The notes under the pieces were generated by a model. It was not told the DNA's origin. It did no database searches and was given only the letters and a program-made list of their open reading frames with translations. Source: Gammaproteobacteria bacterium (GTDB taxonomy: Bacteria > Pseudomonadota > Gammaproteobacteria > Enterobacterales > Alteromonadaceae). From it: a stretch of DNA of 64,000 nt. The DNA lies in NCBI GenBank assembly GCA_018826295.1, contig JAHJZX010000017.1:1-64000 (forward strand), in the 5' to 3' direction. Positions 1 to 64,000 of the stretch are shown here, in pieces. A program made the position numbers and the translations under genes. Each line of letters begins with the position of its first letter. The first letter of the stretch is position 1.

Positions 1-45
1 GAAAAAATGTATATCCTTATCCATCTGGCGCCTTTCATCGTTCAT
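1..45 (-). CDS. 5' end of an unidentified protein (runs off the window)
   Basis: Only the first 15 codons are present, reading MNDERRQMDKDIHFF from an ATG at 45. A GGAG Shine-Dalgarno lies 6 nt upstream of that ATG, which supports a real start just downstream of the EVE-domain gene on the same strand. Too little is visible to name a family. Confidence rests only on the start signal and the open frame. Confidence 0.45.
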   Translation of the reverse strand, partial: MNDERRQMDKDIHFF

Positions 46-99
46 AACAGGCTCCAACCATCAGGGATAACAGGTTTCAGGTGCAATCGGCTTTGCGGC

Positions 100-558
100 T
101 TAACTTAGCTGCAATATCGTTTGCCACTGCTCGGGTGTAACTGGCATAACAGACAGCCTGCTGCCCCTTTGAACCAAAGGCAGCTCATTGAGCTTAGCTG
201 AGCTTTTAAGTTTGTCCAGCGTCACTATAGCGGGCAATTTTTTAACAAAAACCAGATCCACAGCCACCCAACGTGGCAGCTGTTTGCTGGATTTTTCGTC
301 AAAATAAGCACTTGCAGCATCAAACTGGCTGGGGTCGGCATAAGCTTCGCGTACAATACGGGCTATGCCAGCTACTCCGATCAGTTTGCAGCTGGAATGA
401 TAAATAAACACCAAATCATCCTGTCGTACCTGATCACGCAACATGTTACGTGCCTGATAGTTGCGTACGCCTTCCCAGACAACTGCGGTGTCGGGTGCGT
501 TGGCAAAGTCATCTATACTGCACTCGCTGGGTTCTGTTTTAAATAACCAATACGCCAT
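100..558 (-). CDS. EVE domain-containing protein
   Basis: Small soluble protein of 152 residues made almost entirely of one EVE domain (PUA-like fold, thought to bind modified nucleobases). It opens with MAYWLFKTEP, the typical first strand of the family, followed by WEGVRNYQARN and FIYHSSC, which are conserved in bacterial EVE proteins. The ATG at 558 is chosen because homologues start at MAYWLFKTEP and GGAGAT lies just upstream; a 12-residue extension to 594 has no such support. It lies 54 nt upstream of the partial gene at the window edge and divergent from tesB. The cellular role of stand-alone bacterial EVE proteins is poorly defined, so only the domain is assigned. Confidence 0.9.
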   Translation of the reverse strand: MAYWLFKTEPSECSIDDFANAPDTAVVWEGVRNYQARNMLRDQVRQDDLVFIYHSSCKLIGVAGIARIVREAYADPSQFDAASAYFDEKSSKQLPRWVAVDLVFVKKLPAIVTLDKLKSSAKLNELPLVQRGSRLSVMPVTPEQWQTILQLS

Positions 559-628
559 CTTTGCTGATCTCCGTGCTTTGCGGCAGAATAGCACGAGATA
601 TTCCGCAGATGTAACAGGAGAGTGAGCG

Positions 629-1498
629 ATGAGTCAGGTACTGAAGAATTTGCTGGGTTTGCTTAAACTGGAAACCATAGAGCAGGGCTTGTACCGCGGA
701 CCAAGCCAGGATTTAGGCTTTAAAGCGGTGTTTGGTGGCCAGGTAATGGGGCAGGCGCTGTCGGCCGCAAAGGAAACCATTGCGGAAGATCGCAAGGTGC
801 ATTCGTTCCACTCCTATTTTTTGCGCCCGGGTGACGCCGCTAAGCCTATTGTGTATGAAGTGGAAAATATCCGCGACGGTAAAAGCTTTAGTACCAGGCG
901 GGTAAGCGCTATTCAATATGGTAAGCCAATCTTTTACATGACTGCCTCGTTTCAGGTAGAAGAAAGCGGTTTTGAACATCAGGACCTGATGCCGCAGGTG
1001 CCAGGGCCAGAGCAACTGGTGTCCGATTTAGAATTTTATCAGCAACATGCCGAACTGATCCCGGAGAGCTTGCGCAGTAAGTTTATCTGCGAAAAGCCAA
1101 TAGAAATGCGGCCGGTAGATTTTCAGAATCCGTTTAAGCCGCAGGTGAGCGCAGCTAAGCGTTATGTCTGGTTTAAAGCCAATGGCGCTATGCCGGATGA
1201 TTTACGGGTGCATAAATATTTGCTGGCTTATGCGTCAGATTTTAACTTTCTGCCTACGGCCTTGCAGCCACATGGTAAGTCTTTTATGGCGCCCAATATG
1301 CAGGTGGCCACTATAGATCATGCTATGTGGTTTCATCAGGATTTCCGCTTTGACGATTGGTTGCTCTACGCAGTAGACAGCCCCAGCGCCTCAGGCGGCA
1401 GGGGCCTGGTGCGCGGTCAGTTTTATAACCGCGCCGGCAAGCTGGTGGCGTCGACCATTCAGGAAGGTGTGATCCGCGCTTACCCTACCAGCCGCTAA
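629..1498 (+). CDS. tesB: Acyl-CoA thioesterase II
   Basis: Cytosolic double-hotdog thioesterase that hydrolyses medium- and long-chain acyl-CoA to free fatty acid and CoA. It has 289 residues (E. coli TesB has 286). The catalytic triad of the family is visible at matching positions: Asp204 in YASDFNFL, Thr228 in [11 protein letters not shown] and Gln278 in TIQEGVIR. The first hotdog motif [10 protein letters not shown] lies near residue 35. An AGGAG ribosome site precedes the ATG. The 3' end overlaps the convergent plsB stop by 4 nt with no separate terminator visible, so the two lipid genes share their 3' boundary. Confidence 0.96.
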
Positions 1499-3936
1499 GG
1501 CGTGCTGGTAGGTAAAATGCTCTGAATACTCTGCAGCACCTCGTTACGTAACAGCAGGCTGACGGTGTCGTTTAGCTGTTGCAAAGACGCTGTGCTGCTG
1601 ACACGGCTATGCTGATCAGTCTGGCTATAGCCACAGTCTTTCAGGGCATTTAGTAAGGTGGCAAATAGCTGTTTGTCATAGTACTCAGGTGCATTAATGC
1701 CATGCAGTTGCAACAGCCGCTGTGCCAGCTGATGGCTGTGTTTTTCCAGCTCAGCCCGGCTTTGTGGGCCCTGACTTTCCATCAGCTGCAGTACCATGGC
1801 ATAACGCTGCAAGGTATGCTCGGCGTTATGCGCCAGCAGGCTTAGCATAAAATAACCCTGGCTGTGCTGAGCCGGTGCACGGTATTTATCACCCTGTTGT
1901 TCGGCCAGGCCGCTGTCCAGCAGCTGTTGCACAACGGCGCTGCAATATTGCTCTACGTCTGCTAATTGTAAAAACAGCTCTTGCTGCAACAGCGGATATA
2001 ACTGACGCACTATGTGCTGCAATTCGCCTGCGCTGACATCACGCTGGTGCAAAATAGCGCTGGCAATAATAGCCGGCAGCATAAACAGGTGCAGCACATT
2101 ATTGCGGTAATAGCTGAGCAAAATAGCGTTATCATCGCTAAGTTGAATTAGTTGACCAAAGCTATCGTTATGCTGGCTAACCTTTTGTAATTTCAAAGCA
2201 TGATCAATAAGTTGCTCGGCATTTTCTGCCGGTAGGGTGATCTGGTCAGTATAGGGTACTGCCCGTTGTAGCTGCAGGTAAAAGTTAATTTGCTGTGCCA
2301 GCTCAGCCCGGGTTAACACATGCTTGTCAGTCGCCAACAGGCAAAGCGCAATAAGATTGATACTGTTTAGCGCTGCGGCCTGGTTAATGCGCTGCATCAT
2401 TTGCTGGGCCAGATCGGCCACCACCGGGTTTAGCCATTGCGGCTTCTGTACTTCCAGTGTGTCTATATCCTGCTTCCAATCCGGCACTTGCTGGTTAAGA
2501 TAACTGTTTAACGTCAATGGTTGGCCAAAATTAACATAGCCATAGCCATAATCGCGCAGATTGCGGATGGCTTTTAACACGCCCCAGACCGATTCCTTTT
2601 GTTTACCGGAGCCTTTTAACTCACGCAGGTAAGTGCTTACTTCCATTACGTGCTCATAGCCGAGGTAAACCGGTACCAGCGTTACCGGACGCTCTATGCC
2701 ACGCAACATCGATTGCAGTGTCATCGCCAGCATACCGGTTTTCGGTTGCAGTAAACGGCCAGTGCGGCTGCGGCCACCTTCCGAGTAGTATTTTATCGAA
2801 TAACCCTTAGCAAATAGCTGGCACAGGTATTCGCGAAACACCGCCGAATACAGCTTGTTGCCGCTAAAGCTGCGCCGGATAAAGAAAGCACCGCCACGAC
2901 GGAATATTGGCCCGGCCGGCCAGAAATTAAGATTAATACCGGCTGCAATATGCGGTGGCACCAGGCCTTGCTGATAAATAACATAGCTCAGCAATAAATA
3001 GTCCATATGGCTGCGATGGCACGGTACATAGACGATTTCATGCCCTTTTTGCGCCAGATCGCGCAGCATGTCGGCATTGTTTACATTGATACCGGTGTAA
3101 AGCTTATGCCAGAGCCAGCGCAGTACCCGATCACCAACCCGTAGGGTAGAAGCACGGTAATCGGCTGCGATCTCTAACAGCAATTTGCGCGCCTCGGCCC
3201 GTGCTGCACTGGTACTGATTCTTTTGCTGCGCGCTTCATCATCAATGGCCTTTTTCAGTGCCGGTGCCGCTAACAGAGCATTGAATAGCTGGGCGCGGTT
3301 AACCAGTTTCGGCCCGGTGGCTGCCAGACGCTGCCGGTAGAAATGGAAGCGGGACATTCGCAGCAGCTTGTGTGCGGTATCCTGATCGGCACCAAACTGC
3401 GCCGCCATTTGTTGTAAGGAAACCGCCTTACTAAAACGCACCAGCGTGTGGCGCCCGGAAATCAGCACAATTATTAGCTTTGCCAGCCAGTTTGGTGCAT
3501 GGGCTTCACCCAGCAGCCACTTAATGCTGTTTTCTTTGCCGGGTGCCCGACCCCATAACAATGCTACGGGTACCAGCTGGGCATTTAATTGCGGGTCGCT
3601 AAGATGTGCCTGTAACAGCGCTTGCCCCTGTTCCAGAGCCAGGGTTGTACCGCGTTTAAACAATAGTGTATGCGGCTTTTCCAGAAATAAGGTCCGTGGG
3701 TGCGCTCTGCCATTTAACGTGACGTTGTCGGCGGGATCTGGCAGATCTAGGGCTGCACAAATACGTCGTATCGCCGTCAGATCAGCGGCCGATTCGGTAG
3801 TGCAGATATAAAACAGTGGCCTGGATTGATCCAGTGCCAATTCGGCTATCGGCTGCTCAGGAACGACTTTGTACTTCAGCAGCGGCCACATTGGCCATTT
3901 TAGCAGGGCTGCAAACAATTTTACCGACCGGAACAT
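1495..3936 (-). CDS. plsB: Glycerol-3-phosphate 1-O-acyltransferase
   Basis: Membrane-associated enzyme for the first step of phospholipid synthesis: acyl-CoA or acyl-ACP plus sn-glycerol-3-phosphate to lysophosphatidate. It has 813 residues (E. coli 807). Acyltransferase motif I is [11 protein letters not shown], with His307 and Asp312; motif II is GGAFFIRR, motif [16 protein letters not shown] and motif [13 protein letters not shown]. The ATG at 3936 has GGAAGGA just upstream and gives the MFRSVKLF start; the 28-residue upstream extension has no ribosome site and is rejected. It is divergent from lexA, as in enterobacteria and Shewanella (there often with dgkA between, absent here). Confidence 0.97.
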
Positions 3937-4014
3937 CGTTGTCCTTCCAAGATTCAAAGTTGCTAAGCATAACATGAGGCGCGGGTGTGGAAAAATGCTC
4001 GCCACGACAGAAAC

Positions 4015-4042
4015 TTGCAATTATAGTTCACCTGTATATACT
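4015..4042 (+). promoter_or_regulatory. Predicted lexA promoter
   Basis: TTGCAA at 4015-4020 and TATACT at 4037-4042, separated by 16 nt, form a sigma70-like promoter. The -10 lies inside the first SOS box, so bound LexA would block polymerase directly. Confidence 0.6.
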
Positions 4043-4047
4043 CACAG
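4032..4047 (+). promoter_or_regulatory. LexA (SOS) box 1
   Basis: CTGTATATACTCACAG matches the gammaproteobacterial SOS box CTGT-N8-ACAG. It overlaps the predicted -10 of lexA and lies 27 nt before the start codon. Confidence 0.93.
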
Positions 4048-4053
4048 TATTCA

Positions 4054-4069
4054 CTGTACAGGTAAACAG
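4054..4069 (+). promoter_or_regulatory. LexA (SOS) box 2
   Basis: CTGTACAGGTAAACAG is a second CTGT-N8-ACAG box. It is centred 22 nt after the first, about two helical turns, and ends 4 nt before the lexA ATG, so it overlaps the ribosome-binding region. A double box at lexA matches the E. coli arrangement and implies tight autorepression. Confidence 0.9.
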
Positions 4070-4073
4070 CACT

Positions 4074-4700
4074 ATGAGACCCTTAACGCCACGGCAGGCC
4101 GAGATCCTGCAATTGATTAAAGACTACCAGCAAGATACCGGTATGCCACCAACTCGGGCAGAAATTGCCCAGCAGCTTGGCTTTAAATCGGCTAATGCTG
4201 CAGAAGAGCATTTAAAAGCCCTGGCAAAAAAAGGTGTTATTGAAATGATGCCGGGTACCTCACGCGGTATCCGCCTGATGGACAATGCCCAAAATGATAG
4301 CGAAGAAGAGGCTGGTTTGCCGTTAATTGGCAAGGTTGCCGCTGGCCAGCCAATATTGGCAGCAGAGCACGTACAGGACCACTATAAAGTAGACGCTAAC
4401 CTGTTTAAGCCGCATGCTGATTTTTTGCTGCGGGTACAGGGCATGAGTATGCAGGATATTGGCATACTGGACGGTGATTTGCTGGCAGTGCATAAAACCA
4501 GCCAGGCCCAGCCCGGGCAGGTAGTAGTAGCACGGGTAGATGACGATGTTACTGTTAAGCGTTTCCAGCGCGATGGTAATACGGTGCTGCTGCAAAGCGA
4601 AAATAAAGATTTTAATGTGATTAAAGTTGACTTGCGCGCCCAGCATTTTGCGATTGAAGGCTTGGCTGTAGGCGTGATTCGCAACGGAAGCTGGTTATAA
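4074..4700 (+). CDS. lexA: LexA SOS-response repressor
   Basis: Transcriptional repressor and self-cleaving serine protease of the DNA-damage response, 208 residues (E. coli 202). The N-terminal winged helix includes [16 protein letters not shown] at about residues 22-37, nearly as in E. coli. The scissile bond is Ala90-Gly91 in KVAAGQP. The catalytic dyad is Ser125 (QGMSMQD) and Lys162 (VTVKRFQ). The ATG at 4074 is chosen over the longer frame from 3987 because it gives MRPLTPRQ, the family N-terminus, and because an earlier start would place coding sequence through the promoter and SOS boxes. Autoregulation through two SOS boxes is expected. Confidence 0.98.
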
Positions 4701-5006
4701 TTTGTACTAAGCTCAATAAGTTAATTGTTAAAAAGCGCTGGTATGACCACTGAGGTTTGCCGGCGCTTTTGCTATTTAGGGGTTTACACTGAGTCGAATT
4801 TGGATAATTCTTAGGCTGAAACTGATTAAATAATAACAACAGAGTCAGTTCTGGCTTCAGCGCTAGCCCCGAAGCCAACACTTACAATAACAATAATAAA
4901 CTGATGAAACTTCAGACATAGGTTCGGTGTGGGTGAGTAAGAACCGTGTAGTACTGTGCGCTTAGTTTCTGCAGTTTGCTTTGCAAAATGACAGAGGAGA
5001 AGTCCA
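4701..5006. other. Intergenic region between lexA and the oxidase operon
   Basis: 306 nt without a supportable gene. It contains the lexA terminator at 4731-4770, a 7-bp inverted repeat (TGGCTTC at 4852-4858 with GAAGCCA at 4871-4877, no U-tract) and the coxB ribosome site AGAGGAGA. The oxidase promoter must be here, but I could not pick convincing -35/-10 boxes. Confidence 0.5.
4731..4770 (+). terminator. Rho-independent terminator after lexA
   Basis: Arms AAAAGCGCTGG (4731-4741) and CCGGCGCTTTT (4760-4770) pair over 11 bp with one G-U. The loop is 18 nt and the hairpin ends in four T residues. Confidence 0.65.
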
Positions 5007-6149
5007 GTGACGAAAACGCGTTGTCTTCGTTGGTCGCTGCCAACCCTGCTTTTAGCTGCAACAGCTAATGCAACGGATATGCCCCTGAATATGACTCAGG
5101 GCGTAACGGAAATCAGTCAGCAGGTTTACCAGCTGCATATGACGATTTTCTGGATCTGTTGTGTTATTGGTGCAGTGGTGTTTGGGATCATGTTTTGGTC
5201 CATAGTTCGACACCGGAAAGCGCGCGGAGTGCAGCCAGCCCAATTTCATGAAAGTACCAGGGTCGAAATACTCTGGACCGCAATACCGGTAGTAATACTG
5301 ATTATTATGGCCATTCCGGCCACCAAAACCCTGATTGCTATGGAAGATACCACTGAGGCTGATGTCACGGTACTGGTTACCGGCTCACAGTGGAAATGGC
5401 ATTACAAATATCTTAATCAGGACGTTGAGTTTTACTCGTTACTGGCAACGCAAAAAGAGCAAATAAACAACAAGTTTGCCAAAGGCGAAAACTACCTGCT
5501 GGAAGTTGACCGGCCTTTGGTGATCCCGACCGGCAAAAAAGTGCGCTTTCTGATGACATCTGATGACGTTATCCACTCCTGGTGGGTACCGGCCTTTGCA
5601 GTAAAAAAAGACGCTAATCCCGGTTTTATCAATGAATCCTGGACCAAAGTAGACCAACCCGGTGTTTATCGTGGCCAGTGCGCTGAGCTGTGCGGTAAGG
5701 ACCATGCTTTTATGCCGATAGTTGTGGTAGCTAAAACCCCGGCAGAATATGACGCCTGGCTTAACGCTGAGCAACAACGTATAGCTAAAGCCAAGGCTGA
5801 AGAGCAGGAACTGCTGGCGATGAACATGAGCATGGACGAGCTAATGGCGGTGGGTGAGCGCACTTACATCGCCCATTGCGCGGCTTGCCATCAGCCCAAT
5901 GGTGAAGGTCTGGCGGGCATTTTCCCGGCGTTAAAAGGCAGTGCCCTGGCACTACATGATAAAGCTGGTCATATCGACGTCGTGCTAAACGGCAAAGCCG
6001 GAACAGCCATGCAGGCCTATGGCAAACAGCTGAGTTTAAAAGAGCTGGCGGCGGTAATTACTTACGAGCGCAACGCCTGGGGTAACAATACCGGAGAACT
6101 GGTGCAGGCCGCAGATGTGCATGCAGCAGCGCAAGGTAAAGGGGAATAA
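5007..6149 (+). CDS. coxB: Cytochrome c oxidase subunit II with fused cytochrome c domain
   Basis: CuA-bearing electron-entry subunit of a heme-copper oxidase, 380 residues. A signal peptide is followed by two transmembrane helices at about residues 44-66 and 88-106. The cupredoxin domain has ligands His190, Cys225, Glu227, Cys229, His233 and Met236 (CAELCGKDHAFM). A C-terminal cytochrome c domain carries CAACH at 291-295 with a probable axial Met in GTAMQAYG, so this is the caa3-type fusion in which the last cytochrome c is part of the enzyme. The start codon is GTG, with GGAGA 7 nt upstream and no competing ATG. It is the first gene of the operon; coxA starts 2 nt after its stop. Also called ctaC. 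Confidence 0.96.
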   Translation: MTKTRCLRWSLPTLLLAATANATDMPLNMTQGVTEISQQVYQLHMTIFWICCVIGAVVFGIMFWSIVRHRKARGVQPAQFHESTRVEILWTAIPVVILIIMAIPATKTLIAMEDTTEADVTVLVTGSQWKWHYKYLNQDVEFYSLLATQKEQINNKFAKGENYLLEVDRPLVIPTGKKVRFLMTSDDVIHSWWVPAFAVKKDANPGFINESWTKVDQPGVYRGQCAELCGKDHAFMPIVVVAKTPAEYDAWLNAEQQRIAKAKAEEQELLAMNMSMDELMAVGERTYIAHCAACHQPNGEGLAGIFPALKGSALALHDKAGHIDVVLNGKAGTAMQAYGKQLSLKELAAVITYERNAWGNNTGELVQAADVHAAAQGKGE

Positions 6150-6151
6150 GG

Positions 6152-7741
6152 ATGAGTGCAGTAGTTAACGATCATGAACATGATCACGAGCATCATGACC
6201 ATAAGCCCAGCGGTATAAAGCGCTGGCTGTACACCACCAACCATAAAGACATCGGTACTATGTATCTGGTGTTTGCGCTGGTAATGTTTTTTATCGGCGG
6301 CGCAATGGCCATGGTGATCCGGGCAGAATTGTTTCAGCCTGGTATGCAATTTGTTGAACCCAACTTCTTCAACCAGATGACCACAGTGCATGGCCTGATC
6401 ATGGTATTTGGTGCGGTTATGCCGGCCTTTACCGGTTTAGCCAACTGGATGATCCCGATGATGATTGGCGCGCCGGATATGGCATTGCCGCGAATGAACA
6501 ACTGGAGCTTCTGGATCCTGCCATTTGCGTTTTTAATCCTGTTGATGTCGTTGTTTATGCCTGGCGGTGGCCCTAGCTTTGGTTGGACATTTTATGCACC
6601 ACTATCAACAACATACAGTGGCGATAGCACTGCTCTGTTTGTGTTTTCCGTTCACATTATGGGTATATCGTCGATAATGGGCGCGATTAACGTCATCGTC
6701 ACGATTTTCAACCTGCGTGCACCCGGCATGACCTGGATGAAAATGCCGTTGTTCGTCTGGACCTGGTTAATTACGGCGTTTTTGCTAATTATGGTGATGC
6801 CGGTGTTGGCAGGCGTCGTTACCATGGTACTGACAGACAAGTATTTTGGTACCAGCTTTTTTGACGCTGTCGGTGGCGGCGACCCGGTGCTGTTTCAGCA
6901 TATTTTCTGGTTTTTTGGTCACCCTGAAGTGTACATCATGATACTGCCGGCGTTTGGCATAGTGTCGGCGATAGTGCCAACCTTTGCCCGTAAACCGTTA
7001 TTTGGCTATGCCTCTATGGTATATGCCACGTCCAGTATCGCGCTGCTATCATTTTTGGTGTGGGCGCACCACATGTTTACTACTGGTATGCCGGTGGCCG
7101 GGGCCTTGTTCTTTATGTACTGCACCATGCTGATAGCCGTGCCAACCGGGGTAAAAGTGTTTAACTGGGTAGCGACGATGTGGCGCGGTGCTATGACCTT
7201 TGAAGTGCCAATGATGTTTGCGCTGGCGTTTATCGTGCTATTTACCATCGGCGGTTTCTCCGGGCTTATGCTGGCTATTACGCCGGCAGACTTCCAGTAT
7301 CACGATACCTACTTCGTAGTGGCGCATTTCCATTATGTGCTGGTAACCGGTGCGGTGTTCTCCATTATTGCCGCAGTATATTACTGGCTGCCAAAATGGA
7401 CCGGCCATATGTACGATGAAACCCTTGGCCAGTGGCATTTCTGGTGTTCGCTGATTTCGGTTAACTTGTTGTTCTTCCCTATGCACTTTGTCGGGCTGGC
7501 GGGTATGCCACGCCGGATCCCGGATTACGCGCTGCAATTTGCCGACTTTAATGCCTTTATCAGCATTGGTGGCTTTTTATTCGGCGCCTCGCAACTGATA
7601 TTCGTCTGGGTACTGGTGAAATGTGCCCGTGGCGGCGAGAAGGCGACAGCGCAGGTGTGGGAAGGTGCAGAAGGCCTGGAATGGCAAGTCGCTTCACCGG
7701 CGCCTTACCATACTTTTGACACACCGCCGGTGATTAAGTAG
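6152..7741 (+). CDS. coxA: Cytochrome c oxidase subunit I
   Basis: Catalytic heme a / heme a3-CuB subunit of the terminal oxidase, 529 residues with about twelve transmembrane helices. Visible signatures are the CuB/Tyr region HPEVYIMILPAFG, the CuB pair WAHHMF, and HDTYFVVAHFHYVL, which carries ligands of heme a3 and low-spin heme a. The N-terminus has a His/Asp-rich stretch (DHEHDHEHHDH, about residues 7-17) before the usual TTNHKDIGTMY motif; this extension may bind metal, but that is inference. The gene is two bases from coxB and ten from ctaG, so co-translation is likely. Also called ctaD. Confidence 0.98.
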   Translation: MSAVVNDHEHDHEHHDHKPSGIKRWLYTTNHKDIGTMYLVFALVMFFIGGAMAMVIRAELFQPGMQFVEPNFFNQMTTVHGLIMVFGAVMPAFTGLANWMIPMMIGAPDMALPRMNNWSFWILPFAFLILLMSLFMPGGGPSFGWTFYAPLSTTYSGDSTALFVFSVHIMGISSIMGAINVIVTIFNLRAPGMTWMKMPLFVWTWLITAFLLIMVMPVLAGVVTMVLTDKYFGTSFFDAVGGGDPVLFQHIFWFFGHPEVYIMILPAFGIVSAIVPTFARKPLFGYASMVYATSSIALLSFLVWAHHMFTTGMPVAGALFFMYCTMLIAVPTGVKVFNWVATMWRGAMTFEVPMMFALAFIVLFTIGGFSGLMLAITPADFQYHDTYFVVAHFHYVLVTGAVFSIIAAVYYWLPKWTGHMYDETLGQWHFWCSLISVNLLFFPMHFVGLAGMPRRIPDYALQFADFNAFISIGGFLFGASQLIFVWVLVKCARGGEKATAQVWEGAEGLEWQVASPAPYHTFDTPPVIK

Positions 7742-7750
7742 GAGCACGTT

Positions 7751-8311
7751 ATGGCACTGAAGCATAAGCCACTAACTTTTAAACTGGCCGTTACTGCTCT
7801 GGCTATGTTTGGCTTTGGTTTTGCTTTGGTGCCGCTGTATGACGTGTTTTGCGATCTGACCGGATTAAACGGTAAAACCGCGGCTACCGCAGCCACGGCC
7901 GAAGCGGCGCAAATTGATCTTAGCCGTCAGGTGGTGATTGAATTTATCGCCCGGCCTAACAAGCAAATGCCCTGGCTGTTTAAACCGGAAGTGACCCGCA
8001 TGACAGTGCACCCGGGTGAAATTCATATTATGAATTACCTGGCAGAAAACCCGACCAGCCGCATGATTATAGGTCAGGCTGTGCCGTCGGTATCACCCGG
8101 TCAGGCCGCATTATACTTTCACAAAATAGAGTGTTTTTGCTTTACCCAGCAGCAGTTGGCGGGCGGTAAAAACATGCTGATGCCGTTACAGTTTTATGTG
8201 GATCCGGCACTGCCGAGCCAGTTTAGTACCATTACGCTGTCGTACACCTTATATGACGTAACCAGCGCTTGGACCGGCGACAGTGCAGAGCCATCCCAAC
8301 TTGGGGAATAA
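7751..8311 (+). CDS. ctaG: Cytochrome c oxidase assembly protein CtaG (Cox11 family)
   Basis: Membrane-anchored copper chaperone that delivers Cu(I) to the CuB site of subunit I. It has 186 residues: one transmembrane helix near residues 12-30 and a periplasmic immunoglobulin-like domain. The copper-binding CFCF motif is at 128-131 (KIECFCFTQQ), and the additional conserved Cys34 (FCDLTG) sits just after the membrane span. It lies between coxA and ctaE, with one nucleotide before the ctaE start, the usual proteobacterial order. Confidence 0.96.
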   Translation: MALKHKPLTFKLAVTALAMFGFGFALVPLYDVFCDLTGLNGKTAATAATAEAAQIDLSRQVVIEFIARPNKQMPWLFKPEVTRMTVHPGEIHIMNYLAENPTSRMIIGQAVPSVSPGQAALYFHKIECFCFTQQQLAGGKNMLMPLQFYVDPALPSQFSTITLSYTLYDVTSAWTGDSAEPSQLGE

Positions 8312-8312
8312 C

Positions 8313-9191
8313 ATGAATAAAACCTATGAAAAATACTATGTTCCCGCCCAGAGCCCATGGCCGATAGTCGGTGCCGTGGCGCTGTTTCTAATTGCTTTTG
8401 GTGCAGGCACTTTTGTTAATGAAGTAACCAAGCAACAACCGGGTTTCGGTGGCTATATGCTGGCGGCCGGCTTTGTTGTGTTGATCGTGATGTTGTTTGG
8501 CTGGTTTAAAAATGTCATCGATGAATCGATGAGTGGTTTGTACAGCGCGCAGATGGACCGCTCGTTCCGACAGGGTATGAGCTGGTTTATCCTGTCTGAA
8601 GTGATGTTTTTTATGGCGTTCTTCGGTGCCTTGTTCTACGGTCGGGTAATAGCGCTGGATTGGCTCAGCGGTGGCAGTAACAACGCCATGACGTTTGAAA
8701 TACTCTGGCCAAGCTTTGAAGCCATGTGGCCCTTGTTAAAAACACCGGGTGGTATTGAGACTCAGGCCATGCCAGCTACCGGTTTGCCGCTGATCAACAC
8801 GGCTATACTGGTTATCTCGTCTATTACGCTGCACTTTGCCCACACCGGGCTGGAACAACAAAAACGCGGCCAGTTAAAACTGATGTTACTGATCACCTTG
8901 CTGTTGGGTGCTACGTTCCTGAGTTTACAGGTGTATGAGTATATTCACGCATACCGTGATCTGGGTTTAACGCTGGCGTCGGGTTTTTATGGCAATACCT
9001 TTTTCCTGCTAACTGGCTTTCACGGCATGCACGTAACACTGGGAGCGATAATTCTGCTGTTTGTGTTTCTCCGCGTGTTAAAAGGCCACTTTACGCCGGA
9101 AAAACACTTCGCGTTTCAGGCTGCAGCCTGGTACTGGCACTTTGTTGATGTAGTCTGGCTGTGTCTGTATGTGTTTGTCTATGTCATCTAA
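8313..9191 (+). CDS. ctaE: Cytochrome c oxidase subunit III
   Basis: Seven-helix core subunit without redox centres that stabilises subunit I and its proton uptake, 292 residues. Family signatures include SEVMFFMAFFGALFYGR, FHGMHVTLG and the C-terminal WYWHFVDVVWLCLYVFVY. The ATG at 8313 is used, 1 nt after the ctaG stop; an earlier in-frame codon at 8283 would overlap ctaG by 29 nt and add residues unlike the family. Also called coxC. Confidence 0.97.
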   Translation: MNKTYEKYYVPAQSPWPIVGAVALFLIAFGAGTFVNEVTKQQPGFGGYMLAAGFVVLIVMLFGWFKNVIDESMSGLYSAQMDRSFRQGMSWFILSEVMFFMAFFGALFYGRVIALDWLSGGSNNAMTFEILWPSFEAMWPLLKTPGGIETQAMPATGLPLINTAILVISSITLHFAHTGLEQQKRGQLKLMLLITLLLGATFLSLQVYEYIHAYRDLGLTLASGFYGNTFFLLTGFHGMHVTLGAIILLFVFLRVLKGHFTPEKHFAFQAAAWYWHFVDVVWLCLYVFVYVI

Positions 9192-9194
9192 TAG

Positions 9195-9404
9195 TTAGTA
9201 AGGTCTGGGGTTCGGTTCAATGAGCCCCAGTGCCTGAGCGATAAAGATCAACACTAATACCAGGGCAGAAAACAACACACGCCGGCCAAGATAGCGCGAC
9301 ATTTTTACACCAGGCTGCGGTTGCCTGACCATCACCAGCCCGGCACGGAACAAATTAAAAATAATAAAAAGTAGTAGTGCGATGACAATAAGTTTAAGCA
9401 ACAT
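9195..9404 (-). CDS. DUF2909 small two-helix membrane protein
   Basis: A 69-residue protein with two transmembrane segments (about residues 3-24 and 41-60) joined by a basic loop, VMVRQPQPGVKMSRYLGRR. This layout fits the DUF2909 proteins found next to oxidase genes in gammaproteobacteria. It lies on the opposite strand, wedged between ctaE and the SURF1 gene in an otherwise collinear operon. The ATG at 9404 is preferred to a TTG two codons earlier. Its Shine-Dalgarno is one side of the palindrome CTCCGGAG shared with the SURF1 gene. Function is unknown; a role in oxidase assembly is suggested only by location. Confidence 0.8.
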   Translation of the reverse strand: MLLKLIVIALLLFIIFNLFRAGLVMVRQPQPGVKMSRYLGRRVLFSALVLVLIFIAQALGLIEPNPRPY

Positions 9405-9414
9405 CTGCAACAGG

Positions 9415-9422
9415 CTCCGGAG
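9415..9422. promoter_or_regulatory. Palindromic Shine-Dalgarno shared by two divergent genes
   Basis: CTCCGGAG is its own reverse complement, so it provides GGAG on both strands. On the plus strand it lies 8 nt before the SURF1 ATG (9431); on the minus strand 10 nt before the DUF2909 ATG (9404). Confidence 0.6.
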
Positions 9423-9430
9423 TTTGATTG

Positions 9431-10162
9431 ATGCGCATTAAGCTGGCACAGCAGGTTTTTGCGCTGAATAAACTGTGGCTACTGCTCACTTTGACTGCTT
9501 TTGCCATATTAATCAACTTGTCCTGGTGGCAGCTAAACCGCGCTGACGCCAAGAGCGCACAATTAGCCCGGCTTGCACAATTGCAGCAGGCCGGTGCCCT
9601 GCAACCCGCGCAACTGGCATTACTCGCGGCGACCGATATTGATGCCGCGCCGCTACAAGGTCAGGCGCACTGGTTGGCACCTTACATCTGGCTGTTGGAT
9701 AACCAGATTGTGCAGGGGCAGGTTGGCTATGACGTTATAGTTCCGGTGCAGGCAGACGGTTTAACCCAGCCGTTGCTGGTTAACTTAGGTTGGCTGGCGG
9801 CACCACAGCGGCGTGACAGCTTGCCTGAGGTAAAGATACCTGCGCAGTTTGCCTTGGATGGTTTGTTACGTACTAAAGTTGATGGTTTATTGCTACTGGG
9901 GCAAAACGCCGAAGACAGCGGGCAGTGGCCGATGCGCATTCAGCAAGTGAACTATGCCCAACTATCTGAGCAAAGTGCGCTGTCATTGTTTCCGGCGCTG
10001 TTATATCAGCATAGCGGCACTGACTTCAGGCCGCATTATCAGCCGGTAGTGTTGTCGCCGGAAAAACATCGCGGTTACGCACTGCAGTGGTTTTTACTTG
10101 GTATTGCTGTACTGGGTGTTGCACTGGCAGCCAGTCATCAGGGAAAAGCAAAATATGAATAA
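9431..10162 (+). CDS. SURF1-family oxidase biogenesis protein
   Basis: Inner-membrane protein that helps insert heme A into cytochrome c oxidase. It has 243 residues with the classic two-helix topology: an N-terminal span at about 12-30 (LWLLLTLTAFAILINLSWWQ) and a C-terminal one at about 213-232, bracketing a periplasmic domain. The family pattern of WQL-N-R at the end of helix 1 (WWQLNRADAK), VPVQ, and VNLGWLAAPQ followed by an RR-like pair is visible. The ATG at 9431 is chosen with GGAG 8 nt upstream, rather than the TTG at 9428. It overlaps the next gene by 8 nt. Confidence 0.9.
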   Translation: MRIKLAQQVFALNKLWLLLTLTAFAILINLSWWQLNRADAKSAQLARLAQLQQAGALQPAQLALLAATDIDAAPLQGQAHWLAPYIWLLDNQIVQGQVGYDVIVPVQADGLTQPLLVNLGWLAAPQRRDSLPEVKIPAQFALDGLLRTKVDGLLLLGQNAEDSGQWPMRIQQVNYAQLSEQSALSLFPALLYQHSGTDFRPHYQPVVLSPEKHRGYALQWFLLGIAVLGVALAASHQGKAKYE

Positions 10163-10667
10163 GAAGAAATTTCTGTGGTTATTTGTGCTGTGCTGCGCGC
10201 TGCCTTTAGTGGCCGCCAAGCTGGTGTTGGAATTTGGCTGGTTTAACCGGGGGGTATCAAGCCAGGGCGAGTGGCAAAAAGCCGAGCTGTTTCTGCTCGA
10301 AGCAACGGCGGAAAAAGCGCATTGGCGTATTGGCGTGATGCCGGCGGCTGAGTGCAGCAAGTTGTGTCTCGCTGCCTTGCATACTGTGCAGCAGCTCTAT
10401 GTCGGCCTGGGCCGTAAGCAAACACAGGTGCAACCGGTGTTTATCAGCAGCGGCGCTATGGCCAGTGGCTTTTCATCTTTTATGCAGCTGCCGGCATTAC
10501 ATGAAGTACCGGCAGACTTACACGATAAGATATTACTGATCGATCAGCAGGGGCTGGTGTTACTCAGCTATCCGATGCCTGTTGCTGAGGCTGATATGGC
10601 TAGCACCGCCAAAGCCATCCGTCAGGATTTACTAAAATTACTTAACTATGACCGGACCAGCGTATGA
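10155..10667 (+). CDS. Membrane-anchored thioredoxin-like protein of the oxidase operon (unnamed)
   Basis: A 170-residue protein with an N-terminal membrane anchor (residues 5-25) and a periplasmic domain. It carries a C-x3-C pair at Cys67 and Cys71 (AECSKLC) and, about 55 residues later, ILLIDQQGLVLLSYPM, which resembles the strand-turn-strand of thioredoxin-fold SCO and peroxiredoxin proteins. SCO proteins use the same C-x3-C spacing to bind copper. I infer a divergent thioredoxin-fold protein, possibly in copper or thiol handling for CuA/CuB assembly; no His ligand equivalent is obvious. The start at 10155 is used because an earlier frame start lies deep inside the SURF1 gene. ATGA overlap with ctaA. 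Confidence 0.8.
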   Translation: MNKKKFLWLFVLCCALPLVAAKLVLEFGWFNRGVSSQGEWQKAELFLLEATAEKAHWRIGVMPAAECSKLCLAALHTVQQLYVGLGRKQTQVQPVFISSGAMASGFSSFMQLPALHEVPADLHDKILLIDQQGLVLLSYPMPVAEADMASTAKAIRQDLLKLLNYDRTSV

Positions 10668-11659
10668 AAACACAACAGTGGCTGGCGACTATCGCTATTT
10701 TCCTTACTATGGGTGTGATCTTACTCGGTGCTTACACCCGGTTGACTGATGCCGGTTTAGGCTGCCCGGACTGGCCAGGTTGCTATGGCTTTTTTAAGGT
10801 GCCTCAGCAAGAGCATCATGTTGCGGCCGCACTGCAAGCCTTTCCCGAGCGGCCACTGGAGCCACACAAAGCCTGGAACGAGATGATCCACCGCTATTTT
10901 GCCGGCAGTCTGGGCTTATTAATTGCTTCGATGTTTTTTATAGCCTTGTTTCGCCGCCATAACAGCAAGATACTGCCGTCTGTGTTACTGGCATTGGTGG
11001 TGTTTCAGGCCGCGTTAGGCATGTGGACAGTCACGCTGAATTTGCTGCCTTTAGTGGTCATGGGGCATTTACTCGGCGGCTTTAGCTTACTGAGTTTACT
11101 GGCAGTTTATTGGTTGCGTTTACATCCGCAGCATCGGGTAGCGCAGCCCCAGCCGCTATCGTTAAAGCCGCTGGCACTGTTGGCAATAGCGGTATTAGTG
11201 GCGCAAATAGCGCTGGGAGGCTGGACAGCCGCCAACTATGCCGCACTGGCTTGTATTGAATTGCCGGTATGTGAAGCCGGTTGGCTGGCGCGGTTGAATA
11301 TCAGTGAGGCCTTTGATTTACATTTGGGCCATGCTGACTATGAATATGGCGTGATGTCTGCCGAAGCGCGGCAAACCGTGCATGTGTTCCATCGTCTGGG
11401 CGCCGTACTGACATTAGCTGTGCTGACGTTGTTTTTATGGCAGTTATGGCGCAAAGCGACCGACAGCCGGTTACGCAAGCTTGCGGTTGCAGCGGCCACG
11501 CTGTTGGCTGCCCAGTTTACCTTAGGTGTGCTAAACGTTGCTCTGCATTTACCGCTGGTTAATGCGGTAGCGCATAACTTTGTCGCTGCCAACTTGTTGA
11601 TGTTATTAGTGATTATCTATATGCAGCTGCGCAGTGGCCGTAGCAGGGAGGCCGTATGA
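10664..11659 (+). CDS. ctaA: Heme A synthase (CtaA/COX15)
   Basis: Integral membrane enzyme that oxidises the C8 methyl of heme O to the formyl group of heme A, 331 residues with eight predicted helices in two four-helix halves. The N-terminal signature AYTRLTDAGLGCPDWPGCYG is present, as is the conserved His in NEMIHRYFAG (heme ligand and catalytic region) and the second-half pair VHVFHRLGAV and NAVAHN. The start overlaps the preceding stop (ATGA) and its own end overlaps ctaB the same way, which indicates translational coupling of the heme O to heme A steps. Confidence 0.95.
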   Translation: MKTQQWLATIAIFLTMGVILLGAYTRLTDAGLGCPDWPGCYGFFKVPQQEHHVAAALQAFPERPLEPHKAWNEMIHRYFAGSLGLLIASMFFIALFRRHNSKILPSVLLALVVFQAALGMWTVTLNLLPLVVMGHLLGGFSLLSLLAVYWLRLHPQHRVAQPQPLSLKPLALLAIAVLVAQIALGGWTAANYAALACIELPVCEAGWLARLNISEAFDLHLGHADYEYGVMSAEARQTVHVFHRLGAVLTLAVLTLFLWQLWRKATDSRLRKLAVAAATLLAAQFTLGVLNVALHLPLVNAVAHNFVAANLLMLLVIIYMQLRSGRSREAV

Positions 11660-12567
11660 GTACAGTGACTAAAGCCAAAGCTATGTCTGCCAGCGGCCGT
11701 GATTATCTGGAGCTGACCAAGCCTAAGGTAGTGGCATTGTTGGTGCTAACGGCCTGGGTTGGCATGATGCTGGCGCAACCGGGTTTGCCGGATTTGCTGA
11801 CGTTATTTGCCGCGACTGCCGGTATCGGCTTGTTATCGGCAGCCGCGGCGGCGGTTAATCATGTGGTCGATCAGCGGATAGATGCACAAATGGCGCGTAC
11901 CTATAGCCGGCCAGTGGCAAAAGGGCGTATCAGCCCATTGCAGGCTGCTAGCTTTGCCGTGGCATTGGCGGTTACCGGCTTTGTGATTCTTTATGCGCTG
12001 GTCAATGCCTTAACGGCCTGGCTGACGCTGGCCAGTTTGTTTGGTTATGCAGTGGTATACACCATGTTTTTAAAGCGTGCCACACCACAAAATATTGTCA
12101 TCGGTGGCCTGGCTGGCGCTATGCCGCCTTTATTAGGTTGGACCGCCATGACCGGCAATATCCATGGCCACGCGCTGTTGTTAGTGATGATTATTTTTAC
12201 CTGGACGCCACCGCATTTCTGGGCGTTAGCAATACACCGCCGCGATGACTACGCCAAAGTCAATATGCCAATGCTGCCGGTAACGCATGGTATTGAATTT
12301 ACCAAAAGCGTCATTTGCCTGTACACCGTAATACTGTTTCTGGTGTGCCTGATGCCATATCTGGTCGGCATGACCGGCGCTATTTATCTGCTGGGCAGCG
12401 CCGTATTGAACTTACGCTTTATGCAATATGCCTGGAAACTGAAGCTGCAAAGCGATAACAGCTCAGCCATGGCAACCTTTAAGTTTTCTATAGTGCATCT
12501 GATGGTATTATTTCTGCTTCTGCTGGTAGATCATTATTTTAAGGTAGCGCCAATCTATGTTTCGTAA
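11656..12567 (+). CDS. ctaB: Protoheme IX farnesyltransferase (heme O synthase)
   Basis: UbiA-family membrane prenyltransferase that adds a farnesyl group to heme B, giving heme O for CtaA. It has 303 residues and about nine transmembrane helices. The first Asp-rich motif is NHVVDQRIDAQMARTYSRP near residues 71-89; the second conserved region is HRRDDYAKVNMPMLP. ELTKPKVVALLVLTAWVG at the N-terminus is typical. It overlaps ctaA (ATGA) and the SCO gene by 11 nt. Also called cyoE. Confidence 0.96.
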   Translation: MSTVTKAKAMSASGRDYLELTKPKVVALLVLTAWVGMMLAQPGLPDLLTLFAATAGIGLLSAAAAAVNHVVDQRIDAQMARTYSRPVAKGRISPLQAASFAVALAVTGFVILYALVNALTAWLTLASLFGYAVVYTMFLKRATPQNIVIGGLAGAMPPLLGWTAMTGNIHGHALLLVMIIFTWTPPHFWALAIHRRDDYAKVNMPMLPVTHGIEFTKSVICLYTVILFLVCLMPYLVGMTGAIYLLGSAVLNLRFMQYAWKLKLQSDNSSAMATFKFSIVHLMVLFLLLLVDHYFKVAPIYVS

Positions 12568-13198
12568 TCTGGCTTATTTGTTCTTAGTGCTGGCGGCATT
12601 GGCTGGCGGCGTGATGTTGTATCAGTGGTCGCAGCTAAGTGCTGAGCCTAAGCTGGCGCTGGTGTATCCGCAGCCCAGAGTACTGGCCGACTTTCAACTG
12701 ACTGATCAGCATGGCGAAATGGTCAATCGGCAACGTTTGTATGGCCAGTGGACACTGGCCTTCGTTGGTTACACCTACTGCCCGGATATTTGCCCGTTAA
12801 CGCTGGCTAAACTGGCCGGCTTGCAGCCAGAGCTGGCAGCACAGCTGCCGGAACCGCTAAAAGTGTGGTTTATCTCGGTTGATCCCAAGCGCGATACAAT
12901 AGAAAAGCTAAACGAGTATGTTAGTTACTTTACTCAACCTGCGGTAATAGGTATGACAGCCGGCCATGACCAGCTGTTTCCGTTTGTGCGTCAGTTAGGC
13001 TTAATGTATGCGCTTAGTGGCAGTACCGATACCGACTATCTGGTTGATCATAGTGCTTCAGTGGTGCTGATTAACCCGCAGGGCCAGCTGGTCGCCATGT
13101 TTAAGCCACCACTTGAAGTGGGAAAACTACCGATACTCGACTCAGAGCAAATGCTGGCCGATTTCCCGCTGGTGCTGCGCAAACTTAAGGCTGGTTAA
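12557..13198 (+). CDS. SCO1/SenC family copper chaperone
   Basis: Membrane-anchored thioredoxin-fold protein that metallates the CuA site of subunit II, 213 residues. A single N-terminal helix (residues 4-24) is followed by the SCO domain. The copper ligands are Cys75 and Cys79 (GYTYCPDICPL) and His165 (YLVDHSASVV); ISVDPKRDT is the family's conserved loop. It is the last gene of the oxidase operon. Its 3' end overlaps the convergent polysaccharide deacetylase gene by 14 nt, with no intrinsic terminator between them. Confidence 0.94.
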   Translation: MFRNLAYLFLVLAALAGGVMLYQWSQLSAEPKLALVYPQPRVLADFQLTDQHGEMVNRQRLYGQWTLAFVGYTYCPDICPLTLAKLAGLQPELAAQLPEPLKVWFISVDPKRDTIEKLNEYVSYFTQPAVIGMTAGHDQLFPFVRQLGLMYALSGSTDTDYLVDHSASVVLINPQGQLVAMFKPPLEVGKLPILDSEQMLADFPLVLRKLKAG

Positions 13199-14207
13199 GC
13201 CAGGGCTGGGAATACCAGTAAAAATAGCCTTTTTTGCTTAGTGAAGGTGCTGTGCAGTTATAACGGCTTCGCCCCTTTGCTAAAGGTTTAGCGGCGCTTA
13301 CCCTAAAGGTGGTGTCGTTAAGCCACTCGGCTTTAAGCACTTCAGACCCGGCAAAGCATTGCAACTGGGCGCGGCTAAAATCTCTGACCTGCAATGACAG
13401 GGTGAGCAAAGGCGGATTAACACCCTGTAATAGCGGATCCACGCCGTGATAATCGCTAATATTAAAAGCCAGAGTACGTAGTTTTTGCGCCAGATCGTTT
13501 AAATCAGCATAGCGGCCAGCTGCCGGAAACCGTGGCAAGCGGGTCAGCACACTGTTATTGCCTACCGCACCGGAGTGCTGACCAATACCAATAAAACCGA
13601 GTTCGCTTACCAGCTGTTCCAGTGCGGTACTGTATTCGCCATACGGATAAGCAAGCCATTGATGGCGTTGGCCGGTTACCTGTGCAATCTTATCCTCAGC
13701 TGCCAGTATGCTTTGCCGCATCCGCGTTAGCCATTGCTGTTCGGTTTCGTTTGCTTCTGGCGCAGCCATATGTTCGTGCCACATTGCATGGTTGGCTACC
13801 AGCACGCCATCGTCAGACATCTGTTTTATCTGCTGCCAGGTCAGTAAAGGGCCATCGCCTTTATCAATGCTGCCGGGGCTGATAAAGATGGTATAAGGAT
13901 AACCAAACTGCTGCAAAATCGGGTGGGCGGTAGTGAAGTTATTTTCATAGCTGTCATCAAAGGTAATCACCACGGCATTGTCTGCCACTGCAGTACCTTC
14001 GCGCAGTTGTTTAATCAACAGATCCAGGCCTATCACCTGAAAGTTGTTGTCTTTTAAGTACTGTAAATGACCGCGCAGTTCATCGGCGGTAACGCTGGTA
14101 GATCTGGGGGTGTCGCTGGCTACATGATGATAAATCAACATCACCGCTGCCTGCGCCGGAAATAACAGGCTAAGCAGTACAGAGTAGAAAAGGATTAACG
14201 ACTTCAT
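13185..14207 (-). CDS. Secreted polysaccharide deacetylase family protein
   Basis: NodB-fold carbohydrate esterase of 340 residues with a signal peptide ending near AQA. Metal-site motifs are visible: VITFDDSYENNF (motif 1, Asp-Asp), NHAMWHEHM (His-x3-4-His metal pair) and WLAYPYGEYS (motif 3). The domain is followed by about 100 residues of beta-rich C-terminus, and the overall plan recalls PgaB-type N-deacetylases. The substrate cannot be told from sequence; no glycan-synthesis genes are adjacent. The ATG at 14207 is chosen over an upstream TTG because it starts the signal peptide, although no strong Shine-Dalgarno is seen. Confidence 0.88.
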   Translation of the reverse strand: MKSLILFYSVLLSLLFPAQAAVMLIYHHVASDTPRSTSVTADELRGHLQYLKDNNFQVIGLDLLIKQLREGTAVADNAVVITFDDSYENNFTTAHPILQQFGYPYTIFISPGSIDKGDGPLLTWQQIKQMSDDGVLVANHAMWHEHMAAPEANETEQQWLTRMRQSILAAEDKIAQVTGQRHQWLAYPYGEYSTALEQLVSELGFIGIGQHSGAVGNNSVLTRLPRFPAAGRYADLNDLAQKLRTLAFNISDYHGVDPLLQGVNPPLLTLSLQVRDFSRAQLQCFAGSEVLKAEWLNDTTFRVSAAKPLAKGRSRYNCTAPSLSKKGYFYWYSQPWLNQP

Positions 14208-14291
14208 TGATATCGGCCTGCCGGTGAATAAAAACAAGCCGTTTTATAACACAGGCAGGCAGAAAAGGCAGCTGATGTCAGCGCAGAAGGC

Positions 14292-14870
14292 TTAGTAGTA
14301 CGAATGTTCGCCGCGCTGGTGCTCAGTGATATCACGCACGCCAGACAACTCACCGCTAAAGCGGGTTAGCAGCTCTTTTTCGATACCTTCTTTTAGCGTT
14401 AAATCGACCTGAGAGCAGCCGTTGCAACCACCGCCAAATTGCAATACTGCGACACCGTCGGGCGTCAGCTCCATTACACTAACCCGGCCACCATGGTTGG
14501 CCAGTTGCGGATTAATTTCGCTGTCGATAACGTACTGCACCCGCTCGATTAAAGAAGCGTCGTCATTCACCTTACGTACTTTGGCGTTCGGCGCTTTTAA
14601 CGTTAGCTGTGAGCCCATCTGATCGGTGACAAAATCAATTTCTGCGTCAACTAAAAACGGCTGGCTCTCCTGATCTACTACTGCATCAAAGCCGGTGAAA
14701 TTTAATTTTAAATCGGTATCTTCAACTGCATCGGGTGGGCAATAAGATACACCACACTCAGCCTGCGCCGTGCCTGGGTTGACCACAAACACCCGAATGT
14801 GGGTGCCGGTAGGTTGTTTTGCCAACAGTTTGGCAAAGTGTTGTTGTGCCTGTTCTGAAATGCTGATCAT
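14292..14870 (-). CDS. nfuA: Fe-S cluster carrier NfuA
   Basis: Scaffold and carrier that delivers 4Fe-4S clusters to target apoproteins, especially under stress. It has 192 residues (E. coli 191). An N-terminal degenerate A-type domain (about 1-95) is fused to a C-terminal Nfu domain with the cluster-binding pair Cys149-x2-Cys152 ([13 protein letters not shown]), at the same positions as in E. coli. [11 protein letters not shown] is also conserved. The classical neighbours comF and bioH lie 3 kb away, separated here by a peptidase gene. Confidence 0.97.
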
Positions 14871-14995
14871 AAGAGTACCTGACTAAATCACTAGGTTAAT
14901 GGCTATGATACTCTTCCCGCTGCTGCCTTGCCAGCCCTGCTTGAGTTTTGCCCCAGTTATGGCTAACGTAGCCGCAGCAAAGAGGAACGATAACA

Positions 14996-17539
14996 ATGAA
15001 GAAATATCTTGCGCTGGTACTGCTGTTAGCCAGCTACCACCTTACTGCTGATACTAAATATGTGCCGGCAGTGGCTAATTCAACCCTGCCGACGCCACAA
15101 CAGGTATTGGGTTTCAATGTTGGACAATGGCATGCCCGTCATGATCAGATCCAACGCTATTTCGAACGATTGGCTCAACAAAGCGGCCGCGCTCAGCTTG
15201 AGGTCATCGGCTACAGTCATGAACAACGGCCATTGCTGCAGTTGGTGATTTCGTCCGAGCAGAACTTACAGCGACTGGAGCAAATACGCCAGCAGCACCT
15301 GGAGGCCGCCCGGCAGGGCAAAGAGCGGGCAGCCGATGCGCCGGTAATAATCTGGTTGGGTTATAGCGTACATGGCAACGAACCCAGTGGCGCTAATGCC
15401 GCCCTGCTTGTTGCCCAGTATCTTGCTGCTGCCAACACAGACGAAGTACGTACCTGGCTGGATAACGCCGTCATTTTACTGCAACCGGTATTAAACCCGG
15501 ACGGCCATGATCGTTTTGCGCTTTGGGCTAATATGCATAAAGGTGCGGCAGCGGTAGCCGATCCGCAGCACCGGGAACACAACGAACCCTGGCCAAATGG
15601 CCGGCCTAATCATTACTGGTTTGATTTAAACCGTGATTGGTTGTTATTACAACACCCGGAAAGCCGTGCCCGTATCGCCCAGTACCAACAGTGGTTGCCG
15701 AATGTGGTTGGCGATTATCATGAGATGGGCACCAACAGCAGCTACTTTTTTCAGCCGGGCATTCCCAGCCGTAATTATCCACTGACACCCAAACGTAACT
15801 TTGAACTAACCAGCGCTATTGCACAGTTTCATGCTGCTGCGTTCGACCAACAGGGCCAGCTGTATTACACCAAAGAGAGCTTTGATGATTTTTACGTTGG
15901 CAAAGGATCGACCTATCCCGATGTGCAGGGCAGTGTCGGTATTTTGTTTGAGCAGGCCAGTAGTCGTGGTCATTTGCAAGACAGTATTAATGGCCCGCTT
16001 AGCTTTGCTGCAACAGTGCAAAATCAGCTGACGGCTTCTTTATCCACCATCCGTGGCGCGGTAGCGAAGCGGGCAGAATTATTAAGTTACCAACAAGATT
16101 TTTATCGCAGCGCCTTACAACAGGCTAAAGCCAGCCGGGTTAAAGGCTATATGCTGACCGAGAGTGCTGATAGCAGCCGTTTAGCCGCGTTATTGGATTT
16201 ATTGCAGCGTCACCATGTTGAGGTATACCAGTTAAATCGGGACTGGCAGGACGACAACAACAGTTATCCGGCGGCAAGCAGCTACTATGTGCCGCTGCAA
16301 CAGCCGCAGTACCGGCTGATAAAAGCGATGTTCAGCACCGAGAAAAATTTTAATGACAACACTTTCTATGACGTGTCGGCCTGGACTTTGCCCTATGCCT
16401 TTAATATTGCTTTTACGCCGTTAAACCGCGAACCGGCCGCCTCGGCGCTGACGGATAGCTGGCCACAGCCGGTCAGGGCAGCACAATTAAGCAAAGGCGC
16501 CTATGCCTACGCGTTTAACTGGCAGGATCAACAGGCGCCGCTGCTATTACAGGCGTTGTTAGAAGAGAAACTGGTTGTGCGCGCTGCAATGAACGATGTT
16601 GTGGCTCAAACCGAAAACGGCCAGGTTAGCCTGCAGCGTGGCGCTATGCTGATTGCCGCCGGATTGCAGACTGAGGCCGACTGGTTTAGCCGTTTACAAC
16701 GTCAGCAGCAGCGCTTTAATTTGCCGGTTTTTGCTATAAACAGTGGCCTGGCGGCCAGCGGCAGTGACTTGGGCAGCCATCAGTTTGCACCAGTGCACCT
16801 GCCGCAGGTATTGTTGATAGCCGGGCCGGGTGTCAGTTCTACAGAAGCCGGCGAAGTCTGGTATAACCTGGAACGTTTAGCCGGTGTATCACCGTCAATG
16901 TCTGAGCCTGGCCGTTTAACTAAACTGGACCTGAGCCGCTACAGCCATATTATTTTGCCTGATGGTAATTACAGCAGTTGGCATGACGCTGAGACCGCCG
17001 CACTGAAAAGCTGGGCAGAGCGCGGTGGTGTATTGTGGGGACACAAGCGCGGGGCTGCCTGGCTGGCCAAAAGTGGCCTATTAAGCGCTGGCGTGTGGCA
17101 GGGTGACGAAATGACCAGCCTGATCCCGTCAGATAATCTGAGTTATGAAGATAAGGAACGGCTGGCCGGCAAACAGCGCATTGCTGGTGCCATTTACCAG
17201 GCCGAACTGGATTTATCTCACCCGTTAACCTTTGGTCTGACACGGGACACCCTGCCGGTGTTTAAAAACAGTACCTTGTTGCTGCAACCAGCAAACCAGC
17301 CCTTTATCAATGTAGCCCTATATAGCAGAACACCGCAGTTAGCCGGGTACACAGCAGCAGAGTATGTGCCGCGCATCAGCCAGTCTGCTGTTTTGCTGGC
17401 GCATAATATCGGTAAGGGCAGAGTGATTGGCATGACGGATAATCCGGTATTCAGGGGCTACTTCTACGGCTCCAGCCGCTTGCTGGTTAATGCCATATAT
17501 CTGGGGCGCAGTTTTAATAGTGTGGCCGACGCTGATTAA
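14996..17539 (+). CDS. M14 family zinc carboxypeptidase, secreted
   Basis: Large (847 residues) exported metallopeptidase. Signal peptide about 1-18; catalytic M14 domain roughly 40-350 with the zinc ligands His126 and Glu129 (SVHGNEPSG) and His242 (GDYHEMGTNSS). NPDGHDRF near 167 and a probable general-base Glu319 (GILFEQASSRG) complete the site. The C-terminal 450 residues hold a region with AGPGVSSTEAGEVWY and SHIILPDGNYSS, resembling a glutamine-amidotransferase-like fold seen in this subfamily. A good AAGAGGAA site precedes the ATG. It sits between nfuA and comF, pairs that are usually adjacent, so it may be a lineage-specific insertion. Its end overlaps comF by 4 nt. Confidence 0.9.
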   Translation: MKKYLALVLLLASYHLTADTKYVPAVANSTLPTPQQVLGFNVGQWHARHDQIQRYFERLAQQSGRAQLEVIGYSHEQRPLLQLVISSEQNLQRLEQIRQQHLEAARQGKERAADAPVIIWLGYSVHGNEPSGANAALLVAQYLAAANTDEVRTWLDNAVILLQPVLNPDGHDRFALWANMHKGAAAVADPQHREHNEPWPNGRPNHYWFDLNRDWLLLQHPESRARIAQYQQWLPNVVGDYHEMGTNSSYFFQPGIPSRNYPLTPKRNFELTSAIAQFHAAAFDQQGQLYYTKESFDDFYVGKGSTYPDVQGSVGILFEQASSRGHLQDSINGPLSFAATVQNQLTASLSTIRGAVAKRAELLSYQQDFYRSALQQAKASRVKGYMLTESADSSRLAALLDLLQRHHVEVYQLNRDWQDDNNSYPAASSYYVPLQQPQYRLIKAMFSTEKNFNDNTFYDVSAWTLPYAFNIAFTPLNREPAASALTDSWPQPVRAAQLSKGAYAYAFNWQDQQAPLLLQALLEEKLVVRAAMNDVVAQTENGQVSLQRGAMLIAAGLQTEADWFSRLQRQQQRFNLPVFAINSGLAASGSDLGSHQFAPVHLPQVLLIAGPGVSSTEAGEVWYNLERLAGVSPSMSEPGRLTKLDLSRYSHIILPDGNYSSWHDAETAALKSWAERGGVLWGHKRGAAWLAKSGLLSAGVWQGDEMTSLIPSDNLSYEDKERLAGKQRIAGAIYQAELDLSHPLTFGLTRDTLPVFKNSTLLLQPANQPFINVALYSRTPQLAGYTAAEYVPRISQSAVLLAHNIGKGRVIGMTDNPVFRGYFYGSSRLLVNAIYLGRSFNSVADAD

Positions 17540-18273
17540 GTTAGCGTGGTTACCGCCACTGTCCACACACTGATGCGCCGCACGCCGTGGCGGCGCAGCA
17601 AACGGCAAATTTCATTGGCGGTAGCACCAGTGGTGACTACATCATCTACCAAGGCCAGGTGTGACGGCAGGCCGATGGTGGTATTAAGTGTAAAACTGTG
17701 GCGTAAATTGCGCTTGCGCTGCTTGCGGCTTAAGCCGACCTGTGCGGACAAATGCCGGCTTTTCTGTATCACGTGCAGCAGTGGTAGCCCCAATTGCTCT
17801 GCTGCGGCCTGAGCTAACAGCTGCGCCTGATTAAAGCCACGTTTACGTTGCCGGGCCTTGTGCATAGGCACATAGACAATGGCGTCAGGCAGGGTTTGGC
17901 CTGTCGTAGTCAGCTGAGCCAACAGCGCGGCAAATTGCAGTTGCAGCAAGTCGCCGGCGGCGTCGTCGGTAAAAAATTTCCAGCGCTGTAGCCAGTGGCG
18001 ATAGGGGTGTTGGTACAGGCTGACACTGAGTAACTGATCAAAGCGCGGTTTCTTCAGCCCCTGCGCTACCTGTGGCAGCCAGAGTAAGTTGTAGTGGCAC
18101 AGCGCATAAGGTAATTGCGGTAACGCCGACTGACAATCGGTGCAAAGCTGGTGTGTTGCGCTTTGCACCGGTAAACTGCACCACAAACATGACGATGGCA
18201 TTAACCAGTGCCAGCCTTGCTGCAACAGACGGATTGCGGAAAATGGCAAATTAACATCCGTATTAATTAACAT
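17536..18273 (-). CDS. comF: ComF family phosphoribosyltransferase-like protein
   Basis: ComF/GntX-type protein of 245 residues. An N-terminal zinc-ribbon-like pair of CxxC motifs (SCLWCSLPV and LCTDCQSAL) precedes a type I phosphoribosyltransferase domain; the PRPP loop reads LALVDDVVTTGATANE near the C-terminus. In competent bacteria ComF is needed for DNA uptake; GntX has been linked to using DNA as a nutrient. The start at 18273 keeps the hydrophobic lead FSAIRLLQQGWHWL common in this family. A start at 18201 is possible. It is divergent from bioH with only 10 nt between start codons. Confidence 0.93.
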   Translation of the reverse strand: MLINTDVNLPFSAIRLLQQGWHWLMPSSCLWCSLPVQSATHQLCTDCQSALPQLPYALCHYNLLWLPQVAQGLKKPRFDQLLSVSLYQHPYRHWLQRWKFFTDDAAGDLLQLQFAALLAQLTTTGQTLPDAIVYVPMHKARQRKRGFNQAQLLAQAAAEQLGLPLLHVIQKSRHLSAQVGLSRKQRKRNLRHSFTLNTTIGLPSHLALVDDVVTTGATANEICRLLRRHGVRRISVWTVAVTTLT

Positions 18274-18283
18274 TTTAGTTACT

Positions 18284-19066
18284 ATGACAGACAAAAGCGT
18301 TGCCGACAAACCCACGCTGGTGCTTTTACATGGCTGGGGTGTAAATCAGGGCGTTTGGCAAAGCATCTGCCAGAGCTTGCCTGCTACAACCACAGTGCTG
18401 ACCCCCGACTTACCGGGCTTTGGTAAAGCGCTACAGTTTCCACCGGACTATACCCTGGATGCGGTATGTCAGCAGCTGGCCGCTCAAATCCCGGATGGCA
18501 GTGCTGTGTGCGGTTGGTCGTTAGGTGGTTTAGTCGCTTTGGCGTTAGCCCGGCGTTACCCGCACAAGGTACGACAACTGGCGCTGGTGGCCGCTTCGCC
18601 CTGTTTTTTGGCTCAGGCAGACTGGCCGGGCATGGCGCCCGCGGTGATGCAGCAATTTGGCCAGGCTTTAACCGCTAATCTGCAGCACACTATTGAGCGC
18701 TTTTTAGCCATCCAGGCCATGGGCAGTGACAGTGCCAGGGCCGATACCAAAATGTTGAAACAGGCCATTATGGCTTACCCTCAGGCCCAGCCTCAGGCGG
18801 TTGCCGCGGCATTGAACCTGCTACGTGACAGCGATTTACGCGCTGAGTTTGCTGCGTTAACGATACCATTGGCCGGCCTTTTTGGCCGGCTCGACTCGTT
18901 AGTGCCGGTAAAAGTAGTGGAACAGCTACAGCAATTGCAGCCACAAGGCTGTTTTACCATATTGCCACATGCCTCGCATGCACCCTTTATTTCGCATCCG
19001 GCAGCATTTTTAGCCTGGCTGCAGCACTGGCTAAGTCCTTCTGGTAGCAGTAATAATGCTGCTTAA
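18284..19066 (+). CDS. bioH: Pimeloyl-ACP methyl ester carboxylesterase
   Basis: Alpha/beta-hydrolase that demethylates pimeloyl-ACP methyl ester, the gatekeeping step that releases the pimeloyl chain for biotin synthesis. It has 260 residues (E. coli 256). The oxyanion motif is LLHGWGVN; the nucleophile is Ser79 in CGWSLGGL; Asp lies in GRLDSLVP and His in HASHAPFISHP. The start at 18284 is forced: the next in-frame Met is beyond the oxyanion loop, and a longer frame would run through comF. No clear Shine-Dalgarno is present. Other biotin genes are not in the window. Confidence 0.94.
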   Translation: MTDKSVADKPTLVLLHGWGVNQGVWQSICQSLPATTTVLTPDLPGFGKALQFPPDYTLDAVCQQLAAQIPDGSAVCGWSLGGLVALALARRYPHKVRQLALVAASPCFLAQADWPGMAPAVMQQFGQALTANLQHTIERFLAIQAMGSDSARADTKMLKQAIMAYPQAQPQAVAAALNLLRDSDLRAEFAALTIPLAGLFGRLDSLVPVKVVEQLQQLQPQGCFTILPHASHAPFISHPAAFLAWLQHWLSPSGSSNNAA

Positions 19067-19153
19067 AAGCATTTAGCCTAAAGCAAAGCTTCACAAAACG
19101 TGGTTTTTGGTTAATAATTAGCCAATATTTGCTAAGGTTAGCGGAGTTGTATT

Positions 19154-19510
19154 ATGAACATTCAATCTGCATCGTATTCCGGTCTGCAAGGCTTACAGCG
19201 AGCCAGCGCCGGTGTGACCGAAGCTACGCTGGATATCAACCGTCAGACGCAGGCCAGCCAGCAAGCGCGGCAGGAACAGAGTCAGCAAAATGTGGCCCAG
19301 CAGAATGCTGTGCAGCAAAATGAAACTCAACAAGCTGTCGCAGCGGCAGATAATAGTGCGCAAACCCGGACGTTGCAGACCCCACCGCAGCCAGAGTTGA
19401 CTGACAGCCTGGTACGGCTGAACTCTGAAGAACGTAATGCGCAGGCTAATGTCAGATCTATCCAGACCGCCGATCAGGTGCTGGGCTCTGTGATTGATAT
19501 TCGCGTTTAA
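19154..19510 (+). CDS. Gln-rich mini-protein with flagellar-axial-like termini
   Basis: A 118-residue protein of three parts. The N-terminus MNIQSASYSGLQGLQRAS resembles the start of flagellar rod/hook proteins. The middle (about 33-70) is very Gln-rich (for example NVAQQNAVQQNETQQ). The C-terminus ERNAQANVRSIQTADQVLG resembles the FlgE/F/G C-terminal helix (typically QRNYQANAQTI-T-DQ-L). The central hook domains are absent. It is followed after 5 nt by the SprA-like gene, so the two probably form a unit. No flagellar operon is nearby. Function unknown; a relic or a regulator of axial assembly are both possible. Confidence 0.78.
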   Translation: MNIQSASYSGLQGLQRASAGVTEATLDINRQTQASQQARQEQSQQNVAQQNAVQQNETQQAVAAADNSAQTRTLQTPPQPELTDSLVRLNSEERNAQANVRSIQTADQVLGSVIDIRV

Positions 19511-19515
19511 ACGCT

Positions 19516-20460
19516 ATGCTGGTATCAAATTATCCTAATGTCAGTATTAACACTGCTAACCCGCCAACAGAGATGGCGCGGCGCGATGCGCTGCGTCGCG
19601 ATTTATTTGAGCCGGTAAAAGAAAGCAGTGCCAGTGGTGCAGAAAAGCCAATACTAACAGACGATAAAAGCCGTTCAGCAGCTGCCGGTAACGGATCAGT
19701 GCAGCTATACAATGCCAATGGCAAAGAAACAGAAACGCCGCAGGCAATTGAAGGCCGTGGCGAACAGGGTTCGGAAAAGCAAGACGGTGAGCAGGGCCAG
19801 CGTGAACAGCAGGGGGAACCCCAGTCAAATAGGCGGCAACAGCAGGCAGAGCAGCTGGAGCAACAGGAAATCCGTGAGCTTAGCGCCCGTGATTTGGAAG
19901 TGAAAGCCCATGAACAAGCCCATGCGGCTATAGGCGGCCGCTATGCCGGCGCGCCCAGTTACTCATATGAACGTGGGCCGGATGGTAAACAGTATGCCGT
20001 TGCCGGCGAAGTACAAATCGATATTGCGCCGGTAGCCGGCGACCCTCAGGCGACAGTGCAAAAAATGCAGCAGGTACGGGCTGCAGCTTTAGCACCAGCC
20101 GAACCGTCAGCCGCCGACCGTCGTATTGCCGGCGAAGCTCTGCAACGGCAAATGCAGGCACAGGCAGAGCTGGTACAGCAAAGCTCCGGGCCAGACTCAA
20201 CAAATAAAACTGCAACCCAAGCTAGCGCAGATAGTAATGCGACGGCCGACAGTAATAACAACGACGGTTTTGCCGAGCAAGTTGCACAAACAGAGATAAG
20301 CTACAGTGTGGCAGACGACACTGGCAGTAATACCCCTGTCTACCCGCAACGCGATACGCTGGCTGAAACAATGCAAATGCAGCTACGGCGCAGCGTTATT
20401 GCAGGGTTTTACCAAAAGTCTACTGTGCCTCAGGTCAAACAGTACCTGCAGCAAATCTGA
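19516..20460 (+). CDS. SprA-related putative metalloprotease (CJM1_0395 family)
   Basis: A 314-residue protein with a long disordered N-terminal half rich in Gln, Glu and Arg (about 45-120) and a conserved core at about 120-220. The core contains KAHEQAHAAIGG, a zincin-like HExxH motif, then YAGAPSYSYERGPDGKQY and AVAGEVQIDI, followed by AALAPAEPSAADRRIA. These segments are the signature of the SprA-related family, catalogued as putative metalloproteases without proven activity. No signal peptide is visible. It starts 5 nt after the Gln-rich mini-protein gene. Confidence 0.88.
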   Translation: MLVSNYPNVSINTANPPTEMARRDALRRDLFEPVKESSASGAEKPILTDDKSRSAAAGNGSVQLYNANGKETETPQAIEGRGEQGSEKQDGEQGQREQQGEPQSNRRQQQAEQLEQQEIRELSARDLEVKAHEQAHAAIGGRYAGAPSYSYERGPDGKQYAVAGEVQIDIAPVAGDPQATVQKMQQVRAAALAPAEPSAADRRIAGEALQRQMQAQAELVQQSSGPDSTNKTATQASADSNATADSNNNDGFAEQVAQTEISYSVADDTGSNTPVYPQRDTLAETMQMQLRRSVIAGFYQKSTVPQVKQYLQQI

Positions 20461-20676
20461 CCCTTTAAGCCGATCACAGCAAATCCCGCCATCTATCATA
20501 ACGTTTTGAATTAAAACGAATAGATTCACAATAGATACTAAAACGGCCAAAAAAAGTGTTCTAAGCTGCCGCGTTAGATTGTTCAGGCTGTCCGCTTACC
20601 CCATGCTGCAAATATCAGCAACAGGCAACCTTGTCTATTGCACACCAGAATTCTGCTTATAACACAGGAAACAGCT

Positions 20677-21843
20677 ATGCTCCGCCAGATGTTCAGCGCT
20701 ACGATGCTTTACGCTGCTTTATTTTATACTTCATGCTCAACCGGCACCGAGTCGGCACATGCCATCACCCAGTCACAGGACCAGACGCCACAACAGATAG
20801 CCCGGCAACCTGATCTGGACGACGGGCCCTATGCGTTTTTTCATGCCGATCAGCAGCAGTTGGAAGTAAAGTGGCTGTGCCAGCAGCAACTTATTGAAAA
20901 AACGCAGTTAATAGAAGATGCTATTGCACCGGTATGTGGCTACCCGCGCGCGATACAGGTAAGGCCGCAGCAGCATTTACCTGAGCCGTCACTGCGTTAT
21001 AGCACCGATAAACTGGCGGTAATAAGTGATATACACGGCCAGCAACACATTATGGTTGGTCTGCTAAAAGCCAATGCGGTGGTAGACACAGCGCTGAACT
21101 GGTCTTTTGGCAACGGCCATCTGGTGGTGGTGGGCGATGTGATGGACCGTGGCGACAAAGTGACGGAAATTCTCTGGTGGTTGTATCAGTTGGAACAGCA
21201 GGCTCAGGCTGCCGGTGGCAAAGTGCATTTACTGCTGGGCAACCACGAAACCATGGTGTTGTACAATGACTTGCGTTACATCAACAGCAAGTACCAACAG
21301 GTAGCAACGCGACTGGGTACTGACTATAGCGGGTTGTTTAGCGAAAACTCAGTGCTGGGACAGTGGTTGCGCAGCCGTCCGGTGTTAGCTCAGGTAAATG
21401 ATATGTTGTTTGTTCATGGCGGCCTGCATCCGGATTACCTGGCGTTGGGCATGTCGGTTGCCGAAGTAAACGAACAATTCCGGCAATCACTTGGCATTGC
21501 ACGCGACCAGCTTAAAGGCGTGCCGGTGCTGAATTTCCTTTATGGTTCACTCGGCCCCTTATGGTATCGCGGTTACTTTCGTCAGGAAAACGCCATTACC
21601 GAACCACTGTTGCAGCAGCTGCTAAGCACATTAAATGTGCAACGTATTGTCGTCGGCCATACCTCCATGGATGGCGTGTACTCGCATTATGCTGGCCGGG
21701 TGATTTCTGTCGACAGCAACATTAAACAGGGCGAAAGCGGCGAAATATTGCTGTGGCAAAATGGCGAGTTGCGGCGTGGTACCTTGTCCGGCCAACAGTT
21801 ACCTATGCGAACCCTGGCTGAGCAAAGCAGTAAGGCCGATTAA
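20677..21843 (+). CDS. Exported Shewanella-like metallophosphoesterase
   Basis: PPP-superfamily phosphatase of 388 residues. Two-metal motifs appear in order: VISDIHGQQH (D-x-H), GDVMDRGDKV (GDxxDRG), LLLGNHETM (GNHE), FVHGGLHPDY and VVGHTSMDG. This set matches the Shewanella-type phosphatases, several of which act on phosphotyrosine or phosphoserine. The N-terminal hydrophobic segment ends in FYTSCSTG, a plausible though imperfect lipobox (Cys20), so the enzyme is probably exported and perhaps lipid-anchored. The ATG at 20677 is chosen because ACAGGAAACAGCT lies immediately upstream, an excellent ribosome site; the frame otherwise extends 13 codons. Confidence 0.9.
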   Translation: MLRQMFSATMLYAALFYTSCSTGTESAHAITQSQDQTPQQIARQPDLDDGPYAFFHADQQQLEVKWLCQQQLIEKTQLIEDAIAPVCGYPRAIQVRPQQHLPEPSLRYSTDKLAVISDIHGQQHIMVGLLKANAVVDTALNWSFGNGHLVVVGDVMDRGDKVTEILWWLYQLEQQAQAAGGKVHLLLGNHETMVLYNDLRYINSKYQQVATRLGTDYSGLFSENSVLGQWLRSRPVLAQVNDMLFVHGGLHPDYLALGMSVAEVNEQFRQSLGIARDQLKGVPVLNFLYGSLGPLWYRGYFRQENAITEPLLQQLLSTLNVQRIVVGHTSMDGVYSHYAGRVISVDSNIKQGESGEILLWQNGELRRGTLSGQQLPMRTLAEQSSKAD

Positions 21844-21984
21844 TACCGTGACACTAGCGTGATCTGGCTGCAATATTCGTCAAATAAGCCTTGGTTAACT
21901 AATTGATTTTAAATAAATAGATATTAAATAGAGTTATAACTGGTTAAAAATGGAGCTGGCAGTCATTGCATTGACACGCAGCTC

Positions 21985-21997
21985 GGCGATAAACCTG
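21985..21997 (+). promoter_or_regulatory. GGCGATAA-type motif upstream of a TonB receptor
   Basis: GGCGATAAACCTG lies 110 nt before the receptor start. It matches the first 8 nt of a 13-nt motif (GGCGATAAGCTCA) that occurs in the same orientation upstream of the S8 protease and of the third TonB receptor. The match is weak, so this is a candidate only. Confidence 0.25.
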
Positions 21998-22107
21998 CTG
22001 TCAGTAAACTGGCCATTTGCCTTAAAGCCGGTTTAACAAGCTGATGGCAAATCAGCAAAACTGACGAACTAGCATAAATTCAGTGACAAGAACTCAGGAA
22101 TAACAAC

Positions 22108-24876
22108 ATGAGCAAAAAAACAGCAGTGGCGCTGGCCATTAAAACAGCAATGCTGGCAGGGTTAGTCAGCAATGCAGCTTTCAGTGCTGCTGGTTATGCA
22201 CAAGAAAGTCCTTCAGCGCAAAGTGGACCAGAGAAAGTTGAGCGGATTGAAGTAACCGGCTCGCGCATTAAGCGCACCGATCTGGAAGGCGTGGCCCCGG
22301 TTACGGTGTTTAGCGCCGATGATATTGAACGCAGCGGCTTTACCAGCGTAGAAGAAATCCTGCAGGCCTCAGTAGCCAATGCCGGCCGCACCATTGAAGG
22401 TAATGAAAGCAGCTGGACCCAGGGTGCCAGCACCATTAACCTGCGCGGTATGGGCGCAAACCGTACCCTGGTACTGATTAATGGCAAGCGGGTGCCGCAA
22501 TATCCGGCTGCAACAGGCGGTACTACTAACTTTGTTAATACGTCAACTTTCCCAACCAGTGCAGTAGAACGGGTTGAAATTTTAACCGGCGGCGCATCGG
22601 CGATTTACGGCTCAGACGCTGTAGGTGGTGTAGTTAATATTATTCTGAAAAAGTCGTATGACGGTTCGGCACTGGACCTACGCTTTGAAAACCCGCAGCA
22701 CGGTGGTGCAGACCGGCAAAGAGCCACCCTGACCAGCGGTTTTGAAACTGCACTTGGCCAGACAGTGCTGGTGCTGGAGTATGCCAACGATGAAATTTTA
22801 CGTGCCGGCCAGCGTGATATGACTAAAGTGGGTGGGCCGGATGGCACCGACACTTACAGTTCTACTTCGGCTTATCTGCGTGATTACGACAAAACTTTCC
22901 ACAATGTCGGCGTATCCGGCTCAAGCGCCAGCTACATTATGGCTAACCAGCAGCAATGCGCCGATTTATTTGGCAGAAATGGCATCTGGAATGACGCTGA
23001 AAGCCGCTATAAATGCCGTTTTGATGCAGTGTCAGATGACGGCCTGCACACCGGTAAGGAAGAATTTAACCTGGTGCTAAGCCAGCACGGTGACCTATCT
23101 AATGACTGGCAATATAGCCTGTTGCTGCAAACCAGCGATAAAACCACGCAGCGTGGCAACGGCCAAAAAAGTATAAGCCCATACATTTATATGGATGCGG
23201 ATAACCCAGGCATTTACAGTTACGACGCCGCCGATTTTGCCCGCAGCAAAGAGTTTCGTCTGTACCGGCGATTAGAGGACTACGGCCAAATCCGCGATTA
23301 CACCGGCAAAGAAAAGAACTTTAACGGCTCTGTTGGTGTTAGCGGCACTGTCGGTGAGTACGAACTGGAGCTGAACTGGGCCTATGGCAAAAGTTCGTTC
23401 GACCGTATTGGCCGCAATCAAATTCGGGCTGACCGCTTGCTTGACGTGGTAAGTTTTAACCCGGCAGACTCGGCTAACCCGGAAAAATGGTATCCGCTGG
23501 ATAAAATGACGCCGGATCAGGTAAGTTATCTGTATGCCGAAACGCTGACCTTTGCCGATTCCGGCATGAACCAGTTTTCGGCGGTGTTAACCGGTGACAT
23601 TATGGACTTACCGGCCGGGCCATTGCAGTTTGCCGCGTCGGCAGAGTGGGCGCGTGACTGGTATTCAGATGTGAAGGACGCCGATACAACAAGTGGCAAC
23701 CTGATAGGTCAGGGCGGTACTCAGGGGCGTGGCTCGCGCAAGCGTTATGCTGCAGCAGGTGAGTTGGCTATTCCGTTGTTAGAAAAGACCTCAGACTGGG
23801 GCGGGTTGGATGCCAGCGTCGCACTGCGCTACGACCACTACGATGATAAATCAAATGTCGGTGGTGCTGTTACGCCGCAAGCTGGTCTGGTGTACCGGCC
23901 AAACGATAGCTGGTTAGTGCGTGCTAATATGGGCCGTAGTTTCCGGGCGCCGGATTTGCACCGTATGTATGCTGGTGTCAGCCGTTCTTTCGGTGAAACC
24001 AGTCAGCGGGTAGACCCAAATCATCCGATTGATATAGATGACAGCTATCAGTCTATCAGTGCCGGTAATATTGACCTGACCGAGGAGAAGGGCAAGTTCT
24101 GGAACTTAGGTGTGGTAGCACAACTCAGCGACAACCTTAGCGCCAGTGTCGATTTCTGGAACATTGAATTGCGTGGCGCGGTTTATACTGAAAGCGTCAG
24201 CCGAATTCTGGATAACCCGGCGTATGACAGAACCGGCACCGCCGATAACTGCTTTGATCTGGATTCACTGGGTTACATAATGCAGCAACCCGCTGGCCAG
24301 GAATATAAAGATGTACTCTGTGTGCGTCGCGGCATTATCAACAGCTCTTATGAATCATCACGCGGTATTGATGCGCAGGTTAGCTACAACATCGACCTGG
24401 ATACGCTCGGTAGTTTGAAATTGACGGCCGAAAGCTCTTACACGCTGAAAAAAGACTATCAGGCCTTTGCCGGTGGTGAGCTGATTGAAGAGACGGAAGC
24501 CGATTACCTGCCAAAATGGAAAGGTAACCTGGCAGCGCGCTGGAACTGGGGTGACTTTAGCATGAACCTGGCATGGTACTACCTGGGAACCGGTGAAGGC
24601 CGCGACACCTGGGAGCTGGTAGATGCTGACGGTGAAGACTATACCGACAGCGTTTACAGCAAGCTGGCACCGTTTAAACGCATTAACCTCAACACCAGTT
24701 ACCGCTTTAACAGCAGTAATAAACTGACGCTGGGGGTAAACAACCTGGCTGATGAAAAGCCGCCGGTTTATGTACCTGGCCACCCGGAACGTAACGAGCA
24801 CCCGTATTACCCAACCAGCAATGGTTATAACATACTGGGCCGCACCTTCTACGCCAGTTATGAACTGCGGTTTTAA
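22108..24876 (+). CDS. TonB-dependent outer-membrane receptor (1)
   Basis: Outer-membrane beta-barrel transporter of 922 residues driven by TonB-ExbBD. Signal peptide about 1-31 (ending YAQ), then the N-terminal signature [18 protein letters not shown]. The plug domain is at about 60-175 (NLRGMGANRTLVLINGKRVP, GGASAIYGSDAVGG), then the barrel ending in ASYELRF with the terminal Phe needed for BAM insertion. The ligand is not readable; this class in marine gammaproteobacteria often takes oligosaccharides, peptides or siderophores. It is followed by a strong terminator and then by a winged-helix/beta-propeller regulator on the same strand. No energy-coupling genes are nearby. Confidence 0.95.
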   Translation: MSKKTAVALAIKTAMLAGLVSNAAFSAAGYAQESPSAQSGPEKVERIEVTGSRIKRTDLEGVAPVTVFSADDIERSGFTSVEEILQASVANAGRTIEGNESSWTQGASTINLRGMGANRTLVLINGKRVPQYPAATGGTTNFVNTSTFPTSAVERVEILTGGASAIYGSDAVGGVVNIILKKSYDGSALDLRFENPQHGGADRQRATLTSGFETALGQTVLVLEYANDEILRAGQRDMTKVGGPDGTDTYSSTSAYLRDYDKTFHNVGVSGSSASYIMANQQQCADLFGRNGIWNDAESRYKCRFDAVSDDGLHTGKEEFNLVLSQHGDLSNDWQYSLLLQTSDKTTQRGNGQKSISPYIYMDADNPGIYSYDAADFARSKEFRLYRRLEDYGQIRDYTGKEKNFNGSVGVSGTVGEYELELNWAYGKSSFDRIGRNQIRADRLLDVVSFNPADSANPEKWYPLDKMTPDQVSYLYAETLTFADSGMNQFSAVLTGDIMDLPAGPLQFAASAEWARDWYSDVKDADTTSGNLIGQGGTQGRGSRKRYAAAGELAIPLLEKTSDWGGLDASVALRYDHYDDKSNVGGAVTPQAGLVYRPNDSWLVRANMGRSFRAPDLHRMYAGVSRSFGETSQRVDPNHPIDIDDSYQSISAGNIDLTEEKGKFWNLGVVAQLSDNLSASVDFWNIELRGAVYTESVSRILDNPAYDRTGTADNCFDLDSLGYIMQQPAGQEYKDVLCVRRGIINSSYESSRGIDAQVSYNIDLDTLGSLKLTAESSYTLKKDYQAFAGGELIEETEADYLPKWKGNLAARWNWGDFSMNLAWYYLGTGEGRDTWELVDADGEDYTDSVYSKLAPFKRINLNTSYRFNSSNKLTLGVNNLADEKPPVYVPGHPERNEHPYYPTSNGYNILGRTFYASYELRF

Positions 24877-24898
24877 CCGTTAGCTAATGCTTTTACTC

Positions 24899-24927
24899 AA
24901 GCCCCGGTAACGGGGCTTTATTGTTTT
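24899..24927 (+). terminator. Rho-independent terminator after TonB receptor 1
   Basis: AAGCCCCG-GTAA-CGGGGCTT forms an 8-bp stem with a 4-nt loop, followed by TATTGTTTTT. Confidence 0.9.
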
Positions 24928-25058
24928 TGCTGGTCTGGTCCTGCACCTGGGTCTTTGCATAAAACGCCGCTGCAGTGTTAACAATTGCCGCGGCCTAGCT
25001 GGCTATTGTGGTAATATTCTGGCGTTAGCTTTAACAGAAAAACCTGTATTGGGAAAAC

Positions 25059-27155
25059 ATGACAACGCAGCACTCTTTTTATCTGGCTGAACTGTTTGTT
25101 AATCCGGCCGAACTTAGCATTCATACGCCTGCTGGTCAGGTGGTGTCGTTGCAACAAAAGCCAATGGATGTGCTGGTGTTTCTGGCGCAGCAGTATCCGG
25201 CTCTGGTTAGCCGGCAACAGCTGATAGACAATGTCTGGGGCGGCAATGTCTATGTTGGTGAAAAAGCGCTGACCAACGCTATCTGGCAGTTGCGTAATGT
25301 ATTGCAGCAACTGGCGCAGATGGATCTTATTTGTACCGTCAGAAAAAAAGGTTACCGGCTGGCTGTCGCGCCGGTACCGTCGGCACTTAGTGATGACGCT
25401 ACTTCGCCTAATCACCCGCAACCTGTTAAAAGGGTTATGCCAGTTACCCGCCGGCCGCTTTATCTGTTTGCCGCCATTTTGCTACTGGCTGGTGGTGTGC
25501 TGCTGTTTTATTACCCCACTGCGACACCTGTTGCTACCGAAGTAACAGTGCTGACCAATGGCAATGGCCGCGCCATGTTTCCGTCGTTATCGGCGGATGA
25601 ACGTTATCTGGTATTTAGCTGGCGTAAATTTGAAGCCGCCAGCGATTTATACAGTCTGGATTTAACCGAACCTGATAAACCAGCACGGCAGTTAACCTTT
25701 ACGCCAGATGACGAAAGCCGGCCATTGTGGGCGAAAGACGGCCGCCATGTTTATTATTCCAGTAAAACGGCGGTATATGGCGAGTGCAACATTATGCAAC
25801 TCGATACGGTCACACTGCACAGCCAAAAACTGGCAAACTGCAACCGCCACAGTACAGGCTATATGGATATCACACCGGATGGCCGCTATTTAGCATTCAG
25901 TGGCTCAATGAATACTGATGGCAGCAGTTTATATCAGCTGGATTTACAGAATCCGGAAGCCAAGCCGCAAGCCGTGCCCTGCACGCAAAATTGCCAGTAC
26001 CTGATCCGGGATCTGGCGTTTTCGCCTGACGGCCGTTACCTGGCGGTAACCCGCCGTGCGCACCGCTTGTCGGAAGATATTTATCTGCACAATCTGGCAA
26101 GCGGCGAAGAACAAAAACTCACCCAGGGAGAAGAGGATATTCTCGGCCTGAGCTGGCATCCCGACAGCCAGCGTTTATTGTTTGGCGCCTTGCAACACGG
26201 TAAGCGCCAGGGCTTTGTGTTAAATATTGTCGAGGGCACTAGCGCATCATTGCAGTTAGATAATTTTGCCTGGCCCAGCCGTGTTGCCAGTAACGGCGAA
26301 GTGTATTTTCATAATAGTAAGAGTGTGCCGCAATTGGCGTATTTGCCGCTTAATAGCGCTGTTAGTGCGGCGGTATTTCCGCTCACGGCGAATGAAGCCA
26401 GATATGAAGCGCCACACTACAGCAAAACACGGCATGCGCTGGCTTATGTCAGTAATGAATCTGGCTACATGGAGATATGGCAGGCAGACGCCGAAATGGA
26501 AAACCGGCGCCAGCTTACCCAACTTCATGGCATGGTGAAGTACCCGCAATGGTCTAACAATGGCCGTTATATTGCCTTTGTTGGCCGTTTACCAACAGAA
26601 GAAGAAGACAAGCTAATGCTATTGGAAGTGCAGACCGGCAAGCTTACTCAGCTTAACACCGGGGTGCTTTGGCATGGCAGACTCAGCTGGTGGTTTGATG
26701 ATAGTGCGGTGATCTTTGCCTATGATGGCAACCTGTTTAGTGTCGACATTGCCACCAGTGCGGTAGAACAACTAACACTAAAAGGCGGTGCCTGGGGGCA
26801 GATGCCAGCGGCTGAGCGTTTTTATTTCAGTAAAGGCCGCAACCGCGGTTTATGGCAATTGCTACCGGATGGCACAGAGCAGCAGCTATTACCCGGCAGT
26901 GTGTTCAGCTCCAGAACCGCCTGGACAGTGGCAGGGCAGAGCATTTATTTTCTGCAGCAAAAGCCGGGGCAGTTACTGGTAAGCCAGTATGACACTGTCA
27001 GCGGCAAGGTCGAGGATCTGATTTTGCTGCCGCCTGATTTGCTGCATCCGCATAGCATCATGAGCTATGACGCTGAGCAGCAGCGGCTGATATTTGAACT
27101 GTCGGTGCACCCAAGCGCCGACTTGCAGCGCTTACAGCACCCGTTGTTGCAGTAA
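25059..27155 (+). CDS. Membrane-anchored winged-helix regulator with beta-propeller sensor (CadC/ToxR-like)
   Basis: One-component transmembrane regulator of 698 residues. An OmpR/PhoB-type winged helix occupies about 10-103 (RQQLIDNVW, NAIWQLRNVL, VRKKGYRL). A linker and a single transmembrane helix (134-152) follow. A long periplasmic region carries repeated PD40/TolB-type propeller blades such as FPSLSADERYLVFSW, DITPDGRYLAFSG and AFSPDGRYLAVTR. The plan is that of CadC/ToxR proteins, with a propeller as the presumed sensor. It lies directly downstream of TonB receptor 1, which is a plausible target. It is convergent with tex; a shared hairpin lies between them. Confidence 0.9.
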   Translation: MTTQHSFYLAELFVNPAELSIHTPAGQVVSLQQKPMDVLVFLAQQYPALVSRQQLIDNVWGGNVYVGEKALTNAIWQLRNVLQQLAQMDLICTVRKKGYRLAVAPVPSALSDDATSPNHPQPVKRVMPVTRRPLYLFAAILLLAGGVLLFYYPTATPVATEVTVLTNGNGRAMFPSLSADERYLVFSWRKFEAASDLYSLDLTEPDKPARQLTFTPDDESRPLWAKDGRHVYYSSKTAVYGECNIMQLDTVTLHSQKLANCNRHSTGYMDITPDGRYLAFSGSMNTDGSSLYQLDLQNPEAKPQAVPCTQNCQYLIRDLAFSPDGRYLAVTRRAHRLSEDIYLHNLASGEEQKLTQGEEDILGLSWHPDSQRLLFGALQHGKRQGFVLNIVEGTSASLQLDNFAWPSRVASNGEVYFHNSKSVPQLAYLPLNSAVSAAVFPLTANEARYEAPHYSKTRHALAYVSNESGYMEIWQADAEMENRRQLTQLHGMVKYPQWSNNGRYIAFVGRLPTEEEDKLMLLEVQTGKLTQLNTGVLWHGRLSWWFDDSAVIFAYDGNLFSVDIATSAVEQLTLKGGAWGQMPAAERFYFSKGRNRGLWQLLPDGTEQQLLPGSVFSSRTAWTVAGQSIYFLQQKPGQLLVSQYDTVSGKVEDLILLPPDLLHPHSIMSYDAEQQRLIFELSVHPSADLQRLQHPLLQ

Positions 27156-27180
27156 ACCCCAGCGCTATACCGGCTGGGGT
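27156..27180. terminator. Hairpin between convergent regulator and tex
   Basis: ACCCCAGC (27156-27163) pairs with GCTGGGGT (27173-27180) across a 9-nt loop. In the tex direction it is followed by TTTA, so it suits tex better than the plus-strand gene, which has no U-tract. Confidence 0.6.
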
Positions 27181-27188
27181 GGCGGGCA

Positions 27189-29495
27189 TTACTTTTTCAG
27201 TTTGGCAAAGGCTTCGGCAAAGGCATTACCCATAGCGGCATTGCTATCTGCCGGTTTGGCCGGGCGTGGCGCAGCCGCTTTGCTATTTTGCTGGCGTGGC
27301 GCGGCTTTATCCGCGGTTTTCGGCTGTGGTTGCTCGTCCATCCGCATCGTTAATGCTATACGCTTACGTTCAATGTCGACATCCAGTACTTTTACTTTCA
27401 CCACATCGCCAGCTTTCACTACCTGATGCGGATCGCTGACAAACTTATCGGTTAGCGATGAAATGTGGACCAGGCCATCCTGATGCACGCCAATATCGAC
27501 GAAAGCACCAAAATTAGTCACATTGGTCACCACACCTTCCAATTGCATACCGGCTTTTAAATCTTTTAAGGTTTCAACACCGTCTTTAAAACTGGCCGTT
27601 TTAAATTCCGGTCTTGGGTCGCGGCCCGGTTTATCCAGCTCTTTTAAAATATCGCTAATAGTGGGTACACCAAAGTGCTCATCGGCAAAGGCCTTAGCGT
27701 CAATGGCTTTTAAAAAGCTGCTGTTGCCGATAATTTGATCAACAGTTTTTTGATGCGAGGCGAGTATTTTTTCTACCAGCGGGTAGGCTTCCGGGTGCAC
27801 ACCTGACGCGTCTAACGGGTTGTTGCCATTATTTATGCGTAAAAAACCTGCCGCCTGTTCAAAGGCCTTAGGCCCTAAACGTGGTACTTTAAGCAGTTCT
27901 TTGCGCTCGTTAAAGCGGCCATGGCTGTCACGGTGAAACACAATATTTTGCGCCAGAGTTTTATTTAAACCGGCTACCCGGGCTAACAGCGGGACTGAAG
28001 CGGTGTTTAAATCTACGCCGACGGCGTTTACACAGTCTTCTACCACGCCATCCAGTGACTTGGTCAGCAGGCTTTGGTTAACATCGTGCTGATACTGGCC
28101 CACACCTATGGCTTTGGGCTCAATTTTTACCAGCTCGGCTAATGGGTCCTGCAAACGACGGCCGATAGATACGGCACCGCGTAGCGATACATCCAGATCG
28201 GGAAACTCCTGCGCCGCCAGCTCCGAGGCAGAATATACCGACGCACCGGCTTCTGACACCATCACTTTTTGGATATTCAGACCTGTAACGGCTTTAATCA
28301 CTTCGCCGGCCAGTTTGTCGGTTTCACGCGACGCCGTGCCATTACCTACAGCAATAAGCTCTACTTTATGTTGCTGACACAAGGCTGCCAGGGTGCGTAC
28401 TGACTTGTCCCACATATTTTGTGGTGCATGCGGAAAAATCGTGGTTTGGCTAAGCAGCTTACCGGTTTCGTCGATAGCGGTAACTTTAACGCCGGTACGC
28501 AGGCCCGGATCCAGCGCCAAAGTAGTGCGCATACCCGCTGGCGCCGACATCAGTAAGTCTTTTAAATTGCGGGCAAATACTTTAATGGCTTCTTCTTCGG
28601 CTTTTTCCCGCAGCTCGCCGAGTAAATCATTTTCCAGGCTCAGGTGCAGTTTCACCTTCCAGGTCCATTGTACAGCGGTGCGTAAAAAAGCATCTGCCGG
28701 GCGGCCTTCGTCTTTAATATTAAAGTGGCTGGCAACCATTTGCTCACACAGGCTGTGTGCGGTTTCTTCGTTAGCATCCGGCACCAACTGCAGTTGCAGT
28801 ACGCCTTCATTGCGGCCACGAAACATAGCTAATGCCCGGTGCGACGGTGTGGTTTTCCAGCTCTCGCTGTGGCCAAAATAATCGCGAAATTTAGCGCCTT
28901 CCTGCTCTTTGCCGGCCACCAGAGTGCTTTTAACTACCGCATGCTGAGCTAAATGCTGGCGCAAGCGGGCCAGCAGGTTAGCGTCTTCGGCAAAGCGCTC
29001 CATTAAAATGTACTTAGCACCATCCAGTACCGCTTTTTCATCGGCAAAGCCGGCATCGGCGTTAATATAAGCAGTCGCTTCGGTTTGCGGATTAAGGCCT
29101 GGGTTTTGCTGCAGTGCATCAGCCAATGGCAAAATACCGGCTTCAATCGCAATCTGGCCCTTAGTACGGCGCTTGGCTTTGTATGGCAGGTATAAATCTT
29201 CTAAGCGGGTCTTGTTATCAGCTGCCAAAATGTCATTTTTCAGCTCTGGCGTTAACTTACCTTGTTCGTCGATGGTTTTTAAAATCACCTGACGGCGCTC
29301 TTCCAGCTCACGCAGGTAAGTTAAGCGCTGTTCTAAATGCCTAAGCTGGGTATCGTCTAAGCCACCGGTGACTTCTTTACGATAACGGGCAATAAAAGGC
29401 ACGGTAGCGCCTTCTTCCAATAAAGCGATAGTGGCTGCGACCTGCTCCGGGCGTGCCGCAATTTCTGCGGCAATTTGCTTAACAATGATAGACAT
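27189..29495 (-). CDS. tex: Tex family RNA-binding transcription accessory protein
   Basis: Highly conserved nucleic-acid-binding protein of 768 residues linked to transcription termination and antitermination and to stress tolerance. Domains in order: the helical Tex N-terminal region (about 1-190, [18 protein letters not shown]), a YqgF/RuvC-like domain (about 325-450, [14 protein letters not shown]), helix-hairpin-helix repeats (about 490-560, [18 protein letters not shown]) and an S1 RNA-binding domain (about 645-720, [20 protein letters not shown]). The last 45 residues are a low-complexity Ala/Pro/Lys tail. Length and order match the family. Confidence 0.97.
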
Positions 29496-29639
29496 AAACT
29501 AAAAATTCCTGCTGCAAAAGCCTGTTAAGGCCTACTACTTTGAAAGAAAAAACAATACAGTAAGCTGATTGTCCACTTTCGGCAGTGAAAAATCCAATCC
29601 CTGGCGTTTTTAGTTGCTGTATAACGGTGGCTGCGGCTG

Positions 29640-32048
29640 TTACCACTCTAACCGCACACCTAAGATCGGCAGAATTTGCCCTTCTTCTATGTTGTTTTCG
29701 CCGCTGCGCGGATTAAATTCTGAGCTTAGCGGATTATCCGCGCCGTACAGGTTGATAACATCCAAAAAGACAATCACCGACAGCGGGTTAAAGGTGCGGC
29801 GGTAATCCAGCCGTACGTTGAGGCTATGGAAATTTTGGTATCGGTCGCTGTTGTTGCTGATATTTTCTTTTGCAAAACGCAGGGGTTGCCCCTCGCCCAA
29901 CACGTTGGCGTAAATGACATAGCCATCAGCTGGTGTGCCGGAGGCCCATTTCCAGCGCGAAGACAGCTTCCAGCGCTCGTTTATTTCCCAGACACCGCCC
30001 AGGCTAAAACTATGTGGCCGATGAAAGTCGGCAGCGTAGTAAGGCTGGTTGGCTGCGTCCTGTACTTTGGCTTGATTGTACGAGTAATTAGCGCTTGCCG
30101 ACCAACCATGGCTAAAGCGTTTAATCAGCGCAGTGTCAACGCCCCAGGAGCGGCCTGTACCGCTGTTTTCTCTGATGCGGTTGGTGCGGTCGGCTTCGAC
30201 AATCAGCTTGGTTTGATGTTGATAGTAGGGTTCAAGCAATAGCTCGAGATCAGGCCTGAACAGGTAGCTAAGCCCCAGGCTGATTTGGTCGGTCAGCTCG
30301 TGTTTCAGCCGGCGATTTTCTGCTGCTGCGGCCCTGTCGTTAAAACGTGGCGCGTTGTTGTAGCGTCCGGCCGTTAGCACCAGTTTGGTGTTGTCCGTTG
30401 CCCGCCAGCTTGCGCTAAAGCGCGGTGACAGGATGGTTTCATCAGCCAGGCTGTCATGGTCAAGCCTGATGCCGCTGCGCAGCTGCCAGTTATCAAATTC
30501 AAAGGACTGGTCAGTATAAAAGCTATACAGATTATTACTGTCATGCAGGCTGCTGTTCACGTCAACGGGTGTTAATACGATAAAACGCTGGTTTGGATCC
30601 GCGCGGAAATCATCGCTGTCATATTCAAAGCGTTGCCAGTCACCAGCCAGACTGATATCAAAATCTAAATTGGTTTTTGAAAAACGTAAGCCGGCATTGA
30701 ATTCGCCAAAACGGTTCCACCGGGTAAAGTCGGACCGCAGGCCGATTTCCTGCTCTTGCCGGGATGAGGTAATAATGTTGTCGCGCACCGGGATCTGCTG
30801 CGCCGGCGTGTCGATAGGTACCAGATCCGGGTAGGCTTCACCGCTTGACGCTGTCTGTTCAAAGTAACGGTAATATAGCCGGTTCGTCCAGCGGGCATTG
30901 CTGTCAGTGTGCGCGGTCCAGGTGGCGCCGAGCAGGTAATTTTCTGTTGCCGACTTTTCCAGTTCAATGTCGGTGTAGTTACCGGGCTCGTCTTCGTCGG
31001 ACGCCAGCACATTGTCAATGTCACGCAGAAACTTCTCCGGCGCATAGATAAACAGCAGTTCCAGGTCGTTGTTTTGATCCAGCCGGCTGCTGGTTTTTAC
31101 AATGATGTCGGTGTTTTTCGGCGAGCCGATGTCTTCCAGGCCGATTGTCTCAAAAAAGCGGCCGAAATCCTGGCTTCGGGCGGAAAACAGCAGCGAGGTA
31201 TCAGCATGGATATTGCTTGGGCCATCGTAGCCTAGCTCGATGCCTGCCAGATCCAGCCGCGCTGAGTAAGACGCCGTCTGGCTATTGCCTTTGGCGACAT
31301 CCAGTAGCAGCAGCGAACCGGCGCGGCCACCGTACGCTGCCGACCATCCGCCGGGCTGGAAGGTTGCACCATTGATCAGGTTTGGGGCAAACACCGAATA
31401 CCGCCCGCCGCCTTCAATATCCTCCAGCTCACCAAAGCTGTCGTCAAAGTGAACAATATTGGCAAACGGAAAGCCGTCTACCAGGATTAAATTATCCCGC
31501 GGGCCATTGCCCCGCACCGTATAACTGGCAAATTCGCCACTGGAAAATAAACCGGGCAGGCCGTCCAGCGCACGCAATATATCGCTGCCGCTGCCGGCGT
31601 TGCTGCGCAGGCTCTCGCGGTCAAAGTATCGGGCCCCGGCTGAGGTTAAACTGTCTAGCCGGCTTTGGTCGCCGTACACCACTAGCGTTTCGGTGTCGCT
31701 GCGTGCGGCTATCATGCTAAGGCTTAATGAGGTGGTTTTGCCTTTGACAACCCGCACACTGGGCGCTATCACCGTTTGATACTGCGGGTGAAATACCTGA
31801 ACCTGATACAAGCCGGGCGGCAATGTTATGTTGTTTGCGCTGCTGTGCGGTGGCTGTGAATTTTGCGGCAGCAAGCTGTCAGCGGCAGACACACTAAAGC
31901 TGGCCCCCGCTATCTGGCGCTGTGTTTTGGCATCGATGACGTCAATATGGATGCTGCCGCTGTTTTTGCTGCTATCCGGGTAAGCGGCGGGGCTGAGTAT
32001 AAGCATAAAAATAAAGCAAAGCAGCGGTGTAAAAGGGTAGTTGCGCAT
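29640..32048 (-). CDS. TonB-dependent receptor with N-terminal carboxypeptidase-regulatory-like domain (2)
   Basis: Outer-membrane receptor of 802 residues. Signal peptide about 1-22, a small beta-sandwich of the carboxypeptidase-regulatory type at about 30-110 (GSIHIDVIDAKTQRQIAGAS, LPPGLYQVQVFHPQYQ), then a plug (TVRGNGPRDNLILVDGFPF) and a barrel ending in GVRLEW. The extra domain is typical of Oar/SusC-like receptors and of proteins that signal across the envelope. The ATG at 32048 has AGGA at good spacing. It is divergent from a LytTR regulator with 225 nt between start codons, which suggests a regulator-target pair. Confidence 0.93.
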   Translation of the reverse strand: MRNYPFTPLLCFIFMLILSPAAYPDSSKNSGSIHIDVIDAKTQRQIAGASFSVSAADSLLPQNSQPPHSSANNITLPPGLYQVQVFHPQYQTVIAPSVRVVKGKTTSLSLSMIAARSDTETLVVYGDQSRLDSLTSAGARYFDRESLRSNAGSGSDILRALDGLPGLFSSGEFASYTVRGNGPRDNLILVDGFPFANIVHFDDSFGELEDIEGGGRYSVFAPNLINGATFQPGGWSAAYGGRAGSLLLLDVAKGNSQTASYSARLDLAGIELGYDGPSNIHADTSLLFSARSQDFGRFFETIGLEDIGSPKNTDIIVKTSSRLDQNNDLELLFIYAPEKFLRDIDNVLASDEDEPGNYTDIELEKSATENYLLGATWTAHTDSNARWTNRLYYRYFEQTASSGEAYPDLVPIDTPAQQIPVRDNIITSSRQEQEIGLRSDFTRWNRFGEFNAGLRFSKTNLDFDISLAGDWQRFEYDSDDFRADPNQRFIVLTPVDVNSSLHDSNNLYSFYTDQSFEFDNWQLRSGIRLDHDSLADETILSPRFSASWRATDNTKLVLTAGRYNNAPRFNDRAAAAENRRLKHELTDQISLGLSYLFRPDLELLLEPYYQHQTKLIVEADRTNRIRENSGTGRSWGVDTALIKRFSHGWSASANYSYNQAKVQDAANQPYYAADFHRPHSFSLGGVWEINERWKLSSRWKWASGTPADGYVIYANVLGEGQPLRFAKENISNNSDRYQNFHSLNVRLDYRRTFNPLSVIVFLDVINLYGADNPLSSEFNPRSGENNIEEGQILPILGVRLEW

Positions 32049-32141
32049 GGATAAATCCTGTTGTGGCCAATCAGACTCAGCCACACTACCCAGCCACTAC
32101 CGGGGCAGATAGCACAAATATAGCAATGGTAAATTTACTGT

Positions 32142-32150
32142 ATGAACGGT
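32142..32150 (-). promoter_or_regulatory. Candidate LytTR half-site
   Basis: On the minus strand ACCGTTCAT fits the LytTR consensus [TA][AC][CA]GTTN[AG][TG]. It lies between TonB receptor 2 and the LytTR gene and is preceded by CTTGACC, as is its partner at 32177. Confidence 0.35.
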
Positions 32151-32176
32151 GGTCAAGCGGGTATTTTGCTGCCTTG

Positions 32177-32185
32177 ACCGTTGGT
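32177..32185 (+). promoter_or_regulatory. Candidate LytTR half-site
   Basis: ACCGTTGGT fits the same LytTR consensus on the plus strand. It shares the ACCGTT core with the site at 32142, in inverted orientation 26 nt apart. Known LytTR sites are usually direct repeats, so the arrangement is atypical. Confidence 0.35.
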
Positions 32186-32273
32186 GAACAAAAACGTCCG
32201 CTGCTACAAAAATCTGCACGGCAACAACAAAAACAGTTATAAACAAGCCTGGATACAGCCGGAGGAACGCAAG

Positions 32274-33161
32274 GTGCTAATTAATAATACGGTGTTGGGT
32301 AATGCGCCATTTCGGGCGACGTTGTTAGTGGTCAGCCTGTTTCTGACCATACTATTTACCTTAATGCAGCCTGCCGTGTCGTATGGTTTGGCGTTTTTTC
32401 CCCGGTTGTTGTTTTGGTTGCTGCAAGTGGCAACCGGAATGCTGGGTATAGTGCTGGCCAGTTTACTGCTGAAGCAGCTTGCCTCGCGCAATATGCATTT
32501 GCTGCTGTTGCTGGCGATAACGGGGGTGTTGGGGGCTATGCTGGCGGCGCCGGTTTTTGTGCTAATTGATCAGTGGTTTCCGGGGCTGCAATCAACCGCC
32601 GACAGCTGGGTTGACGAATTTTCCATGCAAGGCCCCTGGCAGGCGGTAGTGGCAGAATGTATTGAGGTGCTACCTATTTTGCTAGTGTCCTGGTATGTGG
32701 TTAATTTGCCGTTGATCCTTAACGCGACCTATATCAATTTGCCACTGCCCGATGAACCGGACAGCTCTGCTGATCAGACACTGCGCAAACAGCGGCAGTA
32801 CAAAGAGCAGTTTTTTGCCAAATTGCCGGCAATTATTGGCCACGATATCGTGTCGATTTCGTCCGACTTACATTACCTGAATGTCACCACGACCTTAGGC
32901 AGTAGTCTTATTCTGGGGAGCCTGAGTCAATTTGCCGATGTTTTTGACGAAGAGGGGTTTCTGGTGCACCGTTCGCACTGGGTGCACAAAAACCATGTTG
33001 TCAGAGTGCATATAGCCGGCAATCAGGCTTTTTGCATCCTGAGCAACCATGCGCATATTCCGGTCAGCCGCAGTAAGCGCAAACTGGTTAAAGCTTATTT
33101 CGGCCAGAGCAGGCAAGCCGGTGCGGGCTCAGCAGCGCCGCACTTACGCCGGGTAGACTAA
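32274..33161 (+). CDS. LytTR-family transcription regulator with membrane domain
   Basis: One-component regulator of 295 residues: four predicted transmembrane helices (about 14-32, 41-66, 74-98, 128-150) followed by a LytTR DNA-binding domain (about 188-278; GHDIVSISSDLHYLNV, VHRSHWVHKNHV). There is no receiver domain, so the membrane part probably senses or anchors. The GTG at 32274 is chosen because GGAGGA lies 7 nt upstream and the hydrophobic region begins soon after; in-frame alternative starts from 32181 lack a ribosome site. It is divergent from TonB receptor 2, its likely target. Confidence 0.88.
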   Translation: MLINNTVLGNAPFRATLLVVSLFLTILFTLMQPAVSYGLAFFPRLLFWLLQVATGMLGIVLASLLLKQLASRNMHLLLLLAITGVLGAMLAAPVFVLIDQWFPGLQSTADSWVDEFSMQGPWQAVVAECIEVLPILLVSWYVVNLPLILNATYINLPLPDEPDSSADQTLRKQRQYKEQFFAKLPAIIGHDIVSISSDLHYLNVTTTLGSSLILGSLSQFADVFDEEGFLVHRSHWVHKNHVVRVHIAGNQAFCILSNHAHIPVSRSKRKLVKAYFGQSRQAGAGSAAPHLRRVD

Positions 33162-33172
33162 TTTTTGCTGGC

Positions 33173-33652
33173 TTAGGGCTTATCCGTATAACTAATATGG
33201 GTTAGCCACCAGAGCTTTTGGCCACTGGGTGTGCTTACTATTACCTCGTCGTCTACCGCCTTTTTTAACAGCGCCCGCGCCATAGGTGCGTCGATAGAAA
33301 TGTAATCTTTGCGGCCGTAAATTTCATCCGGGCCAACGATGCGAAAATTCAGCTGTTCGCCCTGCTCGTTTTCAATCTCAACCCAGGCACCAAAAAACAC
33401 CCGGCCATCCTGTTGCGGAGAATAATCGACTATTTTCAGCACTTCTAATCGTTTGCGTAAAAAACGGATGCGGCGGTCCGTTTCGCGCAGTAGCTTTTTG
33501 TTGTACTGATAATCGGCGTTTTCGCTGCGGTCCCCCAGGCTGGCGGCCCAGGCGACTTTGGCTGTGACGTCGGGGCGCTTTTCGCGCCACAGGTAGTCAA
33601 GTTCTTGCTGCAGGGCATTAAAGCCCTCACGGGTAATTAAATCGGTGCGCAT
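33173..33652 (-). CDS. greB: Transcription elongation factor GreB
   Basis: Stimulates the intrinsic RNA cleavage of backtracked RNA polymerase. It has 159 residues (E. coli 158). The N-terminal coiled coil carries WAASLGDRSENADYQYNKK, with the acidic tip residues that reach the polymerase active site; the C-terminal FKBP-like domain contains KIVDYSPQQDGRVFFGAWVE and GRKDYISIDAPMARALLKK. These separate GreB from GreA. The ATG at 33652 gives MRTDLITREGF, the family start; a 24-residue upstream extension is unlike any GreB. It is convergent with the LytTR gene, with 11 nt between stop codons. Confidence 0.97.
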   Translation of the reverse strand: MRTDLITREGFNALQQELDYLWREKRPDVTAKVAWAASLGDRSENADYQYNKKLLRETDRRIRFLRKRLEVLKIVDYSPQQDGRVFFGAWVEIENEQGEQLNFRIVGPDEIYGRKDYISIDAPMARALLKKAVDDEVIVSTPSGQKLWWLTHISYTDKP

Positions 33653-33876
33653 GCTGGTATAACGCTGAACTATTGGTTGGCAGGATGGTAGCAGTTTTCG
33701 GCAGGCGCGACTATTTTCCGTCATTAAATTGACGACAGCAACGGCCGCAACAATGGCGAAAGATAAATAAATTGTTTATATACATAGTCTTAAAATTTAT
33801 TTTTGTCTGGTGAGTTTATGTCATTTAGATGTCACAAAAATATGCTAGCCAGCAAAAACAGCCTTGGCTATAGTTG

Positions 33877-33891
33877 GTTCATTAAATGAAC
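33877..33891. promoter_or_regulatory. Perfect 15-nt palindrome in a 5' leader
   Basis: GTTCATT-A-AATGAAC lies 14 nt before the small lipoprotein ATG and 2 nt after a TATAGT that could be its -10 (33869-33874). The position suits a repressor operator, but no known regulator is matched. Confidence 0.35.
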
Positions 33892-33905
33892 AGAGGTAAC
33901 AGCAT

Positions 33906-34112
33906 ATGAAAACAAAATTACTCAGCTTAGTTGCAGCGGTGCTGGTCACCAGCCTGGCTGGTTGCTCTAGTGCGCCGGCAAAATATACCTATGTGGTTGA
34001 CCCGGATTTGACTGAACAAGCGAATAACCTTACCCGCACCAGTGCCCATACCGGCCATGTGGTGTGGCTTAACCCACCAATGAAACGGGTAGCGGTTAAC
34101 GAGCAACCTTAA
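33906..34112 (+). CDS. Small lipoprotein
   Basis: A 68-residue exported lipoprotein. The signal peptide has a clear lipobox, SLAGC, with the lipidated Cys at about 20. The mature part is only about 48 residues and contains HVVWLNPPMKRV; short lipoproteins with a VVWxNPP motif are widespread in gammaproteobacteria. GAGG lies at good spacing before the ATG. It has its own terminator and a palindrome in the leader, so it is probably a single-gene unit. Function unknown. Confidence 0.82.
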   Translation: MKTKLLSLVAAVLVTSLAGCSSAPAKYTYVVDPDLTEQANNLTRTSAHTGHVVWLNPPMKRVAVNEQP

Positions 34113-34149
34113 GGCTGATAAAACAGCAGACAAACTTTGTAACATAAAC

Positions 34150-34182
34150 AACCGCCAAGGTTTTTCGCCATGGCGGTTTTTT
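34150..34182 (+). terminator. Rho-independent terminator after the small lipoprotein
   Basis: AACCGCCA (34150-34157) pairs with TGGCGGTT (34171-34178), followed by TTTT. It isolates the lipoprotein from ompR, whose ATG is 37 nt further on. Confidence 0.88.
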
Positions 34183-34218
34183 CGTTTATAGTGAAGCAAA
34201 TCTCAGGGAGGCTTCATT

Positions 34219-34944
34219 ATGGCCAGTTCAGAAACGCCAAAAATTCTTGTTGTAGACGATGATATGCGCCTGCGCGCTTTGTTGGAAAGGTACCTGGTTG
34301 AGCAGGGTTATCTGGTGCGGGCGGTGGCGAATTATGAACAAATGCAGCGCATGATGGAGCGGGAAAACTTTCATCTGGTGGTGTTAGATCTCATGCTGCC
34401 GGGCGAAGACGGTTTGTCTATTTGCCGCCGGCTACGTCAGCAGGAAAATGAAATTCCTATTATTATGCTTACTGCTAAAGGCGATGAGGTCGACCGTATT
34501 ATTGGCCTGGAAATGGGCGCTGATGATTATCTGCCTAAGCCGTTTAATCCGCGTGAGTTGCTGGCGCGTATCCGGGCAGTCATGCGGCGTAAAAGTAAAG
34601 AATTACCCGGCGCGCCCAGTCAATCTGAGGCCACTGTGGAATTTGGCCCCTTCAGGTTTAATTTAGCTACCCGCGAGATGCGCAAAGGTGACGAGCTGCT
34701 GCCGCTAACCAGTGGCGAGTATGCGGTACTTAAGGTGTTGGTCAGCCACCCGCGCGAGCCGTTGTCGCGCGACAAGCTGATGAACCAGGCGCGTGGCCGC
34801 GATTACTCGGCAATGGAGCGCAGCATAGATGTACAGGTATCGCGCTTGCGCCGCATGCTGGAAGATGATGCGGCCAACCCGCGTTATATTCAGACAGTGT
34901 GGGGCTTGGGGTATGTGTTTGTGCCGGATGGCAGCGTCAACTAG
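34219..34944 (+). CDS. ompR: Response regulator OmpR
   Basis: Osmolarity and envelope response regulator of 241 residues (E. coli 239). Receiver domain 1-125: acidic pocket DDD at 13-15 (ILVVDDDMR), phosphoacceptor Asp57 (VVLDLMLPGEDG) and conserved Lys107 (DYLPKPFNPREL). The C-terminal winged helix at about 138-236 includes LTSGEYAVLKVLVSHPREPL and SRLRRMLEDD. A strong GGGAGG site precedes the ATG. envZ follows directly with no spacer, so the pair is co-translated. Likely targets are porin and other envelope genes. Confidence 0.96.
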   Translation: MASSETPKILVVDDDMRLRALLERYLVEQGYLVRAVANYEQMQRMMERENFHLVVLDLMLPGEDGLSICRRLRQQENEIPIIMLTAKGDEVDRIIGLEMGADDYLPKPFNPRELLARIRAVMRRKSKELPGAPSQSEATVEFGPFRFNLATREMRKGDELLPLTSGEYAVLKVLVSHPREPLSRDKLMNQARGRDYSAMERSIDVQVSRLRRMLEDDAANPRYIQTVWGLGYVFVPDGSVN

Positions 34945-36249
34945 ATGCGGCTGTTTCCGCGCAGTGCTTTTGGCCAGACGGTATTTTTGATCGGTTTATT
35001 ATTACTGATTAACCAGCTGGTATCTTATTTGTCGGTGGCGTTTTATGTCATTAAACCCACCACCCAGCAAATTAACCATCTGATTGCCAAGCAAATAAAG
35101 GTAGTGTTTATTGATGTTGGCCACCAACAGTTGGTGCTGTCACGCGAGTTAACTGAACGCTTTCAGCTGGCAACCGGTATAGAAGTACACAGCGAGCAAC
35201 AGGCCAGGCTGCATGGCCTGAACGACGCTATTTACTATGCCTATTTTTCTGATCTGATGTCACGTGAGCTGGGTGGTGAGGCAGAAGTGCGGGTGGCACA
35301 GGGCGAGTCTTACGCGTTTTGGGTGCGGCCACCGCAGGCGCCACATTACTGGGTAAAAGTGCCGCTTACCGGTCTGGACGAAACCGATTTTTCACCCCTG
35401 ACCTTTTACCTGCTGATGATAGGTGTGTTAAGTGTCGGTGGCGGTTGGCTGTTTGCCCGCCAGCTAAACCGGCCACTTAAAAGCCTGCAGCAGGCTGCGT
35501 TAAAAGTAGGCCGGGGCGATTTTCCGCCTCCTTTGCCTGAGCATAAAGGCTCAACCGAAATTATTGCCGTGACCAAGGCATTCAATTATATGGCCCGTGG
35601 TATTCAGCAACTGGAGCAAGACCGGGCATTACTAATGGCCGGCGTGTCGCATGACTTACGCACACCGTTAACCCGCATCCGGCTGGCATCGGAAATGATG
35701 AGTGAGCAAGACAGCTGGATCCGCGACGGCATTATCAATGACATTGAAGATATGAACGCTATTATCGATCAGTTTATTGATTATTTGCGCCACCATAAAG
35801 AAGAGCCGGGCCAGAAAGAAAATTTGAATACGCTGGTACAGGAGCTGGTGCAATCCGAGCATTTACAGCAACGGCAAATTCAGGTTGAGCTGGCAACGGC
35901 TATGCCCGACGTGGTGTTGCGCCGTATTGCGATGAAGCGGTTGTTAAATAATTTACTGGAAAATGCGCTGCGCTACAGCGACGGTAATATTGAGATCAGT
36001 ACCGGTTTCGAGCGCAACCGCAAACGGGTATTTTTGCAAATGCGCGACCATGGCCCCGGCATTCCTGAGTATCAGATGAAAAGCATGTTTGAGCCCTTTA
36101 CACAGGGAGACAGGGCGCGCGGCAGTGGCGGTTCTGGCCTGGGGCTGGCAATTATCAAGAAAATTGTTGATATGCACCACGGCGACATTACGTTGCACAA
36201 TCATCCGCAAGGTGGCTTAGTGGTCACGGTGTATTTACCGCTGCGCTAA
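34945..36249 (+). CDS. envZ: Sensor histidine kinase EnvZ
   Basis: Inner-membrane sensor kinase and phosphatase partner of OmpR, 434 residues (E. coli 450). Helix 1 (about 11-36), a periplasmic domain of about 115 residues, helix 2 (about 151-171), a HAMP linker ([18 protein letters not shown]), then the dimerisation domain with His236 in [17 protein letters not shown]. The ATP domain has [13 protein letters not shown] (N box), DHGPGIP (G1) and GSGLGLAII (G2). The ATG follows the ompR TAG with no gap. It ends at a bidirectional terminator. Confidence 0.95.
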
Positions 36250-36254
36250 TAAAA

Positions 36255-36276
36255 AAGCCCCGTACTAGCGGGGCTT
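36255..36276. terminator. Bidirectional terminator between envZ and the protease-chaperone pair
   Basis: AAGCCCCG-TACTAG-CGGGGCTT has an 8-bp stem. The minus-strand side ends in TTTTTTATT, an excellent U-tract for the chaperone gene; the plus side is weaker. A second hairpin, CCGGCCA-TTAC-TGGCCGG, lies at 36292-36309. Confidence 0.88.
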
Positions 36277-36317
36277 AGTGCTTTAAGCTTACCGGCCATT
36301 ACTGGCCGGATAATGGC

Positions 36318-36872
36318 TTACTGGTTGCTGTATTTCTTTTCCAGAATATCTAACCGCGCAGTTTTTACCAGACCTGAGCTATGTATTTGCTGCAGCAGAC
36401 CCAGCAATTCAACATCCTGCCGGGGTTGTACTATGTATACCCCGGTTGCGGCGGCTGAGCGCACAATCTTTAAATTAAACTGCTGCAGTAAGCTTTGCAG
36501 ATCGGTATCTGGACTGCTTAACAGGCTGATATTGCCGGTAACTATGCCGGTTTCACCGGTTAACAGGTTGTCGACGACGGCATTACGGCGAAATTCAATA
36601 ATCTGATCCACATCCGTCGCGGCTGCCCGGTTAACCAGGGTCATATTGGCCAAATCCCGTTGTGCGTTACTGCGATCGGCCAGTGCCTGCGGCACGGCAA
36701 TCAGCTCGGTGTTTAGTTGGTATACGCCATATTTTGCGCTGTTTTGCTTCACGCTAACTTGCTCTGCTGCAACGGTTTCAGTTGGCCGTAACTCATCTTT
36801 TACGCTTTGTGCCTGCACACCCTGGGCCGACAGACAAAGGGCAATGGCTACTATAGATAAACGGGTCTTCAT
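36318..36872 (-). CDS. Putative external chaperone of the adjacent S8 protease (ASP ORF2-like)
   Basis: Exported protein of 184 residues with a signal peptide ending VQAQ near residue 22. The C-terminal part (about 125-180; LKIVRSAAATGVYIVQPR, LVKTARLDILEK) resembles the fold of subtilase propeptides. It starts 18 nt after the S8 protease stop with a strong AAAGGAGT site. The pairing matches the Aeromonas ASP system, in which a separate gene just downstream encodes the maturation chaperone in place of a propeptide. Assignment rests on size, export, context and C-terminal character, not on a search. Confidence 0.72.
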   Translation of the reverse strand: MKTRLSIVAIALCLSAQGVQAQSVKDELRPTETVAAEQVSVKQNSAKYGVYQLNTELIAVPQALADRSNAQRDLANMTLVNRAAATDVDQIIEFRRNAVVDNLLTGETGIVTGNISLLSSPDTDLQSLLQQFNLKIVRSAAATGVYIVQPRQDVELLGLLQQIHSSGLVKTARLDILEKKYSNQ

Positions 36873-36890
36873 AATGTACTCCTTTGACTG

Positions 36891-39140
36891 TTAATGACCA
36901 AACACACGGATAGCCACGCCTTCTAACACTGACGGCTGCTGGTTATTAATATAACCTGCCGGCCAGCGCGGGCTGTCTATTGGCAGATCTGCGCCGTTGG
37001 TATCAACTAACCGGATAGTCCAGCTGCCTTTGGCGCTTTCACCGTAAAACGCATTTGACAGAAACACAGAGTTTTTCAGGATATAGCCCTGAGAGTAGCC
37101 GGCGCTAAAGTCAAAAGCTGGTTCAACTATCGCTTGCTTAGACGACAGCAGTACGCTCTTGGTTCCGGCCGGTGAAGTCACTTCTATGGCTAAGTCGATA
37201 CCAGCAGTCGTCTGGCTGTCCGCTTCAGCAGTAGTTAACTCGGCATTAGCCACATCAAAGGCAAACTGCACGCCTTCAACTACAACATCATCTGTCACTT
37301 CGATAGTCTGTACTGCGCCGTTGGCGTCATTGTCGGCAATAGTCAGTGCCAGCGCAGCGTCACCGGCCTGAGTGCCTAACGCCACCCAGTCGGTGGTGAT
37401 TTGCTCAGCCAGTGCTGCACCATAACTCTTAGCCAAGGCTACGGCAGCACCGGCATTGACGCGGCCAAAACCATACAGGTTATTGTGCGCATAGCCGGCA
37501 CTGTTTTCTACCCAACCCGGGTGAGCAATAAAGCTGCCATCACCTACTGGCAGTACTACCTGCGCATTGTCCGGATCGACTTTAGTGCTGGTTTTTACCA
37601 GAATATCTTTAATTTCGCGGTACGTCAGATTGGGGTTAGCACTGTGGATCAGGCTGACAACACCGGCTGCATTAGGCGCTGCTGACGAAGTACCATTAAA
37701 GGTGCTGGTATAATTACAGCTAGGATTTTCCGGGTGGCCAGGGTAATTAAAGGGCGTAAAAGCTGCAGTATATTCTGGCCAGTCATCGGCTTCGACGCTT
37801 GGAAAGCTTGAGTAACCGCGTAAGCACGTCATTTGATCTGTGGTGACCATGGCTGGTGCCAACTCGCCATATTCGCCGGCCGGGGCCGATACCAGTACGT
37901 TGGCACCTGCGGTAGAGTAGCTGGTGTGTTTGCCGTCTGAGTTGACCGCGGCAACAGACAGATAGTACGGCGTGTTTTGTGATGGCTCAAAGTTACCATT
38001 TAAACAGGTAAGACCCAGTGCATTGGCGCCGCCGCATACGGCACCGGCCCAGGCGATATTACCAGGGCGGCGAAAGGCATTACCGCTGGATTTGATATTT
38101 ACCGCACCCTTACCCTGACGCAGAGTTAACGCCGAATAGGCCTGTACCGCTTCGTCAAACGGATCATACGAGATTACTGCCGGATAGCTGATGCCGTAGC
38201 TGCGGTTAAATACTACTAAAGGTTCTGCTTCGGTAATACCACTACCTGGTATGCCGTGGCTCAGCGCGCTGTTTAAATCAGATTGGGCGCTCAGGTAGTT
38301 CATACCTATAAGCTTGGTATCCGGTGCTACACCGCGCCCACCCAGACCATTCCAGCCTGCCGCGGCAATTAAGCCCGCTACGCTGGTACCGTGGTCGCCG
38401 GTCAGGCTGACTGAGGTTGGGTCTGTTACATTTAGCGCGCCCTCAGCCATATTTAATGAACGGTTTGGCAGGACATTGGCTTGCAAATCTTCATGGTTAA
38501 TTTCCAGGCCTGAATCTACTACTACCGCAATGCTGCCGGTACCGGTAGCGCCTTGCTGGTAAGCGCTGACCACGTTCATATCTTCGCCGGCTACCAGAAT
38601 GCCGTCGTCTAACCGGCTAGCTAACCAGGCACTGATGGCTTCATCGCTCCAGCGCAGTTCTGCTTGTAAAAATGCAGCAATAGCCTCGGCATTCATCGCA
38701 TAGGCTTTTTGGCCGGTATTGCGCAGGTGCCATTGCTGATAAGCCAGTGGGTCTGACACCGGAGCGGCGATATTTAACATGGCTGAAGCAGTTTGCTGGC
38801 CGTCAGATACGGTATAACGCAGGCTGGTTGCGCTATCGTTTAATGGCAGGTAACTGAAGTTAGTACCGTTTACCGTTAACAAGCCGTTAGTTAAGCTGTA
38901 GACACCCTGAGCACCTGTGACGCTAGCGCCATTTTCGCTGATTGCGCTAATGCGTAAGGTATCTTTAATATTGGCATCACTAACTGTAAAACTACCTTGC
39001 TGTGGGACCCAGCTTTTGCCAGCTGCAATGCTGACATCAAAGGCTTCCGGTGCGACGTTTTTGCTACCACCGCAAGCGGTGACAGATAAAGCAATGGCGA
39101 CAGCAATGCCGCTTAATCTGTAATTATTGGCGTTCAACAT
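36891..39140 (-). CDS. Exported S8 (kexin-like) serine protease with P domain, lipoprotein
   Basis: Subtilase of 749 residues. The N-terminus has lipobox SVTAC (Cys23), so it is probably surface- or periplasm-anchored. A beta-rich module at about 30-125 precedes the catalytic domain, with Asp209 (VVVDSGLEINHED), His250 (GDHGTSVAG), oxyanion Asn354 (KSSGNAFRRPG) and Ser485 (FNGTSSAAPNAAG). The C-terminal 130 residues form a P (homoB) domain (YGESAKGSWTIRLVD), as in kexin and Aeromonas ASP. No classical inhibitor propeptide is visible, consistent with the separate chaperone gene downstream. Confidence 0.92.
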   Translation of the reverse strand: MLNANNYRLSGIAVAIALSVTACGGSKNVAPEAFDVSIAAGKSWVPQQGSFTVSDANIKDTLRISAISENGASVTGAQGVYSLTNGLLTVNGTNFSYLPLNDSATSLRYTVSDGQQTASAMLNIAAPVSDPLAYQQWHLRNTGQKAYAMNAEAIAAFLQAELRWSDEAISAWLASRLDDGILVAGEDMNVVSAYQQGATGTGSIAVVVDSGLEINHEDLQANVLPNRSLNMAEGALNVTDPTSVSLTGDHGTSVAGLIAAAGWNGLGGRGVAPDTKLIGMNYLSAQSDLNSALSHGIPGSGITEAEPLVVFNRSYGISYPAVISYDPFDEAVQAYSALTLRQGKGAVNIKSSGNAFRRPGNIAWAGAVCGGANALGLTCLNGNFEPSQNTPYYLSVAAVNSDGKHTSYSTAGANVLVSAPAGEYGELAPAMVTTDQMTCLRGYSSFPSVEADDWPEYTAAFTPFNYPGHPENPSCNYTSTFNGTSSAAPNAAGVVSLIHSANPNLTYREIKDILVKTSTKVDPDNAQVVLPVGDGSFIAHPGWVENSAGYAHNNLYGFGRVNAGAAVALAKSYGAALAEQITTDWVALGTQAGDAALALTIADNDANGAVQTIEVTDDVVVEGVQFAFDVANAELTTAEADSQTTAGIDLAIEVTSPAGTKSVLLSSKQAIVEPAFDFSAGYSQGYILKNSVFLSNAFYGESAKGSWTIRLVDTNGADLPIDSPRWPAGYINNQQPSVLEGVAIRVFGH

Positions 39141-39218
39141 GATCTTCCTGGTTTATAAAATATAGTTATATGAGATCGGCACATAAATTTACAGTTGTAA
39201 AAAAATGTGACGATCTGT

Positions 39219-39231
39219 TGAGCTTATCGCC
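39219..39231 (-). promoter_or_regulatory. GGCGATAAGCTCA motif upstream of the S8 protease
   Basis: On the minus strand GGCGATAAGCTCA lies 78 nt before the protease ATG. The identical 13-mer occurs 83 nt before TonB receptor 3 (63109-63121) in the same orientation. Candidate shared operator; no regulator identified. Confidence 0.4.
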
Positions 39232-39234
39232 AAT

Positions 39235-39259
39235 AAAATGCGATATAAAGCATTTTTTT
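39235..39259 (-). terminator. Weak AT-rich hairpin after the five-gene operon
   Basis: AAAATGC (39235-39241) and GCATTTT (39250-39256) pair around an 8-nt loop. It may end the minus-strand operon that stops at 39373, but the minus-side tract (ATTGG) is poor; the plus side has TTT. Confidence 0.35.
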
Positions 39260-39372
39260 ACCTTATATGGAGCGTTTTTTAGTGTTTTTGTAACTATCTA
39301 ATCGCCATTTGATAGTTGTGTGTATAAAAAGTGGACAGCTGTGCCAGATGTTGCTGCCACAACAGGCTGTTA

Positions 39373-40245
39373 CTATGGTAAAGCTGATTTATTTGCTGCG
39401 GCGCTAAGTTGCGTCAGTAAGGCATCGATGATCTGGTTATCCTGCCAGTACTGGTTATGTGACAATGGGTTCCAGCTGGCGGCGAGCCAGCCGAAAAAGC
39501 CGCCGCTGGCGTTAACTTCAATATCGGTTACCAGTGCGGCGTAGCCATCTGATAATTCGGCCAGTGGCCAGCCCAACACATCGTCTTTGTCGTAGTAGTT
39601 ATGCCAGACAAAAGCATTGTTTGGTTTGTTAAACGGTATAACTTGCTCCATGGCATGGGCCGCAACAAAGATCGGAATATTGCAGCCGGTAGTGATCAGA
39701 CTCACCAGCCTGTCGCCACGTAAAAACGCGATATCCTCTTCTGTTAGCGGATTATCGCCACTGATCCCCGCCTGATAGCGCTTAATATCCCGCCAGATGC
39801 CAGCCGCCGGTTTAATGCCGGCTTTGGCTTGCTGTGCATCCCATAAATAGCAGGACAACACCTGACAACCCAACGAATGCGCCAGTATCACCAGCTTGCC
39901 ATCGGCGGTTAGCTGTTGTTTGGCCAGATAGAGCGCGCGGGCAATTTTCAACTGGCTGTAATGGTACAGGCTGTGCGGCTGCTCTTTACGGTGTTCCAGT
40001 GCCGCTGCATCGGCAAAGCCAAACAACATAAAACGCCGCAGTTTGCTCCAGCGTAACCGGGGGCCGGTAGCCTGCCACACCCGCTGTTCGTTGTATTGCA
40101 GTAAATCCTGGTAGTATACGGTGCCACAATACAGCTGAGTTGCATCGGCAGCCAGCTGTTGGGTTAGCTGCCGGAACAGCCTGGCGGCATAGTCGGGCTG
40201 TGTTTCGCCCATGCCATGAATAGTAACCAGTGCGACGCTTTTCAT
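39373..40245 (-). CDS. Alpha/beta-hydrolase-like protein of the KAS III operon
   Basis: Predicted cytosolic protein of 290 residues. IHGMG at 9-13 near the N-terminus resembles a hydrolase oxyanion strand, and VILAHSLGCQVL places a candidate nucleophile Ser124 in a GxSxG-like elbow (A-H-S-L-G). A later acid/His pair cannot be fixed by eye. It is the last of five minus-strand genes, 3 nt after the preceding stop. In the pathway it could release or cleave an acyl product; that is inference from position and fold. Confidence 0.78.
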   Translation of the reverse strand: MKSVALVTIHGMGETQPDYAARLFRQLTQQLAADATQLYCGTVYYQDLLQYNEQRVWQATGPRLRWSKLRRFMLFGFADAAALEHRKEQPHSLYHYSQLKIARALYLAKQQLTADGKLVILAHSLGCQVLSCYLWDAQQAKAGIKPAAGIWRDIKRYQAGISGDNPLTEEDIAFLRGDRLVSLITTGCNIPIFVAAHAMEQVIPFNKPNNAFVWHNYYDKDDVLGWPLAELSDGYAALVTDIEVNASGGFFGWLAASWNPLSHNQYWQDNQIIDALLTQLSAAANKSALP

Positions 40246-40248
40246 CGC

Positions 40249-41109
40249 TCAGACCTGTTGCTGCTTGCGTTGCTGCTCCAGATAGGCATACAGCTGCTCG
40301 GTAAAAAAGCCGTGCATTAAAAAGCGCTGGCCTAAATTCCACGGCCCGACCAGATAATGCGGGTATTTGTTATAGGCCATCTCACGCAGGCTGTTATCGC
40401 CTACCAGGTCGCCAATGCGAATGGCGATGGACTGATCAAGGTTAAAGCCGTTAATGGCATCGCGGTACTCTTCGCGGGTAAGCAGCAGGCAAAATAAACA
40501 CATAAACAGCGCATGGGCACTTTCAAAATCGAGCCATTGCGTGCGCTTTTCACTAAATTCAAACTGTGCCATATCAATGCTGTGCCAATGCTGCCAGTTA
40601 AGTTCGCTTGCGGCTAACGGCTTTTTGGGATGGTGCCAGCTGCCCAGCTCGGCAAATAAGCGAAACAGCTGCTGGTCATGTTCAACAAAGCTGGCGTGTT
40701 GCATATCGGCAATACATTTAGGGTACAGCTGTACCGGGGTAAAACTGCCAGTAGGGCTATTGGCAGCAAGAAAGTTCAGCACATTAGATTCGGTAGCATA
40801 GTGGCGCAATATCAGTAAGTTGGCCTCTTTGCTGACAAAATGGGTGCAAAACCAGCAAATCAGCTTTTGCAGGCTGCTATGCGCGCTAAATTGCGGCAAC
40901 GGCAGGCGTTTAAACAACCAGGTAACATGCAGCAAAATAGCAAAGATAAACTGCAGCAGCGGCCGCACGCCCCAGCGTAGCGGGTTTTGTAAGTCTTTCA
41001 GCCATAAATCCAGCGCCGCTTGCTCGATTGGCAGCGAGTTATCCTTGGCTATGGCGTTTAAATAGGCGCTCGGGCCCTTGCCGCTGCTGTTGTGACGATC
41101 AGTAGTCAT
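40249..41109 (-). CDS. Unidentified protein of the KAS III operon
   Basis: A 286-residue protein I do not recognise. It has one strongly hydrophobic stretch at about 52-70 (LLQFIFAILLHVTWLFKRL) and is otherwise rich in Trp, His and aromatic residues (WHHPKKP, NWQHWHSIDM). Two Cys residues sit in LICWFCTHF. It could be a peripheral membrane enzyme. The ATG at 41109 overlaps the end of the preceding HDO gene by 11 nt; a 15-residue longer form would overlap it by 56 nt. Tight coupling to the neighbours is the best clue to its role. Confidence 0.75.
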   Translation of the reverse strand: MTTDRHNSSGKGPSAYLNAIAKDNSLPIEQAALDLWLKDLQNPLRWGVRPLLQFIFAILLHVTWLFKRLPLPQFSAHSSLQKLICWFCTHFVSKEANLLILRHYATESNVLNFLAANSPTGSFTPVQLYPKCIADMQHASFVEHDQQLFRLFAELGSWHHPKKPLAASELNWQHWHSIDMAQFEFSEKRTQWLDFESAHALFMCLFCLLLTREEYRDAINGFNLDQSIAIRIGDLVGDNSLREMAYNKYPHYLVGPWNLGQRFLMHGFFTEQLYAYLEQQRKQQQV

Positions 41110-41785
41110 GCTCAATCTCTTCCAGTTGCAGGCAATACAGCCTGGCGGTAACACGGGCAGTGCGTACTATGGCAGTGAGCTGCGTTTGGTTTTGGCATAG
41201 ACGGTCTATCAGCTGATATAGCTTTTGCATATGGTCGTCGTCATTGGCACCGTGGTAGCGCATAAAGCGGGTATAGCTGCCATCGCCGCCGCTAGCCTTG
41301 TCTATTTGTGTCGCCCAGTCATTAGCCATTTTCTGACCCAGGCCTTCAATGATCCACATGGCACCAATTAAATCGACCGGATTGGCTTGGCTGGCGCGGT
41401 ACATTAAAAAACCGTGCAGCGCTTCGGTACCAATATTGCGCGGCGCCTGTTGAATGTCGCTTAAGCTGCCGCCGGCGGCAACGTAGTCGCGCTCGAGCAT
41501 TTCATAGTCGCGGTGCTCTTCACGGGCATGGCCGATAATAACTGAGCGCACATCGCTGTAATCGCGCTCGAAGCTGGAGGCGCAGCGGCTGATCCAGCGC
41601 GAGCCTTCTATTACCTGCTGGCGCCAATTCAGCAGCAGCTGGCAATAGTCGGCTTTACTAAACTGGCCACGGTCTAAACGCTGCAATAGCGGCACCCGGC
41701 CAAGCTGGCGCTCAAATTCAAACCAGACCCGCATCAGCGCCTGTAAACATTGTTGGCCCTGTGGGCTTAATAGCTGCTCTGTCAT
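41099..41785 (-). CDS. Heme-oxygenase-like iron-containing redox enzyme (HDO/UndA-like)
   Basis: All-alpha protein of 228 residues of the TenA/PqqC/heme-oxygenase superfamily, iron-containing redox branch. Candidate metal ligands with superfamily-like spacing are Glu60 (QQVIEGSRW), Glu90 and His91 (GHAREEHRDYE), Glu147 (MWIIEGLGQ) and Asp184/His185 (NDDDHMQ). UndA, a fatty-acid decarboxylase making 1-alkenes, and several N-oxygenases belong to this superfamily. The gene abuts the ketosynthase stop with no gap. I infer a diiron oxidase acting on an acyl chain made by that ketosynthase; the reaction is unknown. Confidence 0.82.
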   Translation of the reverse strand: MTEQLLSPQGQQCLQALMRVWFEFERQLGRVPLLQRLDRGQFSKADYCQLLLNWRQQVIEGSRWISRCASSFERDYSDVRSVIIGHAREEHRDYEMLERDYVAAGGSLSDIQQAPRNIGTEALHGFLMYRASQANPVDLIGAMWIIEGLGQKMANDWATQIDKASGGDGSYTRFMRYHGANDDDHMQKLYQLIDRLCQNQTQLTAIVRTARVTARLYCLQLEEIEHDY

Positions 41786-42892
41786 TCAGGCCTCCACGAC
41801 GGTAAGTTGCATATAAGCATTATTAAAACGGCCGCTTTCCGGCACCATGCAGATCAGGGTGTCGCCGGTTTGATAGTGTTGTGTGCGGCGAAACTCGTCC
41901 AGCATGATAAAAATAGAGGCGCAGCCGGTATTGCCGCGACTGTATAAATTGCTATACCACTTGTGTTCGGCGATGCCAACGCCGGCACGTTGCAGCATAT
42001 CGAAGATTTTGCCGCGAAAATAATGCGAGGAATAATGGCACAGTACATGGTCGACCTTGTCCGGTTGCACGCGGCCTTCACTGATCAAACGCAGATAGCC
42101 ATCCACCCCCAGTTTGACAATGTTTTCCAGCAGGCGCACATCCTGACGGATTAACAAGGCCCCGGCAGCTTCAGCTTCGGCATAGGTCGGGTAGTCCTGC
42201 CAGCTTTTGTTGTGGTTGTTGTCTGTCGGATAACCCACGCTCATGCAAACCGGGTAGGCGTCGGCATGCGAAAAGCTGCGGATCCAGTCAATTCGAAAAC
42301 AGCGGCCGCGCGGTTGGGTTTCCAGCAGCAGGGCACCGGCGCCGTCAGACAGCATCCAGCGCAAAAACTCGGCGTTAAAATCCAGTTCTGTGCCGGCGGC
42401 TTCATAACGGCCGGCTTTAAATAAGCGCGAGGTCAACTCGCTGGCAACCACTAAGGCATTGCTTTGCTCGCCGGCCTTTATATTGGTATAGGCCGCTTTT
42501 AGCGCCATCATACTGCTGGAGCAAATACCATGGCTGCTGTGCAGCTCGATATCGCTTAAGCTTAATTCGGCCTGCAACATAGAGCCAAAACCCGGCAGCA
42601 CTACATCGCCCTGGCTGGTGGCGGCACTAAGCATCTTTATCTGGCGTTTACCGATAAAGCTGTCGGTTAAACAGTGCTCTGCTGCCCGCGCCGCCATTTC
42701 GGCGTTCGAGAACAGGGTGTTATGCTTGGCATCAATCGCATAATGCCGGGTATGAATACCGTTAGACTGCAAAATACGCCGTTTTAACCGGCTGGGTTTG
42801 CCATGCACTAAACCTAACAGCGGCTCCATTTCGTCATTGCTGATAGCCGGGCCGGGTAAAAAGTGGCCTGTACTGTTGATATACACACTCAT
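41786..42892 (-). CDS. Beta-ketoacyl-ACP synthase III-like ketosynthase
   Basis: Thiolase-fold condensing enzyme of 368 residues with the KAS III triad: Cys124 (HGICSSSMMALK), His286 (LCHYSSHYF) and Asn321 (SRGNTGCAS). It is longer than housekeeping FabH (about 317), and the flanking motifs (DVVLPGFGSMLQAEL, RWMLSDGAGALLLE) are divergent, so it is probably not the fatty-acid primer enzyme but a specialised one of the type found in secondary-metabolite and alkene pathways. ATGA overlap with the upstream membrane-protein gene, zero spacing to the HDO gene. Confidence 0.88.
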   Translation of the reverse strand: MSVYINSTGHFLPGPAISNDEMEPLLGLVHGKPSRLKRRILQSNGIHTRHYAIDAKHNTLFSNAEMAARAAEHCLTDSFIGKRQIKMLSAATSQGDVVLPGFGSMLQAELSLSDIELHSSHGICSSSMMALKAAYTNIKAGEQSNALVVASELTSRLFKAGRYEAAGTELDFNAEFLRWMLSDGAGALLLETQPRGRCFRIDWIRSFSHADAYPVCMSVGYPTDNNHNKSWQDYPTYAEAEAAGALLIRQDVRLLENIVKLGVDGYLRLISEGRVQPDKVDHVLCHYSSHYFRGKIFDMLQRAGVGIAEHKWYSNLYSRGNTGCASIFIMLDEFRRTQHYQTGDTLICMVPESGRFNNAYMQLTVVEA

Positions 42893-43461
42893 GCCTTTAC
42901 CTTACGCTGTTTTAGTGCCGCCTTTAAGCAGCGCAGGTTTTCTTCCATATAGGGCAATACACACACAACGGCCATAAAGCTCAGATAATACGGCAGGTAA
43001 GTGTCGCCGCCATGGGCATAGGGCATAGGCTGCAAATAAAACTCACCCTGCCAGTCAAATGTCAGCAGTTTCACCACCACCGGGTAGTTAATCACGGCAA
43101 TAAGCAGCAACATATACAACGGCAACGTCGCCAGATAATTATGTGCGTGCATTTCCCATAAGCTGATATGGCGCTTAGGGGCGGCGTAATGCACGTCGTA
43201 GTGGGCTACCGCTTCATGGGCCAGCCAGGCGGCGATACAGATCAGCATAATCAGTACATTGACCTTAAACAGCAGGCAAAGCAAAATCGGCACCGCCATT
43301 TGAATGCCCATTAACGAGTGAATAAGTGACTCTTTTAACCCTGAAGTATGTTCAATGCGGGTGGCGCGATGGCAGCACCAGTCAACAAAACCGGCAATCC
43401 CCCAAAGCGGCAGAAACACATACAACATTAACTGAATAAGCAACTGACTGGTTTGCAACAC
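42889..43461 (-). CDS. Histidine-rich integral membrane protein (putative fatty acid hydroxylase-like)
   Basis: First gene of the five-gene unit, 190 residues with four or five transmembrane helices. Histidines cluster at the membrane surface: DWCCHRATRIEH (31-38), LIHSLM (48), HEAVAHYDVHY (82, 87, 91), and EMHAHNYLATLP (105, 107). This pattern recalls membrane diiron hydroxylases and desaturases, though the order is not a textbook match. The stop overlaps the ketosynthase start (ATGA). Hydroxylase activity is an inference from the His clusters. Confidence 0.75.
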   Translation of the reverse strand: MLQTSQLLIQLMLYVFLPLWGIAGFVDWCCHRATRIEHTSGLKESLIHSLMGIQMAVPILLCLLFKVNVLIMLICIAAWLAHEAVAHYDVHYAAPKRHISLWEMHAHNYLATLPLYMLLLIAVINYPVVVKLLTFDWQGEFYLQPMPYAHGGDTYLPYYLSFMAVVCVLPYMEENLRCLKAALKQRKVKA

Positions 43462-43667
43462 CTGACTCCTGTTGGTGCGAATACTGCGCCGTACTATAGC
43501 CGAGGGTTAATGGTTTGTAGATCAGTTTGTTGACAATTTTTTCTGTAAACAGCTAGTTACTGCTTTTTATTTCGGTCGAAAGTTCAGATAATCGCTGCGC
43601 TTATACAGCCACTAGTAACCGGGCTGATATCGCAGGTAAAAGAACAATAAAAAAGGGATGAGCTATT

Positions 43668-46232
43668 TTGAATAGAATGATATTTGGGTTGTTGCTTTGC
43701 ACAAATTTTTTGACTGGCTGTGGCGGAAGCAGCAGCTCTGATACTGGCGTAACAGAGCAAAATAAAGCGCCGACCGTGACTGTAACAAGCGCCACAGTGT
43801 TTGAAACTGAGGCCATAACTCTGACTGCAACCGCAGGCGATACCGATGGCAGTATTGCGAAGTATAGCTGGAGGCAAATGGGCGGAACCGCCGTTAGTAT
43901 TTCTGGCGGCAATACGGCGAGTATAAACTTTACCGCTCCTGCCGTTACTGTCGACCAAATTTTATCATTTCAGGTAACGGTGACTGATAACCAGGGTAGT
44001 ACAGCATCGGCAACATCAATTGTTACGATTAAATTTAATCAACCTCCGGTGATATCCTTGCTAGATACTGCCGTGGATGAAAAAACGGCGCAAACACTGA
44101 CCGCGAGCCTCACTGATGACGGAACTATTATCGCGATAGGCTGGCAGCAAACCGCTGGCCCGGCTATTACGCTAAATGGGGTAGATACTGCAACGGTAAG
44201 CTTTACTGCGCCTGATGTCCAAGCTGACACTGAACTGCAGTTTAGCGTTACTGCAACGGACAATCTGGGTAAAACTACTACTGCTACCGGAGCAGTTTTG
44301 GTCAAAACCACTGATAGTAGTTACCGCATTAAAGGTGTAGTAACAGATTCGCCCATCGCCAATGCTGAAGTAAACACTGAAGTTTCTGGTGTGCTGTATA
44401 CCACAACCGCCAATGCTAACGGGGAATATGTATTAGATATCAAGCTGGCAACTGATGCTGGCGATGAGCTGATAATATTAACAGCAACATCGCCTGTCGA
44501 TGAGCAGGTGCTATTTCACTCTATTTTGGGTAATGCAGAAGATATCCGCACTGCAGCAGGTGGTGATTCTACGCTTACTAACACAGAGTTATTTGCTACT
44601 AATATTACCAATGTCAGCTCAGCGCATTATGCGTTAGTCGTTCAGGCTAATAATGGCAATGTCCCGACAAGCAAAAGTCAGCTGTTACAGGCGGCGCTCA
44701 ACGTAGAAGGCAAGTTATTACTGCCATTTGCAACGGCGGTAAAACTTGTACTGGATTATGCGGCAGGCAACGCTACTTTAATGCTGCCAGCAGAGTTTGA
44801 AACAATTGCCGAATGGTTAGCCAATCGTACAGCTGTGTTGGAATACATCAATCGGGCTCAGTTAAATGCCAGGGCTAATTACGATGAGGCCTTGGCTGCA
44901 ATTCAAGCAGATGAAAGCTTGGTTAGGTTGCAGCCCGATAGCGGAACTGTAGTTGGCCGTTATTATGTTGACAGGACCCTGGGTGACCGTGGAGTTGCGC
45001 AATTCACACTAAACGCAGATAAGAGCGGAGAGTGGCTGGAGCGGGATCTTGGTGGTGCCTTTAACTGGGAGATCACGGCTGACGGTATTGTGTTGAATTT
45101 TGGTACTCCGGGCATGCTGATAGACAATAAACCGATAGCAGAATTTAGCCGTACCGAAACCAGCACCTATTTGCAACAAGTTACACTAACCATTGTCAGT
45201 GGCACTGAAGTCAGCACACAGTTTGCTGTTGAGCGTTTGCAGCTATCTATTGCAGGAGCGCTGTTCGGCTATCAGCAGATTGTTAAAGTCAGCACGGAAT
45301 CGTTTAAAGCTTTTAAGCAAAGTGCTGTAGTACAGGCGACGCAACTTATTGAACTTAACACTGAATATGCACTGCCGTATGCTGGGGTAATCAGCAGCTT
45401 TTCGTCTGAAGCGTATTCGTATCTTTACGCAGATTCCCACCTGGGTACCGCGAAATTACGCTTAGTAGGAGAAGGTGCAAGTGGTGGTATCGCGTATTTT
45501 GAAACTGCTGATTATGTTGCACCCGACAGCTTGGCATTGCAGCATCGTAACTATCCATGGCAACTAAATGATACCGGACAAATCGTTATTAGCCTGTCAG
45601 AGACCGACTACATTGAAATTTCTGCATTCCAGGCCAGGGAATCGTCAGACAACCCATATGTCAGCGTTAAAGCTAAATTGGGGGATATCAGCCGTGCTAT
45701 CAGTTACGCGGCTGCGGCTCAACGTGCTGTGGTTTGGAATACGCAGAACGTACCGGGTATTTATCTGTTGCCCGTTGATCCCTTGGAGCCAAACGTATTG
45801 TTTTGGCTAGAGTTATATGAAGATGGCACTGCTCTTACAGTCTCGACATATGATGCGGACAGTGATGGTAACCTGACACCAGATGAAGCAAATAAAATGC
45901 CCGGCTATTGGCAGTTGGATGAGAACGGAGACTTACATGTCAGACGCTATCGCAACATCCACCGTTACTGTCAGGCAACACAATGGCAGCCGTTGGCCGC
46001 TGATGACTGCCAGCTGTATAACAACAGAACGATGAAGTTGTACAACCTGAGTGATGAAAAGTCTGATGGTAAAAAGGATGTTTCCATCATTATTGATCAC
46101 CGTTTTTATGATAGTTTCTTACGAGGTGGCGATACCGGGAACGCCCAGTTGGGCTATGATGTGCTAAGCAATGGCAGCTACTACAATGCGATCTGGCAGA
46201 AAGTACCGGAACGGCCAACTGCGATAAATTAA
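43668..46232 (+). CDS. Large lipoprotein with Ig/PKD-like repeats
   Basis: Exported lipoprotein of 854 residues. FLTGC is a good lipobox (Cys18), followed by a GGSSSSD spacer. Two tandem Ig/PKD-type repeats cover about 35-212; the first has TDGSIAKYSWRQMGG and FQVTVTDNQGST, the second DDGTIIAIGWQQTAG and FSVTATDNLGKT. A carboxypeptidase-regulatory-like segment follows (about 218-275). The remaining 550 residues are of unknown fold; near 735 DADSDGNLTPDEA looks like a calcium-binding EF-hand/dockerin-like loop. The start is TTG at 43668, 8 nt after AGGGAT; ATG at 43677 is the alternative. It ends at a strong terminator. Confidence 0.85.
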   Translation: MNRMIFGLLLCTNFLTGCGGSSSSDTGVTEQNKAPTVTVTSATVFETEAITLTATAGDTDGSIAKYSWRQMGGTAVSISGGNTASINFTAPAVTVDQILSFQVTVTDNQGSTASATSIVTIKFNQPPVISLLDTAVDEKTAQTLTASLTDDGTIIAIGWQQTAGPAITLNGVDTATVSFTAPDVQADTELQFSVTATDNLGKTTTATGAVLVKTTDSSYRIKGVVTDSPIANAEVNTEVSGVLYTTTANANGEYVLDIKLATDAGDELIILTATSPVDEQVLFHSILGNAEDIRTAAGGDSTLTNTELFATNITNVSSAHYALVVQANNGNVPTSKSQLLQAALNVEGKLLLPFATAVKLVLDYAAGNATLMLPAEFETIAEWLANRTAVLEYINRAQLNARANYDEALAAIQADESLVRLQPDSGTVVGRYYVDRTLGDRGVAQFTLNADKSGEWLERDLGGAFNWEITADGIVLNFGTPGMLIDNKPIAEFSRTETSTYLQQVTLTIVSGTEVSTQFAVERLQLSIAGALFGYQQIVKVSTESFKAFKQSAVVQATQLIELNTEYALPYAGVISSFSSEAYSYLYADSHLGTAKLRLVGEGASGGIAYFETADYVAPDSLALQHRNYPWQLNDTGQIVISLSETDYIEISAFQARESSDNPYVSVKAKLGDISRAISYAAAAQRAVVWNTQNVPGIYLLPVDPLEPNVLFWLELYEDGTALTVSTYDADSDGNLTPDEANKMPGYWQLDENGDLHVRRYRNIHRYCQATQWQPLAADDCQLYNNRTMKLYNLSDEKSDGKKDVSIIIDHRFYDSFLRGGDTGNAQLGYDVLSNGSYYNAIWQKVPERPTAIN

Positions 46233-46239
46233 TATTTAG

Positions 46240-46265
46240 AAAAAGGGCTGGCTGCAGCCCTTTTT
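46240..46265. terminator. Bidirectional terminator between lipoprotein and APC permease genes
   Basis: AAAAAGGGCTG-GCTG-CAGCCCTTTTT is a perfect 11-bp stem with a 4-nt loop and flanking A/T tracts on both strands. Its last 2 nt lie inside the APC permease stop codon. Confidence 0.92.
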
Positions 46266-47550
46266 AGTTTCGCCGGGCCTGCCAGCGCGCCAGAAAATAT
46301 AGCAGGCTGCCCAATATTACAAATAGACTTGTAGCCACTATAGCCGACCAGCTTACCTGTAACGCCAGCCAGATACAGGCTGCAATACCCAGCAGCGGAA
46401 ACAGATAACCCAGCGGCAAGACAAAGCTGTTGGCGTTGGCCAGTCTGGGCCTGAGCACCGGTACGGCAGCGCAGGTCAGGCTGTACAGTAACAAACGTGA
46501 TACCACAGTTGCCGCGGCCAGCCATAAAAATGAGCCATATAAAGTCAACAGCAGCGCTAATACGCCAAAAAACACGATGGAGTTAGCCGGCGTTAAAAAG
46601 CGTGGCTGTACCGTGGCAAACCAACGCGGCAGGCTGCCATCTTCAGCCAGGGCAAAGCTGGCGCGCGGCGTGGAGAATATTGCACCGAGCAGATTAGCGG
46701 CGACAGACGCAACTACGCCGAGCATTAGCAGCAGGGCACCGGCCGGGCCAAATAAGCTGGCGGCGACATCCAGTAACGGGCTGGCAGAGCCGGCAATTGC
46801 CGGTACTGCTGCCACACTAACCAGTTGAATACCAACATACAGTAAGGTAACCAGGAGCAAGCCTAACAACAGTGCTCTGGGCATATCGCGGGCCGGATTT
46901 TTAGCTTCGCCGGCCGGTACCACCACCGATTCGAAGCCAACAAAGGCGTAAATCAGCAGCAAGGTAGCGCCACCGATATCATAGGGGCTGTCAAATACCT
47001 GCAGTGGATTAAACTGCGGTATGATCTGGCTGCCCAGCAAGCTGGCGCCTGCAGCAACTAACAGCAGCAACACGGTAAATTTCATCACGGTAAGCAGTGC
47101 CAGTGAACGCATAGCACGCACTGAACCCAGCACATTAATTAACGTCAGGCCGGCAATAATGACAGTAAGTAGTAGTGTGCGGTTTATGCCCTGTGTTGCT
47201 GCCGGCCAGAAGTAACCAATGCTATCTACCAGCAACACACTATTGGCGGCAAAGGACACTAAGCGGGCAATGTAATACAGCCAGCCGGCCTGAAAGCCAA
47301 TAAAGGGGCCAAAAGCCGCGGTACCGTAGCGCAGCGGGCCGCCACTGCCACTAAAGTAACTGGCCAGCTCGGCCATACACAACAAGATTGGCAAAATCAG
47401 CAGCGCGCAAAACAGGTAAATTAACGGGCTGTATTCGCCGGCCAATTTTGCCGCCCCGCCAGGCAAGCCAAAAATACCGGCACCAATCAGGCCATTAACT
47501 ACCAATAACCATAGGCCGAACAAGCCCAAATGGCGGGGCAGGCTGCTCAT
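46264..47550 (-). CDS. APC-family amino acid permease
   Basis: Inner-membrane transporter of 428 residues with about twelve helices of the LeuT fold. GLIGAGIFGLPG near residues 20-31 is the APC helix-1 motif that binds substrate backbone atoms, and the conserved ELASYFSGSGGPLRYG follows. FVGFESVVVPAGEAKNPARDMPRA is the helix-6 to loop signature. The substrate is not readable, but amino-acid or amine transport is standard for the family. Its ATG overlaps the stop of the upstream small gene (ATGA). Confidence 0.92.
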   Translation of the reverse strand: MSSLPRHLGLFGLWLLVVNGLIGAGIFGLPGGAAKLAGEYSPLIYLFCALLILPILLCMAELASYFSGSGGPLRYGTAAFGPFIGFQAGWLYYIARLVSFAANSVLLVDSIGYFWPAATQGINRTLLLTVIIAGLTLINVLGSVRAMRSLALLTVMKFTVLLLLVAAGASLLGSQIIPQFNPLQVFDSPYDIGGATLLLIYAFVGFESVVVPAGEAKNPARDMPRALLLGLLLVTLLYVGIQLVSVAAVPAIAGSASPLLDVAASLFGPAGALLLMLGVVASVAANLLGAIFSTPRASFALAEDGSLPRWFATVQPRFLTPANSIVFFGVLALLLTLYGSFLWLAAATVVSRLLLYSLTCAAVPVLRPRLANANSFVLPLGYLFPLLGIAACIWLALQVSWSAIVATSLFVILGSLLYFLARWQARRN

Positions 47551-47813
47551 TCCTCGTCAGTTAACCAGGGAGTTTCTGGCAACTGTGCCAGATGACCGGC
47601 GTAACGGTCTAAATTAAAGCTTTGCTGATGCTCTATTACGTCTATCATCTCGGGTGCCAGAGCACAGGCAATTAACTCTATCGCCTCTTCCCGGCTATGG
47701 CCGGTCATGCGCAGCCGCATTAGGGTTTCAGTAACTTGCTTTGGGTAGTTGTCTGCCAGCTGGTTTTCTACTACTTCAAACAGCATGGCTTGATCGAGCA
47801 GTTCATCGCTCAT
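47547..47813 (-). CDS. Small conserved hypothetical protein coupled to the APC permease
   Basis: An acidic 88-residue soluble protein with no signal peptide. It is helical, with a central TGHSREEAIELIACALAPEM that resembles a small helical repeat. I do not recognise its family with confidence. GAGG lies 5 nt before the ATG at 47813; the upstream extension begins with TTG and is rejected. It precedes and overlaps the permease gene by 4 nt. Confidence 0.75.
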   Translation of the reverse strand: MSDELLDQAMLFEVVENQLADNYPKQVTETLMRLRMTGHSREEAIELIACALAPEMIDVIEHQQSFNLDRYAGHLAQLPETPWLTDEE

Positions 47814-47962
47814 AAATGCCTCGGGTGACTGTGGAGTTTGCGCCAGTATGAAAGAATACACTGCCTTTGCCAATTGATAGCGGAAAAAACCGTTAAAGCA
47901 ATAGTATTTAGCCGCTGCTTTGGCTAAGCTGAAACGCCAGGCAATAGAGTAGAATAATAACT

Positions 47963-49195
47963 ATGCAACAACAACTTAGCCTTTGGCGTGGCCGTTTGCA
48001 GGCATTGGGTCCGGGTGTGTTAATGGCGACGGCTGCTATTGGCGGCTCGCATCTGGTCGCTTCCACTCAGGCTGGTGCTTTGTTTGGCTGGCAGCTGGTC
48101 TGGCTGATCTTACTGGTTAATATTCTGAAGTATCCGTTTTTCCGCTTTGGCGTTGAATATACGCTTACCCGCAAAGAAAGCCTGTTAGCCGGATATCAGC
48201 GCAAAGGCCGCGGCTATTTTTACAGTTTTATTGGCTTGAATATTATTGCCGCGGTGGTTAATACCGCCGGCGTATTGCTGTTGACTGCCAGCCTGCTGCA
48301 GTATGCGTTGCCGGGCAATTTATCTGTCACCTTATTGTGCTGGCTTATTTTAGCGGCTTGTTTAGTCATTTTGCTGTTGGGTCATTACAAGGCGCTGGAT
48401 AACGTCGCCAAGCTGATTATGATTGTGCTGACTATCACTACTGTCTCAGCCGCCGTTATCGCCTGGCAAAATGGTGCCCAGGCACCGGCTGGCTATGTTG
48501 GCCCTTCGCCGTGGACGCTGGCTGGTTTAGGCTTTTTGGTGGCATTAATGGGCTGGATGCCGGCGCCAATTGAAATCTCGGCTATCAGCTCGTTGTGGCT
48601 TAAGGCTAAGCAGCGCCATAGTCACGTTACCCGGGCACAGGGGCTGTTTGATTTTAACCTCGGGTATTGGCTAACGGCAGCGCTGGCGCTGGTGTTTTTA
48701 TCTTTGGGCGCGCTGGTGCAATATGGCAACGAACAACCCATAGCGTTGGCTGGCAGTGCCTTTGCGCAACAATTAATGACCATGTATGCCAGCACTATCG
48801 GTGACTGGTCCCGGCCTTTAGTCGCGTTAATAGCGTTTTTGTGTATGTTTGGCACTACCATTACCGTGCTGGACGGCTATGCCCGCACCCTGCATGCCTC
48901 GTTTGAGCAACTGGGCATCATTAAACATAAATCAGCATTAAATTATTGGCTGCTGGCGCAGGCTGGCTGCGGTATGGCTTTGATTTTATTCTTTAAAGCC
49001 GCACTATCGCCCATGTTAACCTTTGCCATGACACTGGCATTTTTAACCACGCCAATATTTGCCTGGCTGAATTTCAGCCTGATGCGCGGCGAGGGGGCCA
49101 TAGTGCTGAGTACACCACTTAAATTGTTGAGTTGGGTAGGACTGTTGTATCTGACCGGTTTTGCACTGTTGTTTTTATGGTGGCTGGGGCGCTAA
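47963..49195 (+). CDS. Nramp-like transporter with altered metal-site motifs
   Basis: Inner-membrane protein of 410 residues with eleven or so helices. The N-terminus GPGVLMATAAIGGSHLVAS aligns with helix 1 of Nramp metal transporters (typically GPG-LM--A-IDPGN---), but the metal-binding DPGN is replaced by IGGSH. The helix-6 MPH motif reads MGWMPAPIE. The usual Asp and Asn ligands are therefore missing. The protein probably belongs to an Nramp-related branch with different or no metal selectivity. It is divergent from the small-protein/APC pair and nearly touches the convergent binding-protein gene. Confidence 0.82.
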   Translation: MQQQLSLWRGRLQALGPGVLMATAAIGGSHLVASTQAGALFGWQLVWLILLVNILKYPFFRFGVEYTLTRKESLLAGYQRKGRGYFYSFIGLNIIAAVVNTAGVLLLTASLLQYALPGNLSVTLLCWLILAACLVILLLGHYKALDNVAKLIMIVLTITTVSAAVIAWQNGAQAPAGYVGPSPWTLAGLGFLVALMGWMPAPIEISAISSLWLKAKQRHSHVTRAQGLFDFNLGYWLTAALALVFLSLGALVQYGNEQPIALAGSAFAQQLMTMYASTIGDWSRPLVALIAFLCMFGTTITVLDGYARTLHASFEQLGIIKHKSALNYWLLAQAGCGMALILFFKAALSPMLTFAMTLAFLTTPIFAWLNFSLMRGEGAIVLSTPLKLLSWVGLLYLTGFALLFLWWLGR

Positions 49196-49204
49196 AGCAT
49201 AATT

Positions 49205-49975
49205 TTAAGGTATAAAACGCTGATCCAGATTGTATTTAGCCAGCAGCGCCAGCCACTGCGGATCATCGGGCATACTGGCGATAAGCTCTTCCAGCTCTTG
49301 TTGTAATGACAGATCAGTACTGCTGAACATCAGACTGCGGTTAATGCTCTCATGTGGTTCATTGGCAATGTAAAACAAACTTTTATCTTCGCCTTGCTGG
49401 AATTTATAGTTCAATGTAGACAGGCTGATAATGGCGAAGTCGCCACGGCCTAAGCGCAACATATCCAGCACGTGCTCTTCCTGCAAGGTATCAACCCGCA
49501 GTATTTCGGCGTTATTTAAAGCTTGTTCCAATTCGACATAGCGATATCCCTGCACGCCGATCAGGGTTTTACCGTTAAGTCCTTGTGGTGTGACATCAGT
49601 GATGGGGTTTTTCTTCAAAGATATAAATACATCACTGTCATGCAATATAGGTTTGGTGAAACGCATGCGTTCGGCATATTTTTTAAACCACACCTGTTGT
49701 ACACCCACTACAACATGCGGGAAGGGTCTATCCAGCATAGAGTTCAGGCGCTTGCGTGGCACAAATTCTGTTTTGTACCAGTAGTTACTGCTGTGCTGAT
49801 TAAAATAATGCGCCAGATCGTAATACAGCCCTTGTTGTGTGCCTAAATCAACTATAAAGGGCGCTTTCAGGTGATAGGTGAGCAGCAGCACTTCCTGCCG
49901 TTGTTGAGCACATGCAAGCGGGCTACATAGCAATACAGCACACAGCGTGAATACATTTACGTATCGAAGCAGCAT
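49205..49975 (-). CDS. Periplasmic solute-binding-like protein (SBP family 3 type)
   Basis: Exported protein of 256 residues with a signal peptide ending ACAQQ near 25. The mature part has the two-lobed pattern of family-3 binding proteins: GLYYDLAHYFNQ early, then LNGKTLIGVQGYRYVELEQAL and DMLRLGRGDFAIISLSTLNY in the second lobe. No ABC permease is adjacent, so it may work as an orphan sensor-type or signalling protein. The ATG at 49975 with AAGGTG upstream is preferred over the GTG at 49996. Confidence 0.8.
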   Translation of the reverse strand: MLLRYVNVFTLCAVLLCSPLACAQQRQEVLLLTYHLKAPFIVDLGTQQGLYYDLAHYFNQHSSNYWYKTEFVPRKRLNSMLDRPFPHVVVGVQQVWFKKYAERMRFTKPILHDSDVFISLKKNPITDVTPQGLNGKTLIGVQGYRYVELEQALNNAEILRVDTLQEEHVLDMLRLGRGDFAIISLSTLNYKFQQGEDKSLFYIANEPHESINRSLMFSSTDLSLQQELEELIASMPDDPQWLALLAKYNLDQRFIP

Positions 49976-50029
49976 AGCATCTGCACCTTTTGGCACTATG
50001 ATGGTTTTACTATAGCGCAGTGCTACTGT

Positions 50030-50057
50030 GCCGCCAGCTTTATAACAGGCTGGCGGC
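50030..50057 (-). terminator. GC-rich hairpin after ilvH
   Basis: GCCGCCAGC (50030-50038) pairs with GCTGGCGGC (50049-50057), a 9-bp stem, 8 nt past the ilvH stop. There is no U-tract, so it may be Rho-assisted or an RNA-stabilising 3' end. Confidence 0.5.
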
Positions 50058-50064
50058 GTAACTT

Positions 50065-50556
50065 TTACAGCGCCAGGGTTTTTTCACCGCGGGCAATACC
50101 CGAGGCGCCGCTGCGCACTACTTCCAGTATCGGCGTTGTGCCAAGCGCCTGAATAAAGGCATCCAGTTTGTCGCTGGTGCCAACCAGTTGAATGGTGTAG
50201 GTGCCTGGTGTGACGTCGATAATCTGGCCGCGGAAAATATCGGCACAACGCTTTACTTCTTCGCGCTGGTTGCCACTGGCTTTTACTTTTACCAGCATTA
50301 GCTCGCGTTCAATATGTGCTGCTTCACTGATATCGGAAACCTTTACCACCTCAATCAGCTTATGCAACTGTTTGCTGATCTGTTCAATGACCTGATCGTT
50401 ACCCTGGGTAACCAAAGTTAACCGCGATAAGGTTGCATCGTCCGTTGGTGCCACGTTGAGAGAGTCGATGTTATAACCACGCTGGGCAAACAAGCCAACC
50501 AGACGGGCTAAAGCCCCGGATTCGTTCTCCAGCAGAACAGAAATAATATGCCGCAT
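50065..50556 (-). CDS. ilvH: Acetolactate synthase small (regulatory) subunit
   Basis: Regulatory subunit that raises activity of the catalytic IlvI subunit and gives valine feedback inhibition. It has 163 residues, as in E. coli. The N-terminal ACT domain starts ISVLLENESGALARLVGLFAQRGYNI, with the glycine-containing loop that binds valine; the C-terminal domain carries ELMLVKVKASG and VTPGTYTIQLVG. It begins 1 nt after the ilvI stop with AGAGGA inside the ilvI end, giving translational coupling. Confidence 0.97.
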   Translation of the reverse strand: MRHIISVLLENESGALARLVGLFAQRGYNIDSLNVAPTDDATLSRLTLVTQGNDQVIEQISKQLHKLIEVVKVSDISEAAHIERELMLVKVKASGNQREEVKRCADIFRGQIIDVTPGTYTIQLVGTSDKLDAFIQALGTTPILEVVRSGASGIARGEKTLAL

Positions 50557-50557
50557 G

Positions 50558-52327
50558 TTAAGTCCTCTCTGTCTTGCTTAAAAACATGTCGTTCATCGCG
50601 CCGCCTGGCACCTGCATTGGGTAGACGTGCTCTTTCGGGTCGATATGAATATCCAAAAACACCAGCTGATCTTTCAGTGCAAAGGCGCGCTCCAGTGCCG
50701 GTTGCAGCTCTTCGGGTGTCGTTACGCGGATGCCAACATGGCCATAGGCCTCGGCCAGTTTGACAAAGTCGGGCAGGGAGTCCATGTACGAGCTGGCATA
50801 GCGCGACTCGTAGTTCATGTCCTGCCATTGTTTAACCATGCCTAAATAGCCGTTATTCAGGTTAATAATTTTTACGCCTAAGCCATATTGCTTGCAGGTA
50901 GATAGCTCCTGAATATTCATTTGGATCGAGCCTTCACCGGTAACGCAGATGACATCCGCGTCGGGGTAATTCAGTTTTACCCCCATCGCTGCCGGCAAGC
51001 CAAAGCCCATGGTGCCAAGGCCACCGGAGTTGATCCAGCGGTTAGGTTTATTAAACGGATAATACTGCGCAGCAAACATCTGGTGCTGGCCAACATCACT
51101 GCAGACATAGGCTTCACCTTTGGTAATTTTGCTTACCTGTTCAATAACATACTGTGGTTTTAGCAGAGGCGTAGCGCTGTCGTAACGGCCGCCGTGTACT
51201 GCGCGCCACTGCGCTATTTGCTGCCACCACTGTGTCAGTGCCGCACTGTCCAACTTTTTCTTTTTTTGCTTTAGCACAGCCAGCATTTCGTTTAACACCG
51301 GCTTTACCAGGCCAACAATCGGAATATGCGCATTAACCGTTTTGCTGATGCTGGCCGGGTCGATATCGATATGAATAATCGTAGCGTCGGGACAAAACTT
51401 CTTAGTGTTATTGGTTACCCGATCATCAAAGCGGGCACCAACGGCCAGGATCACATCGGCATGGTGCATGGTTTGATTGGCTTCATAGCTGCCGTGCATG
51501 CCCAGCATGCCAATAAACTGTTTATCGCCAGCCGGGTAAGCCCCAAGACCCATTAGCGTATTGGTAACCGGCAGATTAAGCAGTTGCGCTAATTCAGTCA
51601 GCTCGTTTGACGCTGCGCCTAAAATGACACCGCCACCGGCATATAAAATCGGCTTTTTCGCGGCTAAAAGCGCGGTTACGGCTTTTTTAATCTGGCCGCT
51701 GTGGCCCTGCTGTTTCGGCTGGTACGAGCGCAGGTTAATGTCTGCCGGATAATGATACGGAAACTTCTGGTTTGGCATCGTCATATCTTTCGGGATATCC
51801 AACACCACCGGGCCTGGCCGGCCGCTTTGCGCGATATGAAACGCCTTTTTAATTAGATACGGAATATCTTCCGGCCGGCGTACCGACATATTGTGCTTAC
51901 AAATTGGCCGCGAGATACCCAGCATATCGGTTTCCTGAAAGGCATCGCCGCCAATTAAGTGGCTCATCACCTGACCGGTTAATACCACCATTGGGATCGA
52001 GTCCATATAGGCAGTGGCAATACCGGTAACAGCGTTAGTGGCGCCCGGGCCAGAGGTCACCAATACTACACCGGCTTTGCCGCTGGCACGGGCATAAGCA
52101 TCGGCCATATGGGTAGCTGCCTGTTCGTGGCGCACTAAAACATGTTTAACTTTATTTTGCTGAAACAGGGCATCGTAGATGTGCAATACAGCACCGCCCG
52201 GGTATCCGTACAGGTATTCGACGCCTTCATCGGCAAGGGCGCGGATTACCATGGCGGCACCGGATAACATTTCTGTGCTGCGGTTGTGCTCGGCTGACTT
52301 ATCGTCTGGCTGGGTCTTGCTGGTCAT
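50558..52327 (-). CDS. ilvI: Acetolactate synthase large (catalytic) subunit
   Basis: Thiamine diphosphate/FAD enzyme of valine, leucine and isoleucine synthesis: pyruvate to acetolactate, or with 2-oxobutyrate to acetohydroxybutyrate. It has 589 residues (E. coli IlvI 574). Motifs: [14 protein letters not shown], the catalytic Glu in [19 protein letters not shown], and the ThDP-Mg motif [29 protein letters not shown] (quoted here as the GEGS..NN span). The start is uncertain: ATG at 52327 is used; the conserved part begins at MLSGAAM (52270) and no candidate has a strong ribosome site. The leader upstream carries two hairpins. Confidence 0.95.
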
Positions 52328-52367
52328 TTTATTGTGTCTCATAGTTTGCTGTGGCAATAACTGCACA

Positions 52368-52393
52368 CCGCGGCTTTGCGGGCAAAGTCGCGG
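52368..52393. repeat. Strong inverted repeat in the ilvI leader
   Basis: CCGCGGCTTTGC (52368-52379) and GCAAAGTCGCGG (52382-52393) are complementary over 12 bp with one G-T. The repeat ends 41 nt before the ilvI ATG on the minus strand. Confidence 0.7.
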
Positions 52394-52405
52394 GTGAATT
52401 GTTCT

Positions 52406-52430
52406 AAAACAGCTTATTGGCTGTTTTTTT
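52406..52430 (+). terminator. Orphan terminator-like hairpin facing the plus strand
   Basis: AAAACAGC-TTATTG-GCTGTTTT followed by TTT gives an 8-bp stem and a seven-T run on the plus strand. No plus-strand gene ends before it. In the ilvI direction the T-run is only four. Confidence 0.6.
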
Positions 52431-52679
52431 GTTTGCTACGTGGACAGGTTAAACAGGCAAGGCTGTAAAACTCAAACTATGGCGCTATGGTTATTCGCTG
52501 CTGAGCAGTCATTTTTTGGTGCGCAGGGTTAATTTACGTGATAGATGGTCGGATGTCGATGCTTTTTGCGCTGATTTTGCTGCTTTTGTCAGCAAACACA
52601 AGGCTTGCAAAGCCATGGCGCTGCCCACATAGTAGTAGCCAACAGTTTTTGATTTAACCCGTACAGGATTTACCTTCTT

Positions 52680-53525
52680 ATGCAACAGCCTATCGTTGAT
52701 GTGTCACTGAATAACGCTCGCGAAGTACTGGACACTTCCATGCAAAAACTGGTGTTATTCCAGTTCTGGTCGGCGCGCAGCGAAGGCTGCAAACAATTAA
52801 GCCCGCTGCTGGAGCGTATAGTACAGCAGTATCCACAACAGCTTTTGCTGGCCCGGGTCGATTGCGATAAAGAGCCAGATCTGGCTATGCAGTTTGGCGT
52901 GCAGTCGCTGCCTACCGTGATGCTGATTAAACAAGGCCGGCCGGTTGATGGCTTTGCCGGGGTAGAAACCGAGCAAGCTATTCGCGACAAACTGGCACCG
53001 TATTTACCTAAGCCGGAAGACGAATTACTGGCACAAGCGGAACAATTATTAGCCGCCCAGGATTATGCCGGAGCTTATCCGCTGCTAAAAGACGCGCTGG
53101 CACTAGCGCCACAACGCAGCGATATAAAATTGTGGCTGGCCGACGCCGCTGTCAGCCTGGGACAATTAGCCCAGGCCGAAGCGCTGCTTGGTGAAATTAA
53201 ACTGGCCGATCAGGATACGTTGTACAAAACCGTATTGGCGAAACTGCAACTGGCGAAAGACGCCGCTGACACCCCGGAGATCCAGGCTCTGGAGGCAGCT
53301 TTGGCTGCCGAGCCGGCCAATAACCAGTTAAAAGAGCAGCTGGCACTGCAGTACCAGGCGGTAAAACGCAGCGAAGACGCGCTGGCACTCTTATTTGCCG
53401 TGCTGCAACAGGATCTCAACTTCGGCAGCAGTAAGAAATTGTATCTGGACATCCTGGCTGCACTGCCCAAAGGTGATAGTGTAGCCAGCCAGTACCGTCG
53501 CAAACTGTACAGTCTGTTGTATTAA
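52680..53525 (+). CDS. cnoX: Co-chaperone/thioredoxin-like protein CnoX (YbbN)
   Basis: Holdase that protects proteins from oxidative aggregation and passes them to GroEL and DnaK. It has 281 residues (E. coli 284). The N-terminal thioredoxin domain (about 1-110) has the CxxC position reading SEGC (Ser34 to Cys37), lacking the first Cys as in E. coli (SQHC), so no oxidoreductase activity is expected; the cis-Pro loop QSLPTVMLI is present. The C-terminal half (about 115-281) forms TPR-like helices (AQDYAGAYPLLKDALALAPQ). It is followed after 14 nt by a methyltransferase gene. Confidence 0.93.
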   Translation: MQQPIVDVSLNNAREVLDTSMQKLVLFQFWSARSEGCKQLSPLLERIVQQYPQQLLLARVDCDKEPDLAMQFGVQSLPTVMLIKQGRPVDGFAGVETEQAIRDKLAPYLPKPEDELLAQAEQLLAAQDYAGAYPLLKDALALAPQRSDIKLWLADAAVSLGQLAQAEALLGEIKLADQDTLYKTVLAKLQLAKDAADTPEIQALEAALAAEPANNQLKEQLALQYQAVKRSEDALALLFAVLQQDLNFGSSKKLYLDILAALPKGDSVASQYRRKLYSLLY

Positions 53526-53539
53526 AACAGCAAAATATC

Positions 53540-54745
53540 GTGATATTTTCGCAGCAATTTAAGCAGTACAGCGATGTACTGCAACAGTACCGGTCCTACT
53601 GGCAGTTTTTACCTTTTAGCTGCGAGGTATTGCCCTGGCAGGGTACGACATTGCAGCAGTTATTGTCGCAGCTGACAGAGCTGCAACTAAACGAGCTGGA
53701 GCAGGATGCAATCGCGCAGCAGCAGCTGCTGCAACCGTTTTTTCCCGACCTGTTTCAACTAGCCAAACTTGAGCAACGACAAGGCGACCGCGCCGCCGCG
53801 TCGCTGCCTGCTTTACCTTTTTGGTTGGCAAATGGCATCGGCGGGCGCAAATTGGAGCAAATAGACGCCTTGTGCCAACATTGGCCGCAACTGCCTCTGC
53901 CTGTGCTGGAGTGGTGTGCTGGTAAGGGGCATTTAGGACGTGTGCTGGCGCACCGTTTTGCCCGGCCTGTCGTCAGTGTAGAGTGGCAGCAAAGCCTGTG
54001 TCAGCAGGGCAGTGAATTAGCCGACAAGTTGGCATTGCCGCAACAATTTATTTGTGCTGACGTACTACGCCAGCCACTGAGTGGCGTGTTGCAGCCGCAG
54101 CAGCAGGTTGTGGCGTTACATGCCTGTGGCCAGTTGCATATCCGTTTGTTACAACAGGTCGTCGCTGCCGGCTGTCAGCAGCTGCAACTGGTACCTTGTT
54201 GTTATCATTTAATTAGCTCTGACTTGTACCAACCGCTGTCAACATTGGGGCAGCAGCGTGATCTGGCATTGAGTAAAGAGGATTTAAAACTGGTGGTACA
54301 GGGTCAGGTCACCGGCGGTGACCGCACAGAGCGGTTGCGGCACACCGAAGTGCTGTGGCGCCTGGCATATGACGAATTACGCAAACAACTCACAGGGCAA
54401 CACAGTTATCAACCCTTGGCATCGGTTGCAAAACATTGGTTTAGCGGCGAATTTTCTGCTTTTGCCCAGTGGGCGGCGCAACAACACGGTTTGAGGTTGC
54501 CAGCAAAATTCAGTAGCGAAGAGTATCTGCAGCGAGCCAAAACACGGCTGCTGCTGGTAAAGCAAATTCAACTGGTACGGCATTTATTCCGCCGGCCACT
54601 GGAGGTGTGGCTGGCGTTAGATAAAGCGCTATTTTTACAGCAACACGGCTATAGCGTCAGCCTGACTGAGTTTTGTGATTACCAGCTAACACCGCGCAAT
54701 ATGCTGCTACAAGCCAGCAAAATGGCAACCGCTGCAGGTAGCTAG
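53540..54745 (+). CDS. SAM-dependent methyltransferase
   Basis: A 401-residue protein with a Rossmann methyltransferase domain from about residue 120. The SAM motif is LEWCAGKGHLGRVLA (about 126-140), with VVSVEWQQ as motif II, VALHACGQLHIRLL and LVPCCYHLI further on. The CAGKGHLGR/HACG/PCCYH set is typical of the RNA or glutathione-domain-type methyltransferases of the Methyltransf_32 family. The N-terminal 110 residues are helical and Gln-rich. It starts at GTG (no ATG or Shine-Dalgarno available) 14 nt after cnoX, so expression may depend on coupling. Substrate unknown. Confidence 0.85.
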   Translation: MIFSQQFKQYSDVLQQYRSYWQFLPFSCEVLPWQGTTLQQLLSQLTELQLNELEQDAIAQQQLLQPFFPDLFQLAKLEQRQGDRAAASLPALPFWLANGIGGRKLEQIDALCQHWPQLPLPVLEWCAGKGHLGRVLAHRFARPVVSVEWQQSLCQQGSELADKLALPQQFICADVLRQPLSGVLQPQQQVVALHACGQLHIRLLQQVVAAGCQQLQLVPCCYHLISSDLYQPLSTLGQQRDLALSKEDLKLVVQGQVTGGDRTERLRHTEVLWRLAYDELRKQLTGQHSYQPLASVAKHWFSGEFSAFAQWAAQQHGLRLPAKFSSEEYLQRAKTRLLLVKQIQLVRHLFRRPLEVWLALDKALFLQQHGYSVSLTEFCDYQLTPRNMLLQASKMATAAGS

Positions 54746-55671
54746 CAAGACACCTGTTCGGTGATCGGGTCGGCTGCATCGGCCAGATAATATTGGGCAA
54801 TACGTTGATCTTTCTCCTGCCAGCGCTGGTTTAGCCACAGCTGAAAGCGCTGACGAAACTGCTCGTCGTTAAAGTAGTCGCCAATAACCTGTTGATCAAC
54901 CGGTAACACTTCAACCTGTACCACCACCCGTTTCAGTTTGCCGGTTAACATATCCAGTGCGACATGATGTGGGTTGTCCGGGTACAGCAGGGTAAAGTCT
55001 AAAATGGCATTAAATTGCTCGCCCATGCTGGCCAGCGTAAAGGCAATACCACCGGCTTTAGGCGGCAGTAAATAGTGAAACGGACTGCGCTTTTGGGCTT
55101 TTTTTTGCTCGGTACAACGGGTGCCCTCAACAAAATTGATAATGGTGGTAGGCACGGTTTTAAACTTCTGGCAGGAGGCGCGGGTGGTTTCGATATCCTT
55201 GCCTTGTAATTCTGGCCTTTTGGCCAGCTGTGCTGCACTGTAGCGTTTCATAAACGGCATATCCAACGCCCAGCAACCGGTGCCTAAAAATGGCAGCCAC
55301 TTTAATTCGTCTTTTAAAAAGAATTTGGGCTCAGGTATGCGGCTGTGCGCAACAGTGCTGACTACCGGAATATCCAGCCAGCTTTTGTGGTTAGAAATAA
55401 GCAGGTACCAACTGGCTTTATCCAGCGTTTGCGCACCGCTGATTTGCCAGTCAACCGCATTAAACAGATTAATCAGCGCGGTGTTAACGCGGGTCCAGCC
55501 GCGATAACAGCCCTTGCCGGCAAAGCCGGTCAGGCGGTGCACAGCGCTAAAGGGTAGCAGCAGTTTAACAATGCCCAGCGGCGTGACTAACAGCCCCCAC
55601 AACGCCAGATTTAACGCAAACAAACTAAAACTGAATGGTAATAATAACCAACCGGGTAAAAAACTTAACAT
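54742..55671 (-). CDS. PlsC-type acyltransferase (YihG-like), copy 2
   Basis: Inner-membrane lysophospholipid acyltransferase of 309 residues. One or two N-terminal hydrophobic segments (about 8-44), then LPLAT motif I NHKSWLD (HX4D), motif III FVEGTRC and KAGGIAF. GKDIETTRASCQKF matches the YihG/LCLAT1-like branch. It starts on the last base of the upstream paralogue's stop (TAATG), so it is strongly coupled, and it is clearly similar to that paralogue (FFLKDELKWLPFLGTGCWALD against FFLKKELIYVPIIGLCWWALD, cited as matched segments). Probable role: 1-acylglycerol-3-phosphate acylation. Its 3' end overlaps the methyltransferase by 4 nt. Confidence 0.9.
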   Translation of the reverse strand: MLSFLPGWLLLPFSFSLFALNLALWGLLVTPLGIVKLLLPFSAVHRLTGFAGKGCYRGWTRVNTALINLFNAVDWQISGAQTLDKASWYLLISNHKSWLDIPVVSTVAHSRIPEPKFFLKDELKWLPFLGTGCWALDMPFMKRYSAAQLAKRPELQGKDIETTRASCQKFKTVPTTIINFVEGTRCTEQKKAQKRSPFHYLLPPKAGGIAFTLASMGEQFNAILDFTLLYPDNPHHVALDMLTGKLKRVVVQVEVLPVDQQVIGDYFNDEQFRQRFQLWLNQRWQEKDQRIAQYYLADAADPITEQVSC

Positions 55672-56564
55672 TACTGCTTAACTCCCTGTTTCAGCGCGCT
55701 AAGCTGCTGATCTTTCTGCTGCCATAATTGGTTTATCCAGTGCTGGAAACGCTCCCGGTACTGGGTATCGTTATAATCTCCGAGTAGCTCCGGTGTAATA
55801 GGTAATACCTTTATCTGCACGGTTATATCACGAACTTTGCCGGAGATATAATCCCAGAAATCAGGAATACCCTGCGGGTAGTGGATGGTAATATCGAGAA
55901 TTTTGTGCAGTTGTTCACCCATGGCGCCCAGTACAAAGGCCGCGCCACCAGCTTTGGGCTTCAGCAGGTTTTGATACGGTGATTGCTGATTAGCATGCTT
56001 GGCCGGGGTAAAACGGGTACCTTCGACAAAATTCATAATGGCGGCCGGTTTAAAGCGGAATTTGCGGCAGGCCTTACGGGTGGTTTCAATGTCTTTACCC
56101 TGTAAATGCGGATTGCGCTGCAAGAACGCTTTGCTATAGCGTTTCATAAAAGGGAAGTCCAGCGCCCACCAGCACAGGCCTATAATGGGTACGTAGATCA
56201 ATTCTTTTTTCAAAAAAAACTTAATAAACGGGATCTTGCGGTTAAACACCTTTTGCAATACCAGAATATCGGCCCAGGACTGATGATTCGCTAACACCAG
56301 ATACCAGTCTTTACGTGACAGTTTTTCCAGCCCGGCAACGTGCCAGCGAATGCGGGTAAACAGGCGGGTGGTAAAGTTATTCACACTGATCCAGGATACG
56401 GCACAAGCATCCAGCAAATAGGTCATCCAGCTTTGCCAACGGGTAAGCGGTGGCAGCTTCAAAATAGCCAATAGCATTATCGGCACAGACCAGAACAGTG
56501 TGTTGACGATATACAGCAGTAGAGAAAGGGCACCGGTTAATGGCCGGGGCAAAAAATGCAACAT
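55671..56564 (-). CDS. PlsC-type acyltransferase (YihG-like), copy 1
   Basis: Inner-membrane acyltransferase of 297 residues, tandem paralogue of the next gene. Motif I is NHQSWAD, motif III NFVEGTRF, with KPKAGGAAF; two N-terminal hydrophobic segments precede it (about 10-45). GKDIETTRKACRKFRFKP is shared with its neighbour. The ATG at 56564 with AGGT upstream is chosen; a 15-residue extension lacks support. Substrate is probably lysophosphatidate or another lysophospholipid. The gene lies after the speA terminator, so it likely has its own promoter between 56565 and 56607. Confidence 0.9.
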   Translation of the reverse strand: MLHFLPRPLTGALSLLLYIVNTLFWSVPIMLLAILKLPPLTRWQSWMTYLLDACAVSWISVNNFTTRLFTRIRWHVAGLEKLSRKDWYLVLANHQSWADILVLQKVFNRKIPFIKFFLKKELIYVPIIGLCWWALDFPFMKRYSKAFLQRNPHLQGKDIETTRKACRKFRFKPAAIMNFVEGTRFTPAKHANQQSPYQNLLKPKAGGAAFVLGAMGEQLHKILDITIHYPQGIPDFWDYISGKVRDITVQIKVLPITPELLGDYNDTQYRERFQHWINQLWQQKDQQLSALKQGVKQ

Positions 56565-56607
56565 ATTAAGTACCTGATAGCTGTTACCGGCGTTGTCAGA
56601 CGCCGGC

Positions 56608-56638
56608 AAAAATAATAACAGCAGGCTTGCCTGCTGTT
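56608..56638 (-). terminator. Rho-independent terminator after speA
   Basis: On the minus strand AACAGCAGGC-AA-GCCTGCTGTT is a 10-bp stem followed by ATTATTTTT. A second hairpin (CCGGCG/CGCCGG at 56587-56606) follows before the acyltransferase gene. Confidence 0.9.
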
Positions 56639-56666
56639 AACACATCCGATCAGCTATCAGTTTACC

Positions 56667-58553
56667 TTAATCTTCAAAATAGGTGTAACCATAAACGCCG
56701 GCTTTTAACTCATCCAGCAGTTCATCCTTACGGCCATCTTGCATATCGAGTTTAGCCAGCTGCTTGGTGTAAGAGGCAATCAGCTTTTTAGCGTCAAACT
56801 GCACATAGCGCAGTACATCGGCTACCGTATCGCCTTTAATGATATTGGTAAGCTTGTAGCTGCCATCATCAGTAAGCTCAACATGCACTGAGTCGGTGTC
56901 ACCAAACAGGTTATGCAAATCACCGAGGATTTCCTGATAGGCACCAACCATAAACATACCTAACAGGTATTGCTGATCTTCTTTATATAACGGTAAAGGT
57001 AAGCTGGATTCAATACCATTGCCGTCGGCATAGCTTTTTAACTGGCCATCAGAATCGCAGGTAATGTCCTGAATAATAGCGCGATGATTTAAAGGCTCGT
57101 TCATCCGCTCCAGTGGCATCACCGGGAACAGCTGATCAATACCCCAGGCATCCGGCATCGACTGGAACAGCGAAAAGTTAACAAATAACTTATCTGCCAG
57201 CTTTTCGTTTAGCTCATCGTGAATAGCGCGGTGTGAACGGGCCGATAAATCGAGGTTAGCGCGAACTTTATTAATGGTAGCGAAGTAAATTTGCTCCAGT
57301 AACGACCAGTCCTGCAACGTCAATAAACCGTGCACATACTGAGCGTGGGCATCGGTAAAGTAGTGGATAGCGTCGTGATACGCCTCGACGGCGGAACGTG
57401 GCGTCACATTTTGGTACGCTTCCCACAAGCCTAGAATGACAGTTGGTGAGTCTTCACTTGGCTCCGGCAGATTAACCAGGCCAGGTGCCCGCTCAATATC
57501 AATGGCGTCAGTGACCAGCACTGCGTGGTGGGCGGTCATGGCGCGGCCAGACTCGGTAATAATGTTCGGGTGCGGCAAATCATACTCATCGCACACTTCT
57601 TTCAGGCCGTTTACCACATTGCGGGCATATTCCATCATGGTGTAGTTCATCGAACAGGCCGAGCGGGATTTTGAGCCTTCGTAGTCGACTCCCAGGCCAC
57701 CACCAACATCCACCGTGCTGATAGGCACGCCTAAGGTACGTAACTCAGCGTAGTGGCGGGCACATTCGCGAATTGCATTGTGAATGTCGCGAATATTGGC
57801 GATTTGCGAGCCGATATGAAAATGCACCAACTGTAATAAGTCGAGCTTGCCGGCATCACGTAAAATATCAATCGCCTGTAACACCTGCGTAGCTGTCAGA
57901 CCAAATTTGCCTTTCTCACCGCCGGTATTTTGCCATTTACCCTTACCAACGGAATTTAAGCGAATACGGATACCGATACGCGGTGCAGCGCCAAGGTTAT
58001 CTACTTCACGCAGCAGAGTTTTCAGCTCAGACAGCTTTTCGACCACGACATAGACAGTGTGGCCCATCATATCGCCAATAGTAGCTAAACGCAGGAACTC
58101 ACTGTCTTTGTAGCCATTACAAACAATTTGCAACGGTTGCTCGGTTACGCCAAGGATTGCCATTAACTCCGGCTTACTGCCGGCTTCCAGGCCAACTTTA
58201 CCGCTGTCGTGGCTGATCAGCCGCTTTACTACTGAGAACTGCTGGTTCACTTTAATTGGATACACAGCGGTGTACTGGCCCTGATAATCTTTTTCCGCTT
58301 TGGCAAGCTGGAAAGATTTAATCAGGGTGTCTACCCGATGCTGTAAAATATCGGTAAAGCGCACCAGCACTGGCAGAGTCAGGCCTTCCTCTTTAAAGCG
58401 GGTAGTAAGCTCAGGAAAGCTAATGCCTTTTTTACTGTGATCCTGATCCGGATAAGCCACCAGATCACCCTCAGCATTAACATCAAAATACCCTTCACTC
58501 CACACCGCTACGTTGTAGATAGAGCGCGCTTTTTCTGTACCCCAGTCGGCCAT
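56667..58553 (-). CDS. speA: Biosynthetic arginine decarboxylase
   Basis: PLP-dependent enzyme converting arginine to agmatine, the first step of the arginine route to putrescine. It has 628 residues (E. coli 658). The PLP lysine is Lys101 (AVYPIKVNQ); the beta/alpha-barrel shows HFHIGSQIANIRDI and DVGGGLGVDYEGS; the C-terminal Greek-key domain contains LGLWEAYQNVTPRS and MVGAYQEILGDLHNLFGDTD. It is divergent from speE across 142 nt. Agmatine-processing enzymes are not in the window. Confidence 0.97.
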   Translation of the reverse strand: MADWGTEKARSIYNVAVWSEGYFDVNAEGDLVAYPDQDHSKKGISFPELTTRFKEEGLTLPVLVRFTDILQHRVDTLIKSFQLAKAEKDYQGQYTAVYPIKVNQQFSVVKRLISHDSGKVGLEAGSKPELMAILGVTEQPLQIVCNGYKDSEFLRLATIGDMMGHTVYVVVEKLSELKTLLREVDNLGAAPRIGIRIRLNSVGKGKWQNTGGEKGKFGLTATQVLQAIDILRDAGKLDLLQLVHFHIGSQIANIRDIHNAIRECARHYAELRTLGVPISTVDVGGGLGVDYEGSKSRSACSMNYTMMEYARNVVNGLKEVCDEYDLPHPNIITESGRAMTAHHAVLVTDAIDIERAPGLVNLPEPSEDSPTVILGLWEAYQNVTPRSAVEAYHDAIHYFTDAHAQYVHGLLTLQDWSLLEQIYFATINKVRANLDLSARSHRAIHDELNEKLADKLFVNFSLFQSMPDAWGIDQLFPVMPLERMNEPLNHRAIIQDITCDSDGQLKSYADGNGIESSLPLPLYKEDQQYLLGMFMVGAYQEILGDLHNLFGDTDSVHVELTDDGSYKLTNIIKGDTVADVLRYVQFDAKKLIASYTKQLAKLDMQDGRKDELLDELKAGVYGYTYFED

Positions 58554-58590
58554 TGTCGTTCCTTTAAAATTAAGATGTGCATAGTTTAAG

Positions 58591-58606
58591 GCTTATACTG
58601 ATAAGC
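58591..58606. repeat. Small palindrome between speA and speE
   Basis: GCTTAT-ACTG-ATAAGC is a 6-bp inverted repeat in the divergent polyamine promoter region, 38 nt upstream of the speA start. A possible operator; nothing known matches. Confidence 0.3.
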
Positions 58607-58695
58607 TGCAGCAAAAAACGCGAAAAAGACGAAAAATTTGAGTGTGGCGGCGCTAAAAGGCACAATACGCGCCCTGTTACAGCGAGGGGATAACT

Positions 58696-59553
58696 ATGTC
58701 TGGTTTTAAGAACAATTGGTACACCGAAATATTCGCCGCCAGCGGCAGCGCTTTTGGCCTGCAGGTCACTAAAAAGCTGGATGAAGTGCAGTCACCATTT
58801 CAGAAGATTGAAATGTATGAAACCAGCCACTTTGGCAATCTGATGGTGATAGATGACGTTATCATGCTAAGCAGCCGGGATAACTTTTTATACCACGAAA
58901 TGCTAAGCCACCCTGTACTGTTTAGCCATGCTAACCCGAAAAACGTGGTGATAATCGGCGGCGGTGACTGCGGTACCCTGCGTGAAGTATTAAAACATCC
59001 TGGCGTAGAATCGGTAACGCAAATCGATATCGACGAGCAGGTTACCCGGATGGCAGAGAAATACTTCCCGGAGTTGTGTGCTTCAAACAATGATCCGCGT
59101 GCCACATTAAAGTTTGATGACGGCATTAAATTTATGCGTGAAGCCGCGCCGGAATCAATCGACGTGATTATCGTCGATTCAACCGATCCGATAGGGCCGG
59201 GCGAGGGCTTATTTAACCGGGCCTTTTACGATAGCTGCCGCAAAGCGCTGCGCCATGGCGGTATTTTAGTACAGCAAAGCGAATCACCGCTTATTCATAT
59301 GCCGCTGTTAAAAGATATGCGCAGTGCCATGCAGGATGCCGGCTTTGCGGCGTTGCAAACGCTGTTATTCCCACAAATGGTATATCCGTCTGGTTGGTGG
59401 ACCTGTACGCTGGCCCGCAAAGACGCCGCTTTTGATGGCTTTCGTGAAGCCGATGCCGCGGCCGCGCCATTCAGCACTGAGTATTACAACGTCGCTGTGC
59501 ACAAAGCCGCATCGGCCTGGCCTAACTTTATGCAACGGGCGTTGCTAGGTTAG
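58696..59553 (+). CDS. speE: Spermidine synthase
   Basis: Aminopropyltransferase joining decarboxylated SAM and putrescine to make spermidine. It has 285 residues (E. coli 288). Motifs: NLMVIDDVIMLSSRDNFLYHEM, VVIIGGGDCGTLREVLKH (SAM site), DIDEQVTRMAEKYFPE and VIIVDSTDPIGPGEGLF with the catalytic Asp. GAGGGG precedes the ATG at good spacing. It faces away from speA, so the two polyamine genes probably share a regulatory region. SAM decarboxylase (speD) is elsewhere. Confidence 0.97.
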   Translation: MSGFKNNWYTEIFAASGSAFGLQVTKKLDEVQSPFQKIEMYETSHFGNLMVIDDVIMLSSRDNFLYHEMLSHPVLFSHANPKNVVIIGGGDCGTLREVLKHPGVESVTQIDIDEQVTRMAEKYFPELCASNNDPRATLKFDDGIKFMREAAPESIDVIIVDSTDPIGPGEGLFNRAFYDSCRKALRHGGILVQQSESPLIHMPLLKDMRSAMQDAGFAALQTLLFPQMVYPSGWWTCTLARKDAAFDGFREADAAAAPFSTEYYNVAVHKAASAWPNFMQRALLG

Positions 59554-59581
59554 TTAACAGACATCTGTGGTATGTGATGAA

Positions 59582-59633
59582 AATAAATGTGCAGGTTAAC
59601 TTGCGGTTTTGGCAAGCTTTCTGTACATTTATT
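59582..59633. repeat. Long nested inverted repeat between speE and the DUF4124 gene
   Basis: AATAAATGTGCAG (59582-59594) pairs with CTGTACATTTATT (59621-59633) over 13 bp with one G-T. The 26-nt loop holds an inner stem CTTGC/GCAAG. It ends 20 nt before the next ATG. Confidence 0.6.
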
Positions 59634-59653
59634 GTTCATAAGTGGGGTGGCCA

Positions 59654-60103
59654 ATGAAGAAATTATCTTACCTGTTGTTTTTCAGCGCTTTTTCCATTCA
59701 AGCTCAGGTTTATAAATGTGAGCGCAATGGTATGGTTGAATTCAGCCAGTTTCCGTGTGCGGCAGAAGCTGAGCAGGTAGATATGCGCCCTGTTGGTACA
59801 GCTACGCCTGGAACCCGCAGCGAATTTCGTCAGCAAGTTGATGCACTCAAGCGCCAGGGGCGTTTTGTCGAGTATCAAATTACCTCACTGGAACAACAAA
59901 AACAGCAAGAAGCGGATGAGTTAAAGTCGCAGTTGTACAAACTTCGGCGTAACTACCCCAGAGCAGAAGAGCTGGCAGCATTGCAACAGAAAATTGACCG
60001 TTTAGAACAGCAGTTCGATGAAAAAATTGCCATCGAAAAAACCAAGCTGGTGGGCTTAAAGCAAAAGGCCAGTAACTTAGAGCGGCAATACGCGCAAAAC
60101 TAA
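59654..60103 (+). CDS. DUF4124-type exported coiled-coil protein
   Basis: A 149-residue secreted protein. The signal peptide ends IQAQ near 19, followed by VYKCERNGMVEFSQFPC, the short Cys-paired motif of DUF4124 domains (two Cys about 13 residues apart). From about residue 55 the protein is a charged coiled coil (LKRQGRFVEYQITSLEQQK). GGGGTGG lies upstream of the ATG at 59654; a GTG four codons earlier is less likely. Function unknown. It is preceded by a nested inverted repeat and followed by a terminator. Confidence 0.85.
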   Translation: MKKLSYLLFFSAFSIQAQVYKCERNGMVEFSQFPCAAEAEQVDMRPVGTATPGTRSEFRQQVDALKRQGRFVEYQITSLEQQKQQEADELKSQLYKLRRNYPRAEELAALQQKIDRLEQQFDEKIAIEKTKLVGLKQKASNLERQYAQN

Positions 60104-60121
60104 ATTCGATAGATAGATTTA

Positions 60122-60147
60122 AACAGCCCCGCTAATGCGGGGCTGTT
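60122..60147. terminator. Bidirectional terminator between DUF4124 and TonB receptor 3
   Basis: AACAGCCCCGC-TAAT-GCGGGGCTGTT is a perfect 11-bp stem. U-tracts are short on both strands (TTGCGTT; TTTAAA). Confidence 0.85.
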
Positions 60148-60160
60148 GCGTTAAGAGCTA

Positions 60161-63025
60161 CTACAGATTAAAAGAGGCGCGTAAATACCAGTAACGGCTG
60201 CCAGGCATATCATAAGTTGATGGATCATAACCATTAAGTGAGCAAGACAAACACACAGGCGGTTCTTTGCCAAACAGGTTATTGACACCAAAACTGAGCT
60301 GCATACCCGATAAAACTGCATCAGTGCTCCAGCTAAGTTGTGCGTCATGGTAAGTGGTGCTACCCAGCCTGTTTTGCCCTGCTGTTGGGTTGTTACGGCA
60401 AATGGCAAAACTAGCTGCGTCGCCACAGCTTTCTTCCAGATCACTGGTGTATCGCATGGTCCAGCTAGCTTGCCAGGCGTCATGTTTCCAGTTTAATGCC
60501 AGATTACCGCTCCATTCAGGAATTGCAGAGTCGTTTGCTTCAATGCCGACAGTTTTTGGCTGCTGTTGGCCGTTGGCATCCAGCACTTTGTAATCTTCAA
60601 CCAGGGTGGCACGCAGTTTCACATCAAATTGGCCAATGCCGGTTTGTGGCAGCAACCAGCCAATATCAAAATCCAGGCCTGAAGTGTCTATGCTACCAAT
60701 GTTAGTCAGAACGTTATTGAATTGGTCGATAGCGCCCAGCTGATTGCGGCCTATGCCATTACAGAAGGTGTCAGACAGTGTTTGCACACACAGATTAAGT
60801 TGTGTTTGTGCATCCAATGCCTGAATAGCGCCTTTCAATTCATGCTGGTACCAACTGACACCAATGTCCAATCGTTCTGACCAGGCTGTTGCTGCGGCGA
60901 ATTCCGGACTGAACACCATACCCAGGTTATAGCTGGTTGATGTTTCTGGTGCCAGGTCGCGGTTACCACCCGTTACCACACTGATTTGCGGGTTAGGCTG
61001 CTGATAATCAGCCGGCACACCAAGAGCGGCGCAATTTGCCACCAGAGCGGCGTCTGGCTGTGAGCAGGGATCTGACAGTACTGCATCAAAGCCGCTGGCT
61101 GAGCCAAATAATTCGCCGATATTCGGTGCCCGGAAACCTTCAGACCAACTACCCCGGAACAGCAGCTCATCTTGCATTAGCCAACGAAAACCAAGCTTGC
61201 TGGTGGTTTCACTGCCGAAGGTGGAATAATCCGAATACCGGCTGGCGAGGCTTAAATCCAGTTGTTTTGCCAGCGGCAGATCTGCCAGTAATGGCACATT
61301 GAGTTCAATAAATAACTCGTTAACATTAAGCGACCCAGCGGTTGGCAATGAGACAACGCCATTATACTCACCCGCTACGGTTAGGGCGTCAGGATTGTAT
61401 TCGCCGGTATATTTACGGTACTCCCAGCCGGAAGCGAAACTGAGTGCGCCAGCGGGTAACTCCATCAGTTCACCGCTAATGTTGGCAGAATATAAACTTA
61501 GTTTGTTTTCGCTGGTATCGCGTACCACAGGCCGAATGTAATCAAACATAGCCGGCGTAATGCTACCGGCACCAAAGATGTTTAGCGGCACGCATGCGGG
61601 ATCAGCCTGACAGGCTGCCAGCGGGCCTAAGGCTGTGGCAATACGGCGGGCATTATAGCTGCCAAAATTATCCTGTTTTGCCCGGTTGGTGCTGTAAGCG
61701 GCGTTGATATCCCAGTAAAACAGCTGCTGGGCCAGCTCAAATTGCCCTTCAATACCGGTGCCCAGATAAAAAGTGTCAACATTTTGTTCAAAGCGGCGAG
61801 CTCCACCTTCTACAGGACGTCTGCCGGCCAATTGCAGCGTCGGGTCAGCCCCTGCGGCAACTAAATCAAAACCAAACGGATTGTATGGATTGTCTGCTGC
61901 AATCGTCAGGTTATCCAGCCAAAAGTTACTTGGCACTGCGGTACCGATAAACATCGGTTCTGGTGCGGCCTGATTTACGCTATTACGTTGGTTGTATAAC
62001 GCCCGCATATACCAATGAGTATCCGGGCTAAATTCGTAACGTTGCTGCCCATAAAGTGAAATACGTTTATTGGGGGTCTGTAATAAGTTGTAGCTTGCAT
62101 AGTTAAAGCGGTCTGCGGTGGTAAAGCAATGAAAGTCGTCAGTCCGCTCACAACTGTCGCCCAGAGTTGGGTCGTAGTCCGGACTTGCTACTCCTGCATT
62201 GGGTACCAGATCCATGGTAAAGCCGGTATTGGGGTCGGTAATTATAAAACGTCCACCCGGGATGGCAGAGCTGCCAAATGCTAATCCTGTGCCTGGTACT
62301 GGTATGCTGGATTGTTCGCGGGTGTTGGCGAATACCGATTTTTGTTCGTTATAACTGGCAGCCATAAAATAACTGTGTTTATCGCTTTCGCCACCAAAAC
62401 TTAGTTCTAAGGTCGTGGTATCACCGTCGCCTTCGCTGAATTGACCAAAGCTGGTACTTACTGTTGCGCCGGTTGCTGCCCGGCGGGTAATAATGTTGAC
62501 TACGCCGGCAATGGCGTCAGAGCCATAAATAGATGAAGCTCCATCTTCCAGTACTTCAATTCGCTCAACTATTGCCAGCGGTATAGTGTTTAAATCTACT
62601 ACACCACCAACACCAGAGGCTGAGCTTTCATTTACCCAACGAATGCCGTCTACCAGAACCAACACGCGTTTAGCGCCTAAATGGCGTAAATCTACGGTGG
62701 TTGCTCCGGCCCCTACGCCGCCGCCATCTGGGGGAAAGCCGAAGTTGCCGCTGGAATTAAATTTTGTATTAAGCGCTGAACCCGAGGCAGTTATATTTTG
62801 AATAATGTCACCGATTGAAGACAGGCCCGAGCGATCTATCGCATCACGGTCCAGTATTTGTACCGGGCTGCGACCTTCAAGCTCAGTCTGCTTAATCCGG
62901 CTTCCGGTAACTTCGATGCGTTCCACACTTTTATCAGCAGTGTTGTCCTGCGCCTGGATTTGAGGCGTTGTTAATGCCAGTGCACTTAGCACAGCAATAG
63001 ATAGCGTAGAGTAATAAATGCGCAT
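60161..63025 (-). CDS. TonB-dependent outer-membrane receptor (3)
   Basis: Outer-membrane transporter of 954 residues. Signal peptide about 1-26 (ending IQAQ), then [19 protein letters not shown], closely matching receptor 1. The plug has [20 protein letters not shown] and [19 protein letters not shown]; the barrel ends in YLRASFNL. Four or more Cys residues occur in extracellular-loop positions ([26 protein letters not shown]), suggesting disulfide-locked loops. The ATG at 63025 with AAGGA upstream is chosen over a 37-residue extension. Ligand not readable; the 13-nt upstream motif is shared with the S8 protease, hinting at peptide use. Confidence 0.94.
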
Positions 63026-63325
63026 GCAGTATTCCTTATAATTGTTGTTTGAATAACTGCTGACATCTTGCCTGACGTATCCTGCCAGCCAGGCAACTAG
63101 CAGCGAAATGAGCTTATCGCCGATAAGTTCAGGCAAAAGCTTAGCTAAGAGTTTGTATTTTGTAAAAAATTAATAATTTAAATGTTTTTATTGTGTATTG
63201 GGAGGTGAGATGTATGGTGAGGCAGTTTTTAAACTGTTTTGCTAATGGCTCAAATAAGCCAAAGCCGGGAAAATTGACAAGCAATCTTCCACAGCTTTGG
63301 TAATTCGCTTTTGCAGTAACATTAC
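63026..63325. other. Intergenic region upstream of TonB receptor 3
   Basis: 300 nt without a convincing gene. It contains the palindromic motif at 63109-63127 and an AT-rich stretch (about 63150-63200) suitable for a promoter. Nothing else supportable is seen. Confidence 0.5.
63109..63121 (-). promoter_or_regulatory. GGCGATAAGCTCA motif, within a palindrome, upstream of TonB receptor 3
   Basis: On the minus strand the 13-mer lies 83 nt before the receptor ATG. Here it is part of a perfect palindrome CTTATCG-C-CGATAAG (63113-63127). The same 13-mer is at 39219-39231 before the S8 protease. Confidence 0.45.
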
Positions 63326-63943
63326 TTAACGATTACGACAGGCCTGAGTTCGGCATTCATCGTTTAACTCCAGCAATGATCTGCTGACGGTGTTTTTATA
63401 GCCGTGATTATCAGTCACTTCCAGCGATACTTCATAGCGTGAATACCACTTGCCATTTCGGTATTCAGATTGGATGTGCGGCAGCGATATGCTCGCTGAA
63501 CTGCTTGCCACACTGCCGTTCACTATCCAACGATAATTTACTATCGAACCATCATAATCGCGGGCAGAACTTGTTAATACAAAGGATCCTGCGCGTGGAG
63601 AAACACTAAAGCCAGATACGGGTTTATATTTGCATTGTTGTGATGTGACTTGTTCCATTCTGATGAAAGGTAAAGTTGCGCTACAACTGAATCTGCCGTA
63701 GTAACCACCAATGGTGGTAAAGTCAGACACCTGTACAAAGGGGGACAGTGTTTCGAAGAAATATTCAGAAAGCTGACGAGTTTCACCGTTGTGAGTCACA
63801 CTACATTGAGCCCAGCCGCCATAGATAGGTACATTAGTGGTGGTGGTGGTACAATCCACCGGTTCACCAAAAGGGGTTGCAATGGCCATGGAGGAGGACA
63901 GCGTAAGCGCGCCAAGTAACAGTAGCGAGTATGTTTTTTTCAT
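63326..63943 (-). CDS. Exported Cys-containing protein with PKD-like domain
   Basis: Secreted protein of 205 residues. Signal peptide about 1-22 (ending AIA), an N-terminal region with paired Cys (EPVDC, WAQCSV, GRFSCSA, SQQCKY) and a C-terminal PKD/Ig-like module at about 108-190 (SSARDYDGSIVNYRWIVNG, EVSLEVTDNHGYKNT), then a short tail with ECRTQACRNR. It is preceded by a good AAGGA site. It lies upstream of TonB receptor 3 on the same strand but 300 nt away. Function unknown. Confidence 0.82.
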   Translation of the reverse strand: MKKTYSLLLLGALTLSSSMAIATPFGEPVDCTTTTTNVPIYGGWAQCSVTHNGETRQLSEYFFETLSPFVQVSDFTTIGGYYGRFSCSATLPFIRMEQVTSQQCKYKPVSGFSVSPRAGSFVLTSSARDYDGSIVNYRWIVNGSVASSSASISLPHIQSEYRNGKWYSRYEVSLEVTDNHGYKNTVSRSLLELNDECRTQACRNR

Positions 63944-64000
63944 TACTTTTCCTTGATTTATTCGTTTTGTATTGGGTTTATTATTGCGACATAAATTGCT

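Follow-up and report, generated by a model that had tools for sequence, protein, structure and literature searches.

Gene organization

The window considered here is a stretch of DNA 64,000 nucleotides in length. On its minus strand lie five closely packed genes that encode, in order of transcription, a membrane protein (MEM), a ketosynthase (KS), a heme-oxygenase-like protein (HDO), a DUF6999 protein, and an α/β-hydrolase-like protein (ABH). The operon begins with the MEM gene at positions 42889-43461 (GTG start, 190 residues), which is followed by the genes for KS (41786-42892, 368 residues), HDO (41099-41785, 228 residues), and the DUF6999 protein (40249-41109, ATG start, 286 residues), and it ends with that for ABH (39373-40245, 290 residues). 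The MEM and KS genes overlap by 4 nucleotides, and those for KS and HDO abut with 0 nucleotides between them. There is an overlap of 11 nucleotides between the HDO and DUF6999 genes, if the ATG start of the latter is taken, and a gap of 3 nucleotides separates the DUF6999 and ABH genes. These coordinates reproduce the packing given in a preliminary description of the locus, which had been made from the sequence alone. In the list of open reading frames, the DUF6999 gene begins instead with a GTG at 41154, which makes its frame longer. Promoter-like sites numbered six versus 6.0 in shuffled sequences, and thus were not in excess, and nine terminator-like sites were counted versus 6.3 in the shuffles.

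A conserved three-part module

A search of 84,980 species genomes yielded at least 518 stretches with relatives of the DUF6999 protein, and the best 80 of these (L030-L109, the named loci) were inspected. KS, HDO, and DUF6999 are found together at 77 of them. The remaining three are interrupted by contig ends, with HDO missing at the contig end in two and, at L032, with HDO present and KS lying past the contig end. The loci are derived from at least seven bacterial phyla, and in 58 of the 77 the KS and HDO form a single polypeptide; Cellvibrio and Collimonas are examples of bacteria with such a fusion. Sampling of the window's phylum (398 genomes) gave nine genomes that bear DUF6999, and in each of the nine it has KS and HDO beside it. 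DUF6999 was likewise detected in Caulobacter vibrioides, which served as a control. A further group of 11 window-like loci is composed of the window, L144-L152, and L180. KS, HDO, and DUF6999 constitute a conserved three-part module, the first two components of which are often fused, and because the gene set recurs across phyla, it does not reflect chance. The pairing of KS with HDO that had been proposed in the preliminary description is borne out by this neighborhood conservation: the genes co-occur, and the putative metal ligands of HDO, as described below, are conserved.

Genes of the FA_desaturase, FA_hydroxylase, or MEM type lie within 2.5 kb and on the same strand at 48 of the 80 loci, and membrane diiron enzymes of the FA_hydroxylase/FA_desaturase families adjoin the module in other lineages. 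At the other 32 loci, some of them near contig ends, no such accessory gene was found within 2.5 kb. The product of the module is probably an oxidised fatty-acid-derived molecule, and the fatty-acyl-derived class suggested earlier is judged sensible. The preliminary description knew of no pathway with this exact set, and neither such a pathway nor a product of the module was found among the literature matches listed. So common a set without a product in the literature searched represents a large blind spot.

The ketosynthase

The KS contains the Pfam domains ACP_syn_III and ACP_syn_III_C. Its triad, Cys 124/His 286/Asn 321, is retained in all 102 rows of an alignment that included 91 module KSs (with that of the window), eight KSs from dialkylresorcinol (DAR) loci, and three FabH sequences, and which was restricted to rows longer than 290 residues. 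Glu 152, which aligns with a glutamate of StlD, is a glutamate in 98 of these rows and an aspartate in four. The best NCBIfam model for the KS is that of StlD/DarB (NF005293), with a score of 378 bits and a cutoff of 450. The three other module KSs tested likewise score under the cutoff (418 bits for L077, 363 for L031, and 327 for L153), and the DAR-locus KS of the window's own genome reaches 588 bits. The nearest solved structure is that of StlD (5gk0), with an E-value of 1.6e-72 and a score of 248 bits across 365 residues, as compared with 42.6 bits for the KAS III-fold enzyme ranked next among solved structures.

On the basis of these NCBIfam and PDB rankings, the KS is assigned to the StlD/DarB kind, and a plain FabH/KAS III enzyme is ruled out. 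Known members of the StlD/DarB type make 1,3-cyclohexanediones, an activity that is putative for the KS. The KAS III-like enzyme with an intact Cys/His/Asn triad of the preliminary description is thus retained with regard to the triad and revised with regard to the class. The module KSs differ from the DarB/StlD family, however, in that the four tested score under its NCBIfam cutoff and in being fused or adjacent to HDO and DUF6999. In a quick tree calculated from 56 of the 102 rows, in which the FabH outgroup is very long and the DAR-locus KSs fall inside the module KSs in an unresolved order, the label of fused or split changes three times, and the six DAR-locus KSs form one clade with an SH-aLRT value of 100.

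The heme-oxygenase-like protein

HDO matches the Pfam family Haem_oxygenas_2 (PF14518) with 36.6 bits (cutoff 28.9). Its model has a pLDDT of 95.3 and superimposes in VIA-align with Z-scores of 26.9 for 3dde, 25.0 for 1rcw (CADD), and 20.8 for 4wwj (UndA). The model predicts a heme-oxygenase-like fold, which is common to the HDO superfamily (CADD, UndA, SznF, MboA, FlcD), as are the late H-x3-D-x2-H motif and the glutamate that precedes it.

The putative metal ligands are H86-x3-E90-x2-D93, E147, H178, D182, and H185. These seven residues, together with Q57, are invariant in all 89 module HDOs, namely 78 from the 80 named loci, ten from the window-like loci, and that of the window. An E-H-X-H-D/E-H motif has been described in ∼85% of the HDO groups analysed (PMC11363339). 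The canonical E-H-E-H-(D/E)-H motif is not matched in the module HDOs: the second position is occupied by D93 in 89 of 89, and E90, E147, H178, D182, and H185 are kept. The first putative metal-binding helix therefore displays E-x2-D with an invariant preceding histidine in every module HDO, whereas all 18 non-module HDOs employed as controls have E-x2-H. Each of the 18 differs from the module proteins at positions 57, 86, and 93, with a histidine at position 57 in place of the glutamine. Note that 3dde, a protein with no known function, resembles the module HDO in having a histidine at the place of H86, but it also has a histidine at that of D93. Because the canonical second ligand, a histidine, is absent from the first core helix, HDO may depart from UndA in its chemistry and even in the metal that it contains. 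The putative diiron enzyme of the HDO type proposed earlier agrees with the modeled fold and the Pfam match, but its metal-binding motif is altered, with aspartate substituted for histidine.

The DUF6999 protein, MEM, and ABH

The DUF6999 protein is a member of Pfam family PF22523 (310.3 bits, cutoff 27), which it matches over nearly its full length (profile positions 6-275 of 275). The Pfam family bears no function, and the name DUF6999 is absent from the literature searched. What had been described as an unknown protein among the five thus has a family name and is the constant partner of KS and HDO. Its model is all-helical with a pLDDT of 85.0. Searches of the PDB revealed no known fold for this model (best Foldseek E-value 1.5, best VIA-align Z-score 3.9), those of viral models and PDB sequences also gave no match, and assignment to a known fold was dropped. 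The residues invariant in 39 of 39 aligned sequences include D23, R45, R102, H103, H144, D145, D194, D225, N247, H266, and E271.

MEM is rich in histidine and glutamate and contains several hydrophobic stretches. An alignment of 15 members shows D27, H31, E44, H48, H82, E103, H107, and E174 to be invariant, and MEM is possibly a membrane metal enzyme. It has no Pfam match over the cutoff and no PDB match below an E-value of 0.45. Like the FA_hydroxylase/FA_desaturase enzymes it is a His-rich membrane protein, but no profile similarity to them was found: hhalign gave E-values of 0.35 and 0.42 in comparisons with the two families, a test that is weak since the two families barely match each other. 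It did not establish MEM as a fatty-acid hydroxylase. MEM is encoded at 11 of 11 window-like loci and belongs to the window's branch of the module; it also adjoins DUF6999 in the planctomycete locus L070. Outside of the module, MEM homologues have varied neighbors, including a catalase, an FAD/Rieske oxidoreductase, a zinc alcohol dehydrogenase, and an isochorismatase-type gene, and these surroundings did not point to a function.

The Pfam matches for ABH are sub-threshold (Abhydrolase_1, 15 bits, cutoff 25.8). The gene is present at three of the 11 window-like loci (the window, L144, and L145), and tblastn located it at none of the 80 loci L030-L109. These counts exclude ABH as a core component, and the hydrolase that had been included in the proposed gene set is not conserved. 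ABH is an α/β-hydrolase-like protein and a lineage-specific local addition.

Relation to the DAR pathway

The window's own genome carries, at L154, a DAR locus that encodes a DarB-like KS together with DarG and DarH, with scores over the NCBIfam cutoffs. A 305-residue gene product of this locus, which has no Pfam or NCBIfam match and which we take to be DarA-like, served as the query for DarA. Genes like those for DarA, DarG, and DarH are all present at eight of eight DAR loci, fetched from ten KS matches of the DAR class. The gene calls for the 80 module loci, some of which are cut short, include no homologues of DarA, DarG, or DarH, and an ordinary DAR locus is ruled out by this absence. In the module, rather, the KS is fused or adjacent to HDO and DUF6999.

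Proposed pathway and its alternatives

Our preferred reading, to which we lean tentatively, is that the KS builds a carboxylated cyclic dione, that HDO oxidatively decarboxylates it and so takes the place of DarA, which is listed as a DAR-aromatase (PMC3949708), and that DUF6999 acts on or handles the product. The KS, as an enzyme of the StlD/DarB type, would take two fatty-acyl thioesters, a 3-oxoacyl and a 2-enoyl unit, from general metabolism and convert them to a 4-carboxy-2,5-dialkylcyclohexane-1,3-dione, as DarB does; that the first unit is 3-oxoacyl is inferred and is our own reading. This compound would pass directly to HDO, the dimetal site of which would use O2 such that the carboxyl group leaves as CO2 with the neighboring ring C-H. 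Such an oxidative decarboxylation would be of the type catalyzed by UndA, which converts fatty acids to 1-alkenes and CO2 with the carboxylate positioned on Fe1 (PMC13108848). The ring double bond so formed would yield a dialkylresorcinol or a cyclohexenedione in one step, thereby accomplishing the task of the DarA aromatase. What DUF6999 does is a matter of conjecture: it may be a membrane-associated helical enzyme acting on the product or a factor involved in handling the latter. The membrane diiron-type enzymes that vary with lineage (FA_desaturase plus FA_hydroxylase, the desaturase alone, or possibly MEM in the window) may tailor the alkyl chains. As a whole, a widespread and hitherto undescribed lipid pathway of at least seven phyla is conceivable, in which a KS fused to an HDO with a rearranged metal site gives a dialkyl ring, aromatic or dienone in nature, through an oxidative decarboxylation that depends on O2, and which is completed by DUF6999 with a new fold; we hold it with considerable doubt.

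The cyclic dione is not the only conceivable KS product. OleA couples two acyl chains in a head-to-head manner to give a β-keto acid, and if the KS did likewise, an alkene, enone, or ketone could arise from this linear acid through oxidative cleavage or decarboxylation by HDO. Such a scheme, the closest to that of the preliminary description, is in keeping with the fold that HDO shares with the fatty-acid decarboxylase UndA and with the lack of a DarA-like aromatase near the module at the 80 loci. Among solved KAS III-fold enzymes, however, StlD is far nearer to the KS than is the one ranked next, and we regard a linear product as unlikely. It is more improbable still that HDO acts before the KS by desaturating or hydroxylating an acyl substrate into an unusual partner for condensation. 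The 2-enoyl units are already produced by normal fatty-acid metabolism, which argues against such a step, whereas the clustering of desaturases and hydroxylases with the module argues for it. Indeed, some HDOs (MboA, VarO) desaturate by loss of H2 (PMC13185094). In five substrate-bound 3H/3C HDO structures, on the other hand, the substrate ligates Fe1 (PMC13108848), through a carboxylate in UndA (PMC13108848) and MboA (PMC13185094), and a thioester has no free carboxylate.

A rearranged DAR locus with its other genes elsewhere would be compatible with the presence of L154 in the window's genome. L154 owns its KS, however, and the single clade of DAR-locus KSs and the lack of called DarA, DarG, and DarH homologues at the module loci render this very unlikely. 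Finally, the aspartate in place of the second ligand histidine, and Q57 in place of the histidine of the 18 controls, could signify that HDO has given up redox catalysis for a structural or cofactor-free role, and that the module makes the KS product only. A dead metal site is unlikely given that H86, E90, D93, E147, H178, D182, and H185 are invariant in 89 of 89 HDOs, and we consider this explanation very unlikely indeed.

Should oxidative decarboxylation of a cyclic dione by HDO hold, it would add a ring-forming reaction to HDO chemistry and a metal-binding variant to the HDO fold; it would also bring to light a bacterial lipid or signal of a new class and possibly an enzyme with a new fold. 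The KS-HDO fusions are single proteins that can be assayed directly. Annotated plasmids supplied no named function: the one record found is a Pseudoalteromonas plasmid, in which the MEM and DUF6999 genes are labelled 'hypothetical protein'.

Operon genes and family assignment

The five genes located on the minus strand at positions 39373-43461 encode, in order, a His/Glu-rich membrane protein (MEM), a ketosynthase (KS), a heme-oxygenase-like putative dimetal oxidase (HDO), a DUF6999 protein, and an α/β-hydrolase-like protein (ABH). The gene coordinates bear out the close packing given in the preliminary description, with overlaps of 4, 0, and 11 nt and one 3-nt gap, and the Cys/His/Asn triad reported there for KS is indeed intact in the alignment. 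The best NCBIfam model for KS is that of StlD/DarB, at 378 bits (below the cutoff of 450), and the solved structure nearest to it is StlD (E 1.6e-72), with the FabH entries far behind. HDO matches Pfam Haem_oxygenas_2, and the protein initially described as unknown belongs to DUF6999 (PF22523, 310 bits). For MEM there was no family match above any cutoff, and the hydrolase matches of ABH in Pfam are all sub-threshold.

Window positions 36318-39140 (minus strand) hold a gene for an S8 peptidase carrying a P-domain and, after it, a small gene whose match to ORF_2_N is sub-threshold (27.6 bits, cutoff 29.2). Proteins of this ORF2 kind serve Aeromonas-type serine proteases as chaperones. Upstream of the operon lies a divergent gene (window 43668-46232, plus strand), whose product contains two K319L-like PKD stretches and, as judged by eye, begins like a lipoprotein.

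Distribution of the module

Among 398 genomes sampled from the window's phylum (presumably Pseudomonadota), DUF6999 occurs in nine, and in all nine, one of which is the window's own, it is adjoined by KS and HDO. A scan of the DUF6999 alignment against 84,980 species genomes yielded at least 518 related stretches; the locus counts given here cover the best 80 of these and carry a bias towards the query's kin. Both KS and HDO are present at 77 of the 80 loci. HDO is found without KS at L032, where it begins at the contig end, and neither was seen at L046 and L057, where DUF6999 starts 350 and 405 bases, respectively, from the contig end. KS and HDO form a single polypeptide in 58 of the 77 loci and are separate in 19; among the latter, the overlapping frames of L071 may reflect a fusion broken by a frameshift. 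Gene calls were made with a codon-usage caller, which missed some genes, and all open frames were used instead for the counts of KS/HDO presence, fusion, window-like loci, and HDO residues. The co-occurrence of KS, HDO, and DUF6999, and the KS-HDO fusions, are firmly established.

Of the 78 loci that have KS or HDO, 71 have DUF6999 as the next called gene, the gap being 20 nt or less in 60 of them (median -4). At the other seven, called genes intervene, among them a desaturase (f36) in four. An acidobacterial locus (L043:7171-9937) has two related genes of ~450 aa between KS-HDO and DUF6999, the first with no Pfam match. Judged from the titles of their records, the 78 loci, many of them metagenome bins, are from Pseudomonadota (61), Myxococcota (5), Acidobacteriota (4), Bacillota (4), Cyanobacteriota (2), Chlorobiota (1), and Planctomycetota (1).

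The accessory queries were f2 (FA_desaturase), f3 (FA_hydroxylase), f36 (a second FA_desaturase), and MEM, at least one of which was called within 2.5 kb on the same strand at 48 of the 80 loci: f2 with f3 at 35, f2 only at 3, f3 only at 3, f36 only at 5, f36 with f3 at 1, and MEM at 1. Within the same limits none was called at 32 loci, some of which lie near contig ends. The sole MEM at the 80 loci is planctomycete, 23 nt after DUF6999. Just two of the 14 MEM-containing genomes among the 398 (the window's and G368) belong to the nine with DUF6999, so MEM extends beyond the module. Homologues outside it (L164-L175) lie, in several genomes, near catalase, an FAD/Rieske oxidoreductase, or a zinc alcohol dehydrogenase. 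The residues invariant in a 15-member MEM alignment, Asp 27, His 31, Glu 44, His 48, His 82, Glu 103, His 107, and Glu 174, suggest a putative metal site.

A KS at least 68% identical to that of the window occurs in 10 of 147 genomes of its family, its own included. MEM, KS, HDO, and DUF6999 are present at all 11 window-like loci (the window, L144-L152, and L180), and ABH at three. L180, with its MEM-KS-HDO-DUF6999 set, is on an 801-kb plasmid record of Pseudoalteromonas sp. THAF3, a location consistent with movement of the module. On a quick KS tree (56 of 102 rows), the window-like KSs group together (SH-aLRT 99), and next to them stands a clade from other Pseudomonadota in which most KSs are fused. 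Three changes between fused and split are required on this tree. The Acaryochloris KS is placed among gammaproteobacterial KSs (support 99), which suggests transfer. In this tree, whose FabH outgroup branch is very long, six KSs of dialkylresorcinol (DAR) loci form one clade (100) that sits inside the module KSs with no resolved branching order.

HDO fold and altered motif

The HDO model (mean pLDDT 95.3) was superimposed with VIA-align onto 3dde (Z 26.9, rmsd 1.8, 218 aligned), CADD (1rcw; Z 25.0, rmsd 1.9, 209 aligned), and UndA (4wwj; Z 20.8, rmsd 3.1, 224 aligned). Gln 57, His 86, Glu 90, Asp 93, Glu 147, His 178, Asp 182, and His 185 (window numbering) are invariant in a 38-row alignment, and the same eight are found in 89 of 89 module HDOs, namely those of 78 of the 80 loci (two lack HDO), of ten window-like loci, and of the window. 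The control consisted of 18 non-module HDOs, 17 from an order search with matches in 37 genomes, limited to matches with a locus, plus L158, the own genome's second HDO. All 18 have His 57, Tyr 86, Glu 90, and His 93, whereas 12 further module rows set beside them (8 distinct genomes) have Gln 57, His 86, Glu 90, and Asp 93. The altered motif is firm. In a profile alignment with 3dde, Asp 93 falls on a His, Glu 90 on a Glu, and His 86 on a His, so that His 86 by itself does not set the module apart.

The published HDO motif is E-H-E-H-(D/E)-H, with E-H-X-H-D/E-H in ~85% of the analysed groups (PMC11363339). For the module HDO, the likely ligand set would be Glu 90, Asp 93, Glu 147, His 178, Asp 182, and His 185, perhaps with His 86 in addition.

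The second HDO (L158, contig C7:6000-18000) has the canonical E-x2-H; its neighbours are an AMP-binding enzyme and a short-chain dehydrogenase. At L022, too, HDO is preceded by an AMP-binding gene. The HDO FlcD corresponds to PDB entry 3BJD (PMC11363339), whose deposition title reads putative 3-oxoacyl-ACP synthase; our guess is that this title may have derived from KS-HDO fusion proteins.

DUF6999 protein

With the DUF6999 model (mean pLDDT 85.0), no similar solved structure was found by Foldseek (best E 1.5) or VIA-align (best Z 3.9, rmsd 4.7, 150 residues), and the best viral model gave E 0.86. A known fold was thus not found for the predicted structure, although lack of a match is not proof of a new one. 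Invariant charged residues (39 of 39 aligned) include Arg 102, His 103, His 144, Asp 145, Asp 194, Asp 225, His 266, and Glu 271. A hydrophobic 19-residue stretch in 33 of the 39 proteins fits membrane contact.

Literature and proposed mechanism

The terms DUF6999 and PF22523 occur in no paper of the literature searched, which mostly excludes subscription papers, and no description of the KS-HDO-DUF6999 set was among the matches listed for StlD, DarB, HDO, diiron, desaturase, and ketosynthase, as judged from titles, the opening lines of abstracts, and selected passages. An HDO review counts about a dozen functionally validated HDOs, names in the sections covered none joined to a ketosynthase, and has neither "fusion" nor "thioester" in its main text (PMC13108848). 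We rate the module as known kinds of protein, a StlD/DarB-type KS and an HDO, plus DUF6999, a member that matched no known fold.

According to the same review, UndA turns a fatty acid into an alkene and CO2; Fe1 binds the carboxylate, and either C3-H or the carboxylate is the site of oxidation (PMC13108848). By analogy, we infer that HDO would perform an UndA-type reaction on the DarB-type product proposed for KS, 4-carboxy-2,5-dialkylcyclohexane-1,3-dione. Loss of the ring carboxyl together with the neighbouring C5-H would leave a double bond in the ring, which would lead via tautomerism to a dialkylresorcinol. Such a reaction would account both for the fusion of HDO to KS and for the failure to find DarA, the DAR aromatase, among the genes called at the module loci. 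DUF6999 would act after or together with HDO.

The window's own genome also carries a DAR-type locus (L154, contig C65:67000-80000). Its KS scores 588 bits to StlD/DarB, its DarG and DarH lie above the NCBIfam cutoffs, and the product of a 305-aa gene appears by eye to be flavodoxin-like.
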